A stretch of 64,000 nt of DNA from contig NZ_CALIMF010000005.1 in assembly GCF_938028735.1 (NCBI RefSeq), positions 1 to 64,000 of the forward strand, written 5' to 3'. Shown here piece by piece: positions 1 to 64,000 of this stretch. The position numbers were made by a program, and so were the translations under genes. The notes under the pieces were generated by a model, which saw nothing but the letters and a program-made list of their open reading frames with translations, searched no databases and had not been told where the DNA came from. Every line of letters starts with the position of its first letter. Positions within the stretch are counted from its first letter, which is position 1. This stretch comes from an uncultured Thermanaerothrix sp. (GTDB lineage Bacteria > Chloroflexota > Anaerolineae > Anaerolineales > Anaerolineaceae).

Positions 1-6
1 TGTCGC

Positions 7-1425
7 ATGGAAACCCGTGAAAAATTTTTGTTCAAAGTACCCAAGAGGGTTTACCTTCCCTTACTGGCCTTAGCTCTCCTTCTCATCATCAGCCTTGGCT
101 TTGTGATCCAGAGTAAGGCCGCTCTCACCACGGCTACCCCTACCGCCGGGTTTAAGACGACCGTGGTTCGCCGTGGCAACATCGTTCTCTCCACCACTGG
201 TAGCGGCACATTGGTGGCCGCTCACGAAGCCCAACTTTCGTTTCCAGTCTCAGGCAAAGTGGCAAAACTAAATGTTCAGGTGGGCGATAAAGTGACTGAG
301 GGACAAGTACTGGCCGAATTAGCCGACTTGGGTTCACTTCAAGTCGCGGTGAAAGATGCCGAGTTACAAGTGACCTTAGCCGAAAATGAATTACAGGCTC
401 TCTATGATAATGCTGCTGCCAACCTGGCCAACGCTAAACTAGCCCTCGCCGAAGCCCAGAAAGCGTATGACGACGCCAAATCAAAAGTTAAGCAAAAAGG
501 CTGGATCCGTTGCGACAGAGACACCATCCAAGCCTATTATGATCAATACATGCGTCTGAAAGAAAAACTGGATACCTTTAGCGGCCGGTACGATTCCGAT
601 TTCTACCTCACCCGCATTCTGCCGCTGAAAAATCAAGTGGCAACAGCCTACGCCAATTATGCCTACTGCCTGGGATACACCGACTATGAGATCGAGACCT
701 CGCAAGCCAACCTGGCCGTAGCCGAGGTCAACCTTAAGCGGGCTCAGACCAAGGTAGATACGCTAGAGAAAAACAACGGCATTGATCCGGTGGAATTGGC
801 CCAGGCCCAAAGCAAACTAGACAACGCCAGGCTGGCCCTCGAGAAGGCGCGTCAGAACCTCGAAGGCGCAGTGATGAAAGCCCCCTTTGCGGGGGTTGTC
901 ACGGCAATCAACGGACAGGTTGGCATCTCTGTGGGCGCAGGCGCCACGTTTATCACGCTATCCGATCTCTTCCACCCCATTGTGGAGTTTGCTATTGATG
1001 AGACCGATATGGATAAGGCTGTGATCGGCGCCGAGGCCGAGATTATCTTTGATGCCCTTCCCGATCGGGTTTTCAAAGGCACAGTCATCCGGCTCAACCC
1101 AACTCTCGAAACCGTCAATGGCTATCAGGTGCTGAAGGGCGCAATCAGGTTGGAGATGGAAGCCGGTAGTCAGGAAACCCTTCTTGAGGGGCTGAACGCA
1201 ACCGTAACCATCATCGCCGCCCGCGCCGAGAACGTCTTAATCGTCCCCCTCGAGGCACTTCGAGACCTTGGGGACGGACAGTATGCCGTTTTTGTCGTTG
1301 GCGCCGATGGTCAACCCCGCCTGACCATTGTAGAAGTGGGCCTAAAGGATAGTACCTACGTGGAGATCAAATCCGGCCTTAATTTGGGCGATATCGTAAC
1401 AACCGGGAATGTGGAGACGCAATAA
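7..1425 (+). CDS. HlyD/MacA-type efflux periplasmic adaptor subunit
   Basis: This 472-residue protein is the membrane-fusion (adaptor) part of a MacAB-like efflux complex. One N-terminal membrane anchor lies at about residues 15-35. A first lipoyl-like half is at about 75-105, a long Ala/Glu/Gln-rich coiled-coil hairpin at about 110-285, the second lipoyl half with the PFAGVV motif near 295, and a beta-barrel/membrane-proximal region follows. An insertion inside the hairpin (about 163-235) carries two cysteines, C169 and C221, which could form a disulfide. It overlaps the ATPase gene by 1 bp, so the two are co-translated. Only six bases precede the ATG, so no ribosome binding site can be judged and the true start may lie outside the window. 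The family call is strong; the substrate is unknown. Confidence 0.88.
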   Translation: METREKFLFKVPKRVYLPLLALALLLIISLGFVIQSKAALTTATPTAGFKTTVVRRGNIVLSTTGSGTLVAAHEAQLSFPVSGKVAKLNVQVGDKVTEGQVLAELADLGSLQVAVKDAELQVTLAENELQALYDNAAANLANAKLALAEAQKAYDDAKSKVKQKGWIRCDRDTIQAYYDQYMRLKEKLDTFSGRYDSDFYLTRILPLKNQVATAYANYAYCLGYTDYEIETSQANLAVAEVNLKRAQTKVDTLEKNNGIDPVELAQAQSKLDNARLALEKARQNLEGAVMKAPFAGVVTAINGQVGISVGAGATFITLSDLFHPIVEFAIDETDMDKAVIGAEAEIIFDALPDRVFKGTVIRLNPTLETVNGYQVLKGAIRLEMEAGSQETLLEGLNATVTIIAARAENVLIVPLEALRDLGDGQYAVFVVGADGQPRLTIVEVGLKDSTYVEIKSGLNLGDIVTTGNVETQ

Positions 1426-2193
1426 TGAACCAGGATCACCCCATCATCCGTACCGAGAACCTGAAAAAGATTTACGGCTCTGGTGAGGCTCAGGTAAACG
1501 CTCTGGATGGAATCACACTCACCATTCAACAGGGTGAATTTGTAGCCATTATGGGACCAAGTGGTTCAGGGAAAAGCACCCTGCTCAATATCCTAGCCTG
1601 CCTCGATCGCCCCAGTGAAGGCCGCTACTTTCTAGACGGCATCGAGGTAAGTCAATACAGCCGTCGTGACTTAGCCTTAATCCGTGGGCGCAAAATCGGC
1701 ATGGTCTTTCAATCCTACAACCTGCTACCTCGCCTGACGGCTTTGGAAAACGTCCTTTTACCTATTTTTTATCGCCGCGAGCAACGCCTTTCTGCGGAGG
1801 AAGCCCGTCAACGCGCCTTGGCTATGTTGGAAAGCGTGGGACTGGGTGATCGCGCCCATCACTATCCCAATCAACTCTCTGGTGGGCAGCAACAGCGCGT
1901 TGCCATCGCCCGCGCTCTGGTGAATGACCCGGCGCTCATCTTGGCCGATGAACCCACCGGAAACTTAGATTCCCATGCGTCGCAGGAAATTCTGGAACTT
2001 CTCCAAAATCTCCATGCGCAAGGACGCACCATTGTTCTTGTCACCCACGACCCTGAGGTAGCAGCACGCACCGAACGTATCCTCCTGATCCGGGATGGTC
2101 ATTTGATTTCCGATCAATCCAATGACCGCAGGCAGCCGCTAGTCACCCCGCTCGCTTCGGCTCAACGCACTGAACCCACTGTGGAGGCACATC

Positions 2194-2204
<11 letters not shown>
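1425..2204 (+). CDS. ABC transporter ATP-binding protein, MacB/LolD type
   Basis: A 259-residue ATPase that drives the adaptor/permease pair around it. Visible motifs are Walker [10 protein letters not shown] (44-52), Q-loop VFQSYN (94-99), signature LSGGQQQR (about 151-158), Walker [13 protein letters not shown] (about 170-181) and an H-loop in VTHDPE. Length and motifs match the LolD/MacB (3.A.1.122/125) group. The start ATG overlaps the upstream stop by one base and the end overlaps the permease start by 11 bp, so the three genes form one translational unit. The tail of about 35 residues after the H-loop region is polar and unremarkable. Confidence 0.95.
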
Positions 2205-3423
<1,219 letters not shown>

Positions 3424-3444
3424 TCTCGCAGAAGGAGCATCCTT

Positions 3445-4164
3445 ATGAAGAAACCAATTCTGTGGTTCACCCTTAACTTAACCTTGGTGATAGCATTTGG
3501 ACTAAGCGCCTGTGCCAGCAATCAGGCCAACGCAAACACCCAAGGCGCCGCCCCAATGGACGCAGTCCAACAAGGCACGCCCCGACCATTTGACTTTGCC
3601 AAGCAACCCTTGGAGAGCAAACTGGCTATCGGGATCTTGAAAATGGACGAAACCGATCTGGCCCTCACCCCCGACCAAGCCCAAATCCTGTTACCCTTGT
3701 GGAAAGCTGTTAAGACCCTTAGCACCAGCGCCACCACGTCGCCAGAGGAACTGAATGCCGTTTATCGCCAGATCGAGGAAGCCCTGACCACCGAGCAACT
3801 TAGATACATTCAGGATTTGCAGATGACTCAAGAAGATCTCCGGGCTCTGATGGAGTCCTTAGGTATCCAGAGCACCTTTGATGGTAGGAATGGCAACTTC
3901 GCCAATCTCAGCGAGTCGGAGCGTGCCACCCGCATTGCCCAGTTCCAGGCACAACGCCCCGCCGAAGGAGCACCGGTCGGAGTCCCGGGCGCCTTACCTG
4001 ATGGAGCACCAGGGGGTGAGTTGGGTTTCGCACCTCTGACCAACAACACCACCGCTCAGCGCACCCCCAACCCCACCCAGGCCGCGATACGCCGCTCGTT
4101 GGGCATAAGCCGTCTTTTTCTCGATCCTCTGATCCAGATGTTAGAAAAGAAAGCAGCCCAATAA
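3445..4164 (+). CDS. Hypothetical lipoprotein linked to the MacAB-like operon
   Basis: A 239-residue protein with a lipoprotein signal peptide: positively charged start, hydrophobic core, lipobox LSAC with C23 as the lipidated residue. The mature part has an alpha-helical domain (about 55-140) with two LT-x-(D/E)-Q repeats (ALTPDQAQ, ALTTEQLR) reminiscent of Spy/CpxP-like LTxxQ proteins, though I cannot claim homology. A Pro/Gly/Ala-rich linker and a short amphipathic C-terminus follow. The gene starts 21 bp after the permease stop with AGAAGGAG upstream, so it belongs to the efflux operon. It may be an accessory or stress-sensing factor; the function is unknown. Confidence 0.8.
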   Translation: MKKPILWFTLNLTLVIAFGLSACASNQANANTQGAAPMDAVQQGTPRPFDFAKQPLESKLAIGILKMDETDLALTPDQAQILLPLWKAVKTLSTSATTSPEELNAVYRQIEEALTTEQLRYIQDLQMTQEDLRALMESLGIQSTFDGRNGNFANLSESERATRIAQFQAQRPAEGAPVGVPGALPDGAPGGELGFAPLTNNTTAQRTPNPTQAAIRRSLGISRLFLDPLIQMLEKKAAQ

Positions 4165-4191
4165 ACCCCCTCTGCTCTCAATAAAATCCTA

Positions 4192-4219
4192 CCGGGAGGC
4201 AATCATGATTGCCTCCCGG
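4192..4219. terminator. 28-bp perfect palindrome between convergent genes
   Basis: Arms CCGGGAGGCAATC and GATTGCCTCCCGG flank a central AT, so the RNA of either strand folds into a 12-13 bp hairpin. It lies 27 bp after the lipoprotein gene and 52 bp beyond the stop of the oppositely oriented NYN gene. No U-tract follows on either side. A bidirectional terminator is likely, but an intrinsic mechanism is not proven. Confidence 0.6.
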
Positions 4220-4271
4220 GGTGGCAACCTATTCCTGGCCCTTGCCCCCCTGTCTATGGGGTAAGGATTCC

Positions 4272-4778
4272 TTATTTTTTCTGCCTGGACGAGGACGAAC
4301 CCCGATTTTGTTTTCCCTCCCCGAACAAGCGCAGCCAGTAATCCACCTCTTCCGGGGAAAGCGGAGCCTCCTCGGGTGCCGGCTTTGTCGGTGCCGACAA
4401 CTTATCTGCCAACAACCATCGTGCGAAATCCTCCGCAGAAACCACACGCGCACCCCGCGCCCGCGCTTCGGCCTGGACCCGATGATCCGAGGAAACGACC
4501 GTCCAATTCCGCGCTTCACCCCCTAGGGTCTTGAGGCGACGGGCGATGGCTTCATCTGCCGTCAAGCCCTGACGCACAAAGTGCACCAGCACCCATCCCA
4601 AACGGCGTGACCCCGCTAAGCCCGGCGGTGCCTGATCAAAAAACACCTCCGCCCGCTTGCGCTGGCGCTGGCACAAGCGCTGCACCATCTCAATGAGTCG
4701 CGTCTCATCATCCGGATCCGCCAAACTCAACCCGGAAACTTTAGGGATCAGATTGTGTCCATCAATCAGGTAAGCCAT
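4272..4778 (-). CDS. YacP-like NYN-domain ribonuclease
   Basis: A 168-residue NYN (PIN-like) domain protein of the YacP/DUF901 family, in which characterised members act in RNA processing or decay. The start motif YLIDGHNLI (residues 3-11) carries the first acidic residue. Further acidic positions are in VFFDQAPPG and VVSSDHRVQ, the typical D...D...SSDH pattern. The C-terminal 30 residues are Pro/Glu- then Arg/Ser/Gln-rich and probably disordered. I chose the ATG at 4778 because AGGGGTGAG precedes it and the DGHN motif normally sits at the N-terminus; an upstream ATG would add 22 poorly conserved residues. It diverges from the lamin-tail gene at 4837. Confidence 0.85.
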   Translation of the reverse strand: MAYLIDGHNLIPKVSGLSLADPDDETRLIEMVQRLCQRQRKRAEVFFDQAPPGLAGSRRLGWVLVHFVRQGLTADEAIARRLKTLGGEARNWTVVSSDHRVQAEARARGARVVSAEDFARWLLADKLSAPTKPAPEEAPLSPEEVDYWLRLFGEGKQNRGSSSSRQKK

Positions 4779-4836
4779 GGCACTCTCACCCCTCATTTTA
4801 GCCCAATTTATGCTATTATTCAGCATAGAAGGCCTT

Positions 4837-5364
4837 ATGCTCAAGCGTTTGTTGCCCTACATCCTCCTGAACGTTTTGGTCTCCGCACTGACCACCCTGG
4901 TTGTGCTCACCTTGTGGGATCGCGCCCAACGCCCGGCCCCACTCGGCCAGAATCTACCCACATGGGCACCGGCACCCCCAGAGGCAACACTCGAGATCCA
5001 GTCCCCCTCGGCACTTCTCGTTTCCCCCACGCCGACACTTCCAACCCTGGATCAGGCCTGGATCACCATCGCCGAAGTGTTGGCCCCTGGCGATTTGCAG
5101 CATGAGGCTGTTTTACTTAAACGCTTGGGAGACGGCGACCTGTGGCTAATGGGCTGGCGCTTGCTCACTCCGCGCGGACAGAGCTTTGAGTTCCCCAATC
5201 TAACCCTGAGCAAAAATGGCTCGATTCGCATCTACACCCGGCGCGGCAATAACACGGTGATCGAACTTTACTGGGGTCTCGAAACGGCAGCCTGGCGCCG
5301 CGGCGATAAGGTGCGCTTGCTAGACCCTGAGGGCAATTTGCGGGCTGAATACATCATTCCTTGA
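4837..5364 (+). CDS. Membrane-anchored lamin-tail (LTD) domain protein
   Basis: A 175-residue protein with one N-terminal membrane helix (about residues 5-24, acting as signal anchor). A Pro/Thr-rich linker follows (about 30-75), then a C-terminal immunoglobulin-like lamin-tail domain (about 80-175). The LTD is recognised by the order GDLQHEAVLLKRLGDGDLWL, GW, FEFPNLTL, IRIYTRRGNNT, LYWGL and KVRLLDPEGN. LTDs occur in bacterial surface and secreted proteins and probably mediate binding. The ATG at 4837 has AGAAGG 5 bp upstream; an earlier in-frame ATG at 4777 overlaps the start of the divergent gene and is less likely. The gene is 12 bp from the DUF1992 gene and probably co-transcribed. Function unknown. 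Confidence 0.75.
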   Translation: MLKRLLPYILLNVLVSALTTLVVLTLWDRAQRPAPLGQNLPTWAPAPPEATLEIQSPSALLVSPTPTLPTLDQAWITIAEVLAPGDLQHEAVLLKRLGDGDLWLMGWRLLTPRGQSFEFPNLTLSKNGSIRIYTRRGNNTVIELYWGLETAAWRRGDKVRLLDPEGNLRAEYIIP

Positions 5365-5376
5365 GAGACGTCCCCT

Positions 5377-5809
5377 ATGGATATTCTGGAGCGCTTGGCA
5401 GAAGAGAAGATACGTGCCGCCATGGAGGCGGGCGCCTTCGATAACTTGCCTGGACGCGGTCAGCCCCTCCGCCTGCCTGAGAATCCCTACGAACCGGATG
5501 AATGGCGCCTGGCCTTCCATCTCTTGCGCGCCAACGGGTTAACCCTGCCTTGGCTTGAAACCCGCCGCGAGATCGAAACTGAACTTAATACGGCACGGGC
5601 AGAATTGGCACAGGCCGTCGGTCAACCTTGCTGGGAGATGGCGCAACAAAAATTCGTCATGCGCTTAACTGCCCTGAACAAGCGCATTTTCAATTACAAT
5701 TTACAAGTCCCGGTAGAACGTTTTCAGCGCCCCTTACTGAATATTGGCGCAGAAATCGAACGAATATATCAGCGGGCACGCCGCTCTACCCGCCTGGATG
5801 AGGACGAAC

Positions 5810-5832
<23 letters not shown>
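5377..5832 (+). CDS. DUF1992 (DnaJC28-like domain) protein
   Basis: This 151-residue protein carries the DUF1992 signature near its N-terminus: AEEKIRAAMEAGAFDNLPG-GQPL (about residues 8-32), followed by NPY and a mostly helical remainder. The domain is also found in eukaryotic DNAJC28, but no J-domain is present here, so a chaperone role is not supported by sequence. Its last 23 bp overlap the start of dnaX, suggesting translational coupling. Biological role unknown; family assignment is confident. Confidence 0.82.
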
Positions 5833-7528
<1,696 letters not shown>

Positions 7529-7535
7529 ATGAAGC

Positions 7536-7886
7536 ATGGCAAAAGGCAAAGGCATCCCGCGCGGTTTCGGCGGCCTTCCTTCCCAGGGAGGCGGCATGAT
7601 GAATCAGATCAAGCGATTACAGGAGCAAATGGAAGCCCTACAAGCCCAACTGGCCGAGGAGACGGTAACGGCCTCGGTGGGCGGTGGGGCAGTCAAGGTC
7701 ACCATGACGGGCAACCAAGTGTGCCGGGAAATTGAAATTGACCCAGACCTAATCAAGGAAGCAGACGTGGAGATGCTACAGGACCTGCTGGTCAGCGGGG
7801 TCAACCTGGCGTTGGAACAATCACGCAAACTGGCTGAAGAACGCCTCGGGCCGTTGAGCGCCGCTCTGGGCAACCTGGGGCTTTAG
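7536..7886 (+). CDS. YbaB/EbfC family nucleoid-associated protein
   Basis: A 116-residue small DNA-binding protein, slightly extended at the Gly-rich N-terminus (KGKGIPRGFGGLPSQGGG) compared with typical 100-110-residue members. The core contains the amphipathic helix MMNQIKRLQEQMEALQAQL (about 21-39), GGGAVKVTMTGNQ (about 50-62), IEIDPDL and DLLVSGVNLALEQS, all typical of YbaB. It lies between dnaX and recR, the canonical bacterial order, 7 bp after dnaX with AGGAG upstream. It likely binds DNA as a dimer. Confidence 0.95.
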   Translation: MAKGKGIPRGFGGLPSQGGGMMNQIKRLQEQMEALQAQLAEETVTASVGGGAVKVTMTGNQVCREIEIDPDLIKEADVEMLQDLLVSGVNLALEQSRKLAEERLGPLSAALGNLGL

Positions 7887-7912
7887 CAGTCCTGCAGACG
7901 GAGGAATTCCCT

Positions 7913-8521
7913 ATGGCGGTTCTGCCCGAACCGGTACAAAACCTGGCCGTAGCGTTTGAGCGTCTGCCTGGCATCGGCCCCAAAACGGCGGCGCGCCTTA
8001 CCTTCTACCTGCTGCGCGCTCCCGAAGAGGTTTCCCGCCAATTGGCGGAGGCGCTACTGGCCCTCAAAAGCCAAACTGCCTTGTGTGAGAATTGCTTTAA
8101 CATCACCCGTGCTGGGCAGTCCCTCTGCGAGATTTGCTCAGATCCCGAGCGTGATGAGAGTCTGATCTGTGTGGTAGAAGAACCGCTGGATGCGCTGGCC
8201 ATTGAACGAACGGCGGCGTTCAAAGGGCGTTACCATGTTTTGCACGGCGTGCTTTCACCCATCGAAGGTATTGGCCCCGAGGACTTGAAGATCCGGCCCC
8301 TCTTGGAGCGAGTGCAACGGGGTGGGGTACGCGAGATCATCCTGGCCACCAACCCCAGTCTGGAGGGAGATGCCACCGCGCTTTACCTACGCCAGCAACT
8401 CCTGCCCCTGGGAGTGCGGGTGACACGGCTGGCGCGTGGTTTGCCCGTGGGGGGAGATTTGGAATACGCAGACCAGAACACGTTGCTACGCGCCCTGGCA
8501 GGCCGCCAGGAAATGGATTGA
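7913..8521 (+). CDS. recR: Recombination mediator protein RecR
   Basis: A 202-residue protein of the RecFOR pathway that helps load RecA at gaps. Visible are the helix-hairpin-helix region AFERLPGIGPKTAARLTFYLL (about residues 13-33), the C4 zinc finger CENC-x10-CEIC (about 58-75), and the Toprim domain ICVVEEPLDALAIERT ... ILATNPSLEGDATALYL (about 83-160). The C-terminal LARGLPVGGDLEYADQNTLLRAL is strongly conserved. The start at 7913 has GGAGG 8 bp upstream. It ends the dnaX-ybaB-recR cluster and faces the glycosyltransferase gene convergently with a 20-bp gap and no evident terminator. Confidence 0.97.
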   Translation: MAVLPEPVQNLAVAFERLPGIGPKTAARLTFYLLRAPEEVSRQLAEALLALKSQTALCENCFNITRAGQSLCEICSDPERDESLICVVEEPLDALAIERTAAFKGRYHVLHGVLSPIEGIGPEDLKIRPLLERVQRGGVREIILATNPSLEGDATALYLRQQLLPLGVRVTRLARGLPVGGDLEYADQNTLLRALAGRQEMD

Positions 8522-8541
8522 CTGCGGCTCTAAACAGGCTC

Positions 8542-10533
8542 CTACGGCTGGTCGGGCAAACGGTAAAGGACGTGGGTGCCGAAATCCCGCACCAAAGCCA
8601 GATCTGCCAGCGTTCGCTCTAGCCCCTCTAAAACTGCCAACGGATAAGGGCGTGTGCCTTCCTGGTGCAGGAAGGTGACTCCGGCCTGGTTGACAAGTAC
8701 ATGGGTGAACCCAGCGGCACGCCAGGCGGTCAACACCGCTTCTGGGTTACCATAAGTTTGCCAATCCACCGGCCAGCGGTCAATGATCTCGTCGGGCAGG
8801 CAACGTGGCCAGCAGTAGAGGCCGCGCGGTTCGTAAATCATTAATACCCGACTCCCTGCCGGCAACGAACGAATCGCTGCCATTGCCTCACCAAAACCGC
8901 CTAAATGATGGGTAAGGTAGGTTGTCTCTGAAATCCGACCTGAGACAACTTCAAACGTCCGACTTTCCAGAGCCATGGTCAGCGCCTGAAAGAGCCCCAA
9001 CGCCATGACCACACTCACCACCGTCATGACCAGACGCCGCACGCGTACCCCTGTCCAGATGAGAGGCCGGCTACTCCATTCACCTAACGCCGCTAGCCCG
9101 GCCCAAGCCGGCAAGAGACAGAAATAAAACCGTGTTTGCAGCAACAGGCTCGAAAGACGCCCACCAACCGCCCAAACCAGCCAACCACTTACCAATGTGA
9201 GCCCAAGGATAGCCAACACCCTCCAGATTGCTGGAGAGCCCAGAGGCCAGGCCAGAGCGGCCAGCCCGCTCAACACCAGCAACAATGGGCCAATATCGGC
9301 GCCATAGCCCTCGGCTCCTTCCAGCCCCAGATACGTTGCCCGCAACGGCAGAAACAAGGTATCCAGTACCGAATGGCCAAAGGACGGGCCATATTGAAAC
9401 AGGCGCAGGCGAAAGGGCGTCATGACCCCAGAGGGAAAAAGTAACGGATAAACGGGGTTGCCTACGAGAAAATAATTCTTAAGCAGCCAGGGTATGCCTG
9501 CCAGAAGAGACGCTCCCCAAAAGCGCCCCAGCGCTGACCAAGGGGAATTGCCTTGGCGATACGCATAAACCAGAATGACCACCCCACCACTTATCCCGAG
9601 GAGACCCGCCGTGTACTTGACCCCGAAACCCAGCCCTACCGTAAGTCCGGCTATTCCCAGCCATTTTGGATCGTGTTCCGTCTGCCAGGCATAAAGGGCG
9701 ATCAAAAAAGCTACCCCATAGAAAAGCGTCAGCCAATCTACATACCCCCAGGCGGTGGCTTGCCACACACTTTGCCCCACCAGCAAAGCACTAATTCCAA
9801 CCCAGGCCGCCCGGGCATCCAGAACGCGGCTCAGCCATCCCAGGAGCCCCACCACGGCCACAAGGCTCAAGGCCCAGCCCAGGGTTGGTGCCGCTTCCGT
9901 GCCTCCCCAGGCCATCGCCCAGGTGTAAAGCATCTCACCGTTTTGCGGGAGACCGCTACGCACTAACCAGGTTATATCGCCAATGCGCCCTTCTGCCAGG
10001 TACACCCGGGGGAGCAACAGATGATAAACTAGGGCATCCCATTTCAAGGGTGGGGCCAGGGCAAACAACATGGCAATCAGCAGTAAAAGCCCACTCCCTA
10101 TCGCTAGAAACCGCCCAACTCGAGTAGCCGTCGCCCATAGGGGCTTTAAAGCACACCATTCCCCTAGCCAGGCCCAGATGTCCCGCCACAGCACGATGAA
10201 AAGCACGAGCCCACTTAGTCTCAGTAGCCAGCGGTTCAGTCCCAATGTCGTTCCCACCCCCATAGTGACCAGCGCCATGAAGCCGCCCCCCATGGCAGTT
10301 TGTAAGGCCAGTCGTTCCAAAGGAGAAACCGTGTTCAGGGGGAAGAAATGTCGCCCCAGACCGCCCATAAGCGCCACTAACGCTACTGCGCATCCTAGTT
10401 GCCATAAGGCTTGCAATAACCGCATTACCTCCGGCGGGGCAAAGGGCTTGTGTGCAGCATAATACAACCCTAATCCAAGGAGCAACCACATCAGGAGCAG
10501 CGTTAAGGCAATACTTTGTCGGCGCGCCGGCAT
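8542..10533 (-). CDS. Polytopic membrane glycosyltransferase-like protein (GT39/ArnT-like)
   Basis: A 663-residue protein with a dozen or more hydrophobic segments over residues about 10-500 and a soluble C-terminal domain of about 130 residues. A charged loop after an early TM (PPLKWDALVYHLLLPRVYL, near residue 160) resembles the acidic loop of polyprenyl-phosphate-sugar-dependent transferases (PMT_2/RgtABCD fold). Proteins of this kind add sugars to lipids or proteins outside the membrane. The start at 10533 is inferred because a TATAAT element occupies the region just upstream, so the earlier in-frame ATG at 10569 would lie at the promoter. No other cell-envelope genes adjoin it. Substrate unknown. 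Confidence 0.7.
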   Translation of the reverse strand: MPARRQSIALTLLLMWLLLGLGLYYAAHKPFAPPEVMRLLQALWQLGCAVALVALMGGLGRHFFPLNTVSPLERLALQTAMGGGFMALVTMGVGTTLGLNRWLLRLSGLVLFIVLWRDIWAWLGEWCALKPLWATATRVGRFLAIGSGLLLLIAMLFALAPPLKWDALVYHLLLPRVYLAEGRIGDITWLVRSGLPQNGEMLYTWAMAWGGTEAAPTLGWALSLVAVVGLLGWLSRVLDARAAWVGISALLVGQSVWQATAWGYVDWLTLFYGVAFLIALYAWQTEHDPKWLGIAGLTVGLGFGVKYTAGLLGISGGVVILVYAYRQGNSPWSALGRFWGASLLAGIPWLLKNYFLVGNPVYPLLFPSGVMTPFRLRLFQYGPSFGHSVLDTLFLPLRATYLGLEGAEGYGADIGPLLLVLSGLAALAWPLGSPAIWRVLAILGLTLVSGWLVWAVGGRLSSLLLQTRFYFCLLPAWAGLAALGEWSSRPLIWTGVRVRRLVMTVVSVVMALGLFQALTMALESRTFEVVSGRISETTYLTHHLGGFGEAMAAIRSLPAGSRVLMIYEPRGLYCWPRCLPDEIIDRWPVDWQTYGNPEAVLTAWRAAGFTHVLVNQAGVTFLHQEGTRPYPLAVLEGLERTLADLALVRDFGTHVLYRLPDQP

Positions 10534-10652
10534 ACTTGTTACCGACCTGCAAATATACGAATATCTCAATTATAGAAGATCAAAAATTCTTTGGTTGCAA
10601 TCTTACAACTGAGGATATTTATCTCAAGGGAATTATAAGGCCGTTAAATCGT

Positions 10653-10683
10653 AGCGAGCCGGAGACGCCGACCCCGGCTCGCT
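10653..10683. terminator. GC-rich stem-loop
   Basis: AGCGAGCCGG and CCGGCTCGCT form a perfect 10-bp stem with an 11-nt loop. TTAAAT precedes it and ATTTAA follows it, so the stem can extend with a small bulge. There is no clear U-tract. It may be a bidirectional terminator or an insulating structure upstream of the exporter promoter. Confidence 0.45.
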
Positions 10684-10748
10684 ATTTAAGGAGGAGAAGA
10701 AGAGAAGTCGCCCTTGCCTGTATATTAGCACAATTTAGATCGCCTTTC

Positions 10749-10803
10749 TTGACGCTAAACCTACGCTTACCCTACGCTCACCTTACAATCACCTGACAAC
10801 CCA
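10749..10803 (+). repeat. Five imperfect 11-bp direct repeats (putative operator array)
   Basis: Consecutive 11-mers read TTGACGCTAAA, CCTACGCTTAC, CCTACGCTCAC, CTTACAATCAC and CTGACAACCCA, sharing ACGCT/ACAAT at the same register. A period of about one DNA turn is typical for tandem binding of OmpR/PhoB-type response regulators. The array ends 75 bp before the -35 of the exporter promoter. Its regulator is not adjacent; the binding role is inferred. Confidence 0.5.
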
Positions 10804-10878
10804 CGCGTCTCCACACAAAGGGAGTAGCCTGCCAGGTCCTTTATCTAAACGAATCTCGTTGTCTACACTAATTGGGCA

Positions 10879-10907
10879 TTGACGATATTGACCCTTCCTT
10901 CTACAAT
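10879..10907 (+). promoter_or_regulatory. Sigma-70 promoter of the ABC exporter operon
   Basis: TTGACG (10879-10884), a 17-nt spacer and TACAAT (10902-10907) match the housekeeping consensus well. Transcription would start about 10914, just before the GGAGG at 10915-10919 that serves the ATG at 10925, so the leader is very short. Confidence 0.75.
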
Positions 10908-10924
10908 CAACCGCGGAGGCGTCA

Positions 10925-11983
10925 ATGGCCGTGAACACCGAACCCAATCTCAACCATTTGGCTATCCAAACCGAAGCCCTGAGCCGCATTTACAAGATTC
11001 GCGGCGCTAAGAAGGGGGAATTGCGCGAGCGCGTGGCCCTGGAAGAGGTAAACCTCAGTGTGCCACGCGGTGAGTTATTTGGCCTGCTAGGCCCCAATGG
11101 CGCCGGCAAAACCACCCTAATTAAGATCTTGACCACCCTGCTCTCTCCCACCCGTGGCCGCGCCTGGGTAGCCGGTTTTGACGTGGTACGCGAGAGTGAG
11201 AAGGTGCGTCCGCGGATCAACATGGTCTCGGGCGGCGAAACGTCCGGCTACGGGCTGCTGACCGTTCGTGAAAATCTCTGGATGTTCGCTCAATTTTATG
11301 GCATCCCTAGCCGCCAGGCTCATCAGCGCATTCAAACGTTGCTAGAAATGATTGGCCTGGCCGATCGCGCCAACACCAAGTCCTCCGATCTTTCCACCGG
11401 ACTGCGCCAGAAGATGAACATCGTCCGAGGGTTTATGACCGATCCGGAGGTGCTCTTCCTAGATGAGCCCACCCTTGGACTCGACGTACAGGCGGCCCGC
11501 GAAGTGCGCGCATTCATTCGCCGCTGGATGGACGAGAATCCCAACCGCACTATTCTGCTTACCACCCACTACATGCAAGAAGCGGAAGAATTATGCGACC
11601 GCGTTGCCATCATCCACGAGGGGCGCATCCTAGCCTGCGACACCCCAACGCACTTGAAGCAGGCGACCCAGCACGAGGCCATTTTCCAACTCTGGGTTGA
11701 CCCTGAGCAAGCTCTCAACCCACTTGCGCTTGAAAATCTGCCAGGGGTATTGCGTTTACACCACCAATGGATGAACGGCGGGTTGCAAATCGAGATCTCC
11801 CTAGCCGAAGAGGGGGTCTTACCTCTGGTCATCGGGGAGTTGGAACGGCAGCGGGCACACTTGCGCAGCCTACAGAAACGGCAACCCTCGCTAGAGGATG
11901 TTTTTGTCCAATTGGTGGGCTTGCGCATGGAGGAAGTTGAACGTGAGCACAGTAATGGCTACCACCCCGATCCACAAGAATAG
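10925..11983 (+). CDS. ABC-2 exporter ATP-binding protein (DrrA/NatA-like)
   Basis: A 352-residue ATPase for the two permeases that follow. It has Walker A GPNGAGKTT (about 59-67), an unusual Q-loop region (INMVSGGETSGYG), signature LSTGLRQKMN (about 157-166), Walker B EVLFLDEPTLGLD (about 175-187), an H-loop in LLTTHYMQEAEELCDR, and a C-terminal extension of about 110 residues including a DrrA-like regulatory domain. The signature is LSTGL rather than LSGGQ, as in some NatA/DrrA relatives. GGAGG precedes the ATG at 10925. The gene overlaps the next one by 41 bp. Drug, lipid or ion export are all possible. Confidence 0.92.
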   Translation: MAVNTEPNLNHLAIQTEALSRIYKIRGAKKGELRERVALEEVNLSVPRGELFGLLGPNGAGKTTLIKILTTLLSPTRGRAWVAGFDVVRESEKVRPRINMVSGGETSGYGLLTVRENLWMFAQFYGIPSRQAHQRIQTLLEMIGLADRANTKSSDLSTGLRQKMNIVRGFMTDPEVLFLDEPTLGLDVQAAREVRAFIRRWMDENPNRTILLTTHYMQEAEELCDRVAIIHEGRILACDTPTHLKQATQHEAIFQLWVDPEQALNPLALENLPGVLRLHHQWMNGGLQIEISLAEEGVLPLVIGELERQRAHLRSLQKRQPSLEDVFVQLVGLRMEEVEREHSNGYHPDPQE

Positions 11984-12794
11984 CGGCTGGCGCCTTTTCC
12001 TGCAAACCGTCATCGGTCGCGCTTACCCACGCGTGATCGGGCAACAGCGGGAGAAATCCTGGATGATTTTTGAGGTGTTGCTGCCTCTAATTAACGTCGC
12101 CGCCTACGTTTACGTGTATCGGGCGATTGGCGCACCGGAAGACTACGTGGGGTTTGTGGTCATCGGCGGGGCCATGATTGCCTTTTGGATGAACGTCCTG
12201 TGGAGCATGTCCAGTCAGCTGTATTGGGAGAAGGAACAGGGCAATCTAGCCCTGTACATCATCTCGCCAGCCCCCCTCATGGCAATTTTACTAGGGATGG
12301 CAGTGGGTGGCATGATCGCCACCTTGTTGCGTGCCAGCGCCATCATCGCCTTGGGCACATGGCTTTTCAACGTCCGGTATGTGGTCATGAATCCCTGGCA
12401 ATTGCTGGCTGTGTTTGTGTTGACTATGGTTGCCCTCTACGGTCTGGGAATGATGACTGCCTCGGTCTTTCTGCTTTTTAGCCGCGAAGCATGGCACTAT
12501 GTCAACCTAGCCATGGAGCCAGTTTACCTACTCTCAGGATTCTACTTTCCGCTCAAAAATCTGGGCTTCTGGATCGCCCTAGGGGCCTCGATCATCCCCC
12601 TCTCTCTGGGGCTGGATGCCATGCGCCAACTGGCCTTTCGCAGCGGCCCCAGCCTGGGCTTCTTAAGCGTTCCACTCGAAATCGGCGTCCTGGCCGTTCT
12701 CTCGGTGGTTTTTCTGGTGGCAGCTCGCTGGCTACTGAAGACACTGGAACGTCTAGCACGTGAAGAAGCCCGCTTGACCGAAAACCGACGCTAA
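11943..12794 (+). CDS. ABC-2 type permease, first subunit
   Basis: A 283-residue membrane protein with six predicted helices in the ABC-2 arrangement (about 40-62, 70-95, 125-150, 155-180, 190-210, 250-270). A typical ABC-2 signature region with SREAWHY and the FPLKNLGF turn precedes the last helix. I place the start at GTG 11943 because GGAGG lies 9 bp upstream inside the ATPase gene; the ATG at 11955 has no ribosome binding site, and longer in-frame starts run deeper into the ATPase gene. It presumably forms a heterodimer with the next gene product. Confidence 0.85.
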   Translation: MSTVMATTPIHKNSGWRLFLQTVIGRAYPRVIGQQREKSWMIFEVLLPLINVAAYVYVYRAIGAPEDYVGFVVIGGAMIAFWMNVLWSMSSQLYWEKEQGNLALYIISPAPLMAILLGMAVGGMIATLLRASAIIALGTWLFNVRYVVMNPWQLLAVFVLTMVALYGLGMMTASVFLLFSREAWHYVNLAMEPVYLLSGFYFPLKNLGFWIALGASIIPLSLGLDAMRQLAFRSGPSLGFLSVPLEIGVLAVLSVVFLVAARWLLKTLERLAREEARLTENRR

Positions 12795-12824
12795 GATCCC
12801 CACAAAACCAAAGGAAAGCCTTGC

Positions 12825-13679
12825 ATGCTTCGATCTCCTGCAATTCGCTCATTCCGTATGGCCGCCTGGCTGGGCTGGCAAATCGAATCCAACTGGACAG
12901 ATCCCTTCCTGTTTGCCATCTACTCCATCATCAAACCTCTAGCTGCAGCGGGCATCCTGGTGATAATGTACCGCGTGGTGACCCAGCAAGCCTTTGATAC
13001 GCCCGTGTTCGCCTATCTATACTTGGGCAATGCATTTTATCAATACGTTAGCGCCGTAACCACGGGAGTTTCCTGGGCAGTGATAGATGATCGCGAACAC
13101 TACCGCACCTTGAAGTACATCTACGTTGCACCACTAAACATCCCCCTCTATCTCTTTGGGCGAGGGGTGGCACGCTTCCTTACCACCACCTTTGCCGTGT
13201 TGATTATCATCCTCTTCGGGGTCGGGTACTTAAAGATGCCTCTTGCGCTGAACACCATCCAATGGCCTCTGCTCATTGTCAGCCTTGTCCTAGGAACGCT
13301 CATGCTTGGATTGGTAGGGCTGATCCTGGCCGGGATTACCTTGCTCACGGCACGCCACTCCTATTACATTGGTGATGCCGTGGCCGGTGCGTTGTTCCTC
13401 TTTACCGGGGCCATTTTCCCGTTGGACGTCTTACCGTCCTACCTGCGCCCGGTAGGCTATGCGCTGCCCATCACTTACTGGCTGGAACTGATGCGGCGTG
13501 CCCTGGTAGGACGTGTGGCCCAAGCCTTCCCCACTTTCAGCACATTGAGTGATGGACAACTACTAGCACTACTGGCCGTGATGACCTTGGCGCTAGGGAT
13601 CATCAGCTTGGTTGTCTTCCGCTGGTGTGAGCGGCTGGCCCGTGAGCGTGGGCTGATTGATTACACATCGAACTACTAG
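12825..13679 (+). CDS. ABC-2 type permease, second subunit
   Basis: A 284-residue membrane protein with six hydrophobic segments. It carries the conserved ABC-2 region FTGAIFPLDVLPSYLRPVGY near residues 190-210, ahead of the final helices. It starts 30 bp after the first permease with AAAGGAAAG upstream. A single ATPase with two different permeases indicates a heterodimeric membrane domain served by two copies of the same ATPase. The next gene, ogt, follows by 22 bp and may be co-transcribed. Confidence 0.88.
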   Translation: MLRSPAIRSFRMAAWLGWQIESNWTDPFLFAIYSIIKPLAAAGILVIMYRVVTQQAFDTPVFAYLYLGNAFYQYVSAVTTGVSWAVIDDREHYRTLKYIYVAPLNIPLYLFGRGVARFLTTTFAVLIIILFGVGYLKMPLALNTIQWPLLIVSLVLGTLMLGLVGLILAGITLLTARHSYYIGDAVAGALFLFTGAIFPLDVLPSYLRPVGYALPITYWLELMRRALVGRVAQAFPTFSTLSDGQLLALLAVMTLALGIISLVVFRWCERLARERGLIDYTSNY

Positions 13680-13701
13680 ACCCAGAAAGGGAGGTTTATT
13701 A

Positions 13702-14256
13702 ATGTCCAAATCCCATCTATCCACCCCCCAGGAATCCCAAAAAGCCAAGTTAGCAGTGGCGATTGGCTACCTGACAACCTCCCCCATCGGCCCTATCGGC
13801 ATATGGGCGACCCCCCAAGGCGTTATCCGCCTGACCATTGGGACTACTTTTACGACCACCGATCAGAAAACTGACCAAACGGCTCAGTTAATTCTCAACC
13901 AAGCGCTGCAAGAGGTGGCGGCCTATCTAGTTGGTCAACTACGCCAATTTACGGTACCAATCAATTGGCAGGTTATCTCGCCCAGGTCCCGCGCCATCCT
14001 GGAATACACCTTCACCATCCCTTATGGGGAGGTGCGCACCTATGGGGAGATCGCACAGCACCTGGGTCGGCCCAATGCTGCGCGAGCGGTGGGCAGCGCC
14101 ATGGCGTACAACCCCATTCCCCTGATAATTCCTTGCCATCGCGTGGTTAGTCATGATCACAGGTTACATGGTTACGGCGCGGGTGAGGGACTTCCCACTA
14201 AAGCCTGGCTCTTACAACTGGAGGGACATCACATTGTCAATCAGAGAGTGGTCTAA
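13702..14256 (+). CDS. ogt: Methylated-DNA-[protein]-cysteine S-methyltransferase
   Basis: A 184-residue suicide repair protein that removes alkyl groups from O6-guanine. The active-site motif IPCHRVV contains the acceptor C145. It is preceded by the winged-helix segment FTIPYGEVRTYGEIAQHLGRP and RAVGSAMAYNPIP and followed by LHGYGAGEGLPTKAWLLQLEG, all typical of Ogt/AGT. The start at 13702 has AAAGGGAGGT upstream; a longer in-frame start at 13657 would overlap the permease gene. It overlaps the DMT transporter gene by 23 bp. Confidence 0.96.
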   Translation: MSKSHLSTPQESQKAKLAVAIGYLTTSPIGPIGIWATPQGVIRLTIGTTFTTTDQKTDQTAQLILNQALQEVAAYLVGQLRQFTVPINWQVISPRSRAILEYTFTIPYGEVRTYGEIAQHLGRPNAARAVGSAMAYNPIPLIIPCHRVVSHDHRLHGYGAGEGLPTKAWLLQLEGHHIVNQRVV

Positions 14257-15139
14257 GTTCATTCTGCTAGGGCTGATCTGGGGCTCATCTTTCTTGTGGA
14301 TTAAGATTGGCGTGCAGGAACTGGGCCCCTTCACCCTGGTGACTTTGCGCGTCTTCTTCGCCACCCTGGGCTTATGGGTTGTTGCACGCGTGCACCGGGC
14401 CACCCCACCCTGGCGACAGGTCCTCCCCGCCTTCTTTGTCTTAGGGGTGCTCAACATGGCCCTGCCCTTTGTCCTCATCTCCTGGAGCGAGCAGTACATT
14501 TCTTCTGGAATGGCTGCCATCCTCAACAGCACCGTGCCGCTCTTCACCCTCCTAATCGCCCCGCTCTTCCTCCCCGATGATCCCTGGACCCTCCCCAAGG
14601 GGTTGGGGCTGGTGGTGGGTTTTCTGGGGGTGGTGGTGCTGATGTCGAACCAGGTGCAAGGGGATTTGACCCGCCCTAAAATTGGGCAATTAACCATGCT
14701 GCTAGCGGCCATCTCGTACGCCGCGGCAGCCGTCTATGCTCGCCGCAAGGTGCGCGGCCTACCCCCCGATGTTCAATCATTGGGACAATCTCTAATGGCA
14801 ATCCTGGTCATGTTCCCTCTGGCGTTTAGCCTGGAAGCTCCTTTCACCCTGCCTCAACAACCTCTCACTTGGATAGCCGTCCTCTGGCTGGGGTTGATGG
14901 GCTCATGTGTGGCGACCCTGCTCTATTATTCTCTATTACAATCCATTGGTCCCACCCGCACCACACTGGTCACCTATATCTTCCCACTGGTCGGGGTCAT
15001 CCTGGGAGCCCTCTTTTTGCACGAACGTCCCGATTGGCACCTCCTGGTTGGAGGAGCCTTGATTATTAGCGGCGTAGCCGTAGTTAACCTGTGGCGCCCC
15101 GCCGTTCATACCCTTTCAAAGATTGGAGAAAAGACCTGA
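14234..15139 (+). CDS. EamA/DMT-superfamily transporter
   Basis: About ten hydrophobic helices over 301 residues make two EamA repeats. The family hallmark LIWGSSFLWIKIGV is in the first helix and a TLLYYSLLQSIGPTRTTLVTYIFPLVGVILGAL-type region is in the second half. The best start is TTG at 14234, with GGAGGG 8 bp upstream, because it puts the first helix near residue 10. The longer ATG start at 14153 lies deep inside ogt. Exported or imported metabolite unknown. Confidence 0.88.
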   Translation: MSIREWSKFILLGLIWGSSFLWIKIGVQELGPFTLVTLRVFFATLGLWVVARVHRATPPWRQVLPAFFVLGVLNMALPFVLISWSEQYISSGMAAILNSTVPLFTLLIAPLFLPDDPWTLPKGLGLVVGFLGVVVLMSNQVQGDLTRPKIGQLTMLLAAISYAAAAVYARRKVRGLPPDVQSLGQSLMAILVMFPLAFSLEAPFTLPQQPLTWIAVLWLGLMGSCVATLLYYSLLQSIGPTRTTLVTYIFPLVGVILGALFLHERPDWHLLVGGALIISGVAVVNLWRPAVHTLSKIGEKT

Positions 15140-15142
15140 AAA

Positions 15143-16063
15143 ATGAGCCAAGACCCTTCCTTCTATAAAGCCGGTTTTGTCGCTTTAATTGGACGGCCCA
15201 ATGTCGGCAAATCCACGTTGATGAACGCTTACTTGGGGCAGAAGATTGCCGCCGTCTCACCCAAACCGCAAACTACCCGCCGCCGACAACTGGGTATCCT
15301 CACCTTGGAAAACGCTCAGATCATCTTCATGGATACGCCCGGCCTGCATATCCCAGTCCATAAACTGGGTGAGTACATGAATCGCGTCGCCGAAGAAACT
15401 CTGGAGGACGCCGATGTTCTGGTCTGGCTGGTGGAGGCCCACCGCCCGCCCGGCGAGGAGGACCGGCTCATCGCCCAGCGCCTACAGCAACTACGCAATG
15501 CCCCTCCTCTGATTCTGGCGCTCAACAAAGTTGATCTGGTCAGCACCGAGGCCCTACCGGGCCAACAAGCCGCCTACGCCCAACTGGCCCCCCAAGCAGC
15601 CCGCATGATTCTGCTCTCGGCTACCACCGGCCAAGGGCGTGAGGACCTGCTCCAGGCCATTCTCGACTTTTTGCCCCCACACCCGCCCTATTACGACCCC
15701 GATCAGATCACTGATTACTACGAGCGCGATATCGCTGCCGAACTGATCCGCGAGGCCGCTCTGCTGCACTTGCGCGACGAAGTCCCCCATGCTGTGGCAG
15801 TGCGCATTGACGAGTACGAAGAGCGCGACGAGAACACCGCCTACATTCACGCCACCCTATTCGTGGAAAAGGAAAGCCAGAAGCCCATCGTCATTGGCAA
15901 AGGAGGTGAGATGCTCAAGAAAATCGGCACCACCGCACGCATGGAGATCGAGGCCATGAGCGGGCGTAAGGTCTTTCTGGATCTGCACGTCAAAGTCAAT
16001 AAAAACTGGCGCAACCAACCCGAAGCGCTGCGCTGGCTAGGCTACTCATTAGGCCGACGTTAG
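15143..16063 (+). CDS. era: GTPase Era
   Basis: A 306-residue GTPase that binds 16S rRNA and helps mature the 30S subunit. G1 is GRPNVGKST (about 17-25), the switch has PKPQTTRRRQLGI, G3 is DTPGLH (about 63-68) and G4 is NKVD (about 127-130). The C-terminal KH domain contains the VIGKGGEMLKKIGTTAR motif (about 250-266), where the GKGG loop contacts RNA. Full length for the family. It follows the DMT gene by 3 bp, and the adjacent YhhN gene follows by 19 bp. Confidence 0.97.
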   Translation: MSQDPSFYKAGFVALIGRPNVGKSTLMNAYLGQKIAAVSPKPQTTRRRQLGILTLENAQIIFMDTPGLHIPVHKLGEYMNRVAEETLEDADVLVWLVEAHRPPGEEDRLIAQRLQQLRNAPPLILALNKVDLVSTEALPGQQAAYAQLAPQAARMILLSATTGQGREDLLQAILDFLPPHPPYYDPDQITDYYERDIAAELIREAALLHLRDEVPHAVAVRIDEYEERDENTAYIHATLFVEKESQKPIVIGKGGEMLKKIGTTARMEIEAMSGRKVFLDLHVKVNKNWRNQPEALRWLGYSLGRR

Positions 16064-16082
16064 ATCGAAAGGAGAAGCGTCG

Positions 16083-16751
16083 ATGATCTGGTTCGCAGTA
16101 ATGGCCGTATTGGCCATCGTTGACTGGTGGGCGGTTAGCCGTGAGCGCCTAAAGGTGCGCTATTTTGCTAAGCCTGGCGCCCTGCTGGCGCTGATCCTGG
16201 CATTTAGCACCTTGGGGGGCTGGCAGGCATCCACCCGTTGGTTTGGGATCGGCCTGCTCTTTGCGCTGATCGGCGATGTGGTGCTCCTTTTACCACGCCG
16301 TTACTTCCTGTTTGGCCTACTGGCCTTCTTATTGACCCACATCGCCTATATCATCGGTCTCAATCCTACCCCACCCCCGGTGCAGCCCGGGACATTGATC
16401 ACCACCGCTGTCTTGGCCGCCGTCACTGCGCTAGGCTTCCGCCAACTCTCACGCGGGCTAAGTCAACGCCCCGAAACAACCTTACTGCTGCCAGCCGTCC
16501 TGGTATACGCCTTAGCCATTGGGATCATGACCCTCTCAGCCTGGCTGACGCTCTGGCGGCCCCACTGGCCGCTTGCAGCAGCGCTTATGGTCGGTATTGG
16601 CGCTACACTTTTCTTTATCTCCGATTTCACCCTCGCCAACCACCGCTTGATCGCCCCAGTCAGGCATGGGGGGATCATTGTCATCGTCACTTACCACCTG
16701 GGCCAAGCCCTGCTTATCGCGGGGGTTCTTCACCAGGGCGGCTTGCTCTAA
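16083..16751 (+). CDS. YhhN/TMEM86-family membrane protein (lysoplasmalogenase-like)
   Basis: A 222-residue protein with about eight hydrophobic segments. The family signature has an early aromatic/basic motif RYFAKPG (about 26-32), the acidic IGDVVLLLP (about 63-71) within a helix, and a late SDFTLANHR (about 179-187). Characterised relatives cleave the vinyl-ether bond of lysoplasmalogens; whether that holds here is inference from the family. The ATG has AAAGGAG upstream. It ends 7 bp before the convergent YitT gene with no terminator between. Confidence 0.82.
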   Translation: MIWFAVMAVLAIVDWWAVSRERLKVRYFAKPGALLALILAFSTLGGWQASTRWFGIGLLFALIGDVVLLLPRRYFLFGLLAFLLTHIAYIIGLNPTPPPVQPGTLITTAVLAAVTALGFRQLSRGLSQRPETTLLLPAVLVYALAIGIMTLSAWLTLWRPHWPLAAALMVGIGATLFFISDFTLANHRLIAPVRHGGIIVIVTYHLGQALLIAGVLHQGGLL

Positions 16752-16758
16752 GCTTCCC

Positions 16759-17685
16759 TTATTGCACTAACGGGCGAAATCCTTCGCCTAGGGCATCGTG
16801 GGCCTGCCCAATGACCATAAAGGCGCGCGGATCGACTTCGCGCACCAGTTCTTTCAATTGGTTGACTTCAGAACGGGTGATCACGCAGTAGAGCACCGGG
16901 CGGGGGGCGCCGGTGTAACCGCCGGTGCCCGGGAGGATTGTCACGCCCCGTTCCAGCACCGTCATGATGCGTTGGGTAATTGCCTCGGGGTGGTTGGTGA
17001 CAATGAGCGCCATGCGGAAAACCCCCGAACCTTCCGAAACCGCCTCGGCGGCCAGACCGCTCACATAAATGACCAGCAGGCCGTACAACGCCCGTTCCCA
17101 ATCAAAGGCGAAGCCACCCCCCAGCACCACCAGGGTATCGGTAATCAGATAAGCCTGCGAAATCGAAATCCCCAGCCGATGGTTGAGGATGCGCCCCAGA
17201 ATGTCACTTCCCCCGCTGGTGCCCTGCCCCCGATAGACCATGCCCAGGCCAATTCCCAACAGAATGCCTCCGTAAAGACAATCCAGTACCAAGTCCTGGG
17301 TCACCCCTTGCGGGGGAATAAAAAGCACCAGAAAATCGGTGAAAAAGGAGAAACTGACGATTGCCAGCGCCGTACGCCAGGCAAAACGCATCCCACCCAG
17401 GTAGCGCCACCCCAAGATAAAAAGGGGTACATTGCCGATGAAAATCATCAATCCAATCGGCCACTGGGTGAAGTGGTTAATGATCTGGGCAGCGCCACTC
17501 ACCCCACCACTAACCAGTTGTGCTGGCACCAGGAAGAGGCGCATCGCCAGCGCCTGCACCAACCCGCCCACAATCACAAACACATGTTCTTGCACCGTCT
17601 TCCATGAAAAATCCAGTGTCTTAGCCCAGGTGCGCAACGACCAGTTAGAGGGCAAAGGCAGCCAGGGCTTTGCAGACCCGTTCAT
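16759..17685 (-). CDS. YitT family membrane protein (DUF161/DUF2179)
   Basis: A 308-residue protein with five or six TM helices (about 25-215, YitT_membrane) and a soluble C-terminal DUF2179 domain (about 222-305), where SGVFRMALIVTNHPEAI, GVTILPGTGGYTG and YCVITRSEVNQLKELV are the usual blocks. The ATG at 17685 has GGGAGG 7 bp upstream; the longer start five codons earlier does not. A TATAAT lies at 17722-17727. No substrate is known for the family. Confidence 0.92.
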   Translation of the reverse strand: MNGSAKPWLPLPSNWSLRTWAKTLDFSWKTVQEHVFVIVGGLVQALAMRLFLVPAQLVSGGVSGAAQIINHFTQWPIGLMIFIGNVPLFILGWRYLGGMRFAWRTALAIVSFSFFTDFLVLFIPPQGVTQDLVLDCLYGGILLGIGLGMVYRGQGTSGGSDILGRILNHRLGISISQAYLITDTLVVLGGGFAFDWERALYGLLVIYVSGLAAEAVSEGSGVFRMALIVTNHPEAITQRIMTVLERGVTILPGTGGYTGAPRPVLYCVITRSEVNQLKELVREVDPRAFMVIGQAHDALGEGFRPLVQ

Positions 17686-17721
17686 CTCACAACCTCCCAC
17701 TATGCCAAAGAATGCCAGCCA

Positions 17722-17727
17722 ATTATA
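17722..17727 (-). promoter_or_regulatory. -10 element of the YitT gene
   Basis: TATAAT on the minus strand, 37 bp upstream of the ATG at 17685. No good -35 is visible at 16-18 bp, so the call rests on the -10 alone. The rest of this divergent gap (to 17908) holds a CGGCTT/AAGCCG hairpin at 17784-17799 and an inverted repeat TAACAAA/TTTGTTA at 17803-17827 that could be an operator. Confidence 0.4.
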
Positions 17728-17908
17728 CGGAACTCAGCCAGGATTGGGTAGGCGCTCCCCGTTTTACCCCAACGACAACGCCCCGGCTTTATTAAGCCGA
17801 TCTAACAAACTTCTTACAAATTTGTTAAGTAACTCTAAGGCTCTAAATGCGACTCTACAAGTAGACTGGTATTGCGTCTAAATTTCCCTATCCTCACAGA
17901 GGCAAGCT

Positions 17909-20155
17909 TTGAGCTTGAGTCTCAGCCAGCGCGTCTTCTTGATCCTGGCCATTATTCTATTCCTCACCAGCGGACTGGCGTTTACCCTCTCCCGCACAGT
18001 CTTCTTACCCCAATTTGATCGCTTGGATCACGAGTATCTGCACCATCGCATCGAGCGTGTGCTGGCGGCATTGGCTACCGAGCAAAATCGCATCAACGCC
18101 TCTACCGCCGATTGGGCTTACTGGAGTGATACTTACAATTTTGTTCAGGGGGTTTATCCCGGATACATTGATGAAAATCTGGCGCCCGAAACCTTCCAAG
18201 GCTTGCAACTTGACCTGATGCTTTTTTATGATGCTCAGGATCGCTTGGTACTGGCTCGCGCTGTCAACCAGGAAAGCGGCGCGGAGGTCCTGTTAAGCCC
18301 TGAGACGATTGCTCAAATCGGCAGCGTGCGCTACCACCTTTCGCCTGACGATCCGCTCTCCACCGCAAAAGGGATCATACTCACCGAAGCAGGGGCGGTC
18401 TTGGTCTCGGCACGCTACGTCTTGCGTAGTGACCTTAGCGGCCCCATCGGTGGCGTCTACATCGCCGGGCGTTGGTTAGACGCCCTTGAATGGCAACGGA
18501 TCGCCACCTGGAGCGGACAGGATTTCAAGGTGTGGTCGTTACGCGATCCCCTGCCCGAGGACGTCAACCAGGCGCTTGCCAACCTGCACACCACTTCACA
18601 ATCGCATATTCATCTTGCGCCCAGACCCGCCCCTTGGCTCCCGTCTCCCGAATTATGGGGCTATCTGACCTTAAATGACATATGGAACGAGCCCGCGCTG
18701 GTGCTCAAGATCACTCATCCCCGCGAGGTGTACTTAAAGGGGGTCGCCAGTCTGCGCAGCTTGGGGTTTCTATTGGTCATCTTTGAAATTCTGCTCGGCG
18801 GGATTATCCTTGTCTACCTTCAAACCCGTTACGGTCGCCACCTCCACCGTTTGATGAACGACGTGGAAGCCATACGCCGCGAGGGCGATCTCACCCGCCG
18901 CCTGGAGATTCACGGCAACGATGAATTGGCTCTCTTGGCCAACACCATCAATAATTTGACCAAAGACCTGTCCGTTGCCCATTTCTCCCTCCAAGAGAGT
19001 AATCACAGCCTACAACGTAGCTTGGCGATCACCCAGGCCAGCCTGGAGCGACTCAGTGTACTGCGTCAGATTGATCAGGCCATCGCCAGCGACATCCGTT
19101 TGAAAGATAAATTAACTACTATCCTGACTTTAATACGCCAGGCCCTTCAGGTAGATGGGGTTGCCTTGCTGCCAGAGGCTCACAGTTCGCTGGCTTTACC
19201 CGCACCGGTACTTTCCGAAGGTTTTCCTGTGCCTCACCTATCCTGGCTGAATCACTTACCTCCTGCGTGGATCGAAGCGCTAAAAACCCATGGACGCACT
19301 CAGGTGATTCAAGGGGAAGATCTGCTCGCTCTTCCCGGTCTGGCCGACTCAAACCTCTACCTGCTGGCCCTGGCGCCCCTGCAAGCGCGCGACCGCCACT
19401 ATGGTGCCGTGCTTGTCCTAATCTTGCACCGGGATGGACATCCCCAGCCGGATGACGAATGGCGCGCCTTCCTAGACACGCTGGCGTTGCAAACGGCCAT
19501 CGCACTGGATAACGCCCAATTGCTGCTCACCGCCGAGAACCTCAATACCGAACTCAAAGCCGCCATTGAGGCCACCTTATTGGGGTGGTCACGGGCGTTG
19601 GAACTGCGTGACCGCGAAACCCAGGGACATTCCGATCGGGTGGTGCGCCTCACCCTCGCCCTCGGACAACGCCTAGGCCTTCAAGGGCAAGACCTCGACG
19701 ATCTACGCTATGGCGCCCTGCTCCACGATATCGGCAAGATCGGCATCCCCGATAGTATCCTACTTAAGCCCGGCCCGCTTACCCCCGAGGAGTGGGCGGT
19801 CATGCGCCAGCACCCTCAGGTGGCCTATGACTTGCTTAAGGACATCCCCTTCCTGAAGCGGGCGGTGGAAATTCTCTACGCACACCACGAGCGCTGGGAT
19901 GGGAGCGGGTATCCGCGTGGGCTAAGGGGAGAAGAGATCCCCTTAGGAGCGCGCATCTTTGCTGTGGTGGATGTATGGGATGCTCTGACCAATGAACGCC
20001 CCTACCGCCCGGCCTGGTCGCCTGAACAGGCGCGGGCCTACCTGCAAGAACAAGCAGGCATCCTCTTTGATCCCCAAGTGGTAACTACCTTCCTTACCCT
20101 GTTAGACGAAGAATCAACCCCTGTGGAACAACCCACCGTAGCCACCTCAGCCTAG
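17909..20155 (+). CDS. CHASE4-HAMP-GAF-HD-GYP membrane receptor
   Basis: A 748-residue signalling protein predicted to hydrolyse cyclic di-GMP. TM1 is at about 7-29 and an extracytoplasmic CHASE4 sensor at about 32-275 (with the aromatic RINASTADWAYWSDTYNF block). TM2 is at about 283-307, HAMP at about 308-360, a GAF-type domain at about 395-550 and HD-GYP at about 565-735. Catalytic signatures LLHDIGKIGIPD (HD near 606) and HHERWDGSGYP (GYP near 665) are intact. The start is TTG with AGAGG 6 bp upstream; no ATG fits before TM1. Ligand unknown. Confidence 0.92.
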   Translation: MSLSLSQRVFLILAIILFLTSGLAFTLSRTVFLPQFDRLDHEYLHHRIERVLAALATEQNRINASTADWAYWSDTYNFVQGVYPGYIDENLAPETFQGLQLDLMLFYDAQDRLVLARAVNQESGAEVLLSPETIAQIGSVRYHLSPDDPLSTAKGIILTEAGAVLVSARYVLRSDLSGPIGGVYIAGRWLDALEWQRIATWSGQDFKVWSLRDPLPEDVNQALANLHTTSQSHIHLAPRPAPWLPSPELWGYLTLNDIWNEPALVLKITHPREVYLKGVASLRSLGFLLVIFEILLGGIILVYLQTRYGRHLHRLMNDVEAIRREGDLTRRLEIHGNDELALLANTINNLTKDLSVAHFSLQESNHSLQRSLAITQASLERLSVLRQIDQAIASDIRLKDKLTTILTLIRQALQVDGVALLPEAHSSLALPAPVLSEGFPVPHLSWLNHLPPAWIEALKTHGRTQVIQGEDLLALPGLADSNLYLLALAPLQARDRHYGAVLVLILHRDGHPQPDDEWRAFLDTLALQTAIALDNAQLLLTAENLNTELKAAIEATLLGWSRALELRDRETQGHSDRVVRLTLALGQRLGLQGQDLDDLRYGALLHDIGKIGIPDSILLKPGPLTPEEWAVMRQHPQVAYDLLKDIPFLKRAVEILYAHHERWDGSGYPRGLRGEEIPLGARIFAVVDVWDALTNERPYRPAWSPEQARAYLQEQAGILFDPQVVTTFLTLLDEESTPVEQPTVATSA

Positions 20156-20171
20156 AATATTTATTAAGAAG

Positions 20172-20963
20172 ATGAACCCTGTTTATCCTTTCAATGGCGG
20201 CGTGGGGTCAGGTCTGGCGGCTCGTCAACATGGCGGCGGTCAGGTTATCCCCGGGCCGGATGCCTGGCGGCTGAGCCTGGGTGACACACCGGGCGGTACT
20301 TATGCCCTGGCACAATTGGACGATTACCTTGATCTTCCGCGCTCCCGCTTTCATTGGCAAGCTCCGCTACGATTGGACCTGGAAGCCCGCGTCTCAGCGC
20401 CGAACCTGCCGGGCACTTGGGGCTTCGGCCTGTGGAACGATCCCTTCGCCATGCCACTAGGAGTGCGCGGGACGGCCCGACGCTGGCCGGCTTTACCTAA
20501 TGCAATCTGGTTTTTTCACGCTTCGCCTCAAAATGCGCTAACCCTGCGCGATGATCTACCGCCCCACGGGTTCCTTGCCGCCACCTTCTCCGCGCCGCCT
20601 TGGCCAAGCCTGGTTTTGCTACCTGCCCTGCCCCTGCTCTTAGGGCTACTCTGGCCGCCCGCCGCGCGTCTCCTGCGCCGTTTGTTACGGCTTTTTATCC
20701 ACCAGGATGCGGCGCACTTGGAGGTCGATGTCACTGGCTGGCATCGCTACACCCTGCACTGGCAAGCCCGAGCAAGTCGGTTCAGTATTGACGGAACAAC
20801 GGTCTTTGAGACCCCCGTGACTCCCCACGGGCGCCTAGGGTTGGTGATATGGATAGACAACCAGTATGCTGCCTATACCCCGCAAGGGCGCGTGCGCTTT
20901 GGGTTGGAAGCCATGCCCCCCGCTTGGCTGGAGATTCGTCACCTGTGCATTGCCCACGCATAA
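20172..20963 (+). CDS. Hypothetical concanavalin-like sandwich protein
   Basis: A 263-residue protein that I do not recognise by name. The N-terminal half (GGDAWRLSLGDT-type, LDLEARVSA, GTWGFGLWNDPF) and the C-terminal third (WHRYTLHWQARASRFSIDG, TPHGRLGLVIWIDNQYA) look like GH16/LamG-type beta-sandwich strands. No ExDxxE catalytic triad of GH16 enzymes is present, so an enzymatic role is unsupported. Unusually, a strongly hydrophobic Leu/Pro-rich stretch (about 144-172) interrupts the two halves and is followed by an Arg-rich segment. It follows the HD-GYP gene by 16 bp and may be co-transcribed. The ribosome binding site is weak (AAGAAG). Confidence 0.6.
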   Translation: MNPVYPFNGGVGSGLAARQHGGGQVIPGPDAWRLSLGDTPGGTYALAQLDDYLDLPRSRFHWQAPLRLDLEARVSAPNLPGTWGFGLWNDPFAMPLGVRGTARRWPALPNAIWFFHASPQNALTLRDDLPPHGFLAATFSAPPWPSLVLLPALPLLLGLLWPPAARLLRRLLRLFIHQDAAHLEVDVTGWHRYTLHWQARASRFSIDGTTVFETPVTPHGRLGLVIWIDNQYAAYTPQGRVRFGLEAMPPAWLEIRHLCIAHA

Positions 20964-20991
20964 AAAGACCCCGCCAGCGCATGGCAGGGTC
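20962..20991 (-). terminator. Rho-independent terminator of the UbiA gene
   Basis: On the minus strand a 10-bp stem with one mismatch (20982-20991 with 20967-20976, 5-nt loop) is followed directly by TTTTT (20966-20962). It ends the minus-strand transcript 25 bp after the UbiA stop codon. Confidence 0.8.
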
Positions 20992-21015
20992 TCGCAATCG
21001 GTAAACCGACGTTGT

Positions 21016-22008
21016 CTATCGCACCATCAATTGCAGAATCAACCCCACCATGAAGAACAACCCATAGGCTCGGCTTTGGTAGAATGAAGCCGCCACAAAA
21101 TACAGCGGCCAGGCGCTGCGCGCCGGCTCTTCCTTGGGAGGTTCACTCGGACGCGGATGGCGATACACCGTCAGCGCCGGACGCAACCAATACAGGGCCC
21201 CCAGCACCACCAGCATCCCTGGTGAAAAATATCCCGTCAGCACCAGCGCGATGACCCCTAGATATTGCAACGCCATCATCGTCAAGACAATATAACGCGA
21301 GGCTGTCTCACCCAGAATAACCGGCAGGGTACGAATGCCTTTGGCGGCATCCTCGGCGCGCTTGTCAATGTGTTTGCCGAAAATTACCGTGGTCGGCCCC
21401 AGGGCATACACCAGACCCGCCAGAGCCACGTTCCAGTCCCACTGACCGGTAATGACATAGTACCCCCCACCGATCATCAGCGGTCCCCACACCAGCAGTA
21501 CGGCCAGTTCGCCAAGACCAATGTACTTGAGGGGATAGGTGTAGAACAACACAAAAAAGGCCCCGATCAGCAACAATCCCAACGCCAGCCAGCCATTAAC
21601 AACCACCAGATAGGCCCCGGCGGCTAGAGCTATCAACCCGGTTACCGCGGCATAGGTCAAGTGCTCCCGTTTGGTCATCAGCCCTTGCTCTAGGGGCTGC
21701 GGGCCGTACTGGGTGCGGAAGTAATTATTGGTATCCACGCCACGAGTATAATCGGTGTAATCGTTGAGAAGATTATTGGTGGCATGGGCAAGCACTAGGC
21801 CCAACGCCAACAAAATCCAGCGTAGGAGATCGAACTTTCCAGCATGAGCAGCCAACAGACCAGCAATTCCAGCCGAGGTGAAGGTCATGACCAATACCGC
21901 CGCCCGAGTCGAAATCAACCAGCGCGAAATGACATCCAACCGTTGCCATTCTTCACGGTCAATGCGGGGGATGACCCGCAAAGCCTGTATCCACATACGC
22001 ACATTCAT
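21016..22008 (-). CDS. UbiA-family prenyltransferase (MenA-like)
   Basis: A 330-residue integral membrane enzyme with about eight to nine helices. The first Asp-rich motif NNLLNDYTDYTRGVDT (about 75-90) is the NDxxD-type prenyl-diphosphate site, and the second is seen in KHIDKRAEDAAKGIRTLPVILG (about 208-229). The short arrangement with NDYTD resembles 1,4-dihydroxy-2-naphthoate octaprenyltransferase, so menaquinone synthesis is plausible. No men genes are near. Start at 22008 chosen because GGAGGT lies 8 bp upstream; an earlier ATG at 22050 adds 14 residues. Confidence 0.88.
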   Translation of the reverse strand: MNVRMWIQALRVIPRIDREEWQRLDVISRWLISTRAAVLVMTFTSAGIAGLLAAHAGKFDLLRWILLALGLVLAHATNNLLNDYTDYTRGVDTNNYFRTQYGPQPLEQGLMTKREHLTYAAVTGLIALAAGAYLVVVNGWLALGLLLIGAFFVLFYTYPLKYIGLGELAVLLVWGPLMIGGGYYVITGQWDWNVALAGLVYALGPTTVIFGKHIDKRAEDAAKGIRTLPVILGETASRYIVLTMMALQYLGVIALVLTGYFSPGMLVVLGALYWLRPALTVYRHPRPSEPPKEEPARSAWPLYFVAASFYQSRAYGLFFMVGLILQLMVR

Positions 22009-22081
22009 TGAGCAGCACCTCCACAAACTTAGAGTGTTTGGGGCAAGCAAGGCGTATTATACGTCATCAGACCGCCTCAAC

Positions 22082-22119
22082 AAAAAAGAGGCGCAGCCAG
22101 CCCAGCCTCTGCGCCTTTT
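22082..22119 (-). terminator. Bidirectional rho-independent terminator after rplS
   Basis: The 8-bp stem AGGCGCAG/CTGCGCCT (22089-22096 and 22109-22116) is followed on the minus strand by a run of six T and on the plus strand by TTTT. It lies 34 bp beyond the rplS stop and separates rplS from the UbiA gene. Confidence 0.8.
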
Positions 22120-22149
22120 CCGAGAGAAGGAGACCCACTAACATGTCAA

Positions 22150-22497
22150 CTAGTCAAATTTCTGTTTGAGCCGCGCGCTCTTGCCCGTGCGGGAACGCAG
22201 GTAATACAGGCGCGCCCGTCGCACTTTGCTGTGGCGTTCCACCACCACCTTTTCAATCCGGGGAGAGGTGAAGAGAAAAGTGCGCTCGACCCCAATCCCA
22301 TTGCTGGCAATGCGGCGCACCGTAAAGGTCGAACCGGCCCCGTTATTGTGGATCGCCAACACCGTACCCTTAAATTCCTGGATACGTTCACGTCCGCCTT
22401 CCACAATCTTTACGTGCACCGAAACTTGATCGCCCGGCCGCAAAGGTGGAATGTTGGGGTTAGGCGCGGGTTCAATGGCTTTGATCAAATCGTTCAT
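22150..22497 (-). CDS. rplS: 50S ribosomal protein L19
   Basis: A 115-residue ribosomal protein at the 30S/50S interface. It contains the family blocks [54 protein letters not shown] and [24 protein letters not shown]. Full length. It is not beside trmD or rimM, the usual neighbours, so it is transcribed alone: an extended -10 lies upstream at 22562-22570 and a strong terminator follows. Confidence 0.98.
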
Positions 22498-22561
22498 CGC
22501 AATACCCTCAGTTCACAGGCTCTGCCAGGTGCCCGGTTGCCCCTGGTCAAGGCGAAAGCAA

Positions 22562-22570
22562 ATTATACCA
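22562..22570 (-). promoter_or_regulatory. Extended -10 promoter of rplS
   Basis: TGGTATAAT on the minus strand matches the TGnTATAAT extended -10. The start point would be about 22555, giving a leader of about 58 nt before the rplS ATG. The -35 is poor, as expected for this promoter class. Confidence 0.65.
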
Positions 22571-22680
22571 TATCCTCCGCATGCGGGAAGGTGCCACTTT
22601 GTCACGTTACAGCGGCAAGTCGTGTACAATAGAAATAATTGAGATATGGCTTCTCTCAAACGAACCTGGTGGAGGTTGGG

Positions 22681-23880
22681 GTGGGTGTTAGTCTCGTTAT
22701 TGTGTTTATTGTTGTCATCTTTCTCCTCGCGCTAGGACTTTTCAGTGCTTATCTGTGCTGGCGTGCATTGCGCCCCCGTGCCATTCCTCTCTTAAAGACT
22801 TACCAGATTGAGGTTGAGCACGGTCGGCTCGATGAAAGGGCGTACCGGGCCTGGCCTAAGGAAGAGGTGAAGATTCGCTCACCACTGGGCTATTACCTGG
22901 CCGCTACCTATTTTCCCCTTCCCGACGCCAAACGCACTCTGATCTTCGCGCATGGTCATGGCTACAGCCGGTTTGGTGGGGTGAAGGTCGTGCCTTTCTT
23001 TCACCGCCTTGGCTTCAATGTGCTTCTGTTCGATCAAAGGGGGCACGGGCTCAGCGGTGGCAAGACCTGCACCTACGGGTATTACGAACGCCACGATCTA
23101 AAGGCTCTAGCCACATGGGCCCTGGAGCGCCTAGGCCCCACAGGCCAGGTGGGGACGATGGGCGAATCTCTGGGCGCGGCCACCTGCCTGCTTCATGCAG
23201 CCATAGACTCACGGGTTGCCTTTGTCATCGCTGATAGCCCCTACGCACGCTTGGAAGACGTCTTTAAGCAGCGCCTGCGTGAGGATTATCGGCTGCCCGA
23301 AATCCCCTTCTATTACACAACGACTTGGCTCTGCCGTCTGATGGCGGGGTTTTCGCCCCAACAGATTGCTCCCATCGAGGTCATGCCCCTAATTCAGGCT
23401 CCAGTGCTCTTAATCCATGGGAGCGCAGATGCTCTGATCCCGGTAGAGGCCGCTCTGGAGCTCCATCGTGCCGCACCACAAGGGAAATGTGTGCTTTACC
23501 TTGCCGAGGGCGCTGAACACGTGGCAGCCCATGCCCTCAACCCAGTTGCCTATTTCGACCAAATTGCGGCCTTTTTGCGCATGTTTAACCTCATCGAGCC
23601 TGAGGTAGAAACCGCTCCACCTGCGGTAACATCCACCTCCTCCCGCCGGCGCCGGCGTGCGTCTCGAGCAACGACTACTGGAGCTACTACACCCTCAGCA
23701 TTCGAATCCCCCCACCCACCACCCGCCAAGCGAGAGGAAGAACACCCCATGCCAGATGACGTCACCTCATTGGCAACCTCGCCTTCGGGGGCAAAAGAAA
23801 AAGAAGAGACGCCCGCTGTTGCGCATCGCAAGCGTGGGCGTCCCTCTAAAACCGCCTCAAACGTATCCGAAACCAGTTAG
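22681..23880 (+). CDS. Membrane-anchored alpha/beta hydrolase with basic AT-hook-like tail
   Basis: A 399-residue hydrolase. One N-terminal helix (about 1-25) anchors it. The fold shows FAHGHGYSRFGG (oxyanion region, about 83-94), the nucleophile elbow GESLGAAT (Ser near 162), the acid in GSADALIP and the His in AEHVAAH (about 278-284). After about residue 305 the protein becomes a low-complexity tail with SSRRRRRASRA and, near the end, RKRGRPSKT, which matches the AT-hook core KRGRP. The GTG at 22681 is chosen because GGAGG lies 5 bp upstream; a TTG 14 codons earlier has no such site. It overlaps the convergent gene by 4 bp. Substrate unknown. Confidence 0.82.
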   Translation: MGVSLVIVFIVVIFLLALGLFSAYLCWRALRPRAIPLLKTYQIEVEHGRLDERAYRAWPKEEVKIRSPLGYYLAATYFPLPDAKRTLIFAHGHGYSRFGGVKVVPFFHRLGFNVLLFDQRGHGLSGGKTCTYGYYERHDLKALATWALERLGPTGQVGTMGESLGAATCLLHAAIDSRVAFVIADSPYARLEDVFKQRLREDYRLPEIPFYYTTTWLCRLMAGFSPQQIAPIEVMPLIQAPVLLIHGSADALIPVEAALELHRAAPQGKCVLYLAEGAEHVAAHALNPVAYFDQIAAFLRMFNLIEPEVETAPPAVTSTSSRRRRRASRATTTGATTPSAFESPHPPPAKREEEHPMPDDVTSLATSPSGAKEKEETPAVAHRKRGRPSKTASNVSETS

Positions 23881-24668
23881 GCAGATGGCATGCCGTGAAC
23901 CGTGCCTCGCGCCGTGCTGGCGCGCCGCACGGCCTTGACCTTGGCGCGGCGACGTTCTTTACGCGTAGCCGCAGCCGCTTTCTTCTCACGCGCCAGATCG
24001 TCCTGGCGTGCCAGTTCAGCCCCGGTTTGCACAGCGACGATGATCGAGAACACCAGCAACAGGGTGGCGACAAAGACAACAATAACATCATAAAGCGCCA
24101 CTACCCCCAGGGACGTAGTGAAAGTCGGATTGCCGATAAAGAAGATGACAGCATTGGCAAGGATGGCCATGGCGCGGACTTCTGTGGGACCAATTTTGGC
24201 GAATGAAATGCGGAAGACCCCTTTGGTGATCATCAGCAAGTAGACCACAATGGAAGTTTGTAGATAACTGATGGCTCCCAGCAGGGCAATCGTAAGATTT
24301 ACGTAGGGCGATAACCCCAGCCCAATAAAAATCAGAACAACGCTAGCCGTATCCACCAGATGATCTATAAAGAATCCGTAATGCGGGCGTTCGATCTTGC
24401 GATAACGTGCCAGCGTTCCATCCAGGCTATCGCCAAACCAGTTCAAAACGAATCCTAGCGAGGCCAACCAGAGAAACGCCGGGTGCACCGAAGTCAAACC
24501 ATAACTCACCGCAATTAACACGCTGGAAAGAAACCCAATTGCCGTCAACAAATCTGGAGTGACCCAGCCCGGCATGACCCGCGCTAACCAGGCTAAAGCC
24601 GGACGCTCCAGAGGGCCCAGCAGGATATCATTAATACGTTGATGGCCTTTCAAATTGGGTTGGTCCAT
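23877..24668 (-). CDS. CDP-alcohol phosphatidyltransferase family protein
   Basis: A 263-residue membrane enzyme of phospholipid head-group synthesis. The hallmark DG-x2-AR-x9-G-x3-D-x3-D is present in DSLDGTLARYRKI ... HYGFFIDHLVD (about 87-114), preceded by PLERPALAWLARVMPGWVTPD. Six helices are likely, followed by a highly basic Ala/Lys/Arg tail of about 40 residues. The start at 24668 has GGGGAG 7 bp upstream and lies just downstream of a TATAAT (24700-24705), which excludes the long upstream ORF start. The acyltransferase gene upstream suggests an inositol- or glycerol-phospholipid pathway. The head group cannot be decided. Confidence 0.87.
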   Translation of the reverse strand: MDQPNLKGHQRINDILLGPLERPALAWLARVMPGWVTPDLLTAIGFLSSVLIAVSYGLTSVHPAFLWLASLGFVLNWFGDSLDGTLARYRKIERPHYGFFIDHLVDTASVVLIFIGLGLSPYVNLTIALLGAISYLQTSIVVYLLMITKGVFRISFAKIGPTEVRAMAILANAVIFFIGNPTFTTSLGVVALYDVIVVFVATLLLVFSIIVAVQTGAELARQDDLAREKKAAAATRKERRRAKVKAVRRASTARGTVHGMPSA

Positions 24669-24699
24669 AAGCATACTCCCCGAGAGGTGTTCTAAGCTC

Positions 24700-24705
24700 A
24701 TTATA
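24700..24705 (-). promoter_or_regulatory. -10 element of the CDP-alcohol transferase gene
   Basis: TATAAT on the minus strand, 32 bp before the ATG at 24668. No convincing -35 is visible at 16-18 bp. It implies the gene can be transcribed separately from the acyltransferase gene 152 bp upstream. Confidence 0.45.
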
Positions 24706-24820
24706 GAACGAATACGAGACAAAAACCAGTCCCTATTTTTGAAGATTTGATGAAAATTATCCCTTCTCTCCACCGCTCTGGGCGGAGGAGGCAGGTGCAA
24801 AACAATATAACCCCATTCTT

Positions 24821-25729
24821 TCAAAAAGGTAACACAGACGCCACTTCAGGCCAGACCGGGTAAAACATAGCCCATTGATCAGGCACCTGCCGGATCAAGA
24901 TTTCTACCTCACGCAGGACCGCCTCCGCATTCTGGATGAGTGCGCCTTCCAGGGTATCCGCAGGCTGCATGGGCACTGGGGGACGCGAGACAACCAAATA
25001 ACGCCCCTCACCGGTACCGATGCACGCCACCACAATGATGGGCAGGTTAAGTTGTAAAGCCAGACGCACGTGAAAAACCGGTAGGGGGGCAGGGCGTCCG
25101 AAAAAGCGCGGTAAATAACGTGTCTCGCTTACCGGACGGTCAAGGCCCGTCAGCACCACCCCTCCATGCTGTAATCGTACGCGGGCCTGCTGCAAAGCGC
25201 TCATTGAGATGGGAGTGACATCTATGCCGCTTTCACGGCGTAAACGATTCTGCCAGCGGTAAGCGCCAGGGGGCTGGGGATAAGAAAGCACCTGAAAGCG
25301 CAGCCCTCGTAATGCCAGCGCCCGTCCTGCCAGGTCAAAATTACTTAGATGGGGGGTGACAAAGAGAGCCGGCCCCCCCTCTTGTAACAAGCGATCAAAA
25401 AGGGCCTGGAATTCGGGCGCAAAAGAAACTCGCTCTAAGACCTCCTGGGGTCGGTTGATCGTGTGAAAGTAGATATACAGATTCCGAGCATGGTAGCGTA
25501 GAACCTTCCGCACAATCCTGCGCAGTTCCTGAGGTGTCAGGTTCTCTCCGCGCACAACCCACTGATTTACACAAATCGCCCGTACGATAGCAGAACGCGA
25601 GCGCGAGGCCACCAGCGCAGCCCCCAAATCGGCGATTCGGTACCCCAGCGAGGGGGGTAGAGCCTGGCTGATCCCCAGCCCCAAAGCCACAGCCAAACGG
25701 CTATACAGTAAGGACTGTAATAGATTCAT
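24821..25729 (-). CDS. LpxL/PatA-like lysophospholipid acyltransferase
   Basis: A 302-residue member of the bacterial lipid A acyltransferase superfamily (LpxL/HtrB fold). The catalytic H-x4-D is HLSNFD (H127, D132). A GLDRP motif near residue 196 and YLPRFFGRPAPLP just after it match the family's second and third blocks. One hydrophobic segment lies at the N-terminus. No LPS genes are present, so it more likely acylates a phosphatidylinositol-mannoside or other glycolipid, as PatA does in actinobacteria, and the neighbouring CDP-alcohol transferase supports that. GGGAGG precedes the ATG. Confidence 0.85.
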   Translation of the reverse strand: MNLLQSLLYSRLAVALGLGISQALPPSLGYRIADLGAALVASRSRSAIVRAICVNQWVVRGENLTPQELRRIVRKVLRYHARNLYIYFHTINRPQEVLERVSFAPEFQALFDRLLQEGGPALFVTPHLSNFDLAGRALALRGLRFQVLSYPQPPGAYRWQNRLRRESGIDVTPISMSALQQARVRLQHGGVVLTGLDRPVSETRYLPRFFGRPAPLPVFHVRLALQLNLPIIVVACIGTGEGRYLVVSRPPVPMQPADTLEGALIQNAEAVLREVEILIRQVPDQWAMFYPVWPEVASVLPF

Positions 25730-25825
25730 GCCGCGATGCCTCCCGTAACGATTTTACCGGAACTCTTCTTTATTCGGGACGCGCCGGGTCTTGAAAATTT
25801 GCACCAGAAAATCCCCGAAATCCTC

Positions 25826-25854
25826 TTGAAATAGAACATATGTTCTGTTATACT
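25826..25854 (+). promoter_or_regulatory. SOS-regulated sigma-70 promoter
   Basis: TTGAAA (25826-25831), a 17-nt spacer and TATACT (25849-25854) make a good housekeeping promoter. The spacer contains a complete palindromic LexA box (25833-25846). A bound repressor there would occlude RNA polymerase. Confidence 0.75.
25833..25846 (+). promoter_or_regulatory. LexA/SOS box
   Basis: AGAACATATGTTCT is a perfect 14-bp palindrome. Its core GAACATATGTTC matches the Gram-positive LexA (DinR) consensus GAACRNRYGTTC at every position. It sits exactly between the -35 and -10 of the promoter serving the gene at 25907. That it binds LexA in this organism is inferred from the consensus. Confidence 0.7.
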
Positions 25855-25906
25855 AAAAAGGCCTTGTGACATATGTGCTGATCCAAACGAAATAAGGAGA
25901 TCAATC

Positions 25907-26695
25907 ATGGCGGTTCTGACCCAGAAATACCGATTAGACTCCGCCCCCGTTGCTCCCCGCACGGATGCGGTTGCCTCACCTTCAAACCCTGCTCGGACGT
26001 CGGTGCACTTGCCTACCTTGCCTGATGTGTTGGCCGGTTTACCTTTTTTGAGTCATGAGGTTGCTCTGTTGGGGGTGTGTGAGGACGGTGTGCCTCTCTT
26101 GCTGGACCTGCGCAATCCATCGCCAGGCGCATTGTTGGTCATCTCTGCTCAGCCTGCCACTTCAATCATGATGCTGAACGTCATCCGCGAATCCTTACAA
26201 GGGGCCAATGCGCCCTTTTCTTTGCAAATGATCCGGGTGACCGACGCTCTGGCGGTTACTGCCCATCCCCTCGAACGCCTGGTTAATCCCTTCGAACGCG
26301 AACTCGAGCAAGCCCTGTTAAGCCTCGCCGACTTGGCTGATTCGCGCCAGCATGGACGTTTGCGCGGCCCTTCAATATTGCTGGTGGTTGAGCGACTGGA
26401 ATGGATTCTCCAGGCAGACCAAGAAGCCATTTGGGCATTTGAACACCTGCTTCATTACGGGCCGGCTCTAAAAATATGGCCTTTGGTGGCCACCCACCCC
26501 AACTCGGAAACCACCTTGACGCGGTGGCTGCGCCGCTTTGGAACCCTCATCTGGGGCGCCGATTTGAGCGCCTCTCTCAAAGAGCAATTTGGCGTTCCAG
26601 AGAATCCCCTTAGTCAGCATCTCCCTCATTCGCGTTGTTTCAGCCTGCGTAGCCAGGGTCAATGGCTCCATCTCTGGTTACCAGAAGTTGCATAA
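25907..26695 (+). CDS. Hypothetical FtsK/HerA-like pseudo-ATPase under SOS control
   Basis: I do not recognise this 262-residue protein as a named family. Its core follows the FtsK/SpoIIIE/HerA motor layout: LLGVCEDGVPLLLDL (about 54-68), a strand-plus-loop LLVISAQPATSI at the P-loop position (76-87), a hydrophobic Walker B-like strand SILLVVERLEWIL (156-168), and a final LVATHP segment like the FtsK sensor strand. The Walker A Gly-Lys-Ser/Thr is missing, and a single E162 stands where DE is expected, so ATP hydrolysis is unlikely. AAGGAG is 8 bp upstream of the ATG. The promoter carries a LexA box, so expression after DNA damage is predicted. It might act on division or DNA translocation. 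The remote similarity is by eye only. Confidence 0.6.
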   Translation: MAVLTQKYRLDSAPVAPRTDAVASPSNPARTSVHLPTLPDVLAGLPFLSHEVALLGVCEDGVPLLLDLRNPSPGALLVISAQPATSIMMLNVIRESLQGANAPFSLQMIRVTDALAVTAHPLERLVNPFERELEQALLSLADLADSRQHGRLRGPSILLVVERLEWILQADQEAIWAFEHLLHYGPALKIWPLVATHPNSETTLTRWLRRFGTLIWGADLSASLKEQFGVPENPLSQHLPHSRCFSLRSQGQWLHLWLPEVA

Positions 26696-26707
26696 GCGAG
26701 GTGAATT

Positions 26708-26956
26708 ATGAAAATGGGCATGCTTTGGTACGATGACGATCCTAAGGCCGATTTGCGCACCAAGGTCCACCGCGCCGCTGAATACTATCAGAAGAAATAC
26801 GGCGTCCGTCCCAACCTGTGTTACGTACATCCCAGTATGCTCGCCCAGGAACGGATGCAATTCAACGAGATCGAGATACGCACCAATCGGCGTGTACTCC
26901 GCAACCACCTCTGGCTAGGCCTGCTTGAACTGGGTGATCCGGCTCCCACATTTTAG
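26708..26956 (+). CDS. Small hypothetical protein in the SOS-box unit
   Basis: An 82-residue soluble protein, no signal peptide or TM helix. It contains LWYDDDPKADLRTKVHRAAEYY, a basic/aromatic KKYGVRPNLCYVHPSML block and a C-terminal RTNRRVLRNHLWLGL. The composition looks like a real conserved protein: no low complexity and a good GAGGTGA site 4 bp before the ATG. It is 12 bp after the pseudo-ATPase gene and shares its promoter, so it is probably induced with it. It ends 2 bp before a convergent gene. Function unknown. Confidence 0.7.
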   Translation: MKMGMLWYDDDPKADLRTKVHRAAEYYQKKYGVRPNLCYVHPSMLAQERMQFNEIEIRTNRRVLRNHLWLGLLELGDPAPTF

Positions 26957-26958
26957 AG

Positions 26959-27939
26959 TCATGGTTGATCATCTTGCCTGGAATGCTCCTCTTTCGAACT
27001 GGCCTGATCCTCAGAATGTGCCATCAACCCTTGGAAGAGGCGGCGTAGTACCCCGAGCAATGGGGTTTTCACCCCGGTAAATTGCTCACGAAAATGATTT
27101 GCCGCTTCTTCGAGTGTCACTTCGCGCCGGTACTGCTCGCGCAAGTACCACAGGTGCTCAATGATCCACAAATACAGATCACCCACGGTGCGGCCGGGGA
27201 ATTCCCTAAGCAGGTTAGTTTCTTCAATCACCCGCGCCAACGGCAAATAGACCTCATCATACCAGGAGGTAACCGCCTCTTCATATGGTACCTCCTGCCC
27301 GCGTTCCAAGCCCATGAAGTAGCGATGCACGTCTATGTGCTCCAGCAGTTTGGCGTATTGGCCGGGTAGGGTCAGGTCAATCACAACGCCGGGACGGAGT
27401 CGGTCCAGTTGAGTTTTGGCATAAAACTCCCCTTTTTCGTGAAGGGCGATCAATTCATCAACGTCGGTATGTTCGTCAATGGGGACCGGAGTGTCAATCT
27501 CGATGACGTATGCATCAATGAACTTCTGGCCCCGCTCCCGCGCTACAGAGACCCGATGATTGCCATCTTTGACAAAATAAGCCTCGCCGATTTTATAAAG
27601 TTCCACTGGTGGGAGGTCAATATCTTGGAGATGCGCCGTGTCAATGCTGATCCAGCGTGAGGCCGTGCGTGAGTGACGCGGCAGAAAGGCACGGTCAAAG
27701 TCCTGGTAGCGCCCCACACTACCGATGATCTTATCAATCGGCACTTCTTGCAACCCAATGTAATGCTGACCACGCATCGGAAGGCGCGCCCGCACCTCAT
27801 CAAAAGGCAAGAGGCGATTGCTGGATTGAGAAAACCACGCAAAGACCGAGCGCCAAAAGCCCTTACGCAGAGCCGCCTCAAAATCGGCTTTGGCAACGCG
27901 CTCGATCAGCAATTCATCCCGAAGGCGTTTTTCGCTCAT
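26959..27939 (-). CDS. ParB/Srx-fold DUF4032-like protein
   Basis: A 326-residue protein with a ParB N-terminal-like domain at about 45-150. Blocks are EVPIDKIIGSVGRYQDFDRAFLP, an LPPVELYKIGEAYFV strand and KDGNHRVSVARERG, the GxxHRVxxA box that binds nucleotide in ParB-fold proteins. The rest is acidic and helical, with a polar C-terminal tail. No helix-turn-helix is apparent, so a chromosome-partition role is not supported. The ATG at 27939 has AGGAGGT 6 bp upstream; the gene overlaps the phosphoesterase gene by 26 bp and is co-transcribed with it. Confidence 0.75.
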   Translation of the reverse strand: MSEKRLRDELLIERVAKADFEAALRKGFWRSVFAWFSQSSNRLLPFDEVRARLPMRGQHYIGLQEVPIDKIIGSVGRYQDFDRAFLPRHSRTASRWISIDTAHLQDIDLPPVELYKIGEAYFVKDGNHRVSVARERGQKFIDAYVIEIDTPVPIDEHTDVDELIALHEKGEFYAKTQLDRLRPGVVIDLTLPGQYAKLLEHIDVHRYFMGLERGQEVPYEEAVTSWYDEVYLPLARVIEETNLLREFPGRTVGDLYLWIIEHLWYLREQYRREVTLEEAANHFREQFTGVKTPLLGVLRRLFQGLMAHSEDQASSKEEHSRQDDQP

Positions 27940-28618
27940 GCAGAACCTCCTGTGCCGCATGCCGCTGCCAGAACCATAACCGCGGAGCAGGCACTTGGTA
28001 GGTTATTTCGCGATACCCGTACACATTGATCACCACCGTTCTACCCACGCGGGTAACCGTGGGGATGTCATTGCGATAAACATGCACATGGCCATGAAGA
28101 TGATAGGCCGGCTGAAAGGTTTCAATCAGCCAGCGAAAGGCCTTAATACCACGATGAGGGCGATCTTCCAGATCATGGATTTTCCAAGGAGGTGCATGGG
28201 TGACAAAGACATCCAAATAACGCCCGTAAATCAAGCGATTGATAAGCAATCCTGGCACCAACCCAAGCACCAGCGCCCACATCTCGGCCTGAGAGTATTG
28301 ATGCGGCCCGTAATTATACTGCAGGCATCCCTCAATGCCGGCCAACAGCAAGCCCCCCGGCGTGCGCATCACACGCCGATGCAGGTTGATGGCCCCCCAG
28401 GGAGCCCGGCGCTCCCCGCCTACCCCCACTTCAATCTTGCTGACGTGATTGCCTAATACATAGTACAACGGGCGGTCCAGCATGCTGATGATAAATTCCA
28501 GGTAGTAATGGGGCAAATCGCCACAACTGATTACCAGATCAATGTGGCGAAAACGGTTCACAATGTTAGCGTCGTAGATAAACCCCAGTTCCACATCGCT
28601 GACCGCCAAAATGTTCAT
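27914..28618 (-). CDS. Metallophosphoesterase
   Basis: A 234-residue calcineurin-type phosphoesterase. Metal-binding blocks are SDVELG (first Asp, with Glu where D-x-H proteins have His), SCGDLPHYYLE, LGNH, THAPP and the final HGHVHV. The start at 28618 is deduced from a complete promoter directly upstream (28637-28665), which places the earlier in-frame ATG inside the -10 region. The ribosome binding site is weak. Substrate unknown; the downstream ParB-fold gene overlaps by 26 bp. Confidence 0.88.
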   Translation of the reverse strand: MNILAVSDVELGFIYDANIVNRFRHIDLVISCGDLPHYYLEFIISMLDRPLYYVLGNHVSKIEVGVGGERRAPWGAINLHRRVMRTPGGLLLAGIEGCLQYNYGPHQYSQAEMWALVLGLVPGLLINRLIYGRYLDVFVTHAPPWKIHDLEDRPHRGIKAFRWLIETFQPAYHLHGHVHVYRNDIPTVTRVGRTVVINVYGYREITYQVPAPRLWFWQRHAAQEVLHERKTPSG

Positions 28619-28636
28619 AAGTCCGTTCGTATCTTC

Positions 28637-28665
28637 ATCATAACATAGCATCCAACGAGGCTCAA
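28637..28665 (-). promoter_or_regulatory. Promoter of the phosphoesterase/ParB-fold pair
   Basis: TTGAGC (28660-28665), 17-nt spacer, TATGAT (28637-28642) on the minus strand. It lies at the 3' end of acpS, so these two genes can be expressed independently of the upstream M16-acpS genes. Confidence 0.6.
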
Positions 28666-29060
28666 GCCCCCGCTTGGCTTGGAGAGGCGTCTAAAGGTCC
28701 CTGGGCAACCACCATGGCCATTGCCAAGTTTCGGGTATGCGTGATGCTGATAGACCATTCACGCAAGTTAAGCGCCGCCGCCCGTTCCGCCGCCCGACCT
28801 CGCAAGTGAAGCAGGGGCTGCCCTTCTGGCCCACGCTGTACTTCAATGTCCTGCCAGGAGATCGGGCCAATGCCACACCCGAGCGCCTTCGCCACAGCCT
28901 CTTTGGCCGCAAAGCGCCCGGCCAGCACCGTCAGGTCATCCTGGGCATCATCCAACTCCTGCATAGTGAAAACACGGCGCAAGAAACGCTGACGGATCTG
29001 AGGATCAAGGCGTTCCAAACGCTCAATCTCAACCAGATCAATCCCACACCGCAAGGCCAT
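28662..29060 (-). CDS. acpS: Holo-[acyl-carrier-protein] synthase
   Basis: A 132-residue 4'-phosphopantetheinyl transferase that activates acyl carrier protein using coenzyme A. Signatures are CGIDLVEIERLER near the N-terminus (metal-binding Asp), FAAKEAVAKALGCGI (metal-binding Glu and basic residues) and the C-terminal SITHTRNLAMAMVV. The ATG at 29060 has GAGGGGT upstream; the longer frame adds ten residues. It starts 4 bp after the M16 gene, so the three genes are one transcript. Confidence 0.95.
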   Translation of the reverse strand: MALRCGIDLVEIERLERLDPQIRQRFLRRVFTMQELDDAQDDLTVLAGRFAAKEAVAKALGCGIGPISWQDIEVQRGPEGQPLLHLRGRAAERAAALNLREWSISITHTRNLAMAMVVAQGPLDASPSQAGA

Positions 29061-29064
29061 CTGA

Positions 29065-30363
29065 TTACCCCTCAGCAGGCGGTCCCGCACTCACAATAAT
29101 CAGCCGCTCTGGATCAAGGTAGCGCCGCGCCACCTCTAGGATTTGGTCCCGCGTAATCGCCAGAACCTGCTGGGGGTAGCGCTGCAGATAATCCAAACCC
29201 AGTTGGAAGCGCTCCATGTTCAACAAGGCACTCGCCACCCCTGCATTAGACTCCAGCGAAAGCGGGAGACGCCCGATGAAATGCGCCTGACTATCGCTGA
29301 GTTCCTCTTCGGTGACCGGCTCACTGACAAAGCGCCGGATCTCCTCCCGGATCAATTCAATGGCCCGTTCCAGGTTAGCCGGATTCACCCCAGCATTGAC
29401 CTCCCAGGAACCGGCGACCATCCAGGCATTCAGGCTGCTCATAGCATAATATGCCAATCCTGCCTTTTCACGCACCACCTCTCCAATGCGTCCCATCATC
29501 CCGAATTGCCCCAAAATGTTATTGCCCAACGAAGCCGGCAAGTAATCGGGGTGGTTGCGCTTAGGCCCTAAGGTACCAAGCACCAGTTCTGTTTGTACTT
29601 TATCAGGTAAAGGAACGTGCTTGCGCACGGTCTGGCTTGGGGGTGCAACCGGGGAGACGGTGCGGTTTTCTGCAGCCGGCATGGCTGGCCAATCCCCCAA
29701 TGCAGCGTTCACCTGGGTAATGACCTCCTCGGCCGCCACTGCCCCCACCACAACCAGCACCATCCCTTGGGGTCGAAAATGGGCCCAATGAAACGCCTCC
29801 AAATCCTCACGCCGAATCGTCTTGACCGTTTCAGAGTAACCATCCTCTGAACGCCCGTAAGGATGATCGGGGAAGAGTAGCGCGTCAAAGGTAAGTTCAG
29901 CCATTTCAGCCGGGTCTTGTGCCCGAATCGCCAGACTGGTCAGCAGTTGCGCACGCAACCGTTCTACTTGCTCGGGGGGGAAGGTTGGCTCCCGGACACA
30001 CGAGGAGAGCAGGCTCAACAGAAGTGGTAAGTCCTCCGCTAGGGCACGCCCACCGAAAGTAATGGTATGCACATTGGCACTGAAACCCAGGCTGGCCCCA
30101 GCAGATTCCAAAACCTCATGAAGCGTTTGAAAATCATAGCGAGCTGTTCCCCGCATCAATGCCCGGGCTGTAAAGCCTGCCAGTCCCAATTTATCCAGTG
30201 GATCATACAGGCTACCGCAGGGGAGATACCCGTTGATAACAATCGAAGCACTGTTAAAGTTACTGCGCGTTAATACTACAATACCATTAGGAAGTTCTAC
30301 CCGGGTAATATCCTCTGGCCCGGGAAGGGAACGCCAAGTTGCGGGTGAAAGGGTTGCTATCAT
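29065..30363 (-). CDS. M16 family peptidase-like protein, non-catalytic subunit
   Basis: A 432-residue insulinase-like (M16) protein. The two-lobed architecture is visible, but the zinc motif HxxEH is replaced by LAGFTARALM in the N-terminal lobe, so it is the inactive partner. Such a subunit typically carries the R/Y substrate-binding residues in the C-terminal lobe, as in mitochondrial processing peptidase-type heterodimers. Its start overlaps the stop of the catalytic subunit by 4 bp (ATGA), strongly implying an obligate pair. Confidence 0.9.
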   Translation of the reverse strand: MIATLSPATWRSLPGPEDITRVELPNGIVVLTRSNFNSASIVINGYLPCGSLYDPLDKLGLAGFTARALMRGTARYDFQTLHEVLESAGASLGFSANVHTITFGGRALAEDLPLLLSLLSSCVREPTFPPEQVERLRAQLLTSLAIRAQDPAEMAELTFDALLFPDHPYGRSEDGYSETVKTIRREDLEAFHWAHFRPQGMVLVVVGAVAAEEVITQVNAALGDWPAMPAAENRTVSPVAPPSQTVRKHVPLPDKVQTELVLGTLGPKRNHPDYLPASLGNNILGQFGMMGRIGEVVREKAGLAYYAMSSLNAWMVAGSWEVNAGVNPANLERAIELIREEIRRFVSEPVTEEELSDSQAHFIGRLPLSLESNAGVASALLNMERFQLGLDYLQRYPQQVLAITRDQILEVARRYLDPERLIIVSAGPPAEG

Positions 30364-31658
30364 GCCAGGGGCTCCTCTCCGGTGGGCTGATAAATACCAA
30401 CAACACGCCGTTGCGGCTGAAGGTAGGTTTGGGCAATGCGTTGTACGTCTTCGGCCCGCACCGCCGAGAGTTTCTCTACATAGTCAGCAAACCAATCGTA
30501 GGTGGCAAACATCTCCGCAAATCCCAGCCAGAATCCCTGATTCGTGATGTTTTCACTACCATAAGCAAAGAGCGCACGCGCCTGCTTGAGGGCGCGCTGG
30601 ATCTCTTCGTCACGCACACGCTCTGCTTGTAAGCGCTGAATCTCAGTATCAATGGCTTTCAACACGGCCTCAGGCGAACTCTCAGGATGCACGGTAATCA
30701 CAAGATCATAGAGATAGGGATCAATGGTCGCGTGCAATCCACCCCCCACACTGACGGCCAGTTCGCGCTCGACCAGTGCTTGATAAAGGCGTGAGGTCTT
30801 GTTCGAAATGCCACCCCCGCCAAACATATTCAAACTGCTCGGCCCAGAGAGCAGGCTATCCAGCACCGTAAACGCAAAGAAATCCGGATCGCTGGCAGCA
30901 GGCGCACGATAAGCCAGATGCATAAACACCGTCGAGCCCGGGCCCTTCACTGTTACCCGGCGTTCCTGCGCAAGCGGTGGTTCGGGCGGAATTGCCCGCG
31001 CAACGGTCTCACCCGGCGGGAGATTCCCAAAGGCCTTCTCGATTTTTTCGAGCATGAGGGCGGTTTCAAAATCGCCCGCCACGGCAATGAGGGCATTTGC
31101 CGGTGTGTAATAGCGCCGATAGTGCTGATAAAGGTCGTCCCGGGTTATCCGACGTAAGTCTTCCTTTAGACCGATCACTTCATACCGATAAGGATGCTGG
31201 TCGAATGCGGCCATTTGCACGGCTTCCCCCAGTAGAAAAAGGGGCTCGTTCTCACTACCCTCGCGCTCCGAGAGGATCACCGTGCGCTCCGCCTCCACCT
31301 CCTCAGGATCGAAGCGGCTGTTGATCATACGATCCGCCTCTAGATCCAGCGCCAGGTCAATCTTATCGGCCGGCAAAGTTTCAAAGTAGGTTGTCCAATC
31401 AAGGTACGTAAAGGCATTCCACATGCCCCCCTCGCGTGAGATCCAACGATCCAGCAGTCCAGAGGGGAAACGCGGCGTGCCCTTGAACTGCATGTGTTCC
31501 ACCCAGTGTGAGACGCCGGTTTTGCCTGGTGATTCATCCCGTGAACCCACCCGATACCAGACCCAAAAGCTAATCAGCGGGGCAGTATGGACCTCCTTTA
31601 GCAGTACCATCAGCCCATTAGATAGCCGCGCGCGGGTGACCGATGCCTCGTTGGTCAT
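30360..31658 (-). CDS. M16 family zinc peptidase, catalytic subunit
   Basis: A 432-residue zinc metallopeptidase. The inverted zinc motif is HWVEH at residues 51-55, and the third zinc ligand is expected in the ERTVILSEREGSENEP region about 75 residues later. Two M16 lobes are present. It likely degrades or processes peptides together with the adjacent inactive subunit. No signal peptide follows the ATG at 31658, which I choose because GAGGAGGC precedes it and homologous sequence (ARLSNGLMVLL) begins soon after; the longer frame encodes an unrelated 34-residue extension. Confidence 0.93.
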   Translation of the reverse strand: MTNEASVTRARLSNGLMVLLKEVHTAPLISFWVWYRVGSRDESPGKTGVSHWVEHMQFKGTPRFPSGLLDRWISREGGMWNAFTYLDWTTYFETLPADKIDLALDLEADRMINSRFDPEEVEAERTVILSEREGSENEPLFLLGEAVQMAAFDQHPYRYEVIGLKEDLRRITRDDLYQHYRRYYTPANALIAVAGDFETALMLEKIEKAFGNLPPGETVARAIPPEPPLAQERRVTVKGPGSTVFMHLAYRAPAASDPDFFAFTVLDSLLSGPSSLNMFGGGGISNKTSRLYQALVERELAVSVGGGLHATIDPYLYDLVITVHPESSPEAVLKAIDTEIQRLQAERVRDEEIQRALKQARALFAYGSENITNQGFWLGFAEMFATYDWFADYVEKLSAVRAEDVQRIAQTYLQPQRRVVGIYQPTGEEPLA

Positions 31659-31729
31659 AAAAATCAGTGCCTCCTCATTTTTCCTGAATCTTGCCCAAGT
31701 TACCCACGATCTCCAATTCAAACACCATT

Positions 31730-31735
31730 TATAAT
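31730..31735 (+). promoter_or_regulatory. -10 element upstream of the flavoprotein gene
   Basis: TATAAT 38 bp upstream of the ATG at 31774. No -35 consensus is visible. The divergent M16 gene starts 72 bp to the left. Confidence 0.4.
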
Positions 31736-31773
31736 AAAGAGGGAATGCCAAAATTATCACTCAGGAGCATGCG

Positions 31774-33120
31774 ATGAGCCTCGAGAATCGCTACTGGGTT
31801 GCTATTGCCGGTGCTGGACCAGCCGGTCTCTACGCCGCCCAGCACCTCGCCGAAAACGGGGTCCAGGTCGTTTTGTTCAACCGCGACATTCGGCCAGGGG
31901 GGTTGGCCGAATATGGCATCTATCCGGATAAACTGCGCCTCAAGAATGGCCTGCGCGCTCAATTCCAGCAAATCCTCTCTCTGCCTGAAGTGCATTATTA
32001 TGGTCATGTCCGCATTGGGCGTGATGGTGATTTCTCGCTGGATGATCTGCGTCGTTTGGGTTTTCAGGCCATCCTGGTAGCCGTAGGCGCTCAGGGCACC
32101 AAATGGTTAGGACTCCCCGGCGAGTCTCTGGAGGGGGTCTATCACGCCAAGGACATTGTGTACCATTATAACAAACTTCCCCCATATAGCCAGCGCACGT
32201 ATCGGATCGGGAATAAGGTGGCCATCGTCGGCGGGGGAAATGTAATGGTGGATGTAGCACGCTACCTGATCGAGGTCCGGCAGGTGGAGGAAGTTGTGGC
32301 CATTGTGCGCCGTGGCCCCAAAGAGGTCAAATTTGACCGCCGCGAACTGGAAACCGTGGCAGCCAACCTGGACTGGCAGGCCTTTGAGGCCGAACTTGAA
32401 CGGGTGGCACCGGTTATGCGCGCGCTCGGACAGGACCCCGAAACCTCGCGCGAACTGGTGCGAACCGCTATGACGAAAGCCGGCCCTAAGCACTCCTCGA
32501 CCCGGTTGTGGATCCGTTTTCTGGCTTCTCCGCGTCGCATTCTAGATAACGGACAAGGTGCAGTTGGTGGTATTGAATTAGAGGACAATACCCTGGTACT
32601 CCAAAACGGTGAGGTAGTTGCCAAGGGTTTAGGCAACACTTGGGTTATGCCCGTGGATACGGTGATCTTTGCCATCGGTGACCGAGTGGATGAAAGCATC
32701 GGCCTACCCGTCCACCGCTATGAATTTGACAAAAATCCCCACCCGCGCTTCCCGGTTGAAGGCGAATCCTATGAGGCCTATGACAGTGAACGCGATACAC
32801 CGATTGAAGGGGTCTTTGTAGCCGGTTGGTCGCGCAAAGCCAGCAGTGGGCTAGTGGGAGTAGCCCGCAGGGATGGGGTCAATGCTGCACGGGCTATTTT
32901 GCAGTACCTTGCTACCCTCCCCCCTGTACCCACCTCCCTGCTGCCCGCTATTGAACAGGCCATTCGGGATTTGCCCCACCCAGTAGTAACCAAAGAACAC
33001 TTGGAGCGCCTTTATCAGGCAGAAGCTGAGCGCGCCCATGCTCTGGGGCTGGAGGAATATCGCTTTGCCACCAACGAGGAAATGCTTGAGGCCATGGGGC
33101 TTCTGGGCGTGGTAAGCTAA
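31774..33120 (+). CDS. FAD-dependent ferredoxin-NADP reductase-like protein
   Basis: A 448-residue flavoprotein of the adrenodoxin-reductase/glutamate-synthase-beta type. The FAD-binding motif GAGPAGLYAAQHLAENG is at residues 11-27, the NAD(P)-binding GGGNVMVDVARYLIE at about 153-167, and a late VAGWSRKASSGLVGVARRDG closes the FAD site. The middle segment (about 170-290) matches the FprA-like oxidoreductase layout with RRGPKEVKFDRRELE. About 70 extra C-terminal residues are helical. It stands alone, without a ferredoxin gene beside it. CAGGAG precedes the ATG. Confidence 0.87.
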   Translation: MSLENRYWVAIAGAGPAGLYAAQHLAENGVQVVLFNRDIRPGGLAEYGIYPDKLRLKNGLRAQFQQILSLPEVHYYGHVRIGRDGDFSLDDLRRLGFQAILVAVGAQGTKWLGLPGESLEGVYHAKDIVYHYNKLPPYSQRTYRIGNKVAIVGGGNVMVDVARYLIEVRQVEEVVAIVRRGPKEVKFDRRELETVAANLDWQAFEAELERVAPVMRALGQDPETSRELVRTAMTKAGPKHSSTRLWIRFLASPRRILDNGQGAVGGIELEDNTLVLQNGEVVAKGLGNTWVMPVDTVIFAIGDRVDESIGLPVHRYEFDKNPHPRFPVEGESYEAYDSERDTPIEGVFVAGWSRKASSGLVGVARRDGVNAARAILQYLATLPPVPTSLLPAIEQAIRDLPHPVVTKEHLERLYQAEAERAHALGLEEYRFATNEEMLEAMGLLGVVS

Positions 33121-33129
33121 CTGAGCCGG

Positions 33130-33138
33130 TGCTATAAT
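33130..33138 (+). promoter_or_regulatory. Extended -10 promoter of the epimerase gene
   Basis: TGCTATAAT, a perfect extended -10, ends 28 bp before the ATG at 33167. The start point would be about 33145, giving a 22-nt leader that includes GAGG. Confidence 0.65.
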
Positions 33139-33166
33139 ACTCCTAGCCCATACACAGCGAGGTTCA

Positions 33167-34132
33167 ATGCGCTTTCTGGTGACTGGAGCCGCGGGTTTCC
33201 TAGGTTCGGCGCTTTCTAATCGTCTGGTTGCAGAGGGGCACACCGTTGTCGGCCTGGACGATTGCTCCACCGGGGATCCAGCGAGCCTCTCCCCCGAGGT
33301 TCACTTTACCCGCGGGGACATCAACGACCGTCCCAAGCTTTGGACGCTCCTTCAGGAAGTGGATTGCGTCTATCACCTGGCTGCACGCGTGCTGGTCCCG
33401 GAGTCCATCCTGTACCCGCGCGAATACAACCACGTCAATGTGGGCGGAACCGTCACTTTGATGGAAGCCATGCGCGATGTGGGAGTACGGCGGGTGGTGT
33501 TCATCTCTTCAGGAGCCATATATGGCTTCCAAGAGCACCAACCGGTACGCGAGGACGCTATTCCCAATCCACGCTCGCCTTACGCCGTCTCCAAACTGGC
33601 AGCTGAGTACTATGTACGCACCATTGGCAGCCTGTGGGGGATTGAAACGGTGTGTCTGCGCGTTTTCAACGCTTATGGCCCGGGGCAGCATCTGCCCCCC
33701 GTCCATGCTCCGGTCGTCCCTAACTTTCTGCGTCAGGCGGCTCAAGAGGGTACGCTGATCGTCCACGGTGACGGCACCCAGACCCGTGATTACGTTTATG
33801 TGGACGATGTGGTCGAGGCCATGGTCGCGGCGGCAACTGCTAGCGATGTGGATCAGGCCATCATCAACGTGGGAAGTGGTCGCGAGACCAGTGTGCGTGA
33901 ACTGGTGCGCTTGGTGCTTGAGGTTACCGGCACCCAGCCAGAGGTAGTCTATAATCCACGCGCGGATGGTGGCCCCCCGCGTATGTGCGCCGACATCCGT
34001 TTAGCCGCCGAAAAACTTGGCTACCAACCCCGCATCAGTCTGGAAGATGGGCTACGGCTAACCCTGGAACGCGATCCGCGCCTGAGGCGGCGCAATGGCA
34101 CCCCCAAGCATGGGGAACAGGAGGCGAAATGA
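33167..34132 (+). CDS. NAD-dependent nucleotide-sugar epimerase/dehydratase
   Basis: A 321-residue extended short-chain dehydrogenase. The N-terminal GxxGxxG is TGAAGFLGSAL (6-16), an Asp binding NAD ribose lies at VVGLDD, the catalytic SSGAIYG and YAVSK motifs are near 119-125 and 143-147, and the substrate-side RVFNAYGPGQ follows. This pattern suits a UDP-glucose 4-epimerase-like enzyme, but family substrates range over GDP- and dTDP-sugars. The ATG is the conserved MRFLVTG start. The next gene encodes a surface lipoprotein, so cell-envelope glycan synthesis is plausible. Confidence 0.92.
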   Translation: MRFLVTGAAGFLGSALSNRLVAEGHTVVGLDDCSTGDPASLSPEVHFTRGDINDRPKLWTLLQEVDCVYHLAARVLVPESILYPREYNHVNVGGTVTLMEAMRDVGVRRVVFISSGAIYGFQEHQPVREDAIPNPRSPYAVSKLAAEYYVRTIGSLWGIETVCLRVFNAYGPGQHLPPVHAPVVPNFLRQAAQEGTLIVHGDGTQTRDYVYVDDVVEAMVAAATASDVDQAIINVGSGRETSVRELVRLVLEVTGTQPEVVYNPRADGGPPRMCADIRLAAEKLGYQPRISLEDGLRLTLERDPRLRRRNGTPKHGEQEAK

Positions 34133-34188
34133 AGCGTTCCTCAGCAAGGTACCATCCCGTTCTGTTGTCGACCTGAGGGAGGGTGGGA

Positions 34189-35664
34189 ATGATAAGCGGG
34201 GAAAGCAAACCCACACCCAGTCTTAAGCATCCATGCTACCAATGGTTTTTGCTGGTCATCCTCCTCATTTTGGTTGGGTGCACGTCCTACGAGCCGCAGA
34301 TCGCTGCTCAGCCCAGCATCTTCGAGGTCGATCCGGTATTCCGGGAGTTTTACCGTATGTTGGGAGGCGAGACGATCCTGGGCCCCGCCATCACCCGCGC
34401 ATTTCGCTTTGAGACCAATCTGTGCCAATATACTCAGAACGCGCTGATGTGCTTCAACCCTTATGCCGAAGAACGCCGGCGCTTTTACCTCTTTCCTCTA
34501 GGCCAAGTGCTCAACCTGCGGGAAGACCCCGGGCTCGTCTCAGGTGAGGGCCCTATGGTCAACGGTTATCTGATCTATGAAGAATTTGTCCCGCTTTACG
34601 ATCGTCTTGGGGGCTCGCTGTATGCCGGGCATCCCCTAACCCAACCCCGCTACAATGCCACCCACAACCGCATTGAACAATACTTTGAAAATGTGGGCTT
34701 TTATCGAAGCCTGGATGAACCCCCAGGAAGTGTGCACTTGCTCGCTTACGGTGTATATGCCTGCGATGCGTATTGCCGCTACCAGGCGCCTTTGAATGGG
34801 ATCGTGAGCCCTCTTTCCAATCAAGTAGCACAGCCGTTCCTCTCGCGCCTAGCACGCCTGGGAGGCTTAGCGGCTTTTGGGCGCCCACTAAGCGAGCCCT
34901 ACACCGCTCCTGACGGCGCTATTGAGCAAATCTACGAAACCGTTGTGCTCTACGCACCCACCGAGAACCCCAACGCCATGCGCCTGCGCCCGCTTAGTCG
35001 CATGCTGGGTTTTCCGAATTACCCGCCTGGCCCTCAAATCTACGGCGAGGCTGACGGGATGGTCTTCTACCCCGTTCACGAGAACCTCGGGTTCCACGTT
35101 CCACGGGTGTTCGATGAATTTATCGCCCAGCACGGCGGGCGCGAGATCGCAGGCAACCCCTTGGAAGAAATCGCCGCGGTAGGCGAGAAACGTTACCGGC
35201 AATGTTTTGAGAACTACTGCTTGCTTTACGATCACACCGCCGCCCCCAGTTTGCGCGTGCGCCTGCTCCCCTTAGGGCTGGAGTATCTGCGCCGCATTCA
35301 GAACGAAAGCGGCGAACTGCCCCTGCTCTATTCTCCTCAGACCATCCGCCTCTTTGCTACGGCCACCTCCAGCCGTTTACCTGCTGATCAGCCCCAATCA
35401 TTCGAGATTATCGTCCTGGATGCACGGGATCAGCGCCCACTGGCAGGGATCGAATCGCGCCTATGGCTCACCTTGGCCGATGGCACACGCCTGGAATACC
35501 GCCTGCCTCCTACCGATGCCCAGGGACGAGCCCACCTGAGCATCGCCCCTCTAACCCCTGAACAGCCCAATGGTAGCGTCATCGCCTATCAGGTTTGCCT
35601 CACGGTACCCTCTGACCAGCCCATCTGCACGAGCGATAGTTATCTGATCTGGAATTATCGATAA
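34189..35664 (+). CDS. Repeat lipoprotein with four LGFP-like units and a C-terminal beta domain
   Basis: A 491-residue lipoprotein with lipobox LVGC near residue 31. Four repeats with the pattern F-x2-F/L-x4-GG-x4-G-x-P are spaced about 80-90 residues (about 49, 133, 216 and 306). Each is followed by an aromatic QxYxN/QxFEN-type strand, resembling LGFP repeats that bind cell-envelope glycans. The last 130 residues form an Ig/invasin-like sandwich with the phrase [17 protein letters not shown]. The ATG at 34189 has AGGGAGGG at a good distance; a GTG two codons upstream is alternative. The upstream epimerase gene suggests an envelope role. Confidence 0.75.
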
Positions 35665-35685
35665 ACCCTAGCAGGGGCGGGTTTA
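35662..35685 (+). terminator. Weak stem-loop after the repeat lipoprotein gene
   Basis: TAAACCC/GGGTTTA form a perfect 7-bp stem with a 10-nt loop starting at the stop codon. There is no separate U-tract, so termination efficiency is doubtful. Confidence 0.35.
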
Positions 35686-35686
35686 G

Positions 35687-35695
35687 TGGTAAAAT
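35687..35695 (+). promoter_or_regulatory. Extended -10 promoter of gatB
   Basis: TGGTAAAAT matches the extended -10 with one change, 53 bp before the ATG at 35748. Confidence 0.45.
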
Positions 35696-35747
35696 CACCC
35701 GCAGGCCTTCCGAAGGTTGGGTAGAGGTTATGCACGGTGAGGGAATC

Positions 35748-37220
35748 ATGGAATTTGAGCCCGTCATTGGTTTAGAAGTCCACGCAGAACTTCAAACCCG
35801 CTCTAAGATGTTTTGTGCCTGCCCGGTCGTGGATGCGACTCAGGCCGAACCCAATACAGCCGTCTGCCCGGTCTGTGCCGGCATGCCGGGAGTTTTACCG
35901 GTGATCAACCAGCGTGCTGTGGAGTATGCCCTGCGGGTCGCACTGGCCCTGGATTGCGAGATTGCTACCCATAGCCTCTTTGCGCGTAAAAATTATTTCT
36001 ATCCCGACTTACCTAAGGGTTACCAGATTTCGCAATACGAGTATCCGCTCGCCCAACACGGTCGCTTGCCTATTTTCACCAGCGCAGGCGAGCGCGCCGT
36101 GAGTATTCGGCGGGTGCACCTCGAAGAGGACACCGGCAAACTCACGCATATCACCCCACCGGGTGGTGAAAGCTTTTCCCTGGTGGATCTCAATCGCGCT
36201 GGCGTGCCTCTCCTAGAAATTGTCTCTGAGCCCGATCTTTTCAGTGTAGAGGAAGTGCGGGCTTACGCCATGGCGTTGCGCACCCTCTTGCGGTATCTAG
36301 GGGTCAATTCTGGTGATATGGAAAAGGGCGTCATTCGCTTTGAAGCCAATGTCTCGGTACGTCCCAAAGGGAGCACGCAGCTGGGTACACGCGTCGAGAT
36401 CAAAAACCTAAACAGTTTCCGCGCCCTCGAACGGGCCGTTGCTTATGAAATTGAGCGTCAGAGTCGCTTGCTCAGCCAGGGTCAACACGTGGAGCAAGAG
36501 ACCCTCGGTTGGAACGAGACAGAAGAGCGCACGTATTCACAGCGTAGCAAAGAGGAAGCCCACGATTATCGCTACTTCCCAGAGCCAGATTTGCCCCCCC
36601 TCGTCATTGAAAAGGCTTGGATCGCTGCTGTGCGCGCGGCCCTGCCTGAATTACCTCATGCCCGGCGGCGACGCTTTATCGAAAATTATGGATTGTCCCC
36701 CATTGATGCAGCGCTTCTGGTCAATGAGCGTGCCGTCGCCGAGTATTACGAAGCGGCGGTCAGGGCTGCCTCTGATTTGCCCCCACGAATGATTGCCAAC
36801 TGGATCCTCGGCGAGGTGTTTGCCTGGATGAACGAAAGCGGCGAGAGCATTGAGCAACTTAAAGTTAGCCCAGACGCATTGGCTGAACTGCTCGCTCATC
36901 TCCAGGCCGGCGAAATCAATCAAACCACTGCCAAGGCCGTGTTACAAGAAATGCTCCAAAGCGGGGAACGGGCCGCAGCGATCATTACCTCACGAGGCCT
37001 ACGTCAAGTTTCAGATGCTGATGCCCTGCGCGCCTTAGTAGCCCGGGTACTGGCAGAAAACCCTAATGAAGTCCAGTCCTACCTGCGGGGCAAAGAAACC
37101 CTGGCCAACTGGTTTTTCGGCCAGGTCATGCGTGCCGTGGGGGGAAAAGCCAACCCCCAAGTGCTACGGGCAGAATTGGAGCGCCAACTAAGCGAATTGA
37201 AATCCCATCATGCCAATTGA
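35748..37220 (+). CDS. gatB: Aspartyl/glutamyl-tRNA(Asn/Gln) amidotransferase subunit B
   Basis: A 490-residue subunit that activates and transamidates misacylated tRNA. Signatures are [14 protein letters not shown] (about 4-17), the zinc Cys motif CPVVDA ... [27 protein letters not shown] (about 84-101), the VHLEEDTGK kinase-like block (about 121-129) and the C-terminal GatB/YqeY tail domain. The ATG at 35748 has GTGAGGG 5 bp upstream. gatA and gatC are not in the window. Confidence 0.97.
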
Positions 37221-37255
37221 AGGGGAAAGGCCGGCCACGAAAATCCTCGCCCCTT
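37220..37255. terminator. Weak stem-loop between gatB and the DsrE gene
   Basis: AAGGGG/CCCCTT (37220-37225 and 37250-37255) enclose the palindrome GGCCGGCC. The element overlaps both convergent stop codons, and there is no clear T-run. Confidence 0.3.
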
Positions 37256-37598
37256 ATAACGCCACCACTTTGGCAGCTTGGTTGAGGGCTTCTAAAATAT
37301 CTCCCATGCCCCCTACCACACCCACTTGCACCTGATCCAGCAAACCGAAGTAACTGAGGCAAGTGTGGCAGAGCACCAGTTCAACCCCACGCTTTTCTAA
37401 TTCACGCAACTGACTCAAAACGGGTGAACCGCTACAAGCCAACCGCACCCCCTCGGTGTAGAAAAGCACCTTGGCCGGTAGTTTTCCGCTTTCCAGAGCC
37501 AGGGTAAGATACTTGACTACCAGTTGCTGCTGCAGTTCTGCCGGGCCCTCACCCAGCCCGTAGCGGGTAAAAAGCCATACAGTATCAGACGCGGACAT
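37254..37598 (-). CDS. DsrE/YedF-like sulfur/selenium-relay protein
   Basis: A 114-residue protein with the DsrE-like fold. The C-terminal pattern ACSGSPVLSQLRELEKRGVE, VLCHTCLSYFGL and VGVVGGMGDI closely follows the C-terminal domain of YedF (selenium metabolism protein); the Cys pair CHTC is at about 87-90. The N-terminal TusA-like domain of complete YedF is absent. The ATG at 37598 has AGGAGGT 6 bp upstream; a longer frame of 37 residues is possible but non-conserved by eye. It may shuttle sulfur or selenium. Confidence 0.78.
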   Translation of the reverse strand: MSASDTVWLFTRYGLGEGPAELQQQLVVKYLTLALESGKLPAKVLFYTEGVRLACSGSPVLSQLRELEKRGVELVLCHTCLSYFGLLDQVQVGVVGGMGDILEALNQAAKVVAL

Positions 37599-37902
37599 AC
37601 ATGACCTCCTGACAAGTAAGCCAAAATAGATCAACAGAGTGAGCAGACCGCCTCTGGCTCCCTCCTGGCCCATGACCTGACAGAAGGTTTTCACACTCCT
37701 TGCCCCCACCGGGCCGCTCTGGTCGCCACAGGCACGTCCGCCTTAGGGGTACGCTCCCGTACCCGACATAAAAATCAGTACTTAGGCGCGTTCACTGTGG
37801 CCGGCCTCCGGCAAGGGGATGTACTTTGATTATAACCACGCCTGCGAAAAAACGCATGCCTCAAGGCCACAAAGCGCCTAAGTTTCGGTATAATGGCGGC
37901 GC
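37599..37902. other. 304-bp gap with inverted repeats
   Basis: No protein gene is supported. It contains a hairpin GGGTACG/CGTACCC (37747-37764), a GCCGG/CCGGC hairpin near 37800-37812, and a long-range inverted repeat ACTTAGGCGC/GCGCCTAAGT (37780-37789 with 37874-37883) whose arms are extended by matching CTGTGGCC/GGCCAC segments. A TATAAT lies on the minus strand at 37829-37834 and one on the plus strand at 37889-37894. It may encode a structured leader or small RNA on the minus strand. Confidence 0.45.
37889..37894 (+). promoter_or_regulatory. -10 element of rsmG (leaderless?)
   Basis: TATAAT ends 8 bp before the rsmG ATG. The predicted start point (about 37901) is at or next to the start codon, and no ribosome binding site is visible. 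The -35 is weak. Confidence 0.5.
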
Positions 37903-38619
37903 ATGGAGAAGTTCGCCCAGGATGTGCAAAATCTTTTGGGGATCAAACTGACGCCGCGTCAGCGCGCAGCGTTTGCTACTTATGAACAGGAATTGCTGGC
38001 CTGGAATACCCGTTTCAACCTCACGGCCATTCGTGATCCTGAGGGCATCCGCACCAAACACTTCCTGGATTCTCTCACCTGTATCCTTGCGTGGCGCAAC
38101 AGCACGCCTCCCCAATCCCTGATTGATATCGGTACCGGTGCCGGGTTTCCCGGCCTTCCCCTTAAGATCCTTCTGCCTCATCTCGAGGTTACCCTGGTGG
38201 ATTCGGTGGGCAAAAAACTGGCCTTCTGCCGTCACATCGTGGAAGTGCTAAAACTTGAGAAAGTCACCCTGATCCAGGGGCGCGCCGAGGAATTAGGGCA
38301 AGATCCCGCCCACCGCGAGCGTTACGATTGGGCTGTGGCTCGTGCGGTGGCCAACATGCCGGTATTGGTAGAATATCTCTTACCGCTGGTGCGAGTCGGT
38401 GGGGCGATGCTGGCCCAAAAAGGCGCTAGCGGCCCGGCTGAAACGCAAGGCGCCGAGCGTGCAATCCGCATCCTGGGTGGGCAACTACAACAGATCTTGC
38501 CAGTCTATTTACCAGGTGTGGCCGAGGAACGCTACCTAATCGTTATTCGCAAGCAAAGCGCCACCCCACCTAGTTATCCGCGCCGTGTCGGTCTACCGGC
38601 AAAGAAGCCTATTCAGTAG
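37903..38619 (+). CDS. rsmG: 16S rRNA (guanine527-N7)-methyltransferase RsmG
   Basis: A 238-residue rRNA methyltransferase (GidB) that modifies G527 of 16S rRNA. The class I SAM-binding motif LIDIGTGAGFPGLPLKI lies at about 75-91, the acidic post-II residue in VTLVDSVGKKLAF, and RAVANMPVLVEYLLPLV is the motif IV region. The N-terminal LLAWNTRFNLTAIRDPEGI is highly conserved. The gene ends with an 11-bp convergent overlap with the GPH symporter gene. It may be translated from a leaderless mRNA. Confidence 0.97.
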   Translation: MEKFAQDVQNLLGIKLTPRQRAAFATYEQELLAWNTRFNLTAIRDPEGIRTKHFLDSLTCILAWRNSTPPQSLIDIGTGAGFPGLPLKILLPHLEVTLVDSVGKKLAFCRHIVEVLKLEKVTLIQGRAEELGQDPAHRERYDWAVARAVANMPVLVEYLLPLVRVGGAMLAQKGASGPAETQGAERAIRILGGQLQQILPVYLPGVAEERYLIVIRKQSATPPSYPRRVGLPAKKPIQ

Positions 38620-39940
38620 GCCCTGTGGGAGTCATGACTTCCGGTTGAGTCTCGCCCAAGGATCGACGCAGCCATCCGGCCATACCTACCGCAAGTAGCA
38701 ACGCAATTCCCGGGATCACCACCATAAAAAAGCGAAACGCCGCATCAGGGTCAGGACCAGGTTGCTCACCACTCACATAACCGAAGAGCCAAGTCAACAA
38801 GACAAAACTCTGGGCATTGAGCAAGCCCGAAAGGCGGGCCAGCACCGAAGCCAGACCGTAGAACATGGCTTCGCGTGGCCGCCCGTGGCGATGCGCGTCC
38901 TCATCAATGATTTGTCCGAGGACCACATCGCCCAACACCATACCCCCACTTAATCCCAGCCCAATTACTGCTGCTGTAAGGAGGCTACCCCATAGCGAGC
39001 GAACGGCAATCAAGGGTAACAGCGCCAACATCAGCCAAGCCAAGGCGAGTTGCCAGGCACGTGCCGCACGTAAACGGCGGGTGATATAAATCCAGAGCGC
39101 CACGCCGGGTATAGCGGTCACGAAAACGGCGCCAAACAAGAGCGAGGTCTGCCCTTCCGCCAAACCCAAGGAATATTTAGCGTAGAACGGCATTCCGGCC
39201 ATTAGTAGGCCATTGGTTAGGGTCGAAAGCATGTAAATGCCCAAATACAGACGATAGGAGAAATTCTTGAGTAACCCCCAAACATTGTGCAAGAAATTGG
39301 GCATGGGTTCGGCAGATGAAGTTTCTCCATCCTCACGAAAATCCAGCAAGAACAACAAGAAGGCCAGGCTACCGATTACCGCCCACACCGCGCCCATACC
39401 GGCAAAGCCCCACCGGCTGTACAGCAATGGGCTGAGCGCAATTCCGCCGATCAGCGCTACCTGTCCCAACGCCTTACGAATCGCATTGGCCCGCACCCGT
39501 TGCGCCTCGGTGGTGAAGAGACGGGGGAAAAGGGCATTGTAATTAACCCAACTAATGGTTGCCACCGTCTCCGAGAATAGCAAAAAGACCAGGAACCAGA
39601 TAAAAAGAGTCTGGACATCTGCTTGGCGGGGGGGTGCCCACAGTGCCAGCCAGGCAATCAGATTCAGCGGTAACACCAGCCACAGCCAGGGGCGGCGCCG
39701 TCCCCAGCGAGTGCGGGTACGATCCGAAAGATGGGCAAAAATCGGATCATTGAATCCATCCCATACCGAATTAATGGCTCGGGCTATCGCCACCAGGGTA
39801 ACCGGCAACGCCAGCACATCCGAATAAAAGAAAACCAAATAGGTACCAATGGCGAAGCCGGGCAGGCTGAGCCCGAATTCCCCTAGGGCATAACGCCAGG
39901 GGTTGGCTCGAGGCGCTGGAGATAATGGATCGCGGTTCAT
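38609..39940 (-). CDS. GPH-family sugar:cation symporter (MFS)
   Basis: A 443-residue transporter with 12 helices. The GPH hallmark is the early FFYSDVLALPVTLVAIARAINSVWDGFNDPIFAHLSDRTRTRWGRRRPW region, with the D-x2-ND-P motif and the RWGRRRPW loop. GPH transporters take up glycosides and hexuronides with Na+ or H+. It is the last gene of the GH2/deacetylase operon, starting by a TGATG overlap with the preceding gene; GGAGG is 5 bp upstream of the ATG at 39940. It probably imports the oligosaccharide or its product. Confidence 0.88.
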   Translation of the reverse strand: MNRDPLSPAPRANPWRYALGEFGLSLPGFAIGTYLVFFYSDVLALPVTLVAIARAINSVWDGFNDPIFAHLSDRTRTRWGRRRPWLWLVLPLNLIAWLALWAPPRQADVQTLFIWFLVFLLFSETVATISWVNYNALFPRLFTTEAQRVRANAIRKALGQVALIGGIALSPLLYSRWGFAGMGAVWAVIGSLAFLLFLLDFREDGETSSAEPMPNFLHNVWGLLKNFSYRLYLGIYMLSTLTNGLLMAGMPFYAKYSLGLAEGQTSLLFGAVFVTAIPGVALWIYITRRLRAARAWQLALAWLMLALLPLIAVRSLWGSLLTAAVIGLGLSGGMVLGDVVLGQIIDEDAHRHGRPREAMFYGLASVLARLSGLLNAQSFVLLTWLFGYVSGEQPGPDPDAAFRFFMVVIPGIALLLAVGMAGWLRRSLGETQPEVMTPTGPTE

Positions 39941-40764
39941 CAAATCCTCCGCAACGCTTCCCGCACCTGACGATAGGTGAGCAACACAAATTCCCCGATC
40001 ACCCGACGCACTTCCGGGTCCTGCAGGGCCTCATAATCAGATTTGCGCTTCTCCCAATCCGGCAGGGTTTGGGCCTCAGGAGTGGGGATGGCCGCATGAT
40101 GGATCAAATGATAAACCCCTGGACCGGCCTGGCACAGGGTTTCAATAAACCATTCCCGCTTTTGGGCTGGCGGAACAGGATAACTATCCAACCAGCGCAC
40201 TTTGGGCAAAGGCGCACGATCGAGCAAGTTTTCAATCGGCCGGCGCAGCGGCGCCGGTAGATGGACCGCCTCCAAAGACTCGGGGATGAAAGCAGGTAGA
40301 CGGAATTCAAGCGCCAGTTTCAGGTAGATCTCTGCTATATCAGGACGCAATACCGCGCCCATGTGGGTATCCACATGGGTCACGTCAATGCCCATGGCCA
40401 ATGCCGCGTGAATTTGGGCCCGTAGTTCAGCCTCAGCCTCCTCAGTCCGAATGTGTAGCCAGGCCTCTTCAACGCTCGGCCAGAAGTGACCGCTCGAATC
40501 ACGCAGGCTGGAGCCCGACGTAAGCGGACGCAGACGTGGTGCACGCCATTCACTGGTTAGGGTCAGATGAACGCCTAAATCTGCCCAAGCATGCTGGGCC
40601 AACTGTGACGCCCAACTAGCTGGTACCATGACCGATCCGGTCGGGAACCCTAGCGCCTCATAGGCTGCATTTTGAGCCTGCAATAGCCCTAAATCGTCGT
40701 GATGCAAAATCAGCGCCTTTTTTCCACTTAAACCCAGAAACTCCCAAACTGTCTCGCTCACCAC
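39940..40764 (-). CDS. YdjC/ChbG-family carbohydrate deacetylase
   Basis: A 274-residue metal-dependent deacetylase-fold protein. Motifs are ALILHHDDLGL (metal-binding Asp-Asp-type near residues 20-24), DLGVHLTLT (His near 67) and VTHVDTHMG (His pair near 128-132). Family members deacetylate chitooligosaccharides or related acetylated sugars. Genes overlap on both sides by 3-7 bp, in an operon with a GH2 glycosidase and a GPH symporter, so it presumably acts on the same substrate. The specificity is unknown. Confidence 0.85.
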   Translation of the reverse strand: MVSETVWEFLGLSGKKALILHHDDLGLLQAQNAAYEALGFPTGSVMVPASWASQLAQHAWADLGVHLTLTSEWRAPRLRPLTSGSSLRDSSGHFWPSVEEAWLHIRTEEAEAELRAQIHAALAMGIDVTHVDTHMGAVLRPDIAEIYLKLALEFRLPAFIPESLEAVHLPAPLRRPIENLLDRAPLPKVRWLDSYPVPPAQKREWFIETLCQAGPGVYHLIHHAAIPTPEAQTLPDWEKRKSDYEALQDPEVRRVIGEFVLLTYRQVREALRRI

Positions 40765-42809
40765 GCACCTCCTAAGGGCACAATAGGTGAAAGATAGCGA
40801 ATCACCAACGTACTGGTGGTAAGTAGCGTCTCACCTTCCCACACCTCGCCAACCAGATGATAATCGCCGGGAATCAAGGTGCGTAAAAACTGCGCTGCCC
40901 GCGCCAACCATTCGCCCTCCCCTGGTGGAGCTTCATAGCCCTCCGCTAGATTGAACAAGCAACGCGCTTCTTGCGCCGCCAGTTTTGCCTGTAGTTCGCC
41001 CAACATTCCACTGACCGGCCCTTCCAGCCGCAACCTTACCCACACCTCCAAAGGACGTTCTAGATCATTGATCAGCCAGACCTCATTAATTGGTGGCTGT
41101 CCGATTTCGGTCACTTCGCGATAGGGCACCAAAGAGAGCAACACTGGGCTGGAAGCTTCTTTGAGGGCATAGTAACCCGCTTTGGGAGTGCGATCCGCTT
41201 CAACCACCGCCCACGTTATCCCGTCCCAGGGTTCCACAAACATAAACTGGAAATACCCGGTGATCTTTCCTTTGGCGCGGCGGTAAGCCTCAATAGCAAA
41301 ACGCAACAACTGTGCCTGATAGGCCTGCGAATTTGTCACAAACGTCTCCAGGCTGTCGCCCATCTCGACCCCGGCCACACGAAAGGTTTGTTCGGCTTGG
41401 AAATTGTGGTACGCCCACACTTCCCAGCGGGGTGGCCAGGCGGCCTCACCCAGCACCCGCCGTAATGTCTCAGCACGCGGCAGGGCTTGTGCCCCAAATT
41501 CCGAAGGAAGCGGCGCTGCAGGCAACGCTAGAAAATCGCGCCAATGCCCCCAATACCACCCTGGATAGGTATGCTCACGGAAATCCGAAGCCTCTTTGAC
41601 CAGGCGGGTTGGATCGCTACCACGCAACGCAGTTGCCACCAATGGCACCGTGGTGTAACGATTATGGGTGGGTTCATTGCTGGCACACCACAGGAAAATG
41701 CTAGGGTGGTTGCCCAATACCCAGGTTAAAGCCTCAGCCTGACGCACCACTTCGTGGGCAAAGGCGTCATCCAGAGCATATCCCCATTGCAACGGCATAT
41801 CCTGCCAAACCAGAAGGCCCTCACGATCACAGACCTCATAAAACGCCGGATGGGTTACATGCGCGTGCACCCGTACCGCATTGAGATGCGCCTCTTTGAG
41901 CAGACGCACATCTGCCTCCGCTTGGGCGAGAGAATAGCCTGCCAACCACTGGGTAGGAATAATATTCGTGCCACGCAGGAATAACCGGCGTCCGTTTAAG
42001 CATACCCAATCCCCCTCACGCGTTACCGTACGAAAACCAACATGGGTCGAGACTTCTTCTTCCCCTAATCGCACGCTCAACCGATAGAGGTGAGGAAAGC
42101 CGCGTTCCCACACCTCCCAGCGTGCCATTTCTGGTAACAGCCAGTAAAAGCGCAAACGTTGTCGGCCTGGAATAAGATCTACTTGGCGCTCACTGCTAAA
42201 CCCATCAGCCTCAAAATTCTCAGGCCGGAGGGTCAAGGAAACGGCGGCTTGATGTGTCTGGACACTATCACACTCTACTTCAATCTGCAAACGCCATCCA
42301 CCCGCAATCTGCAGCGGGAAGGCACGTACTCCCAATAACGCCACAGCACTGCTCGTCCAAACGGCTACTCCACCCCATAGCCCGCCTGTGCCACGCTCCT
42401 GACCCCGCGGGCCAATGCTGCCGGGTCGGCAATCGTGCTGCCCAAAAACACCCTTGATCTGACGCTTAAAGCGTGGCCACACTTCGTCATAAGGCTCTTT
42501 GGGCGCCGCCACCCGCAACCATAAGATATCCCCTGTAACGGGCAAGGAAATGGTCCAGGGCTCAAAATAGCCCTCATGGCGGCCTAGATACGTCTCATCT
42601 AACCACGCTTCGGCATAATAATCTGCCCACACACGCACCCAGCGCCGCTGTTGGGCCTCGGCTTGAGGTAGCGTCAACCGATACCACCCCACCTCAGCTT
42701 CTAGCCCCTCTAATGTCCACTGATGGGGAAGCCCAACTTCACGCCAGCCTGTGCGAGGGAGTTCGTGCGGTTGCAGCGCAGGATGAGGGATAAAATGAGC
42801 ACGTTCCAT
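40758..42809 (-). CDS. Glycoside hydrolase family 2 protein, beta-mannosidase-like
   Basis: A 683-residue GH2 enzyme: jelly-roll sugar-binding domain (about 1-150), immunoglobulin-like domain (about 170-265), TIM barrel (about 270-570) and a short C-terminal beta domain. The acid/base Glu is in LWCASNEPTH and the nucleophile Glu in PLPSEFGAQALP. The SEFGxQ nucleophile context is more like beta-mannosidases than beta-galactosidases. Shorter than most beta-mannosidases (about 800 or more). No signal peptide, so it is cytoplasmic, matching a co-transcribed importer. AGGAG precedes the ATG. Confidence 0.86.
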   Translation of the reverse strand: MERAHFIPHPALQPHELPRTGWREVGLPHQWTLEGLEAEVGWYRLTLPQAEAQQRRWVRVWADYYAEAWLDETYLGRHEGYFEPWTISLPVTGDILWLRVAAPKEPYDEVWPRFKRQIKGVFGQHDCRPGSIGPRGQERGTGGLWGGVAVWTSSAVALLGVRAFPLQIAGGWRLQIEVECDSVQTHQAAVSLTLRPENFEADGFSSERQVDLIPGRQRLRFYWLLPEMARWEVWERGFPHLYRLSVRLGEEEVSTHVGFRTVTREGDWVCLNGRRLFLRGTNIIPTQWLAGYSLAQAEADVRLLKEAHLNAVRVHAHVTHPAFYEVCDREGLLVWQDMPLQWGYALDDAFAHEVVRQAEALTWVLGNHPSIFLWCASNEPTHNRYTTVPLVATALRGSDPTRLVKEASDFREHTYPGWYWGHWRDFLALPAAPLPSEFGAQALPRAETLRRVLGEAAWPPRWEVWAYHNFQAEQTFRVAGVEMGDSLETFVTNSQAYQAQLLRFAIEAYRRAKGKITGYFQFMFVEPWDGITWAVVEADRTPKAGYYALKEASSPVLLSLVPYREVTEIGQPPINEVWLINDLERPLEVWVRLRLEGPVSGMLGELQAKLAAQEARCLFNLAEGYEAPPGEGEWLARAAQFLRTLIPGDYHLVGEVWEGETLLTTSTLVIRYLSPIVPLGGAW

Positions 42810-42866
42810 AAACTTCTCTCCTGGGAGTTGCCCTTCAGAAAAAGGACAGGGTTATGAGATAATTTG

Positions 42867-42895
42867 AGTATAGCCAATCCGAATTTGGCTTGCAA
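42867..42895 (-). promoter_or_regulatory. Promoter of the GH2 operon with inner operator-like repeat
   Basis: TTGCAA (42890-42895), 17-nt spacer and TATACT (42867-42872) on the minus strand. The spacer begins with GCCAA and ends with TTGGC, an inverted repeat that could be an operator for a sugar-responsive repressor. Confidence 0.6.
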
Positions 42896-42914
42896 CCCGC
42901 CAGGCGAGAAGGAT

Positions 42915-42931
42915 TTCACACTTTCTTCACA
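42915..42931 (+). promoter_or_regulatory. TTCACA direct repeats upstream of the response regulator
   Basis: TTCACA at 42915-42920 and 42926-42931 are 11 bp apart, the register used by OmpR/PhoB-type regulators. They lie about 25-40 bp upstream of the ATG at 42956 and may serve autoregulation. A poor -10 (TAAAAT, 42941-42946) follows. Confidence 0.4.
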
Positions 42932-42955
42932 TCTTGGCCTTAAAATCATTGGAGC

Positions 42956-43651
42956 ATGGAAGTGAAGAAGATTTTGGTGGTTGATGATGAACCTCAGATT
43001 GTCCGGGTGATCCAGGGCTATTTGGAACGAGCCGGGTTTCAGGTCATTCGGGCCGGAGATGGTGAAGAAGCCCTAAATCTCTTCCGCCGCGAACGCCCTG
43101 ATTTCGTCATTCTGGACCTCAACTTGCCAGGCATGGACGGGCTGGACGTAGCTCGTGTCATCCGCCGTGAATCGAACGTGCCCATCCTGATGCTCACCGC
43201 ACGGGTGGAAGAAGTGGATCGCATTACCGGGTTAGAACTAGGGGCGGATGATTACGTAACCAAACCCTTCAGCCCACGGGAAATTGTGGCCCGCGTGCGG
43301 GCCATTTTCCGCCGCGCTACTGAAACCCTGACCGAGACCGAGCAGCTACGGATTGGAAAACTTGAGATTGATCTGGCCCAACGCCTCGTTACCGTGGACG
43401 GCAAACCGGTTAATCTGACCCCTACCGAGTTTGCGCTGCTGGTAACCCTGGCCCGCCACCCGCGGCGCGTTTTCACCCGCCTGCAATTGCTGGAACACGC
43501 TTTAGGCACCGATTACCCGGGTTATGAGCGCACCATAGACGCCCACATCAAAAACCTGCGTGCCAAGATCGAACCCAACCCACGCCGCCCCACCTATATC
43601 CAGACTGTCTTCGGTGTGGGTTACAAATTGGAGATCACCGAGGATGCCTAG
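42956..43651 (+). CDS. OmpR/PhoB-family response regulator
   Basis: A 231-residue two-component response regulator. Receiver domain at about 5-118 with acidic pocket DDE (10-12), phosphoacceptor D54 in VILDLNLPGMDGL, and K near 103 in DDYVTKPF. A winged-helix DNA-binding domain lies at about 132-226 (ARHPRRVFTRLQLLEHALG, GYERTIDAHIKNLRAKIE, IQTVFGVGYKLE). It overlaps the kinase gene by 8 bp. TTCACA repeats lie upstream. Confidence 0.96.
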   Translation: MEVKKILVVDDEPQIVRVIQGYLERAGFQVIRAGDGEEALNLFRRERPDFVILDLNLPGMDGLDVARVIRRESNVPILMLTARVEEVDRITGLELGADDYVTKPFSPREIVARVRAIFRRATETLTETEQLRIGKLEIDLAQRLVTVDGKPVNLTPTEFALLVTLARHPRRVFTRLQLLEHALGTDYPGYERTIDAHIKNLRAKIEPNPRRPTYIQTVFGVGYKLEITEDA

Positions 43652-45101
43652 CCGTTTGTACCTAAAATTAGTGGCAGCCTTCTTAGGGGTGCTACTCCTA
43701 GGTGCCGTGCTCACTGTCGTACTAACCCGCCGTGCTACCCGCCTGGCCTTTGGCACCTACACCGAACGCAGCGCACAAGCCTGGGCACAACGGTTAGCAC
43801 CCGTGCTAGCCGATTATTACCAGCGCACCGGTTCCTGGGAAGGGATTGATATGTTCCTTCACATGGCCGAGATGTGGCCACGGGGACGTATGGGCCAGGG
43901 TATGATGGGTAGTGAAAGTGGGCATATGATGCCTCTACAGCCCACCCTGTTAGGGCGCGTTTTGGCCCAACGGCTGGTGCTGGTGGACGCCAGCGGGCGC
44001 GTTGTTCTCGATACTCAGGGGCTGTGGGAAGGCCAATCCGCCCCAGCGGAAGCACTGGCGCTTGGCGCACCCATTCGTGTTGGAAACTCCCAAGTCGGCA
44101 CATTATTGGTCTTACCGGCCGGTGTAACCGGAGCAGCAACCCTTGAAAGCGAATTCTTGAGGGCGGTTAACCGGGCCGTGCTCGGTGCCGTCATCATTGC
44201 CAGCGTAGCCGCTTTGATCATCGTGGCCCTCATCGTCTATCGCATCATTGCTCCCCTGCGCCGCCTCCAGCGTGCGGCTCAGGCCATTGCCAAAGGTGAT
44301 CTTTCTCAGCGCGTCCCGGTCGCCACGCAGGATGAAATCGGCGCTGTTTCACTCGCTTTCAACGAAATGGCCACCAGCCTGGAACGGGCCGAAAAAGCTC
44401 GCCGCCAGATGGTGGCCGACGTTGCCCACGAATTGCGCACCCCCCTGGCGGTCTTGCAAGCCAACCTTGAAGCCATGCAAGATGGCGTCCTCCCAATGGA
44501 CTCAGAACAAATCCGAGTCCTCAATGATCAAGTCCAGTTGCTCAATCGCTTGGTAGCAGACCTGCGCCTGCTTTCGCTGGCCGAGTCCGGGCACCTCACT
44601 CTGGAGAAACAACCCACCGAACTCCTTCCCTTGGTCCAGAAAGTAACCGGGCAGTTCGAAGCCGCTGCAGCACAAAAGGCCATTCATCTTGAAATAATCG
44701 CACCGGATAACCTCCCTGCATTACCCTTGGACGCGCAACGCATCCAACAGGTGTTCGCCAACCTGCTCGACAATGCCCTGCGCTACACCCCTGAAGGTGG
44801 AAACATCCGGATTGAGATCACCCCAGATCCGCATGCGCACAAGGTAACAGTTGCAGTCAACGATACCGGGCCGGGCATCCCGCGTGAAGATTTACCCCAC
44901 GTATTTGAGCGCTTCTACCGCGCAGATAAATCCCGCGCCCGCAGTAGGGGTGGTTCAGGCCTGGGTTTGGCCATTGTCAAACAATTAGTTCACCTGCATG
45001 GGGGTGAGGTCCGCGCCACCAGCCCCATCTACACCGATCCTTCGGGAAAGGGGTACGGCACGCGCCTGGAATTCACACTTCCCATACTACCCCGGACATA
45101 A
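43644..45101 (+). CDS. Sensor histidine kinase with Met/His-rich sensor segment
   Basis: A 485-residue kinase: TM1 at about 7-29, extracytoplasmic sensor at about 30-170, TM2 at about 175-200, HAMP at about 200-250, HisKA with H262 in ADVAHELRTPL, and HATPase with LLDNALRYTPEGG, NDTGPGIP and SGLGLAIVKQL. The sensor has eight Met and two His within 27 residues (about 70-96), resembling metal-binding sensors, so copper or another soft metal may be the signal (inference). The start ATG overlaps the regulator stop; a longer frame is excluded because it lies inside the regulator gene. Confidence 0.93.
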   Translation: MPSRLYLKLVAAFLGVLLLGAVLTVVLTRRATRLAFGTYTERSAQAWAQRLAPVLADYYQRTGSWEGIDMFLHMAEMWPRGRMGQGMMGSESGHMMPLQPTLLGRVLAQRLVLVDASGRVVLDTQGLWEGQSAPAEALALGAPIRVGNSQVGTLLVLPAGVTGAATLESEFLRAVNRAVLGAVIIASVAALIIVALIVYRIIAPLRRLQRAAQAIAKGDLSQRVPVATQDEIGAVSLAFNEMATSLERAEKARRQMVADVAHELRTPLAVLQANLEAMQDGVLPMDSEQIRVLNDQVQLLNRLVADLRLLSLAESGHLTLEKQPTELLPLVQKVTGQFEAAAAQKAIHLEIIAPDNLPALPLDAQRIQQVFANLLDNALRYTPEGGNIRIEITPDPHAHKVTVAVNDTGPGIPREDLPHVFERFYRADKSRARSRGGSGLGLAIVKQLVHLHGGEVRATSPIYTDPSGKGYGTRLEFTLPILPRT

Positions 45102-45175
45102 AGCGAAAATCTGGGTTTGCTCATCGGGATTGGGCGTATCTCGAGCACATCATCGGCGTCTAAATATTACGGAAA

Positions 45176-45739
45176 ATGAACTCGCCGAACGAACGGGAAT
45201 GGTTGCAGGCGGCACAACGCTTTGACCCTGAGGCATTGGCGGCGATCTACGATTATTACAGCCCTCGCCTGTATGCCTATGCCATGCGTTTACTGGGTGA
45301 CCGCGATGTCGCCGAGGAATGCGTTGCTGAAACCTTCTCGCGCTTTCTGCATGCCCTTCACGCCGGGCACGGGCCTCAGCAGCACCTTCAGGCCTATCTT
45401 TACCGCACTGCACACAACTGGATCACCGATCGCTATCGCCGCCAACCACCCCCGACCCTCAACGCCGATAGTATCCACCTGAGTGCCGACGCGCCCAACC
45501 CCGAGGCCGACCTGGAAGCTACCTGGATGCGCCAGCGCCTGCGCCGCGCCCTGTGGCAATTGACCCCTGAACAGCGCCAGGTCATCCTGCTACGCTTCGT
45601 CGAAGATCTGGATAATGAGATAGTGGCCGCCACTTTGCAAAAACCCGTTGGCGCCGTCAAAGCCTTGCAACACCGTGCCCTGGCCGCTCTACGACGAATT
45701 CTGGAGCGAGAGGTAGAAAATGTCCCCAACCCATCTTGA
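45176..45739 (+). CDS. ECF-type sigma-70 family RNA polymerase sigma factor
   Basis: A 187-residue extracytoplasmic-function sigma factor. Region 2 is DPEALAAIYDYYSPRLYAYAMRLLGDRDVAEECVAETFSRFLHAL (about 16-60) with the YLYRTAHNWITDRYRR promoter-melting segment. Region 4 is LTPEQRQVILLRFVEDLDNEIVAATLQKPVGAVKALQHRALAALRRIL (about 130-178). It lies 74 bp after the kinase gene and overlaps the DUF5667 gene by 20 bp. That gene plausibly encodes its membrane partner or anti-sigma factor. Confidence 0.93.
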   Translation: MNSPNEREWLQAAQRFDPEALAAIYDYYSPRLYAYAMRLLGDRDVAEECVAETFSRFLHALHAGHGPQQHLQAYLYRTAHNWITDRYRRQPPPTLNADSIHLSADAPNPEADLEATWMRQRLRRALWQLTPEQRQVILLRFVEDLDNEIVAATLQKPVGAVKALQHRALAALRRILEREVENVPNPS

Positions 45740-46652
45740 GCCCCAACCTGACCCCAAAGTACGCGCCCATCTAGAGGCATTACGCGCCGTCCCCCCCCGT
45801 GATCCTGCGGCCGCGGCGCAAGGCCGGAGGGCTTTTCTGGAACAAGCCCATCAACTGGCCGTATCTGCACGCCCCGAACGGCGTCTGAATTGGTGGAAAG
45901 CCTTATGGATAGGCTTGACACATCCCCAAAAGGAGGTTTCACCCATGTTCAGCGCCTTAACGACAATTCTGCTAGTAGTTTCTCTGTTGCTGGGCGGCGG
46001 TGGTGTTACCGTAGCTGCAGCCCAGGCTAGTATGCCCGATGACTGGCTCTACCCAGTCAAGACCTGGAGTGAGGATTTGCGCAGTGAAATCACGCGCGAT
46101 CCACAGACCCGTCTCAACCTTAATCTGGAACTCGCTGAACGGCGCACGGCTGAGATCTCCCAAATGTTGGCGCGCGAGGAAGTACCCCCTGAACCTGTCC
46201 TCCAGCGTTTGCAGACCCATCTGCAAACGGCTTTGCAACTAGCCGTGGCCCAGAATGATACGCAGGCGATCCAAGCCCTCGAGCGTATTCGCCAACGCTT
46301 GGAAGTTCAATATCAACGCTTGCAGCAACAAGCCAATATCACTAACCCGGTGGCACAGGCCGTGCTCCAGCGCACCCGTGCCATGATCCAAACCCACCTG
46401 CAGGCCGTTCAAGAAGGCCTCCAGGACCCACAAACGCTACGCCAACGCCTCCGCCAGGGCATGCCCGAGAGCGTACCCATGCCACCTCGGAATCAACGGC
46501 CGGGCGGTAACCCCTGGGCGCAAGACACCCCTACCCCCGGTAGCGGCTACGGACCTGGTCCCGGCCCCGAAGCCACCTGCACCCCCGGCAGTGGGCCGAT
46601 GATGCCCACTGCCCAGCCGCCACGCCAGGGAAATGGCCCCATGCGTCCCTAA
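45720..46652 (+). CDS. DUF5667 membrane protein, putative ECF-sigma partner
   Basis: A 310-residue protein with a cytoplasmic N-terminus of about 75 residues, one TM helix at about 80-102, and an extracytoplasmic DUF5667 domain (about 105-240): MPDDWLYPVKTWSEDLR, a long helical hairpin rich in Gln, Arg and Ala. The last 70 residues are Pro/Gly/Thr-rich and end in GPMMP and GPMRP. The N-terminus lacks a zinc-finger anti-sigma motif (HxxxCxxC), so classification as anti-sigma is by position only. It overlaps the sigma gene by 20 bp with GAGGTAG upstream. Confidence 0.75.
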   Translation: MSPTHLEPQPDPKVRAHLEALRAVPPRDPAAAAQGRRAFLEQAHQLAVSARPERRLNWWKALWIGLTHPQKEVSPMFSALTTILLVVSLLLGGGGVTVAAAQASMPDDWLYPVKTWSEDLRSEITRDPQTRLNLNLELAERRTAEISQMLAREEVPPEPVLQRLQTHLQTALQLAVAQNDTQAIQALERIRQRLEVQYQRLQQQANITNPVAQAVLQRTRAMIQTHLQAVQEGLQDPQTLRQRLRQGMPESVPMPPRNQRPGGNPWAQDTPTPGSGYGPGPGPEATCTPGSGPMMPTAQPPRQGNGPMRP

Positions 46653-46675
46653 TAGCCGCTAAGTCTCCCTAATGA

Positions 46676-46718
46676 TCAGCGCTGCCCCCGCACTTTCTAC
46701 ATGCTGGGGCAGCGTTGG
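46676..46718 (+). terminator. Strong stem-loop after the sigma/DUF5667 genes
   Basis: CGCTGCCCC/GGGGCAGCG (46680-46688 and 46706-46714) form a perfect 9-bp stem that can extend by four further base pairs including two G-U. It separates the sigma unit from the ABC1 kinase promoter 11 bp downstream. No U-tract on the plus strand. Confidence 0.55.
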
Positions 46719-46725
46719 CGTTGAA

Positions 46726-46734
46726 TGCTATAAT
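46726..46734 (+). promoter_or_regulatory. Extended -10 promoter of the ABC1 kinase gene
   Basis: TGCTATAAT ends 9 bp before the ATG at 46744, so transcription would start 2-3 nt before or at the ATG. This suggests a nearly leaderless mRNA. Confidence 0.6.
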
Positions 46735-46743
46735 CCTTACGGG

Positions 46744-48414
46744 ATGTTACGCGCGCGCTATCGTCGCATTTTGCGCTTCTTTGCTGGGGTCATTTTGCAC
46801 GTCCTGACCTGGGATATCCTCCTCCCTCGTTTCGGGCTGGGAAAATTGGTACGCACGACTCGCCCGCAACGCTTGCGTCGCCTGGCCGCCGCCTTTCGCC
46901 AACTGGCGATCCAACTCGGGGGGGTGATGATCAAAGTCGGGCAGTTCCTTTCCACGCGCATTGACATCCTTCCCCCAGAGATCACCGAAGAACTGAGCGG
47001 TTTACAAGACGAAGTGGCCCCCGAGCCCTTCGATGCCATTCGCGCCGTTGTGGAAACCGAGTTTGGCGCCCCGCTCGCAACCCGTTTCCTCGTCTTTGAG
47101 GAAAGTCCCCTCGCCGCCGCCTCGATTGGACAAGTACACCGTGCTTGGCTCAATCCACCCCATACCACTTCTGACCCTACGCCGCTTGCCGTGGTGGTCA
47201 AGGTACAACGCCCTAACATCCCCGCCATCGTAGAGACCGATTTACAGGCCCTGCGCGTTGTGGCGCGCTGGGTCAACCTTTTCCCCCCAGTTCGCCGCCG
47301 TGCGGATGTGCCTGCACTGGTGGATGAGTTCAGCCGCATCCTGCGCGAGGAAATTGATTACCTCAGCGAAGCCCGCCACGCCGAAATCTTTGCGGCTAAC
47401 TTCGCCGGGCACACCGAAGTGCGCATCCCCAAGGTGTATTGGGAGTACACTACCCGACGTGTGCTCACCCTTGAGGATGTGGGAGACATCAAAATCACTG
47501 ACTACCCAGCCATTGAGGCAGCAGGAATTGAGCGTGCCGAGGTCGCTAAACGCCTGATTACCACCTACCTCAAGCAAATCTTTGAAGATGGTTTCTTCCA
47601 CGCTGACCCCCATCCTGGCAACCTCTTCGTCCACCCTCTGCCGTCTACCTCCGAGACCGATCAACCGCCTTCTCGTTCCTGGCAACTGGTGTTTGTGGAT
47701 TTCGGCATGACCGGCACTGTCCCGCCGGACCTGATGGAAGCCCTGCGCGAGGTGCTGGTTGGAATAGCCAGCCGGGACGCAACACGCCTGGTGCAAGCCT
47801 ACCAGCAGATGGGCATCCTGCTCCCAAATGCCGATCTGCGGTTGATTGAAAAAGCCACTCAGGAGGTCTTTGACCGCTTCTGGGGCAAGACTTTGGCAGA
47901 AATCAGTATGAGCCAGGAAGAGGTGCTGAGCCTGCTGGTAGAATTCCGCCAATTACTCTACCAAATGCCTTTCCAGTTACCCCAAAACCTGTTACTTCTT
48001 GGACGTTGCCTTTCCATTCTCAACGGGATCTGCCTAGGGCTCGACCCCCAGTTCAATGTGTGGGAGAGCGTCGTGCCCTATGCCGAACGGATGATGCGCG
48101 CCGAACAAGAGAGCCTGCTCCGTCCCTTGCTCAAGACCTCAGTGCAGATGTTGCGCACGTTGATCGCTCTGCCGCAACGCGCTGATGCCGTGTTAACCCG
48201 CCTGGCCCAAGGGCAACTGGAAGTCAGCGATCCCATCCTGCACGCCCGCTTCGCGCGTCTAGAGCGTTCAGCACGGCAGATCAGTACGGCAGTGGTCTTC
48301 ACCGCCTTGCTCCTCAGTGCTACCCAATTGGCACTGAACGAACATTACTTTGCGGCAGCGGTGGCCGGTTTGGGTGCCCTGCTCGCCTTGCTACTGACAT
48401 TGCTCCCGCGCTAG
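46744..48414 (+). CDS. ABC1 (AarF/UbiB) family atypical kinase
   Basis: A 556-residue UbiB-like protein kinase-like protein. The ABC1 blocks are LGGVMIKVGQFLSTRIDILPPEITEELSGLQDEVAP (KxGQ motif near residue 62), AAASIGQVHRA (the Ala-rich loop), VVVKVQRP (lysine), FFHADPHPGNLFV (catalytic loop) and VDFGMTG (DFG equivalent). Two TM helices lie at the C-terminus (about 515-555). Members support ubiquinone or other isoprenoid-lipid biology. I start at ATG 46744 because an extended -10 lies at 46726-46734; the longer ORF start at 46672 is inside the preceding hairpin. Confidence 0.93.
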   Translation: MLRARYRRILRFFAGVILHVLTWDILLPRFGLGKLVRTTRPQRLRRLAAAFRQLAIQLGGVMIKVGQFLSTRIDILPPEITEELSGLQDEVAPEPFDAIRAVVETEFGAPLATRFLVFEESPLAAASIGQVHRAWLNPPHTTSDPTPLAVVVKVQRPNIPAIVETDLQALRVVARWVNLFPPVRRRADVPALVDEFSRILREEIDYLSEARHAEIFAANFAGHTEVRIPKVYWEYTTRRVLTLEDVGDIKITDYPAIEAAGIERAEVAKRLITTYLKQIFEDGFFHADPHPGNLFVHPLPSTSETDQPPSRSWQLVFVDFGMTGTVPPDLMEALREVLVGIASRDATRLVQAYQQMGILLPNADLRLIEKATQEVFDRFWGKTLAEISMSQEEVLSLLVEFRQLLYQMPFQLPQNLLLLGRCLSILNGICLGLDPQFNVWESVVPYAERMMRAEQESLLRPLLKTSVQMLRTLIALPQRADAVLTRLAQGQLEVSDPILHARFARLERSARQISTAVVFTALLLSATQLALNEHYFAAAVAGLGALLALLLTLLPR

Positions 48415-48419
48415 GCCGA

Positions 48420-49370
48420 TTAGGAGCCGAACATCTCTTGCACCATTGGGCGGATCAGATCCCAATTAGGCAGAAGTACATTGGCTCCCCCGCTGGTGGT
48501 GAAGGGGGTTACCATTTCCCGTCCCAGCACATGCGTTTCAATCCCATCTGGGCCAGCACGCAGCAGCGCCAGCGCGAGCCGTGGCCACAACCAAGTGGGA
48601 ACGTTGGTATCCACCACCTGGGTCGCTGCCAGCAGAACGGCCGGGATGCGTGGCCAAGAAGCCGGCTTGAGCATCTGGCGGAAAGCGGCTTTGAGCAAGA
48701 GTTGCCCATGGGCCATGCGGAAGAAATCATCACTACCGGTGCGGTTGCGCACAAAAGCCAACGCTTGAGTGCCATCAAGATGATGCTGTCCGGCGTCATA
48801 GCCGGCCATGGGCTCGGGCAAGTCCAGCGTGATTCCGCCCATCGCGTCAATGAGAGCCACAAACCCCTCAAAGCGCACCCGAGCGTAAAAAGGCACGTTC
48901 AGACCGAAGTTATAGCGCAATGTCTCCTGCAAGGCACGCGGGCCTGTGCCGGGCACTTTGGCTTCCGCAAAAAAATGAGCGGTATTAATGCGATTCTCGC
49001 CCTCGCCAGGAATGGTCACCCACAGGTCGCGGGGGATGGAAAGCATCCGCACACGGGGTTGGAGCGGCTCAATCCCCACCAAGATGATTGTATCCGTGCG
49101 GGCAACCATACTGCCCTCAGGTGCACGATCCACCCCCATCAGCAAAATGCGCGTTTGGAACGGGGTCAGGAAATAGGCCGCAAACAGCGCGACCAGGGGA
49201 ATTAGGAGAAGACCGAGACACCCCAGCCGAGGTTGGCGGCGGCGATGCTTAATTGGCACCGGTTGAAAACGTGCCATCGGTTCTGTTAAGCGCGGGCGGG
49301 TCTTTTCCGCTTCTAGTCCCCGCCCGGGCACTCGTTGAGTCAGACCAGGATCTTGCCAATGCTCGTCCAT
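48420..49370 (-). CDS. LytR-CpsA-Psr (LCP) family protein
   Basis: A 316-residue LCP transferase, which attaches glycopolymers to the cell wall. Cytoplasmic tail about 1-50, one TM at about 53-73, then the LCP domain: ILLMGVDRAPEGSMVARTDTIILVGI (with the catalytic Arg/Asp pattern), MLSIPRDLWVTIPG, NRINTAHFF, FEGFVALIDAMGGITLDLPEPM, GTQALAFVRNRTGSDDFFRMAHGQLLLKAAF. The start at 49370 lies 14 bp after the propeller gene stop but lacks an obvious ribosome binding site; a GTG at 49403 is an alternative. The two genes look co-transcribed. Confidence 0.88.
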   Translation of the reverse strand: MDEHWQDPGLTQRVPGRGLEAEKTRPRLTEPMARFQPVPIKHRRRQPRLGCLGLLLIPLVALFAAYFLTPFQTRILLMGVDRAPEGSMVARTDTIILVGIEPLQPRVRMLSIPRDLWVTIPGEGENRINTAHFFAEAKVPGTGPRALQETLRYNFGLNVPFYARVRFEGFVALIDAMGGITLDLPEPMAGYDAGQHHLDGTQALAFVRNRTGSDDFFRMAHGQLLLKAAFRQMLKPASWPRIPAVLLAATQVVDTNVPTWLWPRLALALLRAGPDGIETHVLGREMVTPFTTSGGANVLLPNWDLIRPMVQEMFGS

Positions 49371-49384
49371 AGCAAGGTGCAATT

Positions 49385-50563
49385 TTACTTCAAAACAGAG
49401 CACGCCTCAAACACCGCGTCCCACTCTACCTGGCCGTAATATCCGGCGCTTGGCGGGCGCGGCGCTTGGCAACCTGCCACAGACTGGGCTTCTCCACCGG
49501 GAATTGCCGCCTGCATGACCTGCGCTTGCTCGCCTTCTATCTGGATATAGTAAAGGGAGCGACTATCGGGCGACCAACGTGGTGCATCTTGAAACACTTC
49601 ATCACCGTTCAGGCGACGGTATTCACCGCTTGCCACGTCCAACAGGTATAGCCGCCGCGCCTGAATGGCTGGATTATCCCATCCCATGTAATCCGCGTAT
49701 ATTTCCCCGGTTTGATCAACAGGCACGCCAGCAAAGGCAATCCACTCTCCAGTTGGTGACCAAGCCACTTGTCCGGGAACAATCTCCTCAGGCGGCACCA
49801 AGATCGAAACGTTACCATTCTGGACATCATATCGGGCGAGCCACTTGCCCACCAACGCCGAACGGTACCCCCCATTGGTAAAGACCACCGCCTGCCCCTG
49901 CGGCGCCCAGGATTGATACGTTAGGTTAACCAACGCAACATCGCTAAGTGCCATCACCTTGCCACTTTGAACATCCAAGCACCATAAGGGAAGACCATCC
50001 GCCGCAATCGAGGCACTTAACGGGCCAGACCAGAAGAGCAAATGCCCATTATCCGGTGACCACTGCCCGAGAAAGAATTGTGCAGCCGCATATGGCAACC
50101 CCGCCTCTGGCTTTAGCAACAGCATCGGAGCGCGAGGCCCTTCTGCATCCAATATGACTAGCCAGATATCTGCCGCTGCCGCCGTTGGAGGCGCCGCGGC
50201 ATCGCGTCGTGCTACGGCTAGATGGCTTGAATCCCCTGACCAGCGCACCTCTAACACCCCAGAGCCCGGTCCAAACACCTCCTTGCGGTGCCCCAGCACA
50301 CTTTCCAGCACCAGGCTACCTGCTGCCCGATCCACCACGGCCACCCACTGTCCATTCGGAGCGGGCCAGCGGTGAATCTCCGCCGAGGACGCTGGCATAA
50401 GTGGCACCGGGGACGCAATCCAGGTCGGTGTTGGCAAGGGTGAAGGCACTGTTGCCAAGGCACCAGACGTTAGCAAGGCGGAAGGTGTTGGCGTGGGTGA
50501 AGGCATCGGAGCACATCCCACAACCAACAGCCCCAAGGCCAAGATTAGCCGCCACCGATCCAC
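49385..50563 (-). CDS. Lipoprotein with WD40/TolB-like beta-propeller
   Basis: A 392-residue lipoprotein: hydrophobic signal peptide with lipobox VVGC (Cys near residue 16), a Pro/Thr/Ser-rich linker (about 18-60), then repeats of the TolB/PD40 type such as VRWSGDSSHLAVARRD, GQWSPDNGHLLFWSG, SWAPQGQAVVFTNGG, VAWSPTGEWIAFAG and PRWSPDSRSLYYI. These alternate over about residues 65-370 and suggest a 5-6-bladed propeller. The GTG at 50563 has GGAGG 6 bp upstream and gives a sensible signal peptide; an upstream ATG at 50605 would extend by 14 charged residues. Ligand unknown. Confidence 0.8.
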   Translation of the reverse strand: MDRWRLILALGLLVVGCAPMPSPTPTPSALLTSGALATVPSPLPTPTWIASPVPLMPASSAEIHRWPAPNGQWVAVVDRAAGSLVLESVLGHRKEVFGPGSGVLEVRWSGDSSHLAVARRDAAAPPTAAAADIWLVILDAEGPRAPMLLLKPEAGLPYAAAQFFLGQWSPDNGHLLFWSGPLSASIAADGLPLWCLDVQSGKVMALSDVALVNLTYQSWAPQGQAVVFTNGGYRSALVGKWLARYDVQNGNVSILVPPEEIVPGQVAWSPTGEWIAFAGVPVDQTGEIYADYMGWDNPAIQARRLYLLDVASGEYRRLNGDEVFQDAPRWSPDSRSLYYIQIEGEQAQVMQAAIPGGEAQSVAGCQAPRPPSAGYYGQVEWDAVFEACSVLK

Positions 50564-50661
50564 GATCAACCTCCTCTCCTCGCTCAACGCCCTAAGTCTC
50601 CACATCCTGGTCTGCGTCCCTAATTTTAATCCTCTTCACTCACTCCATTACCAGCCTGGAC

Positions 50662-50667
50662 TATAAT
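50662..50667 (+). promoter_or_regulatory. -10 element of the DUF364 gene
   Basis: TATAAT 34 bp upstream of the ATG at 50702. An AAAGGAGGT site at about 50676-50684 lies unusually far (about 16 bp) from the ATG. Confidence 0.45.
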
Positions 50668-50701
50668 TGGCCTGAAAGGAGGTAGGCTAACAAAGAGCCC
50701 A

Positions 50702-51493
50702 ATGATCAAATCCCATTTGCTCGAAACCCTGCTTGCCGACCTTCCGTCGAGCCCCGTGCCAGTGCGCGGGGTTTACGTAGGTGTGCATTGGACGCTGGTA
50801 TGCTCCCGCCGCTGCGGGCTGGCCGCCACACTGACAGACGCACATGCCCCCCACGGATATCATCGGGTGCGTGACGTGGGGCAACTCCATACCAAGGACG
50901 CTCAAGAACTAGCCACCTGGTTACTCTCTGAGAATCCACTGGAAGCCAGTATCGGTCTGGCCGCTTACAATTCTCTCCTGCCGCTGGAAGGGCTGCCGTT
51001 TCAAGAGATCAATGCCGCGGAGGTACTTAAACACCACGGTGCCGGGCGGAATGTGGTCATCGTTGGTCATTTCCCCTTTATCAACGATTTGCGCCCCTTG
51101 GCACGCAACCTATGGGTGCTCGAACTTCACCCCGCCCCTGGTGACCTACCCGCCACGGCTGCCTCAGAGATCTTGCCCCAGGCAGACGTGGTTGCCATTA
51201 CTGCCACCACGCTCATTAACCACACAGTGGATGACCTGCTGGCACTGTGCACTCCCCAGGCCTGGCGGATGCTACTTGGTCCAAGCACTCCTTTAACCCC
51301 GCGCCTGTTTGAATTCGGTTTTGCTATGCTCTCTGGCGCCTGCGTTGAGGATGAAAACGCCGCCCTACTCACCATTCAGCAGGGGGCAGTCTTCCCCCAG
51401 GTGCAAGGGGTGCGTTTGCTCACCCTCGCTCGCGAAAATGTGAATCCGGACCTATACGGTTCTGGGGTAGAATCGAGGACCGGAACACCCTAG
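50702..51493 (+). CDS. DUF364/DUF4213 (Rossmann-like) protein
   Basis: A 263-residue protein with the DUF4213 N-terminal domain (about 10-90, including VYVGVHWTLVCSRRCGLAATL) and the DUF364 C-terminal domain (about 105-250: NVVIVGHFPFINDLRPLARNLWVLE, ADVVAITATTLINHTVDDLL, LLGPSTPLTP). A structure of this family shows a Rossmann-like core, and a metal-chelate role has been suggested; no catalytic residues can be assigned here. It runs 15 bp before the HAD gene, and both may be one unit. Confidence 0.82.
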   Translation: MIKSHLLETLLADLPSSPVPVRGVYVGVHWTLVCSRRCGLAATLTDAHAPHGYHRVRDVGQLHTKDAQELATWLLSENPLEASIGLAAYNSLLPLEGLPFQEINAAEVLKHHGAGRNVVIVGHFPFINDLRPLARNLWVLELHPAPGDLPATAASEILPQADVVAITATTLINHTVDDLLALCTPQAWRMLLGPSTPLTPRLFEFGFAMLSGACVEDENAALLTIQQGAVFPQVQGVRLLTLARENVNPDLYGSGVESRTGTP

Positions 51494-51508
51494 CCAAGGA
51501 CCGTCCCC

Positions 51509-52324
51509 ATGTCAACCCCCATTGTGCTGAGCATTGACCTAGACGGTACGCTCCTAATTGAAGAACGCGAGATCCACCCCGAAGATGCCCTGGCCTTGCG
51601 CCGGCCTTTGCCTGTCACCCTGGTGTTTGCCACCGGGCGTTCGCTGGAAAGCGCCCGGCGGGTGCTGGAACGTGCCGGGCTCTACCGGGATGAGCCTTTG
51701 CCCTTTCCCTTGGTATTGCAAAACGGCGCTGCCATCTATCGCGCTGGCGAAATCTTGGAAGCGTATTTCCCTATCCCCCTGGAAGCCGAGGCCCGCCTGC
51801 ACGCGTTAGTGCCACAATTTCCGGATGCGGCTTTCCTGTGGCAGGGATTAGATGGGGCGTACCTAGAAGAGATCACGCCATTCGGCTTGCAGGCCGCCGA
51901 GCGTTTTGGCTTCCTCCCCCGTCCATTGAGTGAGGCTCCCTCTGGGCAGGGGTTTGGCAAACTAATGTGCCTCTCCGACCACCCCGAGGTTTTACAGGCC
52001 TTCGCTCAGGCTACCCAGAACTTACCGGTGGAGGGGAGTTTCAGTTTGGATGTGATCTATGAAGTCACCCGCCAAGGAGTTAACAAGGGCTTCGGGCTGC
52101 GCGCCCTCTTACAACGCCTGGGTTTGCCACACGCCAGGATCGTGGCTGTTGGCGATGGTGACAATGACGTGCCTATGTTTGCCTGTGCCGACCTCGCCAT
52201 TGCACCGTCAAACGCCTCACCCCGGGCACGGGCACACGCCCATCACATCATTGATCGCCAACCCCATGGTATCTTGACACCTATCTTTGAACTGCTCGAC
52301 GCCAAACGGTGGTTAGATACCTAG
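51509..52324 (+). CDS. HAD-superfamily Cof-like phosphatase
   Basis: A 271-residue HAD hydrolase. The nucleophile motif I is LSIDLDGTLL (D10 nucleophile, D12), motif II is FATGRS (about 41-46), Lys of motif III is in VNKGFGLRALLQRLG, and motif IV is VAVGDGDNDVPMF. The type C2b cap is in the middle. It is Cof/YbjI-like; the substrate is unknown. AAGGA precedes the ATG at 51509. It overlaps the convergent ecfA2-like gene by 4 bp. Confidence 0.92.
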   Translation: MSTPIVLSIDLDGTLLIEEREIHPEDALALRRPLPVTLVFATGRSLESARRVLERAGLYRDEPLPFPLVLQNGAAIYRAGEILEAYFPIPLEAEARLHALVPQFPDAAFLWQGLDGAYLEEITPFGLQAAERFGFLPRPLSEAPSGQGFGKLMCLSDHPEVLQAFAQATQNLPVEGSFSLDVIYEVTRQGVNKGFGLRALLQRLGLPHARIVAVGDGDNDVPMFACADLAIAPSNASPRARAHAHHIIDRQPHGILTPIFELLDAKRWLDT

Positions 52325-53163
52325 TTCTCACTCCTGCCGAGCCCATTCGCCCGATAATGACCTAGACGGCGGCGCAGAGTCTCCAGGAACTGCGCTGGGG
52401 TGCATACGGTTGTCTCAAACCCCAGTTGCATTCCCAGGCGAGTTAACTGCGGTGGCTCAACGTAGGTTTGCGCTAAGACCTCCACCATGCCCAAGATCCT
52501 CTCCTTCGGACCGTCTGCCAGCACCTGCCCCTGCCCCATTACTACCACGCGCTCAAAGTTCTCCGCGCAAAAGTCAATATCGTGGGTAATGGTAAGGATG
52601 GTTTTACCCCGTTGACGCAGCGCCTCAATCATGTGCTCAATGCGTCGAATGGTGCGCGCATCTTGCCCGGTGGTCGGTTCGTCAAAAATCACAATCGGCG
52701 TATCCATGGCGATCACCGAAGCCAGCGCCACCATCTTGCGCCATGAAGGCGAAAGATCATAGGGGTTAATCTCAGCCTTATCCGTTAGTTCGGCCAGGTA
52801 TAACGCCTCTTCCACCAGTTGGTGGACCCGTTCCGGCGCGTAGCCTAAGTTGCGTGGGCCAAACGCGACCTCCTCGGCAACGGTGCGGCAGAACAGTTGA
52901 TCATCTGGATTTTGAAAGACATACCCTACTCGCTGGGCCAGACGATGCACCTCCACCTGAGAAGTGTCCCAATCGCCAATTATCACCTGCCCTTGCGTAG
53001 GACGCAGCAAGCCGTTGAGGTGCTTGACCAGCGTGGTCTTGCCGGCGCCGTTTTGCCCCACGATCGCCACTCGTTCGCCGGGTTCAATGATCAGGGAAAC
53101 CCCACGCAAGGCTTTAACCCCGCCGGGATATTCGAAATGCACATTCTCAACGCAAACGCGCAT
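52321..53163 (-). CDS. ECF transporter ATPase, A2-type
   Basis: A 280-residue energy-coupling ATPase, one of the pair that powers the ECF importer. Walker A GQNGAGKTT (about 38-46), Q-loop VFQNPDDQ (about 85-92), a degenerate signature YDLSPSWRK in place of LSGGQ, Walker B PIVIFDEPTTGQD (about 163-175) and an H-loop in TITHDID. The ATG at 53163 has GAGGAG upstream and overlaps the A1 gene by 17 bp. The altered signature is typical of one member of the asymmetric EcfA pair. The gene ends by a 4-bp convergent overlap. Confidence 0.9.
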   Translation of the reverse strand: MRVCVENVHFEYPGGVKALRGVSLIIEPGERVAIVGQNGAGKTTLVKHLNGLLRPTQGQVIIGDWDTSQVEVHRLAQRVGYVFQNPDDQLFCRTVAEEVAFGPRNLGYAPERVHQLVEEALYLAELTDKAEINPYDLSPSWRKMVALASVIAMDTPIVIFDEPTTGQDARTIRRIEHMIEALRQRGKTILTITHDIDFCAENFERVVVMGQGQVLADGPKERILGMVEVLAQTYVEPPQLTRLGMQLGFETTVCTPAQFLETLRRRLGHYRANGLGRSEN

Positions 53164-54019
53164 AGTCGGTCTCCTCAATGGCACGAAACCCCGCTGCAGC
53201 CTCTTCCAGAGTGACGGGTAAACGCTGGTGTGGCGGCCACAGACCTTCCTCCGCCGCCTGGCGGGCAACCGCCGTATAGCGTGAGATCCCAATGCCGTAC
53301 TCCGGCAAACGTGGGTCGGTGAGTACCTCTGCCGGTTGACCACTGGCAATGATCTCGCCCTCGGCCAGCGCAATCACCCGGTCAGCGTATTGGGCGATCC
53401 ATTCCACTTTGTGCTCAGCCATGACAATCGTCACCCCCTGGTGCGCCAGTTGTCGGATGACCTGAAAGACCTCCCGGCTGCCAATCGGATCCAGTTGTGA
53501 GGTAGGTTCATCTAGCACCAGCACCTCCGGTTGCATCACCAGGATCGAAGCCAGCGCCACCCGTTGCTGTTGCCCCCCTGAAAGGGCATAAGGCGAACGA
53601 TCGGCCAGATCCGCAATGCCGGTGAGCGCCATCACCTCTTCGACCCGACGCTTCATCTCCTCGCGTGGGACGCCAATATTTTCCAGACCAAACGCAATTT
53701 CCTCGTATACCGTGAATTTTGCCCCCGAAATCTGGTTGAAGGGGTTTTGAAAGACCAGACCGACTTTGAGCACCCAGTCTTCCAGCCGCACATGACGAAT
53801 ATCCTGGCCAGCGACGTACACGTCTCCCTGCAATTCCCCCTTAAAGAAATGCGGGACGAAACCTGCCAAGGTGTAACAGAGCGTGGATTTTCCTGCACCA
53901 TTCGGCCCAATAATGGCCACAAACTCGCCGGCTTCAACCTCAAGGCTCACCTCACGCAGAGCGGGATGATCCATGGTCGGGTAGGTGTAGGTCAAGTTTT
54001 TGATCACGATCACGGCCAT
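53147..54019 (-). CDS. ECF transporter ATPase, A1-type
   Basis: A 290-residue ATPase with Walker A GPNGAGKST (about 38-46), Q-loop VFQNPFNQ (about 91-98), signature LSGGQQQR (about 148-155), Walker B VLVLDEPTSQLD (about 168-179) and an H-loop in VMAEHKVEW. It pairs with the A2-type ATPase and the T component (54010-54786). The ATG at 54019 has GGGGAG upstream; an earlier in-frame ATG at 54064 would lie deep in the T gene. It overlaps that gene by 10 bp. Confidence 0.92.
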   Translation of the reverse strand: MAVIVIKNLTYTYPTMDHPALREVSLEVEAGEFVAIIGPNGAGKSTLCYTLAGFVPHFFKGELQGDVYVAGQDIRHVRLEDWVLKVGLVFQNPFNQISGAKFTVYEEIAFGLENIGVPREEMKRRVEEVMALTGIADLADRSPYALSGGQQQRVALASILVMQPEVLVLDEPTSQLDPIGSREVFQVIRQLAHQGVTIVMAEHKVEWIAQYADRVIALAEGEIIASGQPAEVLTDPRLPEYGIGISRYTAVARQAAEEGLWPPHQRLPVTLEEAAAGFRAIEETDYARLR

Positions 54020-54786
54020 AGGTGACTCCCCAGCGCCAGGATAAATGCCAGCAGGCACAACCAACGCAGCGCTCGTTCTAGTGGGCGGTCTTCAATTTCG
54101 ACCAGGCTGGTCTTCGGACGCGACGAGCGGAACCCTCGCGCTTCAATGGCAATGGCACGCTCTTCCACGTCCACCAACGAACCGAATACCAATGGCCCTA
54201 CCAAGGGCAACAGCGCCCGAATGCGCCGCCCCAAACTGCCGCTGGTATCCAGCCCGCGCGAACGTTGGGCATCGAGGATGGTAGCAGCCTTTGCCTGCAT
54301 TTGGGGGATAATTTGGAGGGTAGACGCCAGAATGTAAGCCACTGAGGCCGGTAGCCCCCGTTGGGTCAAATCAAGTAACAGCACCCCGGGATGCGTGGTG
54401 AGCAACAAGAGCAGGAACGACGACACCATAACCAACACCCGCGTTGCGGTGAGGAAAGCAAAGCGCACTCCTTCCAACTTAACCGCAAAAATCCAGAACC
54501 CAAAGAGCACCGTTTTACCCCCGGGGTAGAACAGACTTTGCATCACGAAGAGAAAGGCAAATAGGGGCAGGAGCAAGTTCAGTGTGGTGCGCAGAAACTC
54601 CCGCCCCACTTGCCCCAAAAAACTCAACGGTGCCAGAATCAGCAGAAAGATCAGACTAGGTAGGAACAGGCCGCGCCCCAAAAATGCCACCAGAATCAGG
54701 GTAAACGCCACCACCAGTTTAGTGGTCGGGTTTAGGCGGTGGAGCGGGCTGTTCCGTTCCAGGTAAAATGAAAGGCGTTCAACCAT
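54010..54786 (-). CDS. ECF transporter transmembrane component (EcfT)
   Basis: A 258-residue membrane scaffold with five to six helices. The cytosolic Ala-Arg-Gly coupling helices that contact the ATPases are seen in AKAATILDAQRSRGLDTSG (about 166-184) and RAIAIEARGFRSSRPKTSL (about 212-230), each with the conserved A-R-G. The start has only a weak ribosome binding site, and a 53-bp gap separates it from the S component. It ends overlapping the A1 ATPase gene. Confidence 0.9.
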   Translation of the reverse strand: MVERLSFYLERNSPLHRLNPTTKLVVAFTLILVAFLGRGLFLPSLIFLLILAPLSFLGQVGREFLRTTLNLLLPLFAFLFVMQSLFYPGGKTVLFGFWIFAVKLEGVRFAFLTATRVLVMVSSFLLLLLTTHPGVLLLDLTQRGLPASVAYILASTLQIIPQMQAKAATILDAQRSRGLDTSGSLGRRIRALLPLVGPLVFGSLVDVEERAIAIEARGFRSSRPKTSLVEIEDRPLERALRWLCLLAFILALGSHLWP

Positions 54787-54839
54787 GCTTCAGCCATGCA
54801 CCGAGATAACAAGAAGGGAGACCCCAAAAACTGATCTGG

Positions 54840-55445
54840 CTAGGCCTTCTTGGGGGTGACGTTTTCAGCCCGCGGGAAGCGCATCAGGTAACGCCGGGAA
54901 AGGCCGCGAATGATCGCGTAGGCCAGTAGCGCCGTGGCGATCTTATCCACTGGCTCCACCAGGAAGTTAGTGCTCAACACCGCACTGACCAGATCGCGTC
55001 CGGTTTGGAGCAAAAACGCCGTGATGAACGAAGAACCGCTGGCCGTGATCCCGCCATAGAGGTAAACTGCGATCGGGGTCGAGACCAGCGCTGCTGTGAT
55101 CGCCACCAAGAACCCAGTGATCACCACCCCCCACCAGGTGCGGAACAAACCGAAATGGGCGCACCACCCCGACACAAACCCGATGAACAGCGCCACTGGA
55201 AACCAGGGAAACGCATTCGGGTCGATCAGCAACCCCCAAATAATGTTGGAAAGCGTCCCCGTCAGCGCACCGGCCCACGGCCCACAAATGGCTCCTACCA
55301 ACACCGTACCGATAGAATCCAAGTAAACCGGCAGGCGTAGCAAAACTACGATCTGTCCGATGACCACGTTGATGGCAATTGCAACCGGGATAAGGACCAG
55401 AGTCATTGTGTTGAAATCCTTCTTGATCGAATCCACCAGTTTCAT
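54840..55445 (-). CDS. ECF transporter substrate-binding (S) component
   Basis: A 201-residue six-helix S component that sets specificity. The N-terminal block LPVYLDSIGTVLVGAICGPWAGALTGTLSNIIWGLL (about 38-73) is the EcfS-type domain in which polar residues line the ligand site. I cannot assign the ligand from sequence alone, but the nucleoside hydrolase gene directly upstream in the same operon suggests a nucleoside or its base. GGAGG precedes the ATG at 55445. Confidence 0.85.
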   Translation of the reverse strand: MKLVDSIKKDFNTMTLVLIPVAIAINVVIGQIVVLLRLPVYLDSIGTVLVGAICGPWAGALTGTLSNIIWGLLIDPNAFPWFPVALFIGFVSGWCAHFGLFRTWWGVVITGFLVAITAALVSTPIAVYLYGGITASGSSFITAFLLQTGRDLVSAVLSTNFLVEPVDKIATALLAYAIIRGLSRRYLMRFPRAENVTPKKA

Positions 55446-55475
55446 CGTGCCCTCCTTAGTTGAAAAAGATGACCT

Positions 55476-56432
55476 TTACGCCGTAAGGGTACGGCAGAGT
55501 TGCGCCATCCGCGCTACAAAAAGATTCAGGAAACGTTCGCTATCTACGGTGAGAGCCACCTCCATATTCGCCGGTTTGGCGATCATGCGGTAAAAGTCAG
55601 CAAAGGTCTTCCCCATGCTAACCCCACCGCTAATGTCCACATCTACAAAATGGGACTCTGTGCCTACCAGGTCTGGAGCGAAAGCCAACGCCAGAGCAAG
55701 TGGGTCGTTAATGACACAGCCTTCAATCTGCTGATACGCGTCATGAAATTCCATGTAAAATCGCGTAGCCTCAGCGATGAAATGCGCTACCGGGGAATTG
55801 AATGACAGCAAATAATTCACATGCTCTGGCTTAAACACCACCTGGTAGGTCACATCCAGCGGCACCAGGGTGATCGGTAGCCCGGAGTGATACACAATGT
55901 GGGCGGCGTGTGGATCACAATATACATTAAACTCGGCCAAAGGAGTCGTGTTTCCCTGGTGGCGGATTGCCCCCCCCATGATAATGACACGGCGCAGCCA
56001 ATTCACCAAGCGCGGTTCGCGCCGCAGTGCCATCGCCAGGTTGGTCAACGGACCTAAAGCTACCAACGTGATCTCTCCCGGTGTAACGCGGGCAGTTTCT
56101 ATGATCAGGTCCATCCCATGCCGTGGATCCGGTTGACGCTGGGGCTCGGGCAGACGAGCATAGCCCAGGCCCGTATCGCCATGGGTTTCGGGGGCTAGAA
56201 GCAGCGGTTGCACCAGCGGGCGCTCCATGCCTCGTGCCACCGGGATATCCGGCGCATGGGCTAAATCAAGTAGCGCCAGGGCGTTGCGCACCCCCTGATC
56301 CACAGCACAGTTGCCGAACACCACACTAATCCCCTCAATTTGAACTTCGGGTGAAGCCAAGGCCAGCAAGATCGCTAGGGCATCATCAATCCCCGGATCA
56401 GTGTCAATCAGAAGCCGTGTTGGTGAGGACAT
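55476..56432 (-). CDS. Inosine-uridine preferring nucleoside hydrolase
   Basis: A 318-residue enzyme that hydrolyses ribonucleosides to ribose and base. The calcium-binding DTDPGIDDA motif is at residues 10-18, with further blocks ISVVFGN, GEITLVALGPLTNLAMAL, EFNVYCDPHAA, ITLVPLDVT and a late DPLALA for the catalytic Asp/His region. Full length and cytoplasmic. It sits between a PPC/DUF296 gene (2-bp gap) and the ECF S component (30-bp gap), so its likely role is to salvage imported nucleosides. Confidence 0.93.
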   Translation of the reverse strand: MSSPTRLLIDTDPGIDDALAILLALASPEVQIEGISVVFGNCAVDQGVRNALALLDLAHAPDIPVARGMERPLVQPLLLAPETHGDTGLGYARLPEPQRQPDPRHGMDLIIETARVTPGEITLVALGPLTNLAMALRREPRLVNWLRRVIIMGGAIRHQGNTTPLAEFNVYCDPHAAHIVYHSGLPITLVPLDVTYQVVFKPEHVNYLLSFNSPVAHFIAEATRFYMEFHDAYQQIEGCVINDPLALALAFAPDLVGTESHFVDVDISGGVSMGKTFADFYRMIAKPANMEVALTVDSERFLNLFVARMAQLCRTLTA

Positions 56433-56434
56433 CC

Positions 56435-56848
56435 CTATTCTCCCTTAGCAACAAAGAGTTCATCATAGCCGCTTTCAGGGTCAAAACGGCGTTCGAAGCG
56501 CACCGAAGGCAAAATACCTAGGGCAATTTCTGCCGTCGTATACACCAGACTGCCTTCCATAAGGTGTCCCCCCAAGGTATAGCCGGTTGAATCTGAAATG
56601 GCGATGTGATAATGCGACCCGTGGACAGACAACGTACCGGTCAGGGAAACGATCTCAAACTTACCTGTATAAAGGGTAGGGCCGGGTTGATCGGCCAAAC
56701 GAAGCACCGCCCGCTGTAAACTGCCCACACAGGTCAGCACCACTGCAGCCTGGATAGCGTTTTCCTGTGCCCAGGTATCTAAGGCTTGCTTAAGATCTTG
56801 GCCCGGACGCAACCTTAAGGCGACCACTTGAAGAGGCGTTGTATTCAT
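56435..56848 (-). CDS. PPC/DUF296 domain DNA-binding-like protein
   Basis: A 137-residue protein made of a single PPC domain: LRPGQDLKQALDTWAQENAIQAAVVLTCVGSLQRAVLRLAD, LTGTLSVHGSHYHIAISDSTG, GGHLMEGSLVYTTAEIALG. The H-x-H (HGSHYH) is the metal-like site of stand-alone PPC proteins. In plants PPC accompanies AT-hooks, but here it is alone, so DNA binding is not shown. It is the first gene of the ECF/nucleoside hydrolase operon and may regulate or bind a metabolite. Confidence 0.88.
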   Translation of the reverse strand: MNTTPLQVVALRLRPGQDLKQALDTWAQENAIQAAVVLTCVGSLQRAVLRLADQPGPTLYTGKFEIVSLTGTLSVHGSHYHIAISDSTGYTLGGHLMEGSLVYTTAEIALGILPSVRFERRFDPESGYDELFVAKGE

Positions 56849-56914
56849 GTTGAACCTATCTAATCCATCTGGAGGGTAACGCAGGAGAAAACCTCTTATA
56901 TCATCGTGGTTATA

Positions 56915-56923
56915 ATTATACCA
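56915..56923 (-). promoter_or_regulatory. Extended -10 promoter of the ECF operon
   Basis: TGGTATAAT on the minus strand; start point about 56908, leader about 60 nt before the ATG at 56848. Its -10 overlaps the -35 region of the divergent promoter at 56937-56945. Confidence 0.65.
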
Positions 56924-56936
56924 GCGGCACCCGCGC

Positions 56937-56945
56937 TGCTATAAT
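56937..56945 (+). promoter_or_regulatory. Extended -10 promoter of the MFS gene
   Basis: TGCTATAAT, perfect extended -10; start point about 56952, leader about 32 nt with GAGG upstream of the ATG at 56984. Confidence 0.65.
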
Positions 56946-56983
56946 CTTATTCCACCCAACGGAAATTCCCGCCGAGGACATTC

Positions 56984-58243
56984 ATGAAACTATTGAATCG
57001 CTCTGTTTTGCGCACCCTTTCCCCAACCTTGGCGCTCTTCATGTTCGCTATGATTCTGGCCAACATTGCTTCACGTATGGAATCGCCCATGCTCTCACTC
57101 TACCTGCGCAACCTGGGCGCCAGCGTAGAGCAGGTGGGGCTTTTCTTCACCATTGGCATGTTTGCCCCGCTGCTTCTGCAAGTCTTCGGCGGTTGGATTT
57201 CCGACTCGTTAGGTTATTTGCGCACGATTGCCATTGGCAGCCTCATCGGCTTGATTGGTTCACTTTGGCTACCCTTTGTGCCTTCATGGGAGTGGGCACT
57301 AGTAGCCATCATTGCCGCCGCCATCTCCGGCGCGCTGATTTCTCCCACTTTCCGCGCCTTCATCGCCGAGCACACCAGCGAAAACAATCGCGGCAAAGTC
57401 TATGGGCTGTTCGATAGCGTCTTCGGGATTGTTAACATTTTGGGGCCATTCCTGGGTGGCTTTTTGGCAGATCGGTTAGGCTTCCGGGGCATGCTGCTGG
57501 TAGCCGCAGGGTTCTACGTAGTAGCCACCATTATCCGTATGAGCATGAGTCGCCGCGCCCGTGCCGCCGCCCAAGAAGCGTCTGGTCGTCTCAACTTTGG
57601 TCAACTTAAAGCCAACCTGGTGCAGATGATCAGCCTGGCCACTGCCGGCACGCTGATGACTTGGATCCTGGTGTTTGATGGCCTGCAGGATTTCAGTTTT
57701 CGCCTGAGCGACCAGTTTTACCCCATCTACCTTAAAGACCTTTATGGCTACACCACCACCCGCGTCGGATCGCTCTACACTATCATGGGCATCGCCGCGG
57801 CAGTATTTAATACCGCCGGGGGTTGGATTTCTGACCGTTACGGTGAGCGCTGGGGCTTGGTGGGCGGGCTGGGCATCTTCGCGGTAGCGACGGTGCTCTT
57901 CTTGGGTGGGCCGGCCTTCCCCCTCCAGGCCTTGGTATGGGGCATGTTCGGCCTGGGACAAGCCCTATATGCCCCCGCCTTCAATGCTTTGATTTCCAAG
58001 GTTGCTCCGCGTCACCTGCGCGGACTGGCGTTTGGGCTACTTTCAACCACGTTAGGACTTTTCTCCCTTCCCGCGCCTTACCTGGGCGGCTTGATGTGGG
58101 AAAACTGGAGTCCCTATTGGCCGTTTCTCATCAATGCGGTTATGTTAGTGATTACCCTGCCGATTATCTGGATCACCGTACGCCCACAGTACATCCAGCA
58201 AGAACAGAGCCGCGCCGCCGCCTTACTCAAAGAACACGCCTAA
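56984..58243 (+). CDS. MFS transporter
   Basis: A 419-residue twelve-helix major facilitator. The A-motif-like GGWISDSLGYLRTI (about 69-82) and the second-half counterpart GGWISDRYGERWGL (about 283-296) confirm two MFS halves; FGIVNILGPFLGGFLADRLGFRG lies in the middle of the first half. Substrate unknown; the architecture is like drug or metabolite efflux pumps. It is driven by its own promoter, and no terminator is evident before the Fur gene region. Confidence 0.88.
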   Translation: MKLLNRSVLRTLSPTLALFMFAMILANIASRMESPMLSLYLRNLGASVEQVGLFFTIGMFAPLLLQVFGGWISDSLGYLRTIAIGSLIGLIGSLWLPFVPSWEWALVAIIAAAISGALISPTFRAFIAEHTSENNRGKVYGLFDSVFGIVNILGPFLGGFLADRLGFRGMLLVAAGFYVVATIIRMSMSRRARAAAQEASGRLNFGQLKANLVQMISLATAGTLMTWILVFDGLQDFSFRLSDQFYPIYLKDLYGYTTTRVGSLYTIMGIAAAVFNTAGGWISDRYGERWGLVGGLGIFAVATVLFLGGPAFPLQALVWGMFGLGQALYAPAFNALISKVAPRHLRGLAFGLLSTTLGLFSLPAPYLGGLMWENWSPYWPFLINAVMLVITLPIIWITVRPQYIQQEQSRAAALLKEHA

Positions 58244-58371
58244 GCGGCTAAAGACGATCAACGAGAACTTTCTTTCTAACCCCGGGCGGGGCATGACATT
58301 TTGCACCCCACAAGGGGATAAAACACACTACACCCTGAGCGGGGGGACACCTAAAATAAGGATGGCTTTAT

Positions 58372-58386
58372 TGCAAATGATTTGCA
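58372..58386 (+). promoter_or_regulatory. Fur-family operator (perfect 7-1-7 palindrome)
   Basis: TGCAAAT-G-ATTTGCA is a perfect 7-1-7 inverted repeat with the AATnATT centre typical of Fur/Zur/PerR boxes. It lies 14 bp upstream of the Fur-family ATG at 58401, so autorepression and control of the downstream Feo genes is likely. The metal is not decided by the sequence. Confidence 0.7.
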
Positions 58387-58400
58387 TTAAGGACGAGATA

Positions 58401-58895
58401 ATGGATTGGGTAACGCAAGTAACTGAACGTCTACGCGCGACCGGGGGGCGGATGACCGCCCAACGGCGCCTGATTCTGGAAACCCTCGCCCAATGCACCG
58501 ATCATCCCACCGCTGAAGAGATATACCAGCGTGCCCGCCAACGGGCCCCAGACCTTAATCTCTCGACGGTGTACCGCACCCTGCGCTGGCTGGAGGAACT
58601 GGGCGTGGTGGGTTCGCAGCGTTTTGAAGGCGAGCGTCCACAAGACCGCTTTGATCCGGCCATCTCGGCCAACCCCGATCATCATCATTTTCGCTGTCGC
58701 CTGTGCAACGCCATCATCGAATTCCCGGCGCCACTTTTGGATTTGCTCAAACGCGATTTCATTGCTCAGTACGGTGGCACCATTGAAAGCGCGTCGTTAA
58801 CCTTTTATGGGTTGTGTCAATCCTGCTTACAAAAGGTAGAAGCCTATGGCCCATTGTCATTCAACCCCGATGCCATCCTCAACCACCCACGCTGA
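58401..58895 (+). CDS. Fur-family metalloregulator
   Basis: A 164-residue repressor. N-terminal winged helix (about 15-85) includes MTAQRRLILETL and the recognition helix LNLSTVYRTLRWLEELGVV. The metal sites have DHHHFRCRLCNAIIEF (about 95-110), with the first CxxC, and LCQSCLQK (second CxxC) near residue 145. Cys pairs and the HHH block are full length, consistent with Fur or Zur. The ATG at 58401 has AAGGA upstream; longer frames run through the operator. The first gene of the Feo unit, it overlaps feoB by 50 bp. Confidence 0.92.
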   Translation: MDWVTQVTERLRATGGRMTAQRRLILETLAQCTDHPTAEEIYQRARQRAPDLNLSTVYRTLRWLEELGVVGSQRFEGERPQDRFDPAISANPDHHHFRCRLCNAIIEFPAPLLDLLKRDFIAQYGGTIESASLTFYGLCQSCLQKVEAYGPLSFNPDAILNHPR

Positions 58896-60828
58896 CCCCC
58901 CGCGCATTTTACTGGTTGGCAACCCCAATGTTGGAAAATCGGTGCTTTTTCATCGGCTAACCGGGCAATATGTGACTGTCTCCAATTACCCTGGCACCAC
59001 TGTAGAGGTTGCTCAGGGCAGTCTGCGCCATCGTCCGCATTGGTTAGTGATAGATACACCAGGAATCGTTACCTTCCCGGCCCGCAGCGAAGACGAAGAA
59101 GTAACCGTGCGTGCTCTACTCGATGACCATGTCGGAGCCGTTATCCAGGTAGGAGATGCAAAAAACCTGCAGCGCACTCTACACCTAACCTTACAACTAG
59201 CCGAACTCGGGTTACCCCTGGTGCTGGTGCTCAATATGCTGGATGAAGCCCAGGCCATCGGGGTTGAGCTAAACCTGGAGCCGCTCCGCCGCACCCTGGG
59301 TATCCCGGTAGTTACCACGATAGCCACGCGCGATCAGGGGGTGGATGAATTGCTCCACGCCCTGGAACGGGTTCAACCGGCCCTCTTTCACCCTACCTAT
59401 CCCCCAGAGATTGAAGAAGGCGTGCAAGCCATTCTACCCCTTCTCCCTCCGGCTACTATCTCCGCTCGGGGCTTGGCCTTGCTCTTCCTGAGTGGGGAAG
59501 CCAGCGTTGCCACCTGGTTACGTTCTCATTTGGATCCCGATACCTTCCAACGCCTGGAATACATCCGCCAGGACCTCCAAGCTCGCCTCGCAGAGCCCGT
59601 AGCCAGCGTGCTCCAACGCGCGCGCGAAAACGTCATCCGGGGGTGGTTTAACCAGGTCTGGCGCCAAGAACAACACCAACGCGAACCGCTTAATGTGCGC
59701 CTGGGACACTTAGCCACCCATCCCTTATGGGGCATTCCTATCCTGGCGCTGGTACTCTATGGACTTTACTGGTTCGTGGGCGTTTTTGGGGCCGGCACTT
59801 TGGTGGGATTCCTCGAAGGAACCCTCTTTGGCCAAATCATCAACCCCTGGGTAGCGAGCCACCTGGAACGTTGGATTCCTTGGCCGTTTGTCCAACAAAT
59901 GCTTGTCGGTGATTACGGCTTATGGACCATGGGTGCGACATACGCTTTGGCCCTGCTTTTACCGATTGTGGTTACCTTCTTTATTGCCTTTGGTATTCTC
60001 GAGGATTCAGGGTATCTGCCGCGTCTTGCGGTATTGACCAACCAGTTCTTTAGCCGCATCGGCCTAAACGGTCAGGCAGTGCTCCCCATGGTGCTTGGGC
60101 TGGGTTGCGTCACTATGGCAACGATAACCACACGTATCCTTAGCCGCCCCCGTGAGCGCATCTTGGTGACCTTCCTGCTCGCCTTGGCCATCCCCTGTTC
60201 AGCCCAATTGGGGGTTGTGATGGGGATGTTGGCAGGCATTTCATTCGGCGCCACCCTGATCTGGGCCGGCGTCGTGGTGGTGGTCTTGCTCATTGTGGGC
60301 TGGCTGGCCGCGCGGGTTTTACCCGGCGAACGCGCCCCTCTAATTGTAGAACTTCCACCCCTGCGCTGGCCGGTGCTCTCGAATGTACTGATCAAAACCC
60401 TGGCGCGCCTGGAATGGTACATCAAAGAAGCCGTGCCCTTATTCTTGCTAGGCACTTTCCTACTCTTCATGCTAGATTGGTTCCATCTTTTGCCCACGAT
60501 CATCCGCCTTGCCGAACCGGTGGTCACTCACTGGTTGGGTCTCCCACCTGAAGCAGCCGCTGCCTTCCTGGTGGGGTTCCTGCGCCGTGATTTTGCCGCC
60601 ACAAACCTCTTCGTCATGGAGTCCCGCGGCTTACTTTCCTCTGTTCAGGTAGTGGTTGCCATGGTAACCATTACCCTCTTCGTGCCCTGTATTGCCAGTG
60701 TGTTCATGATGATTAAGGAGCGCGGACTTAAGACCGCGCTGGGCATGCTGGCTTTCATTTTCCCCTTTGCGTTATTCGTGGGCGGCGTATTATACCGCCT
60801 GCTCACTCTAGTAGGTTGGCATGGCTAG
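58846..60828 (+). CDS. feoB: Ferrous iron transporter FeoB
   Basis: A 660-residue Fe2+ importer with a cytosolic G-protein domain and a membrane channel. G1 is GNPNVGKS (25-32), G2 TTVEVAQG, G3 DTPG (about 68-71), G4 NMLD (about 129-132). A helical spacer covers about 160-285, and membrane segments begin near residue 297, with FeoB Gate-type blocks GILEDSGYLPR, VLGLGCVTMATITTRIL and CSAQLGVVMGMLAG. Somewhat shorter than the 700-770 residue enterobacterial type. It overlaps the fur gene by 50 bp; the M1 start has AAGGTAG upstream. Confidence 0.95.
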   Translation: MAHCHSTPMPSSTTHADPPRILLVGNPNVGKSVLFHRLTGQYVTVSNYPGTTVEVAQGSLRHRPHWLVIDTPGIVTFPARSEDEEVTVRALLDDHVGAVIQVGDAKNLQRTLHLTLQLAELGLPLVLVLNMLDEAQAIGVELNLEPLRRTLGIPVVTTIATRDQGVDELLHALERVQPALFHPTYPPEIEEGVQAILPLLPPATISARGLALLFLSGEASVATWLRSHLDPDTFQRLEYIRQDLQARLAEPVASVLQRARENVIRGWFNQVWRQEQHQREPLNVRLGHLATHPLWGIPILALVLYGLYWFVGVFGAGTLVGFLEGTLFGQIINPWVASHLERWIPWPFVQQMLVGDYGLWTMGATYALALLLPIVVTFFIAFGILEDSGYLPRLAVLTNQFFSRIGLNGQAVLPMVLGLGCVTMATITTRILSRPRERILVTFLLALAIPCSAQLGVVMGMLAGISFGATLIWAGVVVVVLLIVGWLAARVLPGERAPLIVELPPLRWPVLSNVLIKTLARLEWYIKEAVPLFLLGTFLLFMLDWFHLLPTIIRLAEPVVTHWLGLPPEAAAAFLVGFLRRDFAATNLFVMESRGLLSSVQVVVAMVTITLFVPCIASVFMMIKERGLKTALGMLAFIFPFALFVGGVLYRLLTLVGWHG

Positions 60829-61066
60829 ATCGCCTACCCTACCCCTGACCGAGGAAACCTGGCTCACCTGCCCGGTTTGCGGCACACGCTTCCAGGCTGG
60901 AAAACACCCTGCCTGTGCACAGTGCCCTCTCCACGCCGGGTGTCAGATGGCATGTTGCCCAAATTGCGGCACCAGCGTGATTAACCCCCAGGCCTCCCGC
61001 TGGGCGCGCTGGGCCGAGCGCCTGCTTAAGCGTTCGCCGACTCCCCCCAAGGATACAACCCCGTGA
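60821..61066 (+). CDS. Small Cys-rich zinc-ribbon-like protein between FeoB and FeoA
   Basis: An 81-residue protein with four Cys-x2-Cys-type pairs: CPVCG (18-22), CAQC (33-36), a C-x3-CC group (42-47) and CPNC (47-50), a total of eight cysteines in 33 residues. This could bind two zinc ions or an Fe-S cluster. It is not the winged-helix FeoC nor the short Cys-rich FeoB-associated membrane peptide. It overlaps feoB by 8 bp and the FeoA gene region by 4 bp, so its role is probably coupled to iron uptake. Not recognised as a named family. Confidence 0.75.
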   Translation: MARSPTLPLTEETWLTCPVCGTRFQAGKHPACAQCPLHAGCQMACCPNCGTSVINPQASRWARWAERLLKRSPTPPKDTTP

Positions 61067-61083
61067 AAAGGAGATTACGCACC

Positions 61084-61416
61084 ATGCTTATCCCGCACCT
61101 CCGCTTCCACCGTGCCCGCTACCGTCACAGCCCGGGAAAGCCCTTTACTCGACCTACCCTTTGCCATGTTGCGCCTGGCCAAGAAGTAACCATCCTTGGC
61201 TTTGAAGCGCTCCCCTTGGATTACCAGCACTATTTACAGGCGTATGGCGTAATGCCTGGACGCACTGTGCGTGTGCTGGCCCAACGCCCGGTGACCATCA
61301 TTCAAGTTGAGCATACCGAGTTGGCTTTTGAACCGCAGATTGCCCGCTGTATCCTGGTTAAACCCAATAGCGGGAAAGGGGGGCCATTGAACGAAACCCA
61401 GACACCCTCCAGCTAG
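61084..61416 (+). CDS. FeoA-domain protein
   Basis: A 110-residue protein with an SH3-like FeoA domain at about 35-100: LCHVAPGQEVTILGF, LQAYGVMPGRTVRVLAQRP, IIQVEHTELAFEPQIARCILV. The N-terminal 30 residues are basic and unusual. The ATG at 61084 has AAAAGGAG 10 bp upstream; a GTG at 61063, overlapping the Cys-rich gene stop (GTGA), is an alternative that would add seven residues. It is the last gene of the Fur-FeoB unit and is convergent with the ABC permease by a 4-bp overlap. Confidence 0.88.
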   Translation: MLIPHLRFHRARYRHSPGKPFTRPTLCHVAPGQEVTILGFEALPLDYQHYLQAYGVMPGRTVRVLAQRPVTIIQVEHTELAFEPQIARCILVKPNSGKGGPLNETQTPSS

Positions 61417-62276
61417 ACGATGACGCGGGGATAGAGGCGCGCCGCAATGATGACCAGAACCAGCGTGGTCACGCTCATGACGGCGAAATCCACCCCTAAG
61501 GAAAAGGCCGGCGCACCGCCAGAAAGCATCAGCGCCCGCAGCGCATCCACAATGTAAGTCAGCGGATTGACCCGCGCCACCACCTGCAACCAGGCCGGCA
61601 TAATCGCAATGGGGTAAATGGCATTACTGGCAAAGAAGAGCGGCATGGTCAGCACCTGCCCGATGCCCATGAAACGCTCGCGGGTCTTAACCAAACAGGC
61701 AATAATGAGCGAGAAGAGCGAGAAATTGGCTGCGCCCAGGATCACTGCCACCGTAACCCCTAGCAAAGCCTGGGGCTGCCAGTTTAAATCCACCCCGAGC
61801 AACGCTGCCAGGGCGTAAATGATGATTGCTTGGGTCAAGCCGCGAATACCCGCTGAAAGGGCTTTACCGCTCACCAACGCCGCTCGTGGAGCCGGGCTGG
61901 CCATGATCTTGTGCAGAACACCTAAATCACGCTCCCAAATGACTGAAATGCCGTAGAAAATGGCAATAAACAGAACACTCTGCGCCAGAATACCCGGCGC
62001 CATGAAATCTAGATAGGAAAGATCCCCCGTAGGGATGGCCCGTACACGGGCAAACACCTGCCCAAAAATCAGCAGCCACAGCGCTGGTTGTACCGCTCGG
62101 GTGAAAAGTTCAGTGGGATCATGGCGTAACTTGCGCGCCTCCAATTCGGCAATGACCCAGGTCTTGTACAGAAACTCCCAAAGGGCTGCCCAGGGGCGTA
62201 AGGTCAGCGCAACCGGTGATGGGGAGGCAGTTTCACCCCAGACGACGGGCAACCCGTCGCGTTCGGACAGTTTCAC
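61413..62276 (-). CDS. ABC-2 exporter permease
   Basis: A 287-residue ABC-2 permease with six helices. The conserved region FASNAIYPIAIMPAWLQVVARVNPLTYIVDALRALML (about 205-241) is the signature. The start is placed at GTG 62276, where GGAGG lies 5 bp upstream within the ATPase gene; longer frames run further into that gene. It overlaps the ATPase gene by 44 bp. DrrB/NodJ-type exporters of this kind move drugs, lipids or polysaccharides. Confidence 0.85.
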   Translation of the reverse strand: MKLSERDGLPVVWGETASPSPVALTLRPWAALWEFLYKTWVIAELEARKLRHDPTELFTRAVQPALWLLIFGQVFARVRAIPTGDLSYLDFMAPGILAQSVLFIAIFYGISVIWERDLGVLHKIMASPAPRAALVSGKALSAGIRGLTQAIIIYALAALLGVDLNWQPQALLGVTVAVILGAANFSLFSLIIACLVKTRERFMGIGQVLTMPLFFASNAIYPIAIMPAWLQVVARVNPLTYIVDALRALMLSGGAPAFSLGVDFAVMSVTTLVLVIIAARLYPRVIV

Positions 62277-63030
62277 GGTAACCTCCAGTGGCGTTTTGAA
62301 GTTGGTTTCCAGTAAAGTGGATGAAAACCTCATCCAACGTAGCGTCGGGCTTGCCAATAGTAACCTTTAGAGCCTGAGGAGTATCGCACGCTACCAGCCG
62401 TCCCAGGTGCATAATACCAACCCGATCACATAACAGATCTGCCTCATCCATCAGATGGGTGGTCAATAGGATGGTGGTACCCAGATTCTGGCGGATTTGG
62501 CGAATATAATCCCATACGAGATGCCGCGCCACCGGATCCAAGCCCACCGTGGGTTCGTCAAGAAAGAGCACCCGCGGGCGATGGAGAATGGCTTGGGCAA
62601 TCTCCAGGCGGCGGATCATTCCCCCAGAGTATTCCCGCACCAAGCGATGAGCCACCTCGTGCAAACCCATAAATTCCAGCGCCTCGGTAATACGCCGCTC
62701 GCGCTCTGCGCGGGGAATATTGTAGAGTTTGGCTGCAATCAGCAGGTTTTCATAGCCGCTCAACGCGCCATCGGCGGAGATCAATTGAGGCACATAACCG
62801 ATGACCCGGCGCACCTGCGCCGCTTGATGCCGAATGTCAAAACCGGCGACCACGGCACTCCCCTCACTCGGCGGGAGCAGAGTCGTGAGCATCTTCAGGG
62901 ACGTACTCTTACCTGCACCATTGGGCCCTAACAACCCAAACACCTCCCCTTCGTGCAAGTTGAGGTTGAGGTGATCCACAGCCACCAGATTTCCATAGCG
63001 CCGCGTGAGATTTTGGGTCTGTAAGATCAT
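62233..63030 (-). CDS. ABC-2 exporter ATP-binding protein
   Basis: A 265-residue ATPase with Walker A GPNGAGKST (about 35-43), Q-loop VPQ, signature YSGGMIRRLEIAQ (about 135-147), Walker B RVLFLDEPTVGLD (about 153-165) and H-loop LLTTHLMDEADLLCD. The C-terminal TLDEVFIHFTG segment is typical of DrrA-like ATPases. It overlaps the MarR gene by 4 bp (ATGA), so the MarR, ATPase and permease genes are one operon under MarR control. Confidence 0.93.
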   Translation of the reverse strand: MILQTQNLTRRYGNLVAVDHLNLNLHEGEVFGLLGPNGAGKSTSLKMLTTLLPPSEGSAVVAGFDIRHQAAQVRRVIGYVPQLISADGALSGYENLLIAAKLYNIPRAERERRITEALEFMGLHEVAHRLVREYSGGMIRRLEIAQAILHRPRVLFLDEPTVGLDPVARHLVWDYIRQIRQNLGTTILLTTHLMDEADLLCDRVGIMHLGRLVACDTPQALKVTIGKPDATLDEVFIHFTGNQLQNATGGYRETVRTRRVARRLG

Positions 63031-63500
63031 GGTTGGCCTCTTTCACTGGGCAGCGGAGTCTCAGATGCTTCGGCGAGCACATGTCGGCGCAGAATCTGCA
63101 TGGCCTGAACCACACACTCCCGTTCGGCCGGGGATAAAGTGGTCAGCAAGCCGAGAAAATAGGCCTGGGTTTGCGCCTGGGCAGCCACCAGGATGGCCTC
63201 TCCCGCCTGGGTCAGGCGCAAACGCACACGGCGACGATCATGCGCATCACCGACCCGCTCTACCCAGCCCATGCGGACAAGTTTATCTACCAACGCGGTG
63301 GTGGTCGGGCGGGTCAGTCCCAGGTGCTCTGCCAAATCGGAAATCGAGGCCATCTGCCGACGGATGAAGATCAACGCCCGAAACTGCGGCACGCTCATGC
63401 GCGGATCACGGTGACGGCGCATCTGGCTGCGAATAACCCGGCTAACTCCCATCACCACTTCCAAAACTTCCTGTACACATTGCTCAAGATCGCTAGTCAT
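63027..63500 (-). CDS. MarR-family transcriptional regulator
   Basis: A 157-residue winged-helix repressor. The recognition core is SISDLAEHLGLTRPTTTALVDKLVRMGWVERVGDAHDRRRVRLRLTQAGEAIL (about residues 51-104), including the wing DRRRVRLRL. It is the first gene of the exporter operon, and its ATG lies inside the right half of the palindromic operator, which points to autorepression relieved by a ligand that is perhaps the exporter substrate. Confidence 0.93.
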   Translation of the reverse strand: MTSDLEQCVQEVLEVVMGVSRVIRSQMRRHRDPRMSVPQFRALIFIRRQMASISDLAEHLGLTRPTTTALVDKLVRMGWVERVGDAHDRRRVRLRLTQAGEAILVAAQAQTQAYFLGLLTTLSPAERECVVQAMQILRRHVLAEASETPLPSERGQP

Positions 63501-63535
63501 AGTTTGAATTCCTAATAATTAGATGTTCAAACTAT
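63499..63535 (-). promoter_or_regulatory. MarR operator (long inverted repeat)
   Basis: ATAGTTTGAA (63499-63508) and TTCAAACTAT (63526-63535) are perfect 10-bp arms around a 17-nt centre that contains CTAATaATTAG, itself a palindrome. The repeat covers the -10 and the ATG of the MarR gene, the usual position for autorepression. Confidence 0.7.
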
Positions 63536-63559
63536 AATCTTGAAAACGGCAACCGTCAA
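63531..63559 (-). promoter_or_regulatory. Promoter of the marR-exporter operon
   Basis: TTGACG (63554-63559), a 17-nt spacer and TATAGT (63531-63536) on the minus strand, overlapped by the operator. Confidence 0.7.
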
Positions 63560-63645
63560 GAGCCCCGCTTCACCTATAGCCTTAAAAAAGGCTGTGGCGA
63601 CCAGATTCGCTCCATAAGTGTTTGAATCTCCACAACCCCCAGACA

Positions 63646-63661
63646 AAGAATCTAAGAATCT
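63646..63661. repeat. Tandem direct repeat AAGAATCT x2
   Basis: Two identical 8-bp copies directly adjacent. No function suggested. Confidence 0.5.
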
Positions 63662-63857
63662 TTTGAATTTGGTGGATAAACCGATAAGTCAGGTCATTAC
63701 CCCCCACATATGGGGGCATACGATGGGGCACCAGGAAAGCGTGGCAAGAACAAATGTGCGAGTTAATCTCCTTATCAAGAACGTTTTGCCTGGCGCTCCT
63801 TAAGGTGACTCCACTTTAAAGATCCCCAATTTTTTAGGTCAGCGTAGGTTTCCCGAC

Positions 63858-63886
63858 TTGTGAGTCGGGGTGAGATTTGCTAGAAT
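63858..63886 (+). promoter_or_regulatory. Promoter reading out of the right end
   Basis: TTGTGA (63858-63863), a 17-nt spacer ending in TGC, and TAGAAT (63881-63886): -35 and extended -10 both present. Transcription would start near 63893 and run off the window through at least 107 nt of leader with GGGCG/CGCCC and CCCTCTGC/GCAGGGGG pairings. Confidence 0.6.
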
Positions 63887-64000
63887 AATTCACGCACCGA
63901 TCATTCAGGGCGGACACCTGTCCCCCTTTCCCAGTAAACGCCCAAACGAGAACTGCTTTGGGGAAACCCTCTGCAAAGGCGCAGGGGGCATTGTTGGCTA

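Follow-up and report, generated by a model that had tools for sequence, protein, structure and literature searches.

What does the small gene lying directly downstream of feoB, in the position of FeoC, encode in this Feo operon, and is its product a partner of FeoB? The stretch of 64,000 nucleotides that was analysed (the window) carries on the forward strand, in this order, a Fur-family gene, feoB, the small gene, and feoA. The Fur-family regulator (58401..58895, starting at ATG 58401) overlaps the start of feoB and matched PF01475 with 92 bits (cut-off 23.1), while every model in an NCBIfam scan stayed below its cut-off. The feoB gene (58846..60828) matched TIGR00437 with 383.7 bits (cut-off 315.65), and its product belongs to a variant FeoB clade (SH-aLRT 100). 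For feoA (61084..61416; PF04023, 40.1 bits, cut-off 23), the likely start is ATG 61084, which follows AAAAGGAG, and the reading frame can also start at GTG 61063. The host genome encodes a single FeoB at E ≤ 1e-30; a search of the same genome found no FeoC at E ≤ 0.001 and no PF12669 match over the cut-off (best 15.1 bits vs 27).

A perfect 15-bp palindrome, TGCAAATGATTTGCA (7-1-7; 58372..58386), ends 14 bases upstream of the Fur-family ATG and is a candidate operator of that gene. It is the sole exact copy in the 2.62-Mb genome; the two copies with one mismatch both sit inside ORFs, and no regulon emerged from the palindrome. No sigma-70-type promoter was found at the palindrome. Behind feoA, on the reverse strand (61413–63500), lie genes that we named from their ORFs as an ABC-2 type permease, an ATPase, and a MarR-like regulator.

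Translation of the ORF at 60821..61066 (forward strand) confirmed that the small gene encodes an 81-residue protein with eight cysteines within 33 residues (positions 17, 20, 32, 35, 41, 45, 46, and 49). At least eight cysteines per 33-residue stretch were reached in only 1 of 20,000 base shuffles of the ORF. The reading frame is kept in many genomes, so that the gene is not a chance frame. The gene had been described as overlapping both of its neighbours. The overlap with the feoB stop (8 bp) stood, whereas the overlap with feoA (4 bp) depends on GTG 61063 as the feoA start; ATG 61084 is likelier, and thus a short gap probably separates the two genes.

The small protein is a member of a new, unnamed family of probable FeoB accessory proteins that is tied mainly to one FeoB clade. 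In a literature search that mostly left subscription journals aside, no description of the family or of its pairing with a FeoB motif was found. A phmmer search of 301 Chloroflexota genomes matched 54 of them at E ≤ 0.01. All 17 of the best non-self loci (L005–L021, E ≤ 1.7e-5) lie behind feoB, and of the 12 weaker loci fetched (L022–L033) only L027 does. A family profile returned 20 matches in 19 genomes at E ≤ 5.5e-19, the next match being at 2.3e-7. Scanning genome contigs with the cysteine pattern gave at least 118 stretches, 87 of those listed being supported by the profile; the stretches without such support look like chance frames. Among the matches listed, with L072 set aside as a spurious frame, 125 profile-supported ones were reduced to 102 distinct members by leaving out repeat fetches (L034–L051), the window copy (L001), two further repeats (L078 and L101), one identical protein, and a locus without feoB whose domain lies within a long frame (L052).

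The original prediction had proposed a search for the cysteine pattern next to feoAB. Of the 102 distinct members listed, 83 adjoin feoB, comprising 18/18 in the Chloroflexota sample, 59/60 in other bacteria, and 6/24 in archaea. Among the bacterial members listed, 77 of 78 are feoB-linked, and the sole exception, L086, is an FeoA fusion that starts 7 bases from the edge of its contig. In 76 of the 83 feoB-linked members listed, the domain starts between −13 and +45 nt from the feoB stop. These members, among those listed, come from more than a dozen phyla, namely Actinomycetota, Armatimonadota, Bacillota, Calditrichota, Bipolaricaulota, Firestoneibacteriota, Omnitrophota, Chloroflexota, Elusimicrobiota, Myxococcota, Nitrospinota, Nitrospirota, Pseudomonadota, Baldrarchaeota, Odinarchaeota, and Methanobacteriota, of which those represented by a single member are less sure because many loci are metagenome bins. 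A search of plasmids for relatives of the L153 protein found none. The proposal of a new FeoB partner is partly supported, by a very strong linkage to feoB, and has to be amended in that the protein does not stand alone but is one member of a broad family.

A match to a characterised zinc-ribbon family with an unrelated context, which by the original prediction would have counted against it, did not emerge; yet an uncharacterised archaeal subfamily has the same cysteine pattern and no feoB nearby. It accounts for most of the 18 of 24 listed archaeal members that lack a neighbouring feoB (L064, L138, L142, L154, L160, L162, and L179 among them), with a DISYGRAFACSGCPSS-type sequence, other neighbours, and the same cysteine spacing. 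In L115, L118, and L137, a frame near the archaeal small gene resembles Trm56. These archaeal members indicate that neither the fold nor the cysteine pattern is in itself bound to FeoB, and that the domain is not FeoB-specific everywhere.

Which FeoB proteins have the small gene as a neighbour was followed at 94 Chloroflexota FeoB loci, a census taken from an FeoB search among the matches listed, with weaker and partial matches partly fetched. The accessory gene was the small gene at 20 of these listed loci, FeoC at 36, and a PF12669-type peptide at 3 (that of L185 assigned by eye), and none was recognised at 35. FeoC was labelled with a profile built on a Chloroflexota ORF, which also finds E. 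coli FeoC; PF09012 itself was over its cut-off in 18 of 121 genomes. In a quick tree of 93 rows from the listed FeoB matches (L011 being left out for its short FeoB), with long branches and no bootstrap, one clade (SH-aLRT 100) consisted of carriers of the small gene in 18/18 rows, against 0/57 rows on the FeoC/PF12669 side and 1/18 in the rest, the one being L019. The carrier label needed 2 changes on this tree, compared with 17.6 in shuffles. Pairing with one FeoB clade is therefore exclusive among the listed matches of the Chloroflexota census, with one exception, and the small gene stands in for FeoC and the PF12669 peptide in step with the FeoB clade. A wider tree including other phyla agreed, with 39 carriers in one clade and the FeoB of E. 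coli grouped on the side of FeoC; it cannot test the pairing, since its additional loci had been obtained by way of the small gene.

Three genomes (G015, G030, and G081) each have at least one FeoC-type and one carrier-type feoB locus, and G081 has four FeoB loci (L009, L196, L211, and L219), two of them carriers, one of FeoC type, and one with no recognised partner. The 35 of 94 listed census loci at which no accessory gene was recognised within about 450 nt (among L186–L218 and L256–L292) may in some cases carry further small partners that have escaped recognition.

The carrier clade also differs in two FeoB motifs. At gate 1, the window FeoB reads GLGCVTMAT (60097..60123, forward strand; canonical GFGCNVPA), and the clade in general reads GC[D/V/G]TMAT where other FeoBs read GCNVPA or similar. 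The second motif, PCSAQ (60193..60207, forward strand), is preceded by one extra residue in the clade and corresponds to PC.AR in other FeoBs. Among the listed census matches, both motifs occurred in 18/19 carrier rows vs 0/74 others. The 46 carriers from other phyla comprised 36 with both motifs, 3 with PCSAQ only, and 7 of the GCNVPA type, these seven being six archaea and L224, a locus identical with L019. In Pseudomonas aeruginosa FeoB, the conserved membrane cysteines have been the subject of study (PMC4847171). We take the GC of the gate motif to include one of them.

When the first motif was searched alone in 298 and 294 genomes of two classes, 44 loci came up, spread over 24 and 19 genomes, respectively. 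The small gene was present at 39 of them (including L303, where the small-gene profile also flagged FeoC and which was counted as a carrier), a contig end cuts off 4, and one locus, L330, is without it. With the window locus and 15 loci seen earlier removed, 24 fresh loci that are not truncated remained, and 23 of these had the small gene, as the motif predicted. At L330, the variant-motif FeoB is followed instead by a frame that is presumably FTR1-like, a name taken from its REGIE-type motif.

The cysteine-rich core of the small protein (residues 17–49; 60869..60967, forward strand) has two outer CxxC pairs, 17/20 and 46/49, which alignments and predicted hairpins mark as zinc-ribbon-like, and between them a central loop, C-x2-C-P-x4-C (residues 32–41; 60914..60943, forward strand), with the cysteine spacing of FeoC by sequence comparison. 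In a 19-member alignment (A1) that was not selected by pattern, C17, C20, C35, C46, and C49 are invariant and C-x2-C-x5-C is kept in 16/19 rows. Seven cysteines of the family are near constant, and C45 occurs in 30 of the members of an 82-member alignment; cysteine conservation in alignments A2 and A3 is inflated because L063–L180 were fetched by the cysteine pattern. Two AlphaFold2 models, whose confidence is modest (pTM 0.51 and 0.48; mean pLDDT 76.4 and 79.6), both place predicted strands as hairpins around the outer CxxC pairs, with the C-x2-C-P-x4-C loop between them. Four structure comparisons turned up only weak similarity (Z ≤ 3.4), to folds of the zinc-ribbon-like kind and to other small folds that bind zinc, and Foldseek on the predicted models gave no match at E ≤ 0.001.

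The FeoC of E. coli assembles a [4Fe-4S] cluster and depends on its cysteines for full function, as PMC8749426 reports. Given this and the shared C-x2-C-x5-C, an iron-responsive loop is most likely the working part of the small protein, and the CxxCPx4C loop probably either detects iron or an Fe-S cluster or passes it on, and in this way sets the gating of FeoB/FeoA. We see about even chances that the protein serves a distinct type of FeoB as a cytosolic accessory subunit with a zinc ribbon and tunes FeoB/FeoA in dependence on iron or a cluster; its fold, its metals, its contact with FeoB or FeoA, and the direction of regulation are what we infer here. Such a subunit would fill the role of FeoC or the PF12669 peptide for its type of FeoB. 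The outer pairs, C17/C20 and C46/C49, would coordinate a structural zinc as part of a zinc-ribbon fold, and the loop C32-x2-C35-P-x4-C41, joined by C45 in about a third of members, would bind Fe2+ or an oxygen-labile Fe-S cluster. With plentiful iron or an intact cluster, the small protein and FeoA could then act on the G-protein domain or cytosolic gate of FeoB, so that the opening or stability of FeoB would be tuned. Since only 30 of the 82 aligned members have C45, the middle site is often left with three cysteines and might take up a second zinc or no metal at all. Also counting against this reading are the 18 of 24 listed archaeal members with no feoB nearby, L330, with the motif and no gene, L019, with the gene behind an FeoB of another clade, the six archaeal carriers with an ordinary FeoB gate motif, and the weakness of the fold matches.

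The relation of the small gene to FeoA bears on other readings. Among the 83 feoB-linked members listed, the Cys domain is fused to an FeoA domain in 11, an FeoA domain starts less than 200 nt away in 17 and 200–600 nt downstream in 45, and none was seen in the locus in 10. The fusions, together with weak profile and fold matches that fall mostly on zinc ribbons and other small zinc domains, would also suit a purely structural zinc adaptor with one or two sites, bridging FeoA, or the FeoA domain of the DtxR-type repressor, to FeoB without sensing iron. We regard this as rather unlikely, since C-x2-C-P-x4-C is kept at the FeoC spacing though four cysteines suffice for one zinc ribbon. In the 200–600 nt class, both proteins tested (L153 and L116) consist of Fe_dep_repr_C plus FeoA and are thus of DtxR type, and L009 joins the Cys domain, Fe_dep_repr_C, and FeoA in a single chain. 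This direct repressor fusion, the frequency of that class, and the Fur-family gene with which the window operon begins speak for a co-factor whose target is not the transporter but the operon's DtxR-type or Fur-type repressor, which it would modulate. We nevertheless consider such a co-factor very unlikely: no DNA-binding domain was seen alongside where plain feoA follows or where the Cys domain is fused to FeoA of the plain kind (L010, L075, and L135), and the pairing tracks the FeoB clade. The near one-to-one pairing with FeoBs reading GC[D/V]TMAT and PCSAQ could instead reflect an iron acceptor or chaperone that catches Fe2+ with its loop as the ion exits the variant FeoB pore and delivers it to the cytosol, which would fit the changed gate motifs; no particular iron client was found linked to the gene, and where a curated cut-off is shown, the rubredoxin-like similarity falls short of it, so that this proposal appears improbable to us.

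Going beyond the tuning subunit that we prefer, it is conceivable, though we lean against it, that these loci form a separate and widespread type of Feo system, in which an FeoB with a rebuilt gate (GC[D/V]TMAT, PCSAQ) works only with its own zinc-ribbon/iron-loop subunit. If so, the type might have a different metal preference or gating logic, and FeoC, PF12669, and the present family would be three unrelated scaffolds, each of which supplies FeoB with an iron-sensing loop of the CxxC-x5-C type. The role of the third Feo component, and why many FeoB systems seem to be without FeoC, is posed as an open question in PMC8749426. A third scaffold that replaces FeoC or PF12669 alongside an FeoB clade and its gate residues is a natural experiment for testing whether the cysteine loop is what the scaffolds have in common and whether the FeoB gate motif is the partner of that loop. 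The scaffold is also a lead to function for an unannotated gene found, among the members listed, in more than a dozen phyla.

How the family relates to known ones was assessed with curated models. In Pfam at E ≤ 10, the window protein gave only sub-threshold zinc-ribbon-like and other weak matches (best PF17032, 19.5 bits vs 28.9), and NCBIfam likewise gave only weak matches below threshold. Scans of the 19- and 82-member alignments, for which the tables give E-values rather than cut-offs for members beyond the first, found only scattered weak zinc-ribbon families, and of four members scanned singly, three had only sub-threshold matches and one had none at E ≤ 0.01. With no model over its cut-off for the window protein and the four members, filing under FeoC, PF12669, rubredoxin, or a curated zinc-ribbon family was rejected. 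PDB sequence matches to C2H2 fingers were set aside as they follow the CxxCG knuckle pattern, and PF0385 (2k5c) was dropped as a solved relative because the profile match spans only 13 positions.

Like zinc ribbons such as Zn_ribbon_15, Zn_ribbon_3, DZR_2, and the LysW-like type, the small protein has two CxxC knuckles, which the models of modest confidence set on predicted hairpins; it differs in scoring below all curated cut-offs (window protein), in its extra CxxCPx4C loop, and in its feoB context. Rubredoxin shares the CxxCG ... CPxCG knuckles (profile match at E 3.5e-5), whereas nothing in the aligned rubredoxins corresponds to the middle cysteines, and the 20 families in the window protein's listing include no rubredoxin model. 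L135 matched RUBY_RBDX with 21.9 bits (cut-off 26.5), and a rubredoxin-type Pfam match of L153 is also below the cut-off where one is shown.

The protein had been held to resemble neither FeoC nor the Cys-rich FeoB-associated peptide, which is true of the profiles, PF09012 and PF12669 both being unmatched at E ≤ 10, but not of the loop with its FeoC spacing. The PF12669 peptide is likewise small, Cys-rich, and in the same gene slot, as described in PMC8749426; the small protein, by contrast, is without a hydrophobic segment by inspection, and the PF12669-type peptides among the listed census matches follow other FeoBs. The same source describes in Betaproteobacteria a small cysteine-rich FeoC-like oligopeptide. 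FeoC (PF09012) is likewise a small cytosolic protein whose gene comes just after feoB, and CKSCPEGKAC in the E. coli protein has the spacing of C-x2-C-P-x4-C. Against the E. coli FeoC motif C-x4-C-x2-C-x5-C given in PMC8749426, the small protein has C-x2-C-x5-C with the proline of E. coli FeoC, its first cysteine not standing at x4. Among FeoC-like sequences with at least three cysteines, C-x2-C-x5-C occurs in 20 of 28, and in 10 of 28 it has proline or serine following the second cysteine. Unlike FeoC, which is a winged helix, the small protein has two CxxCG knuckles, and its gene follows a different FeoB clade; the short cysteine motif that the two share may be convergent.
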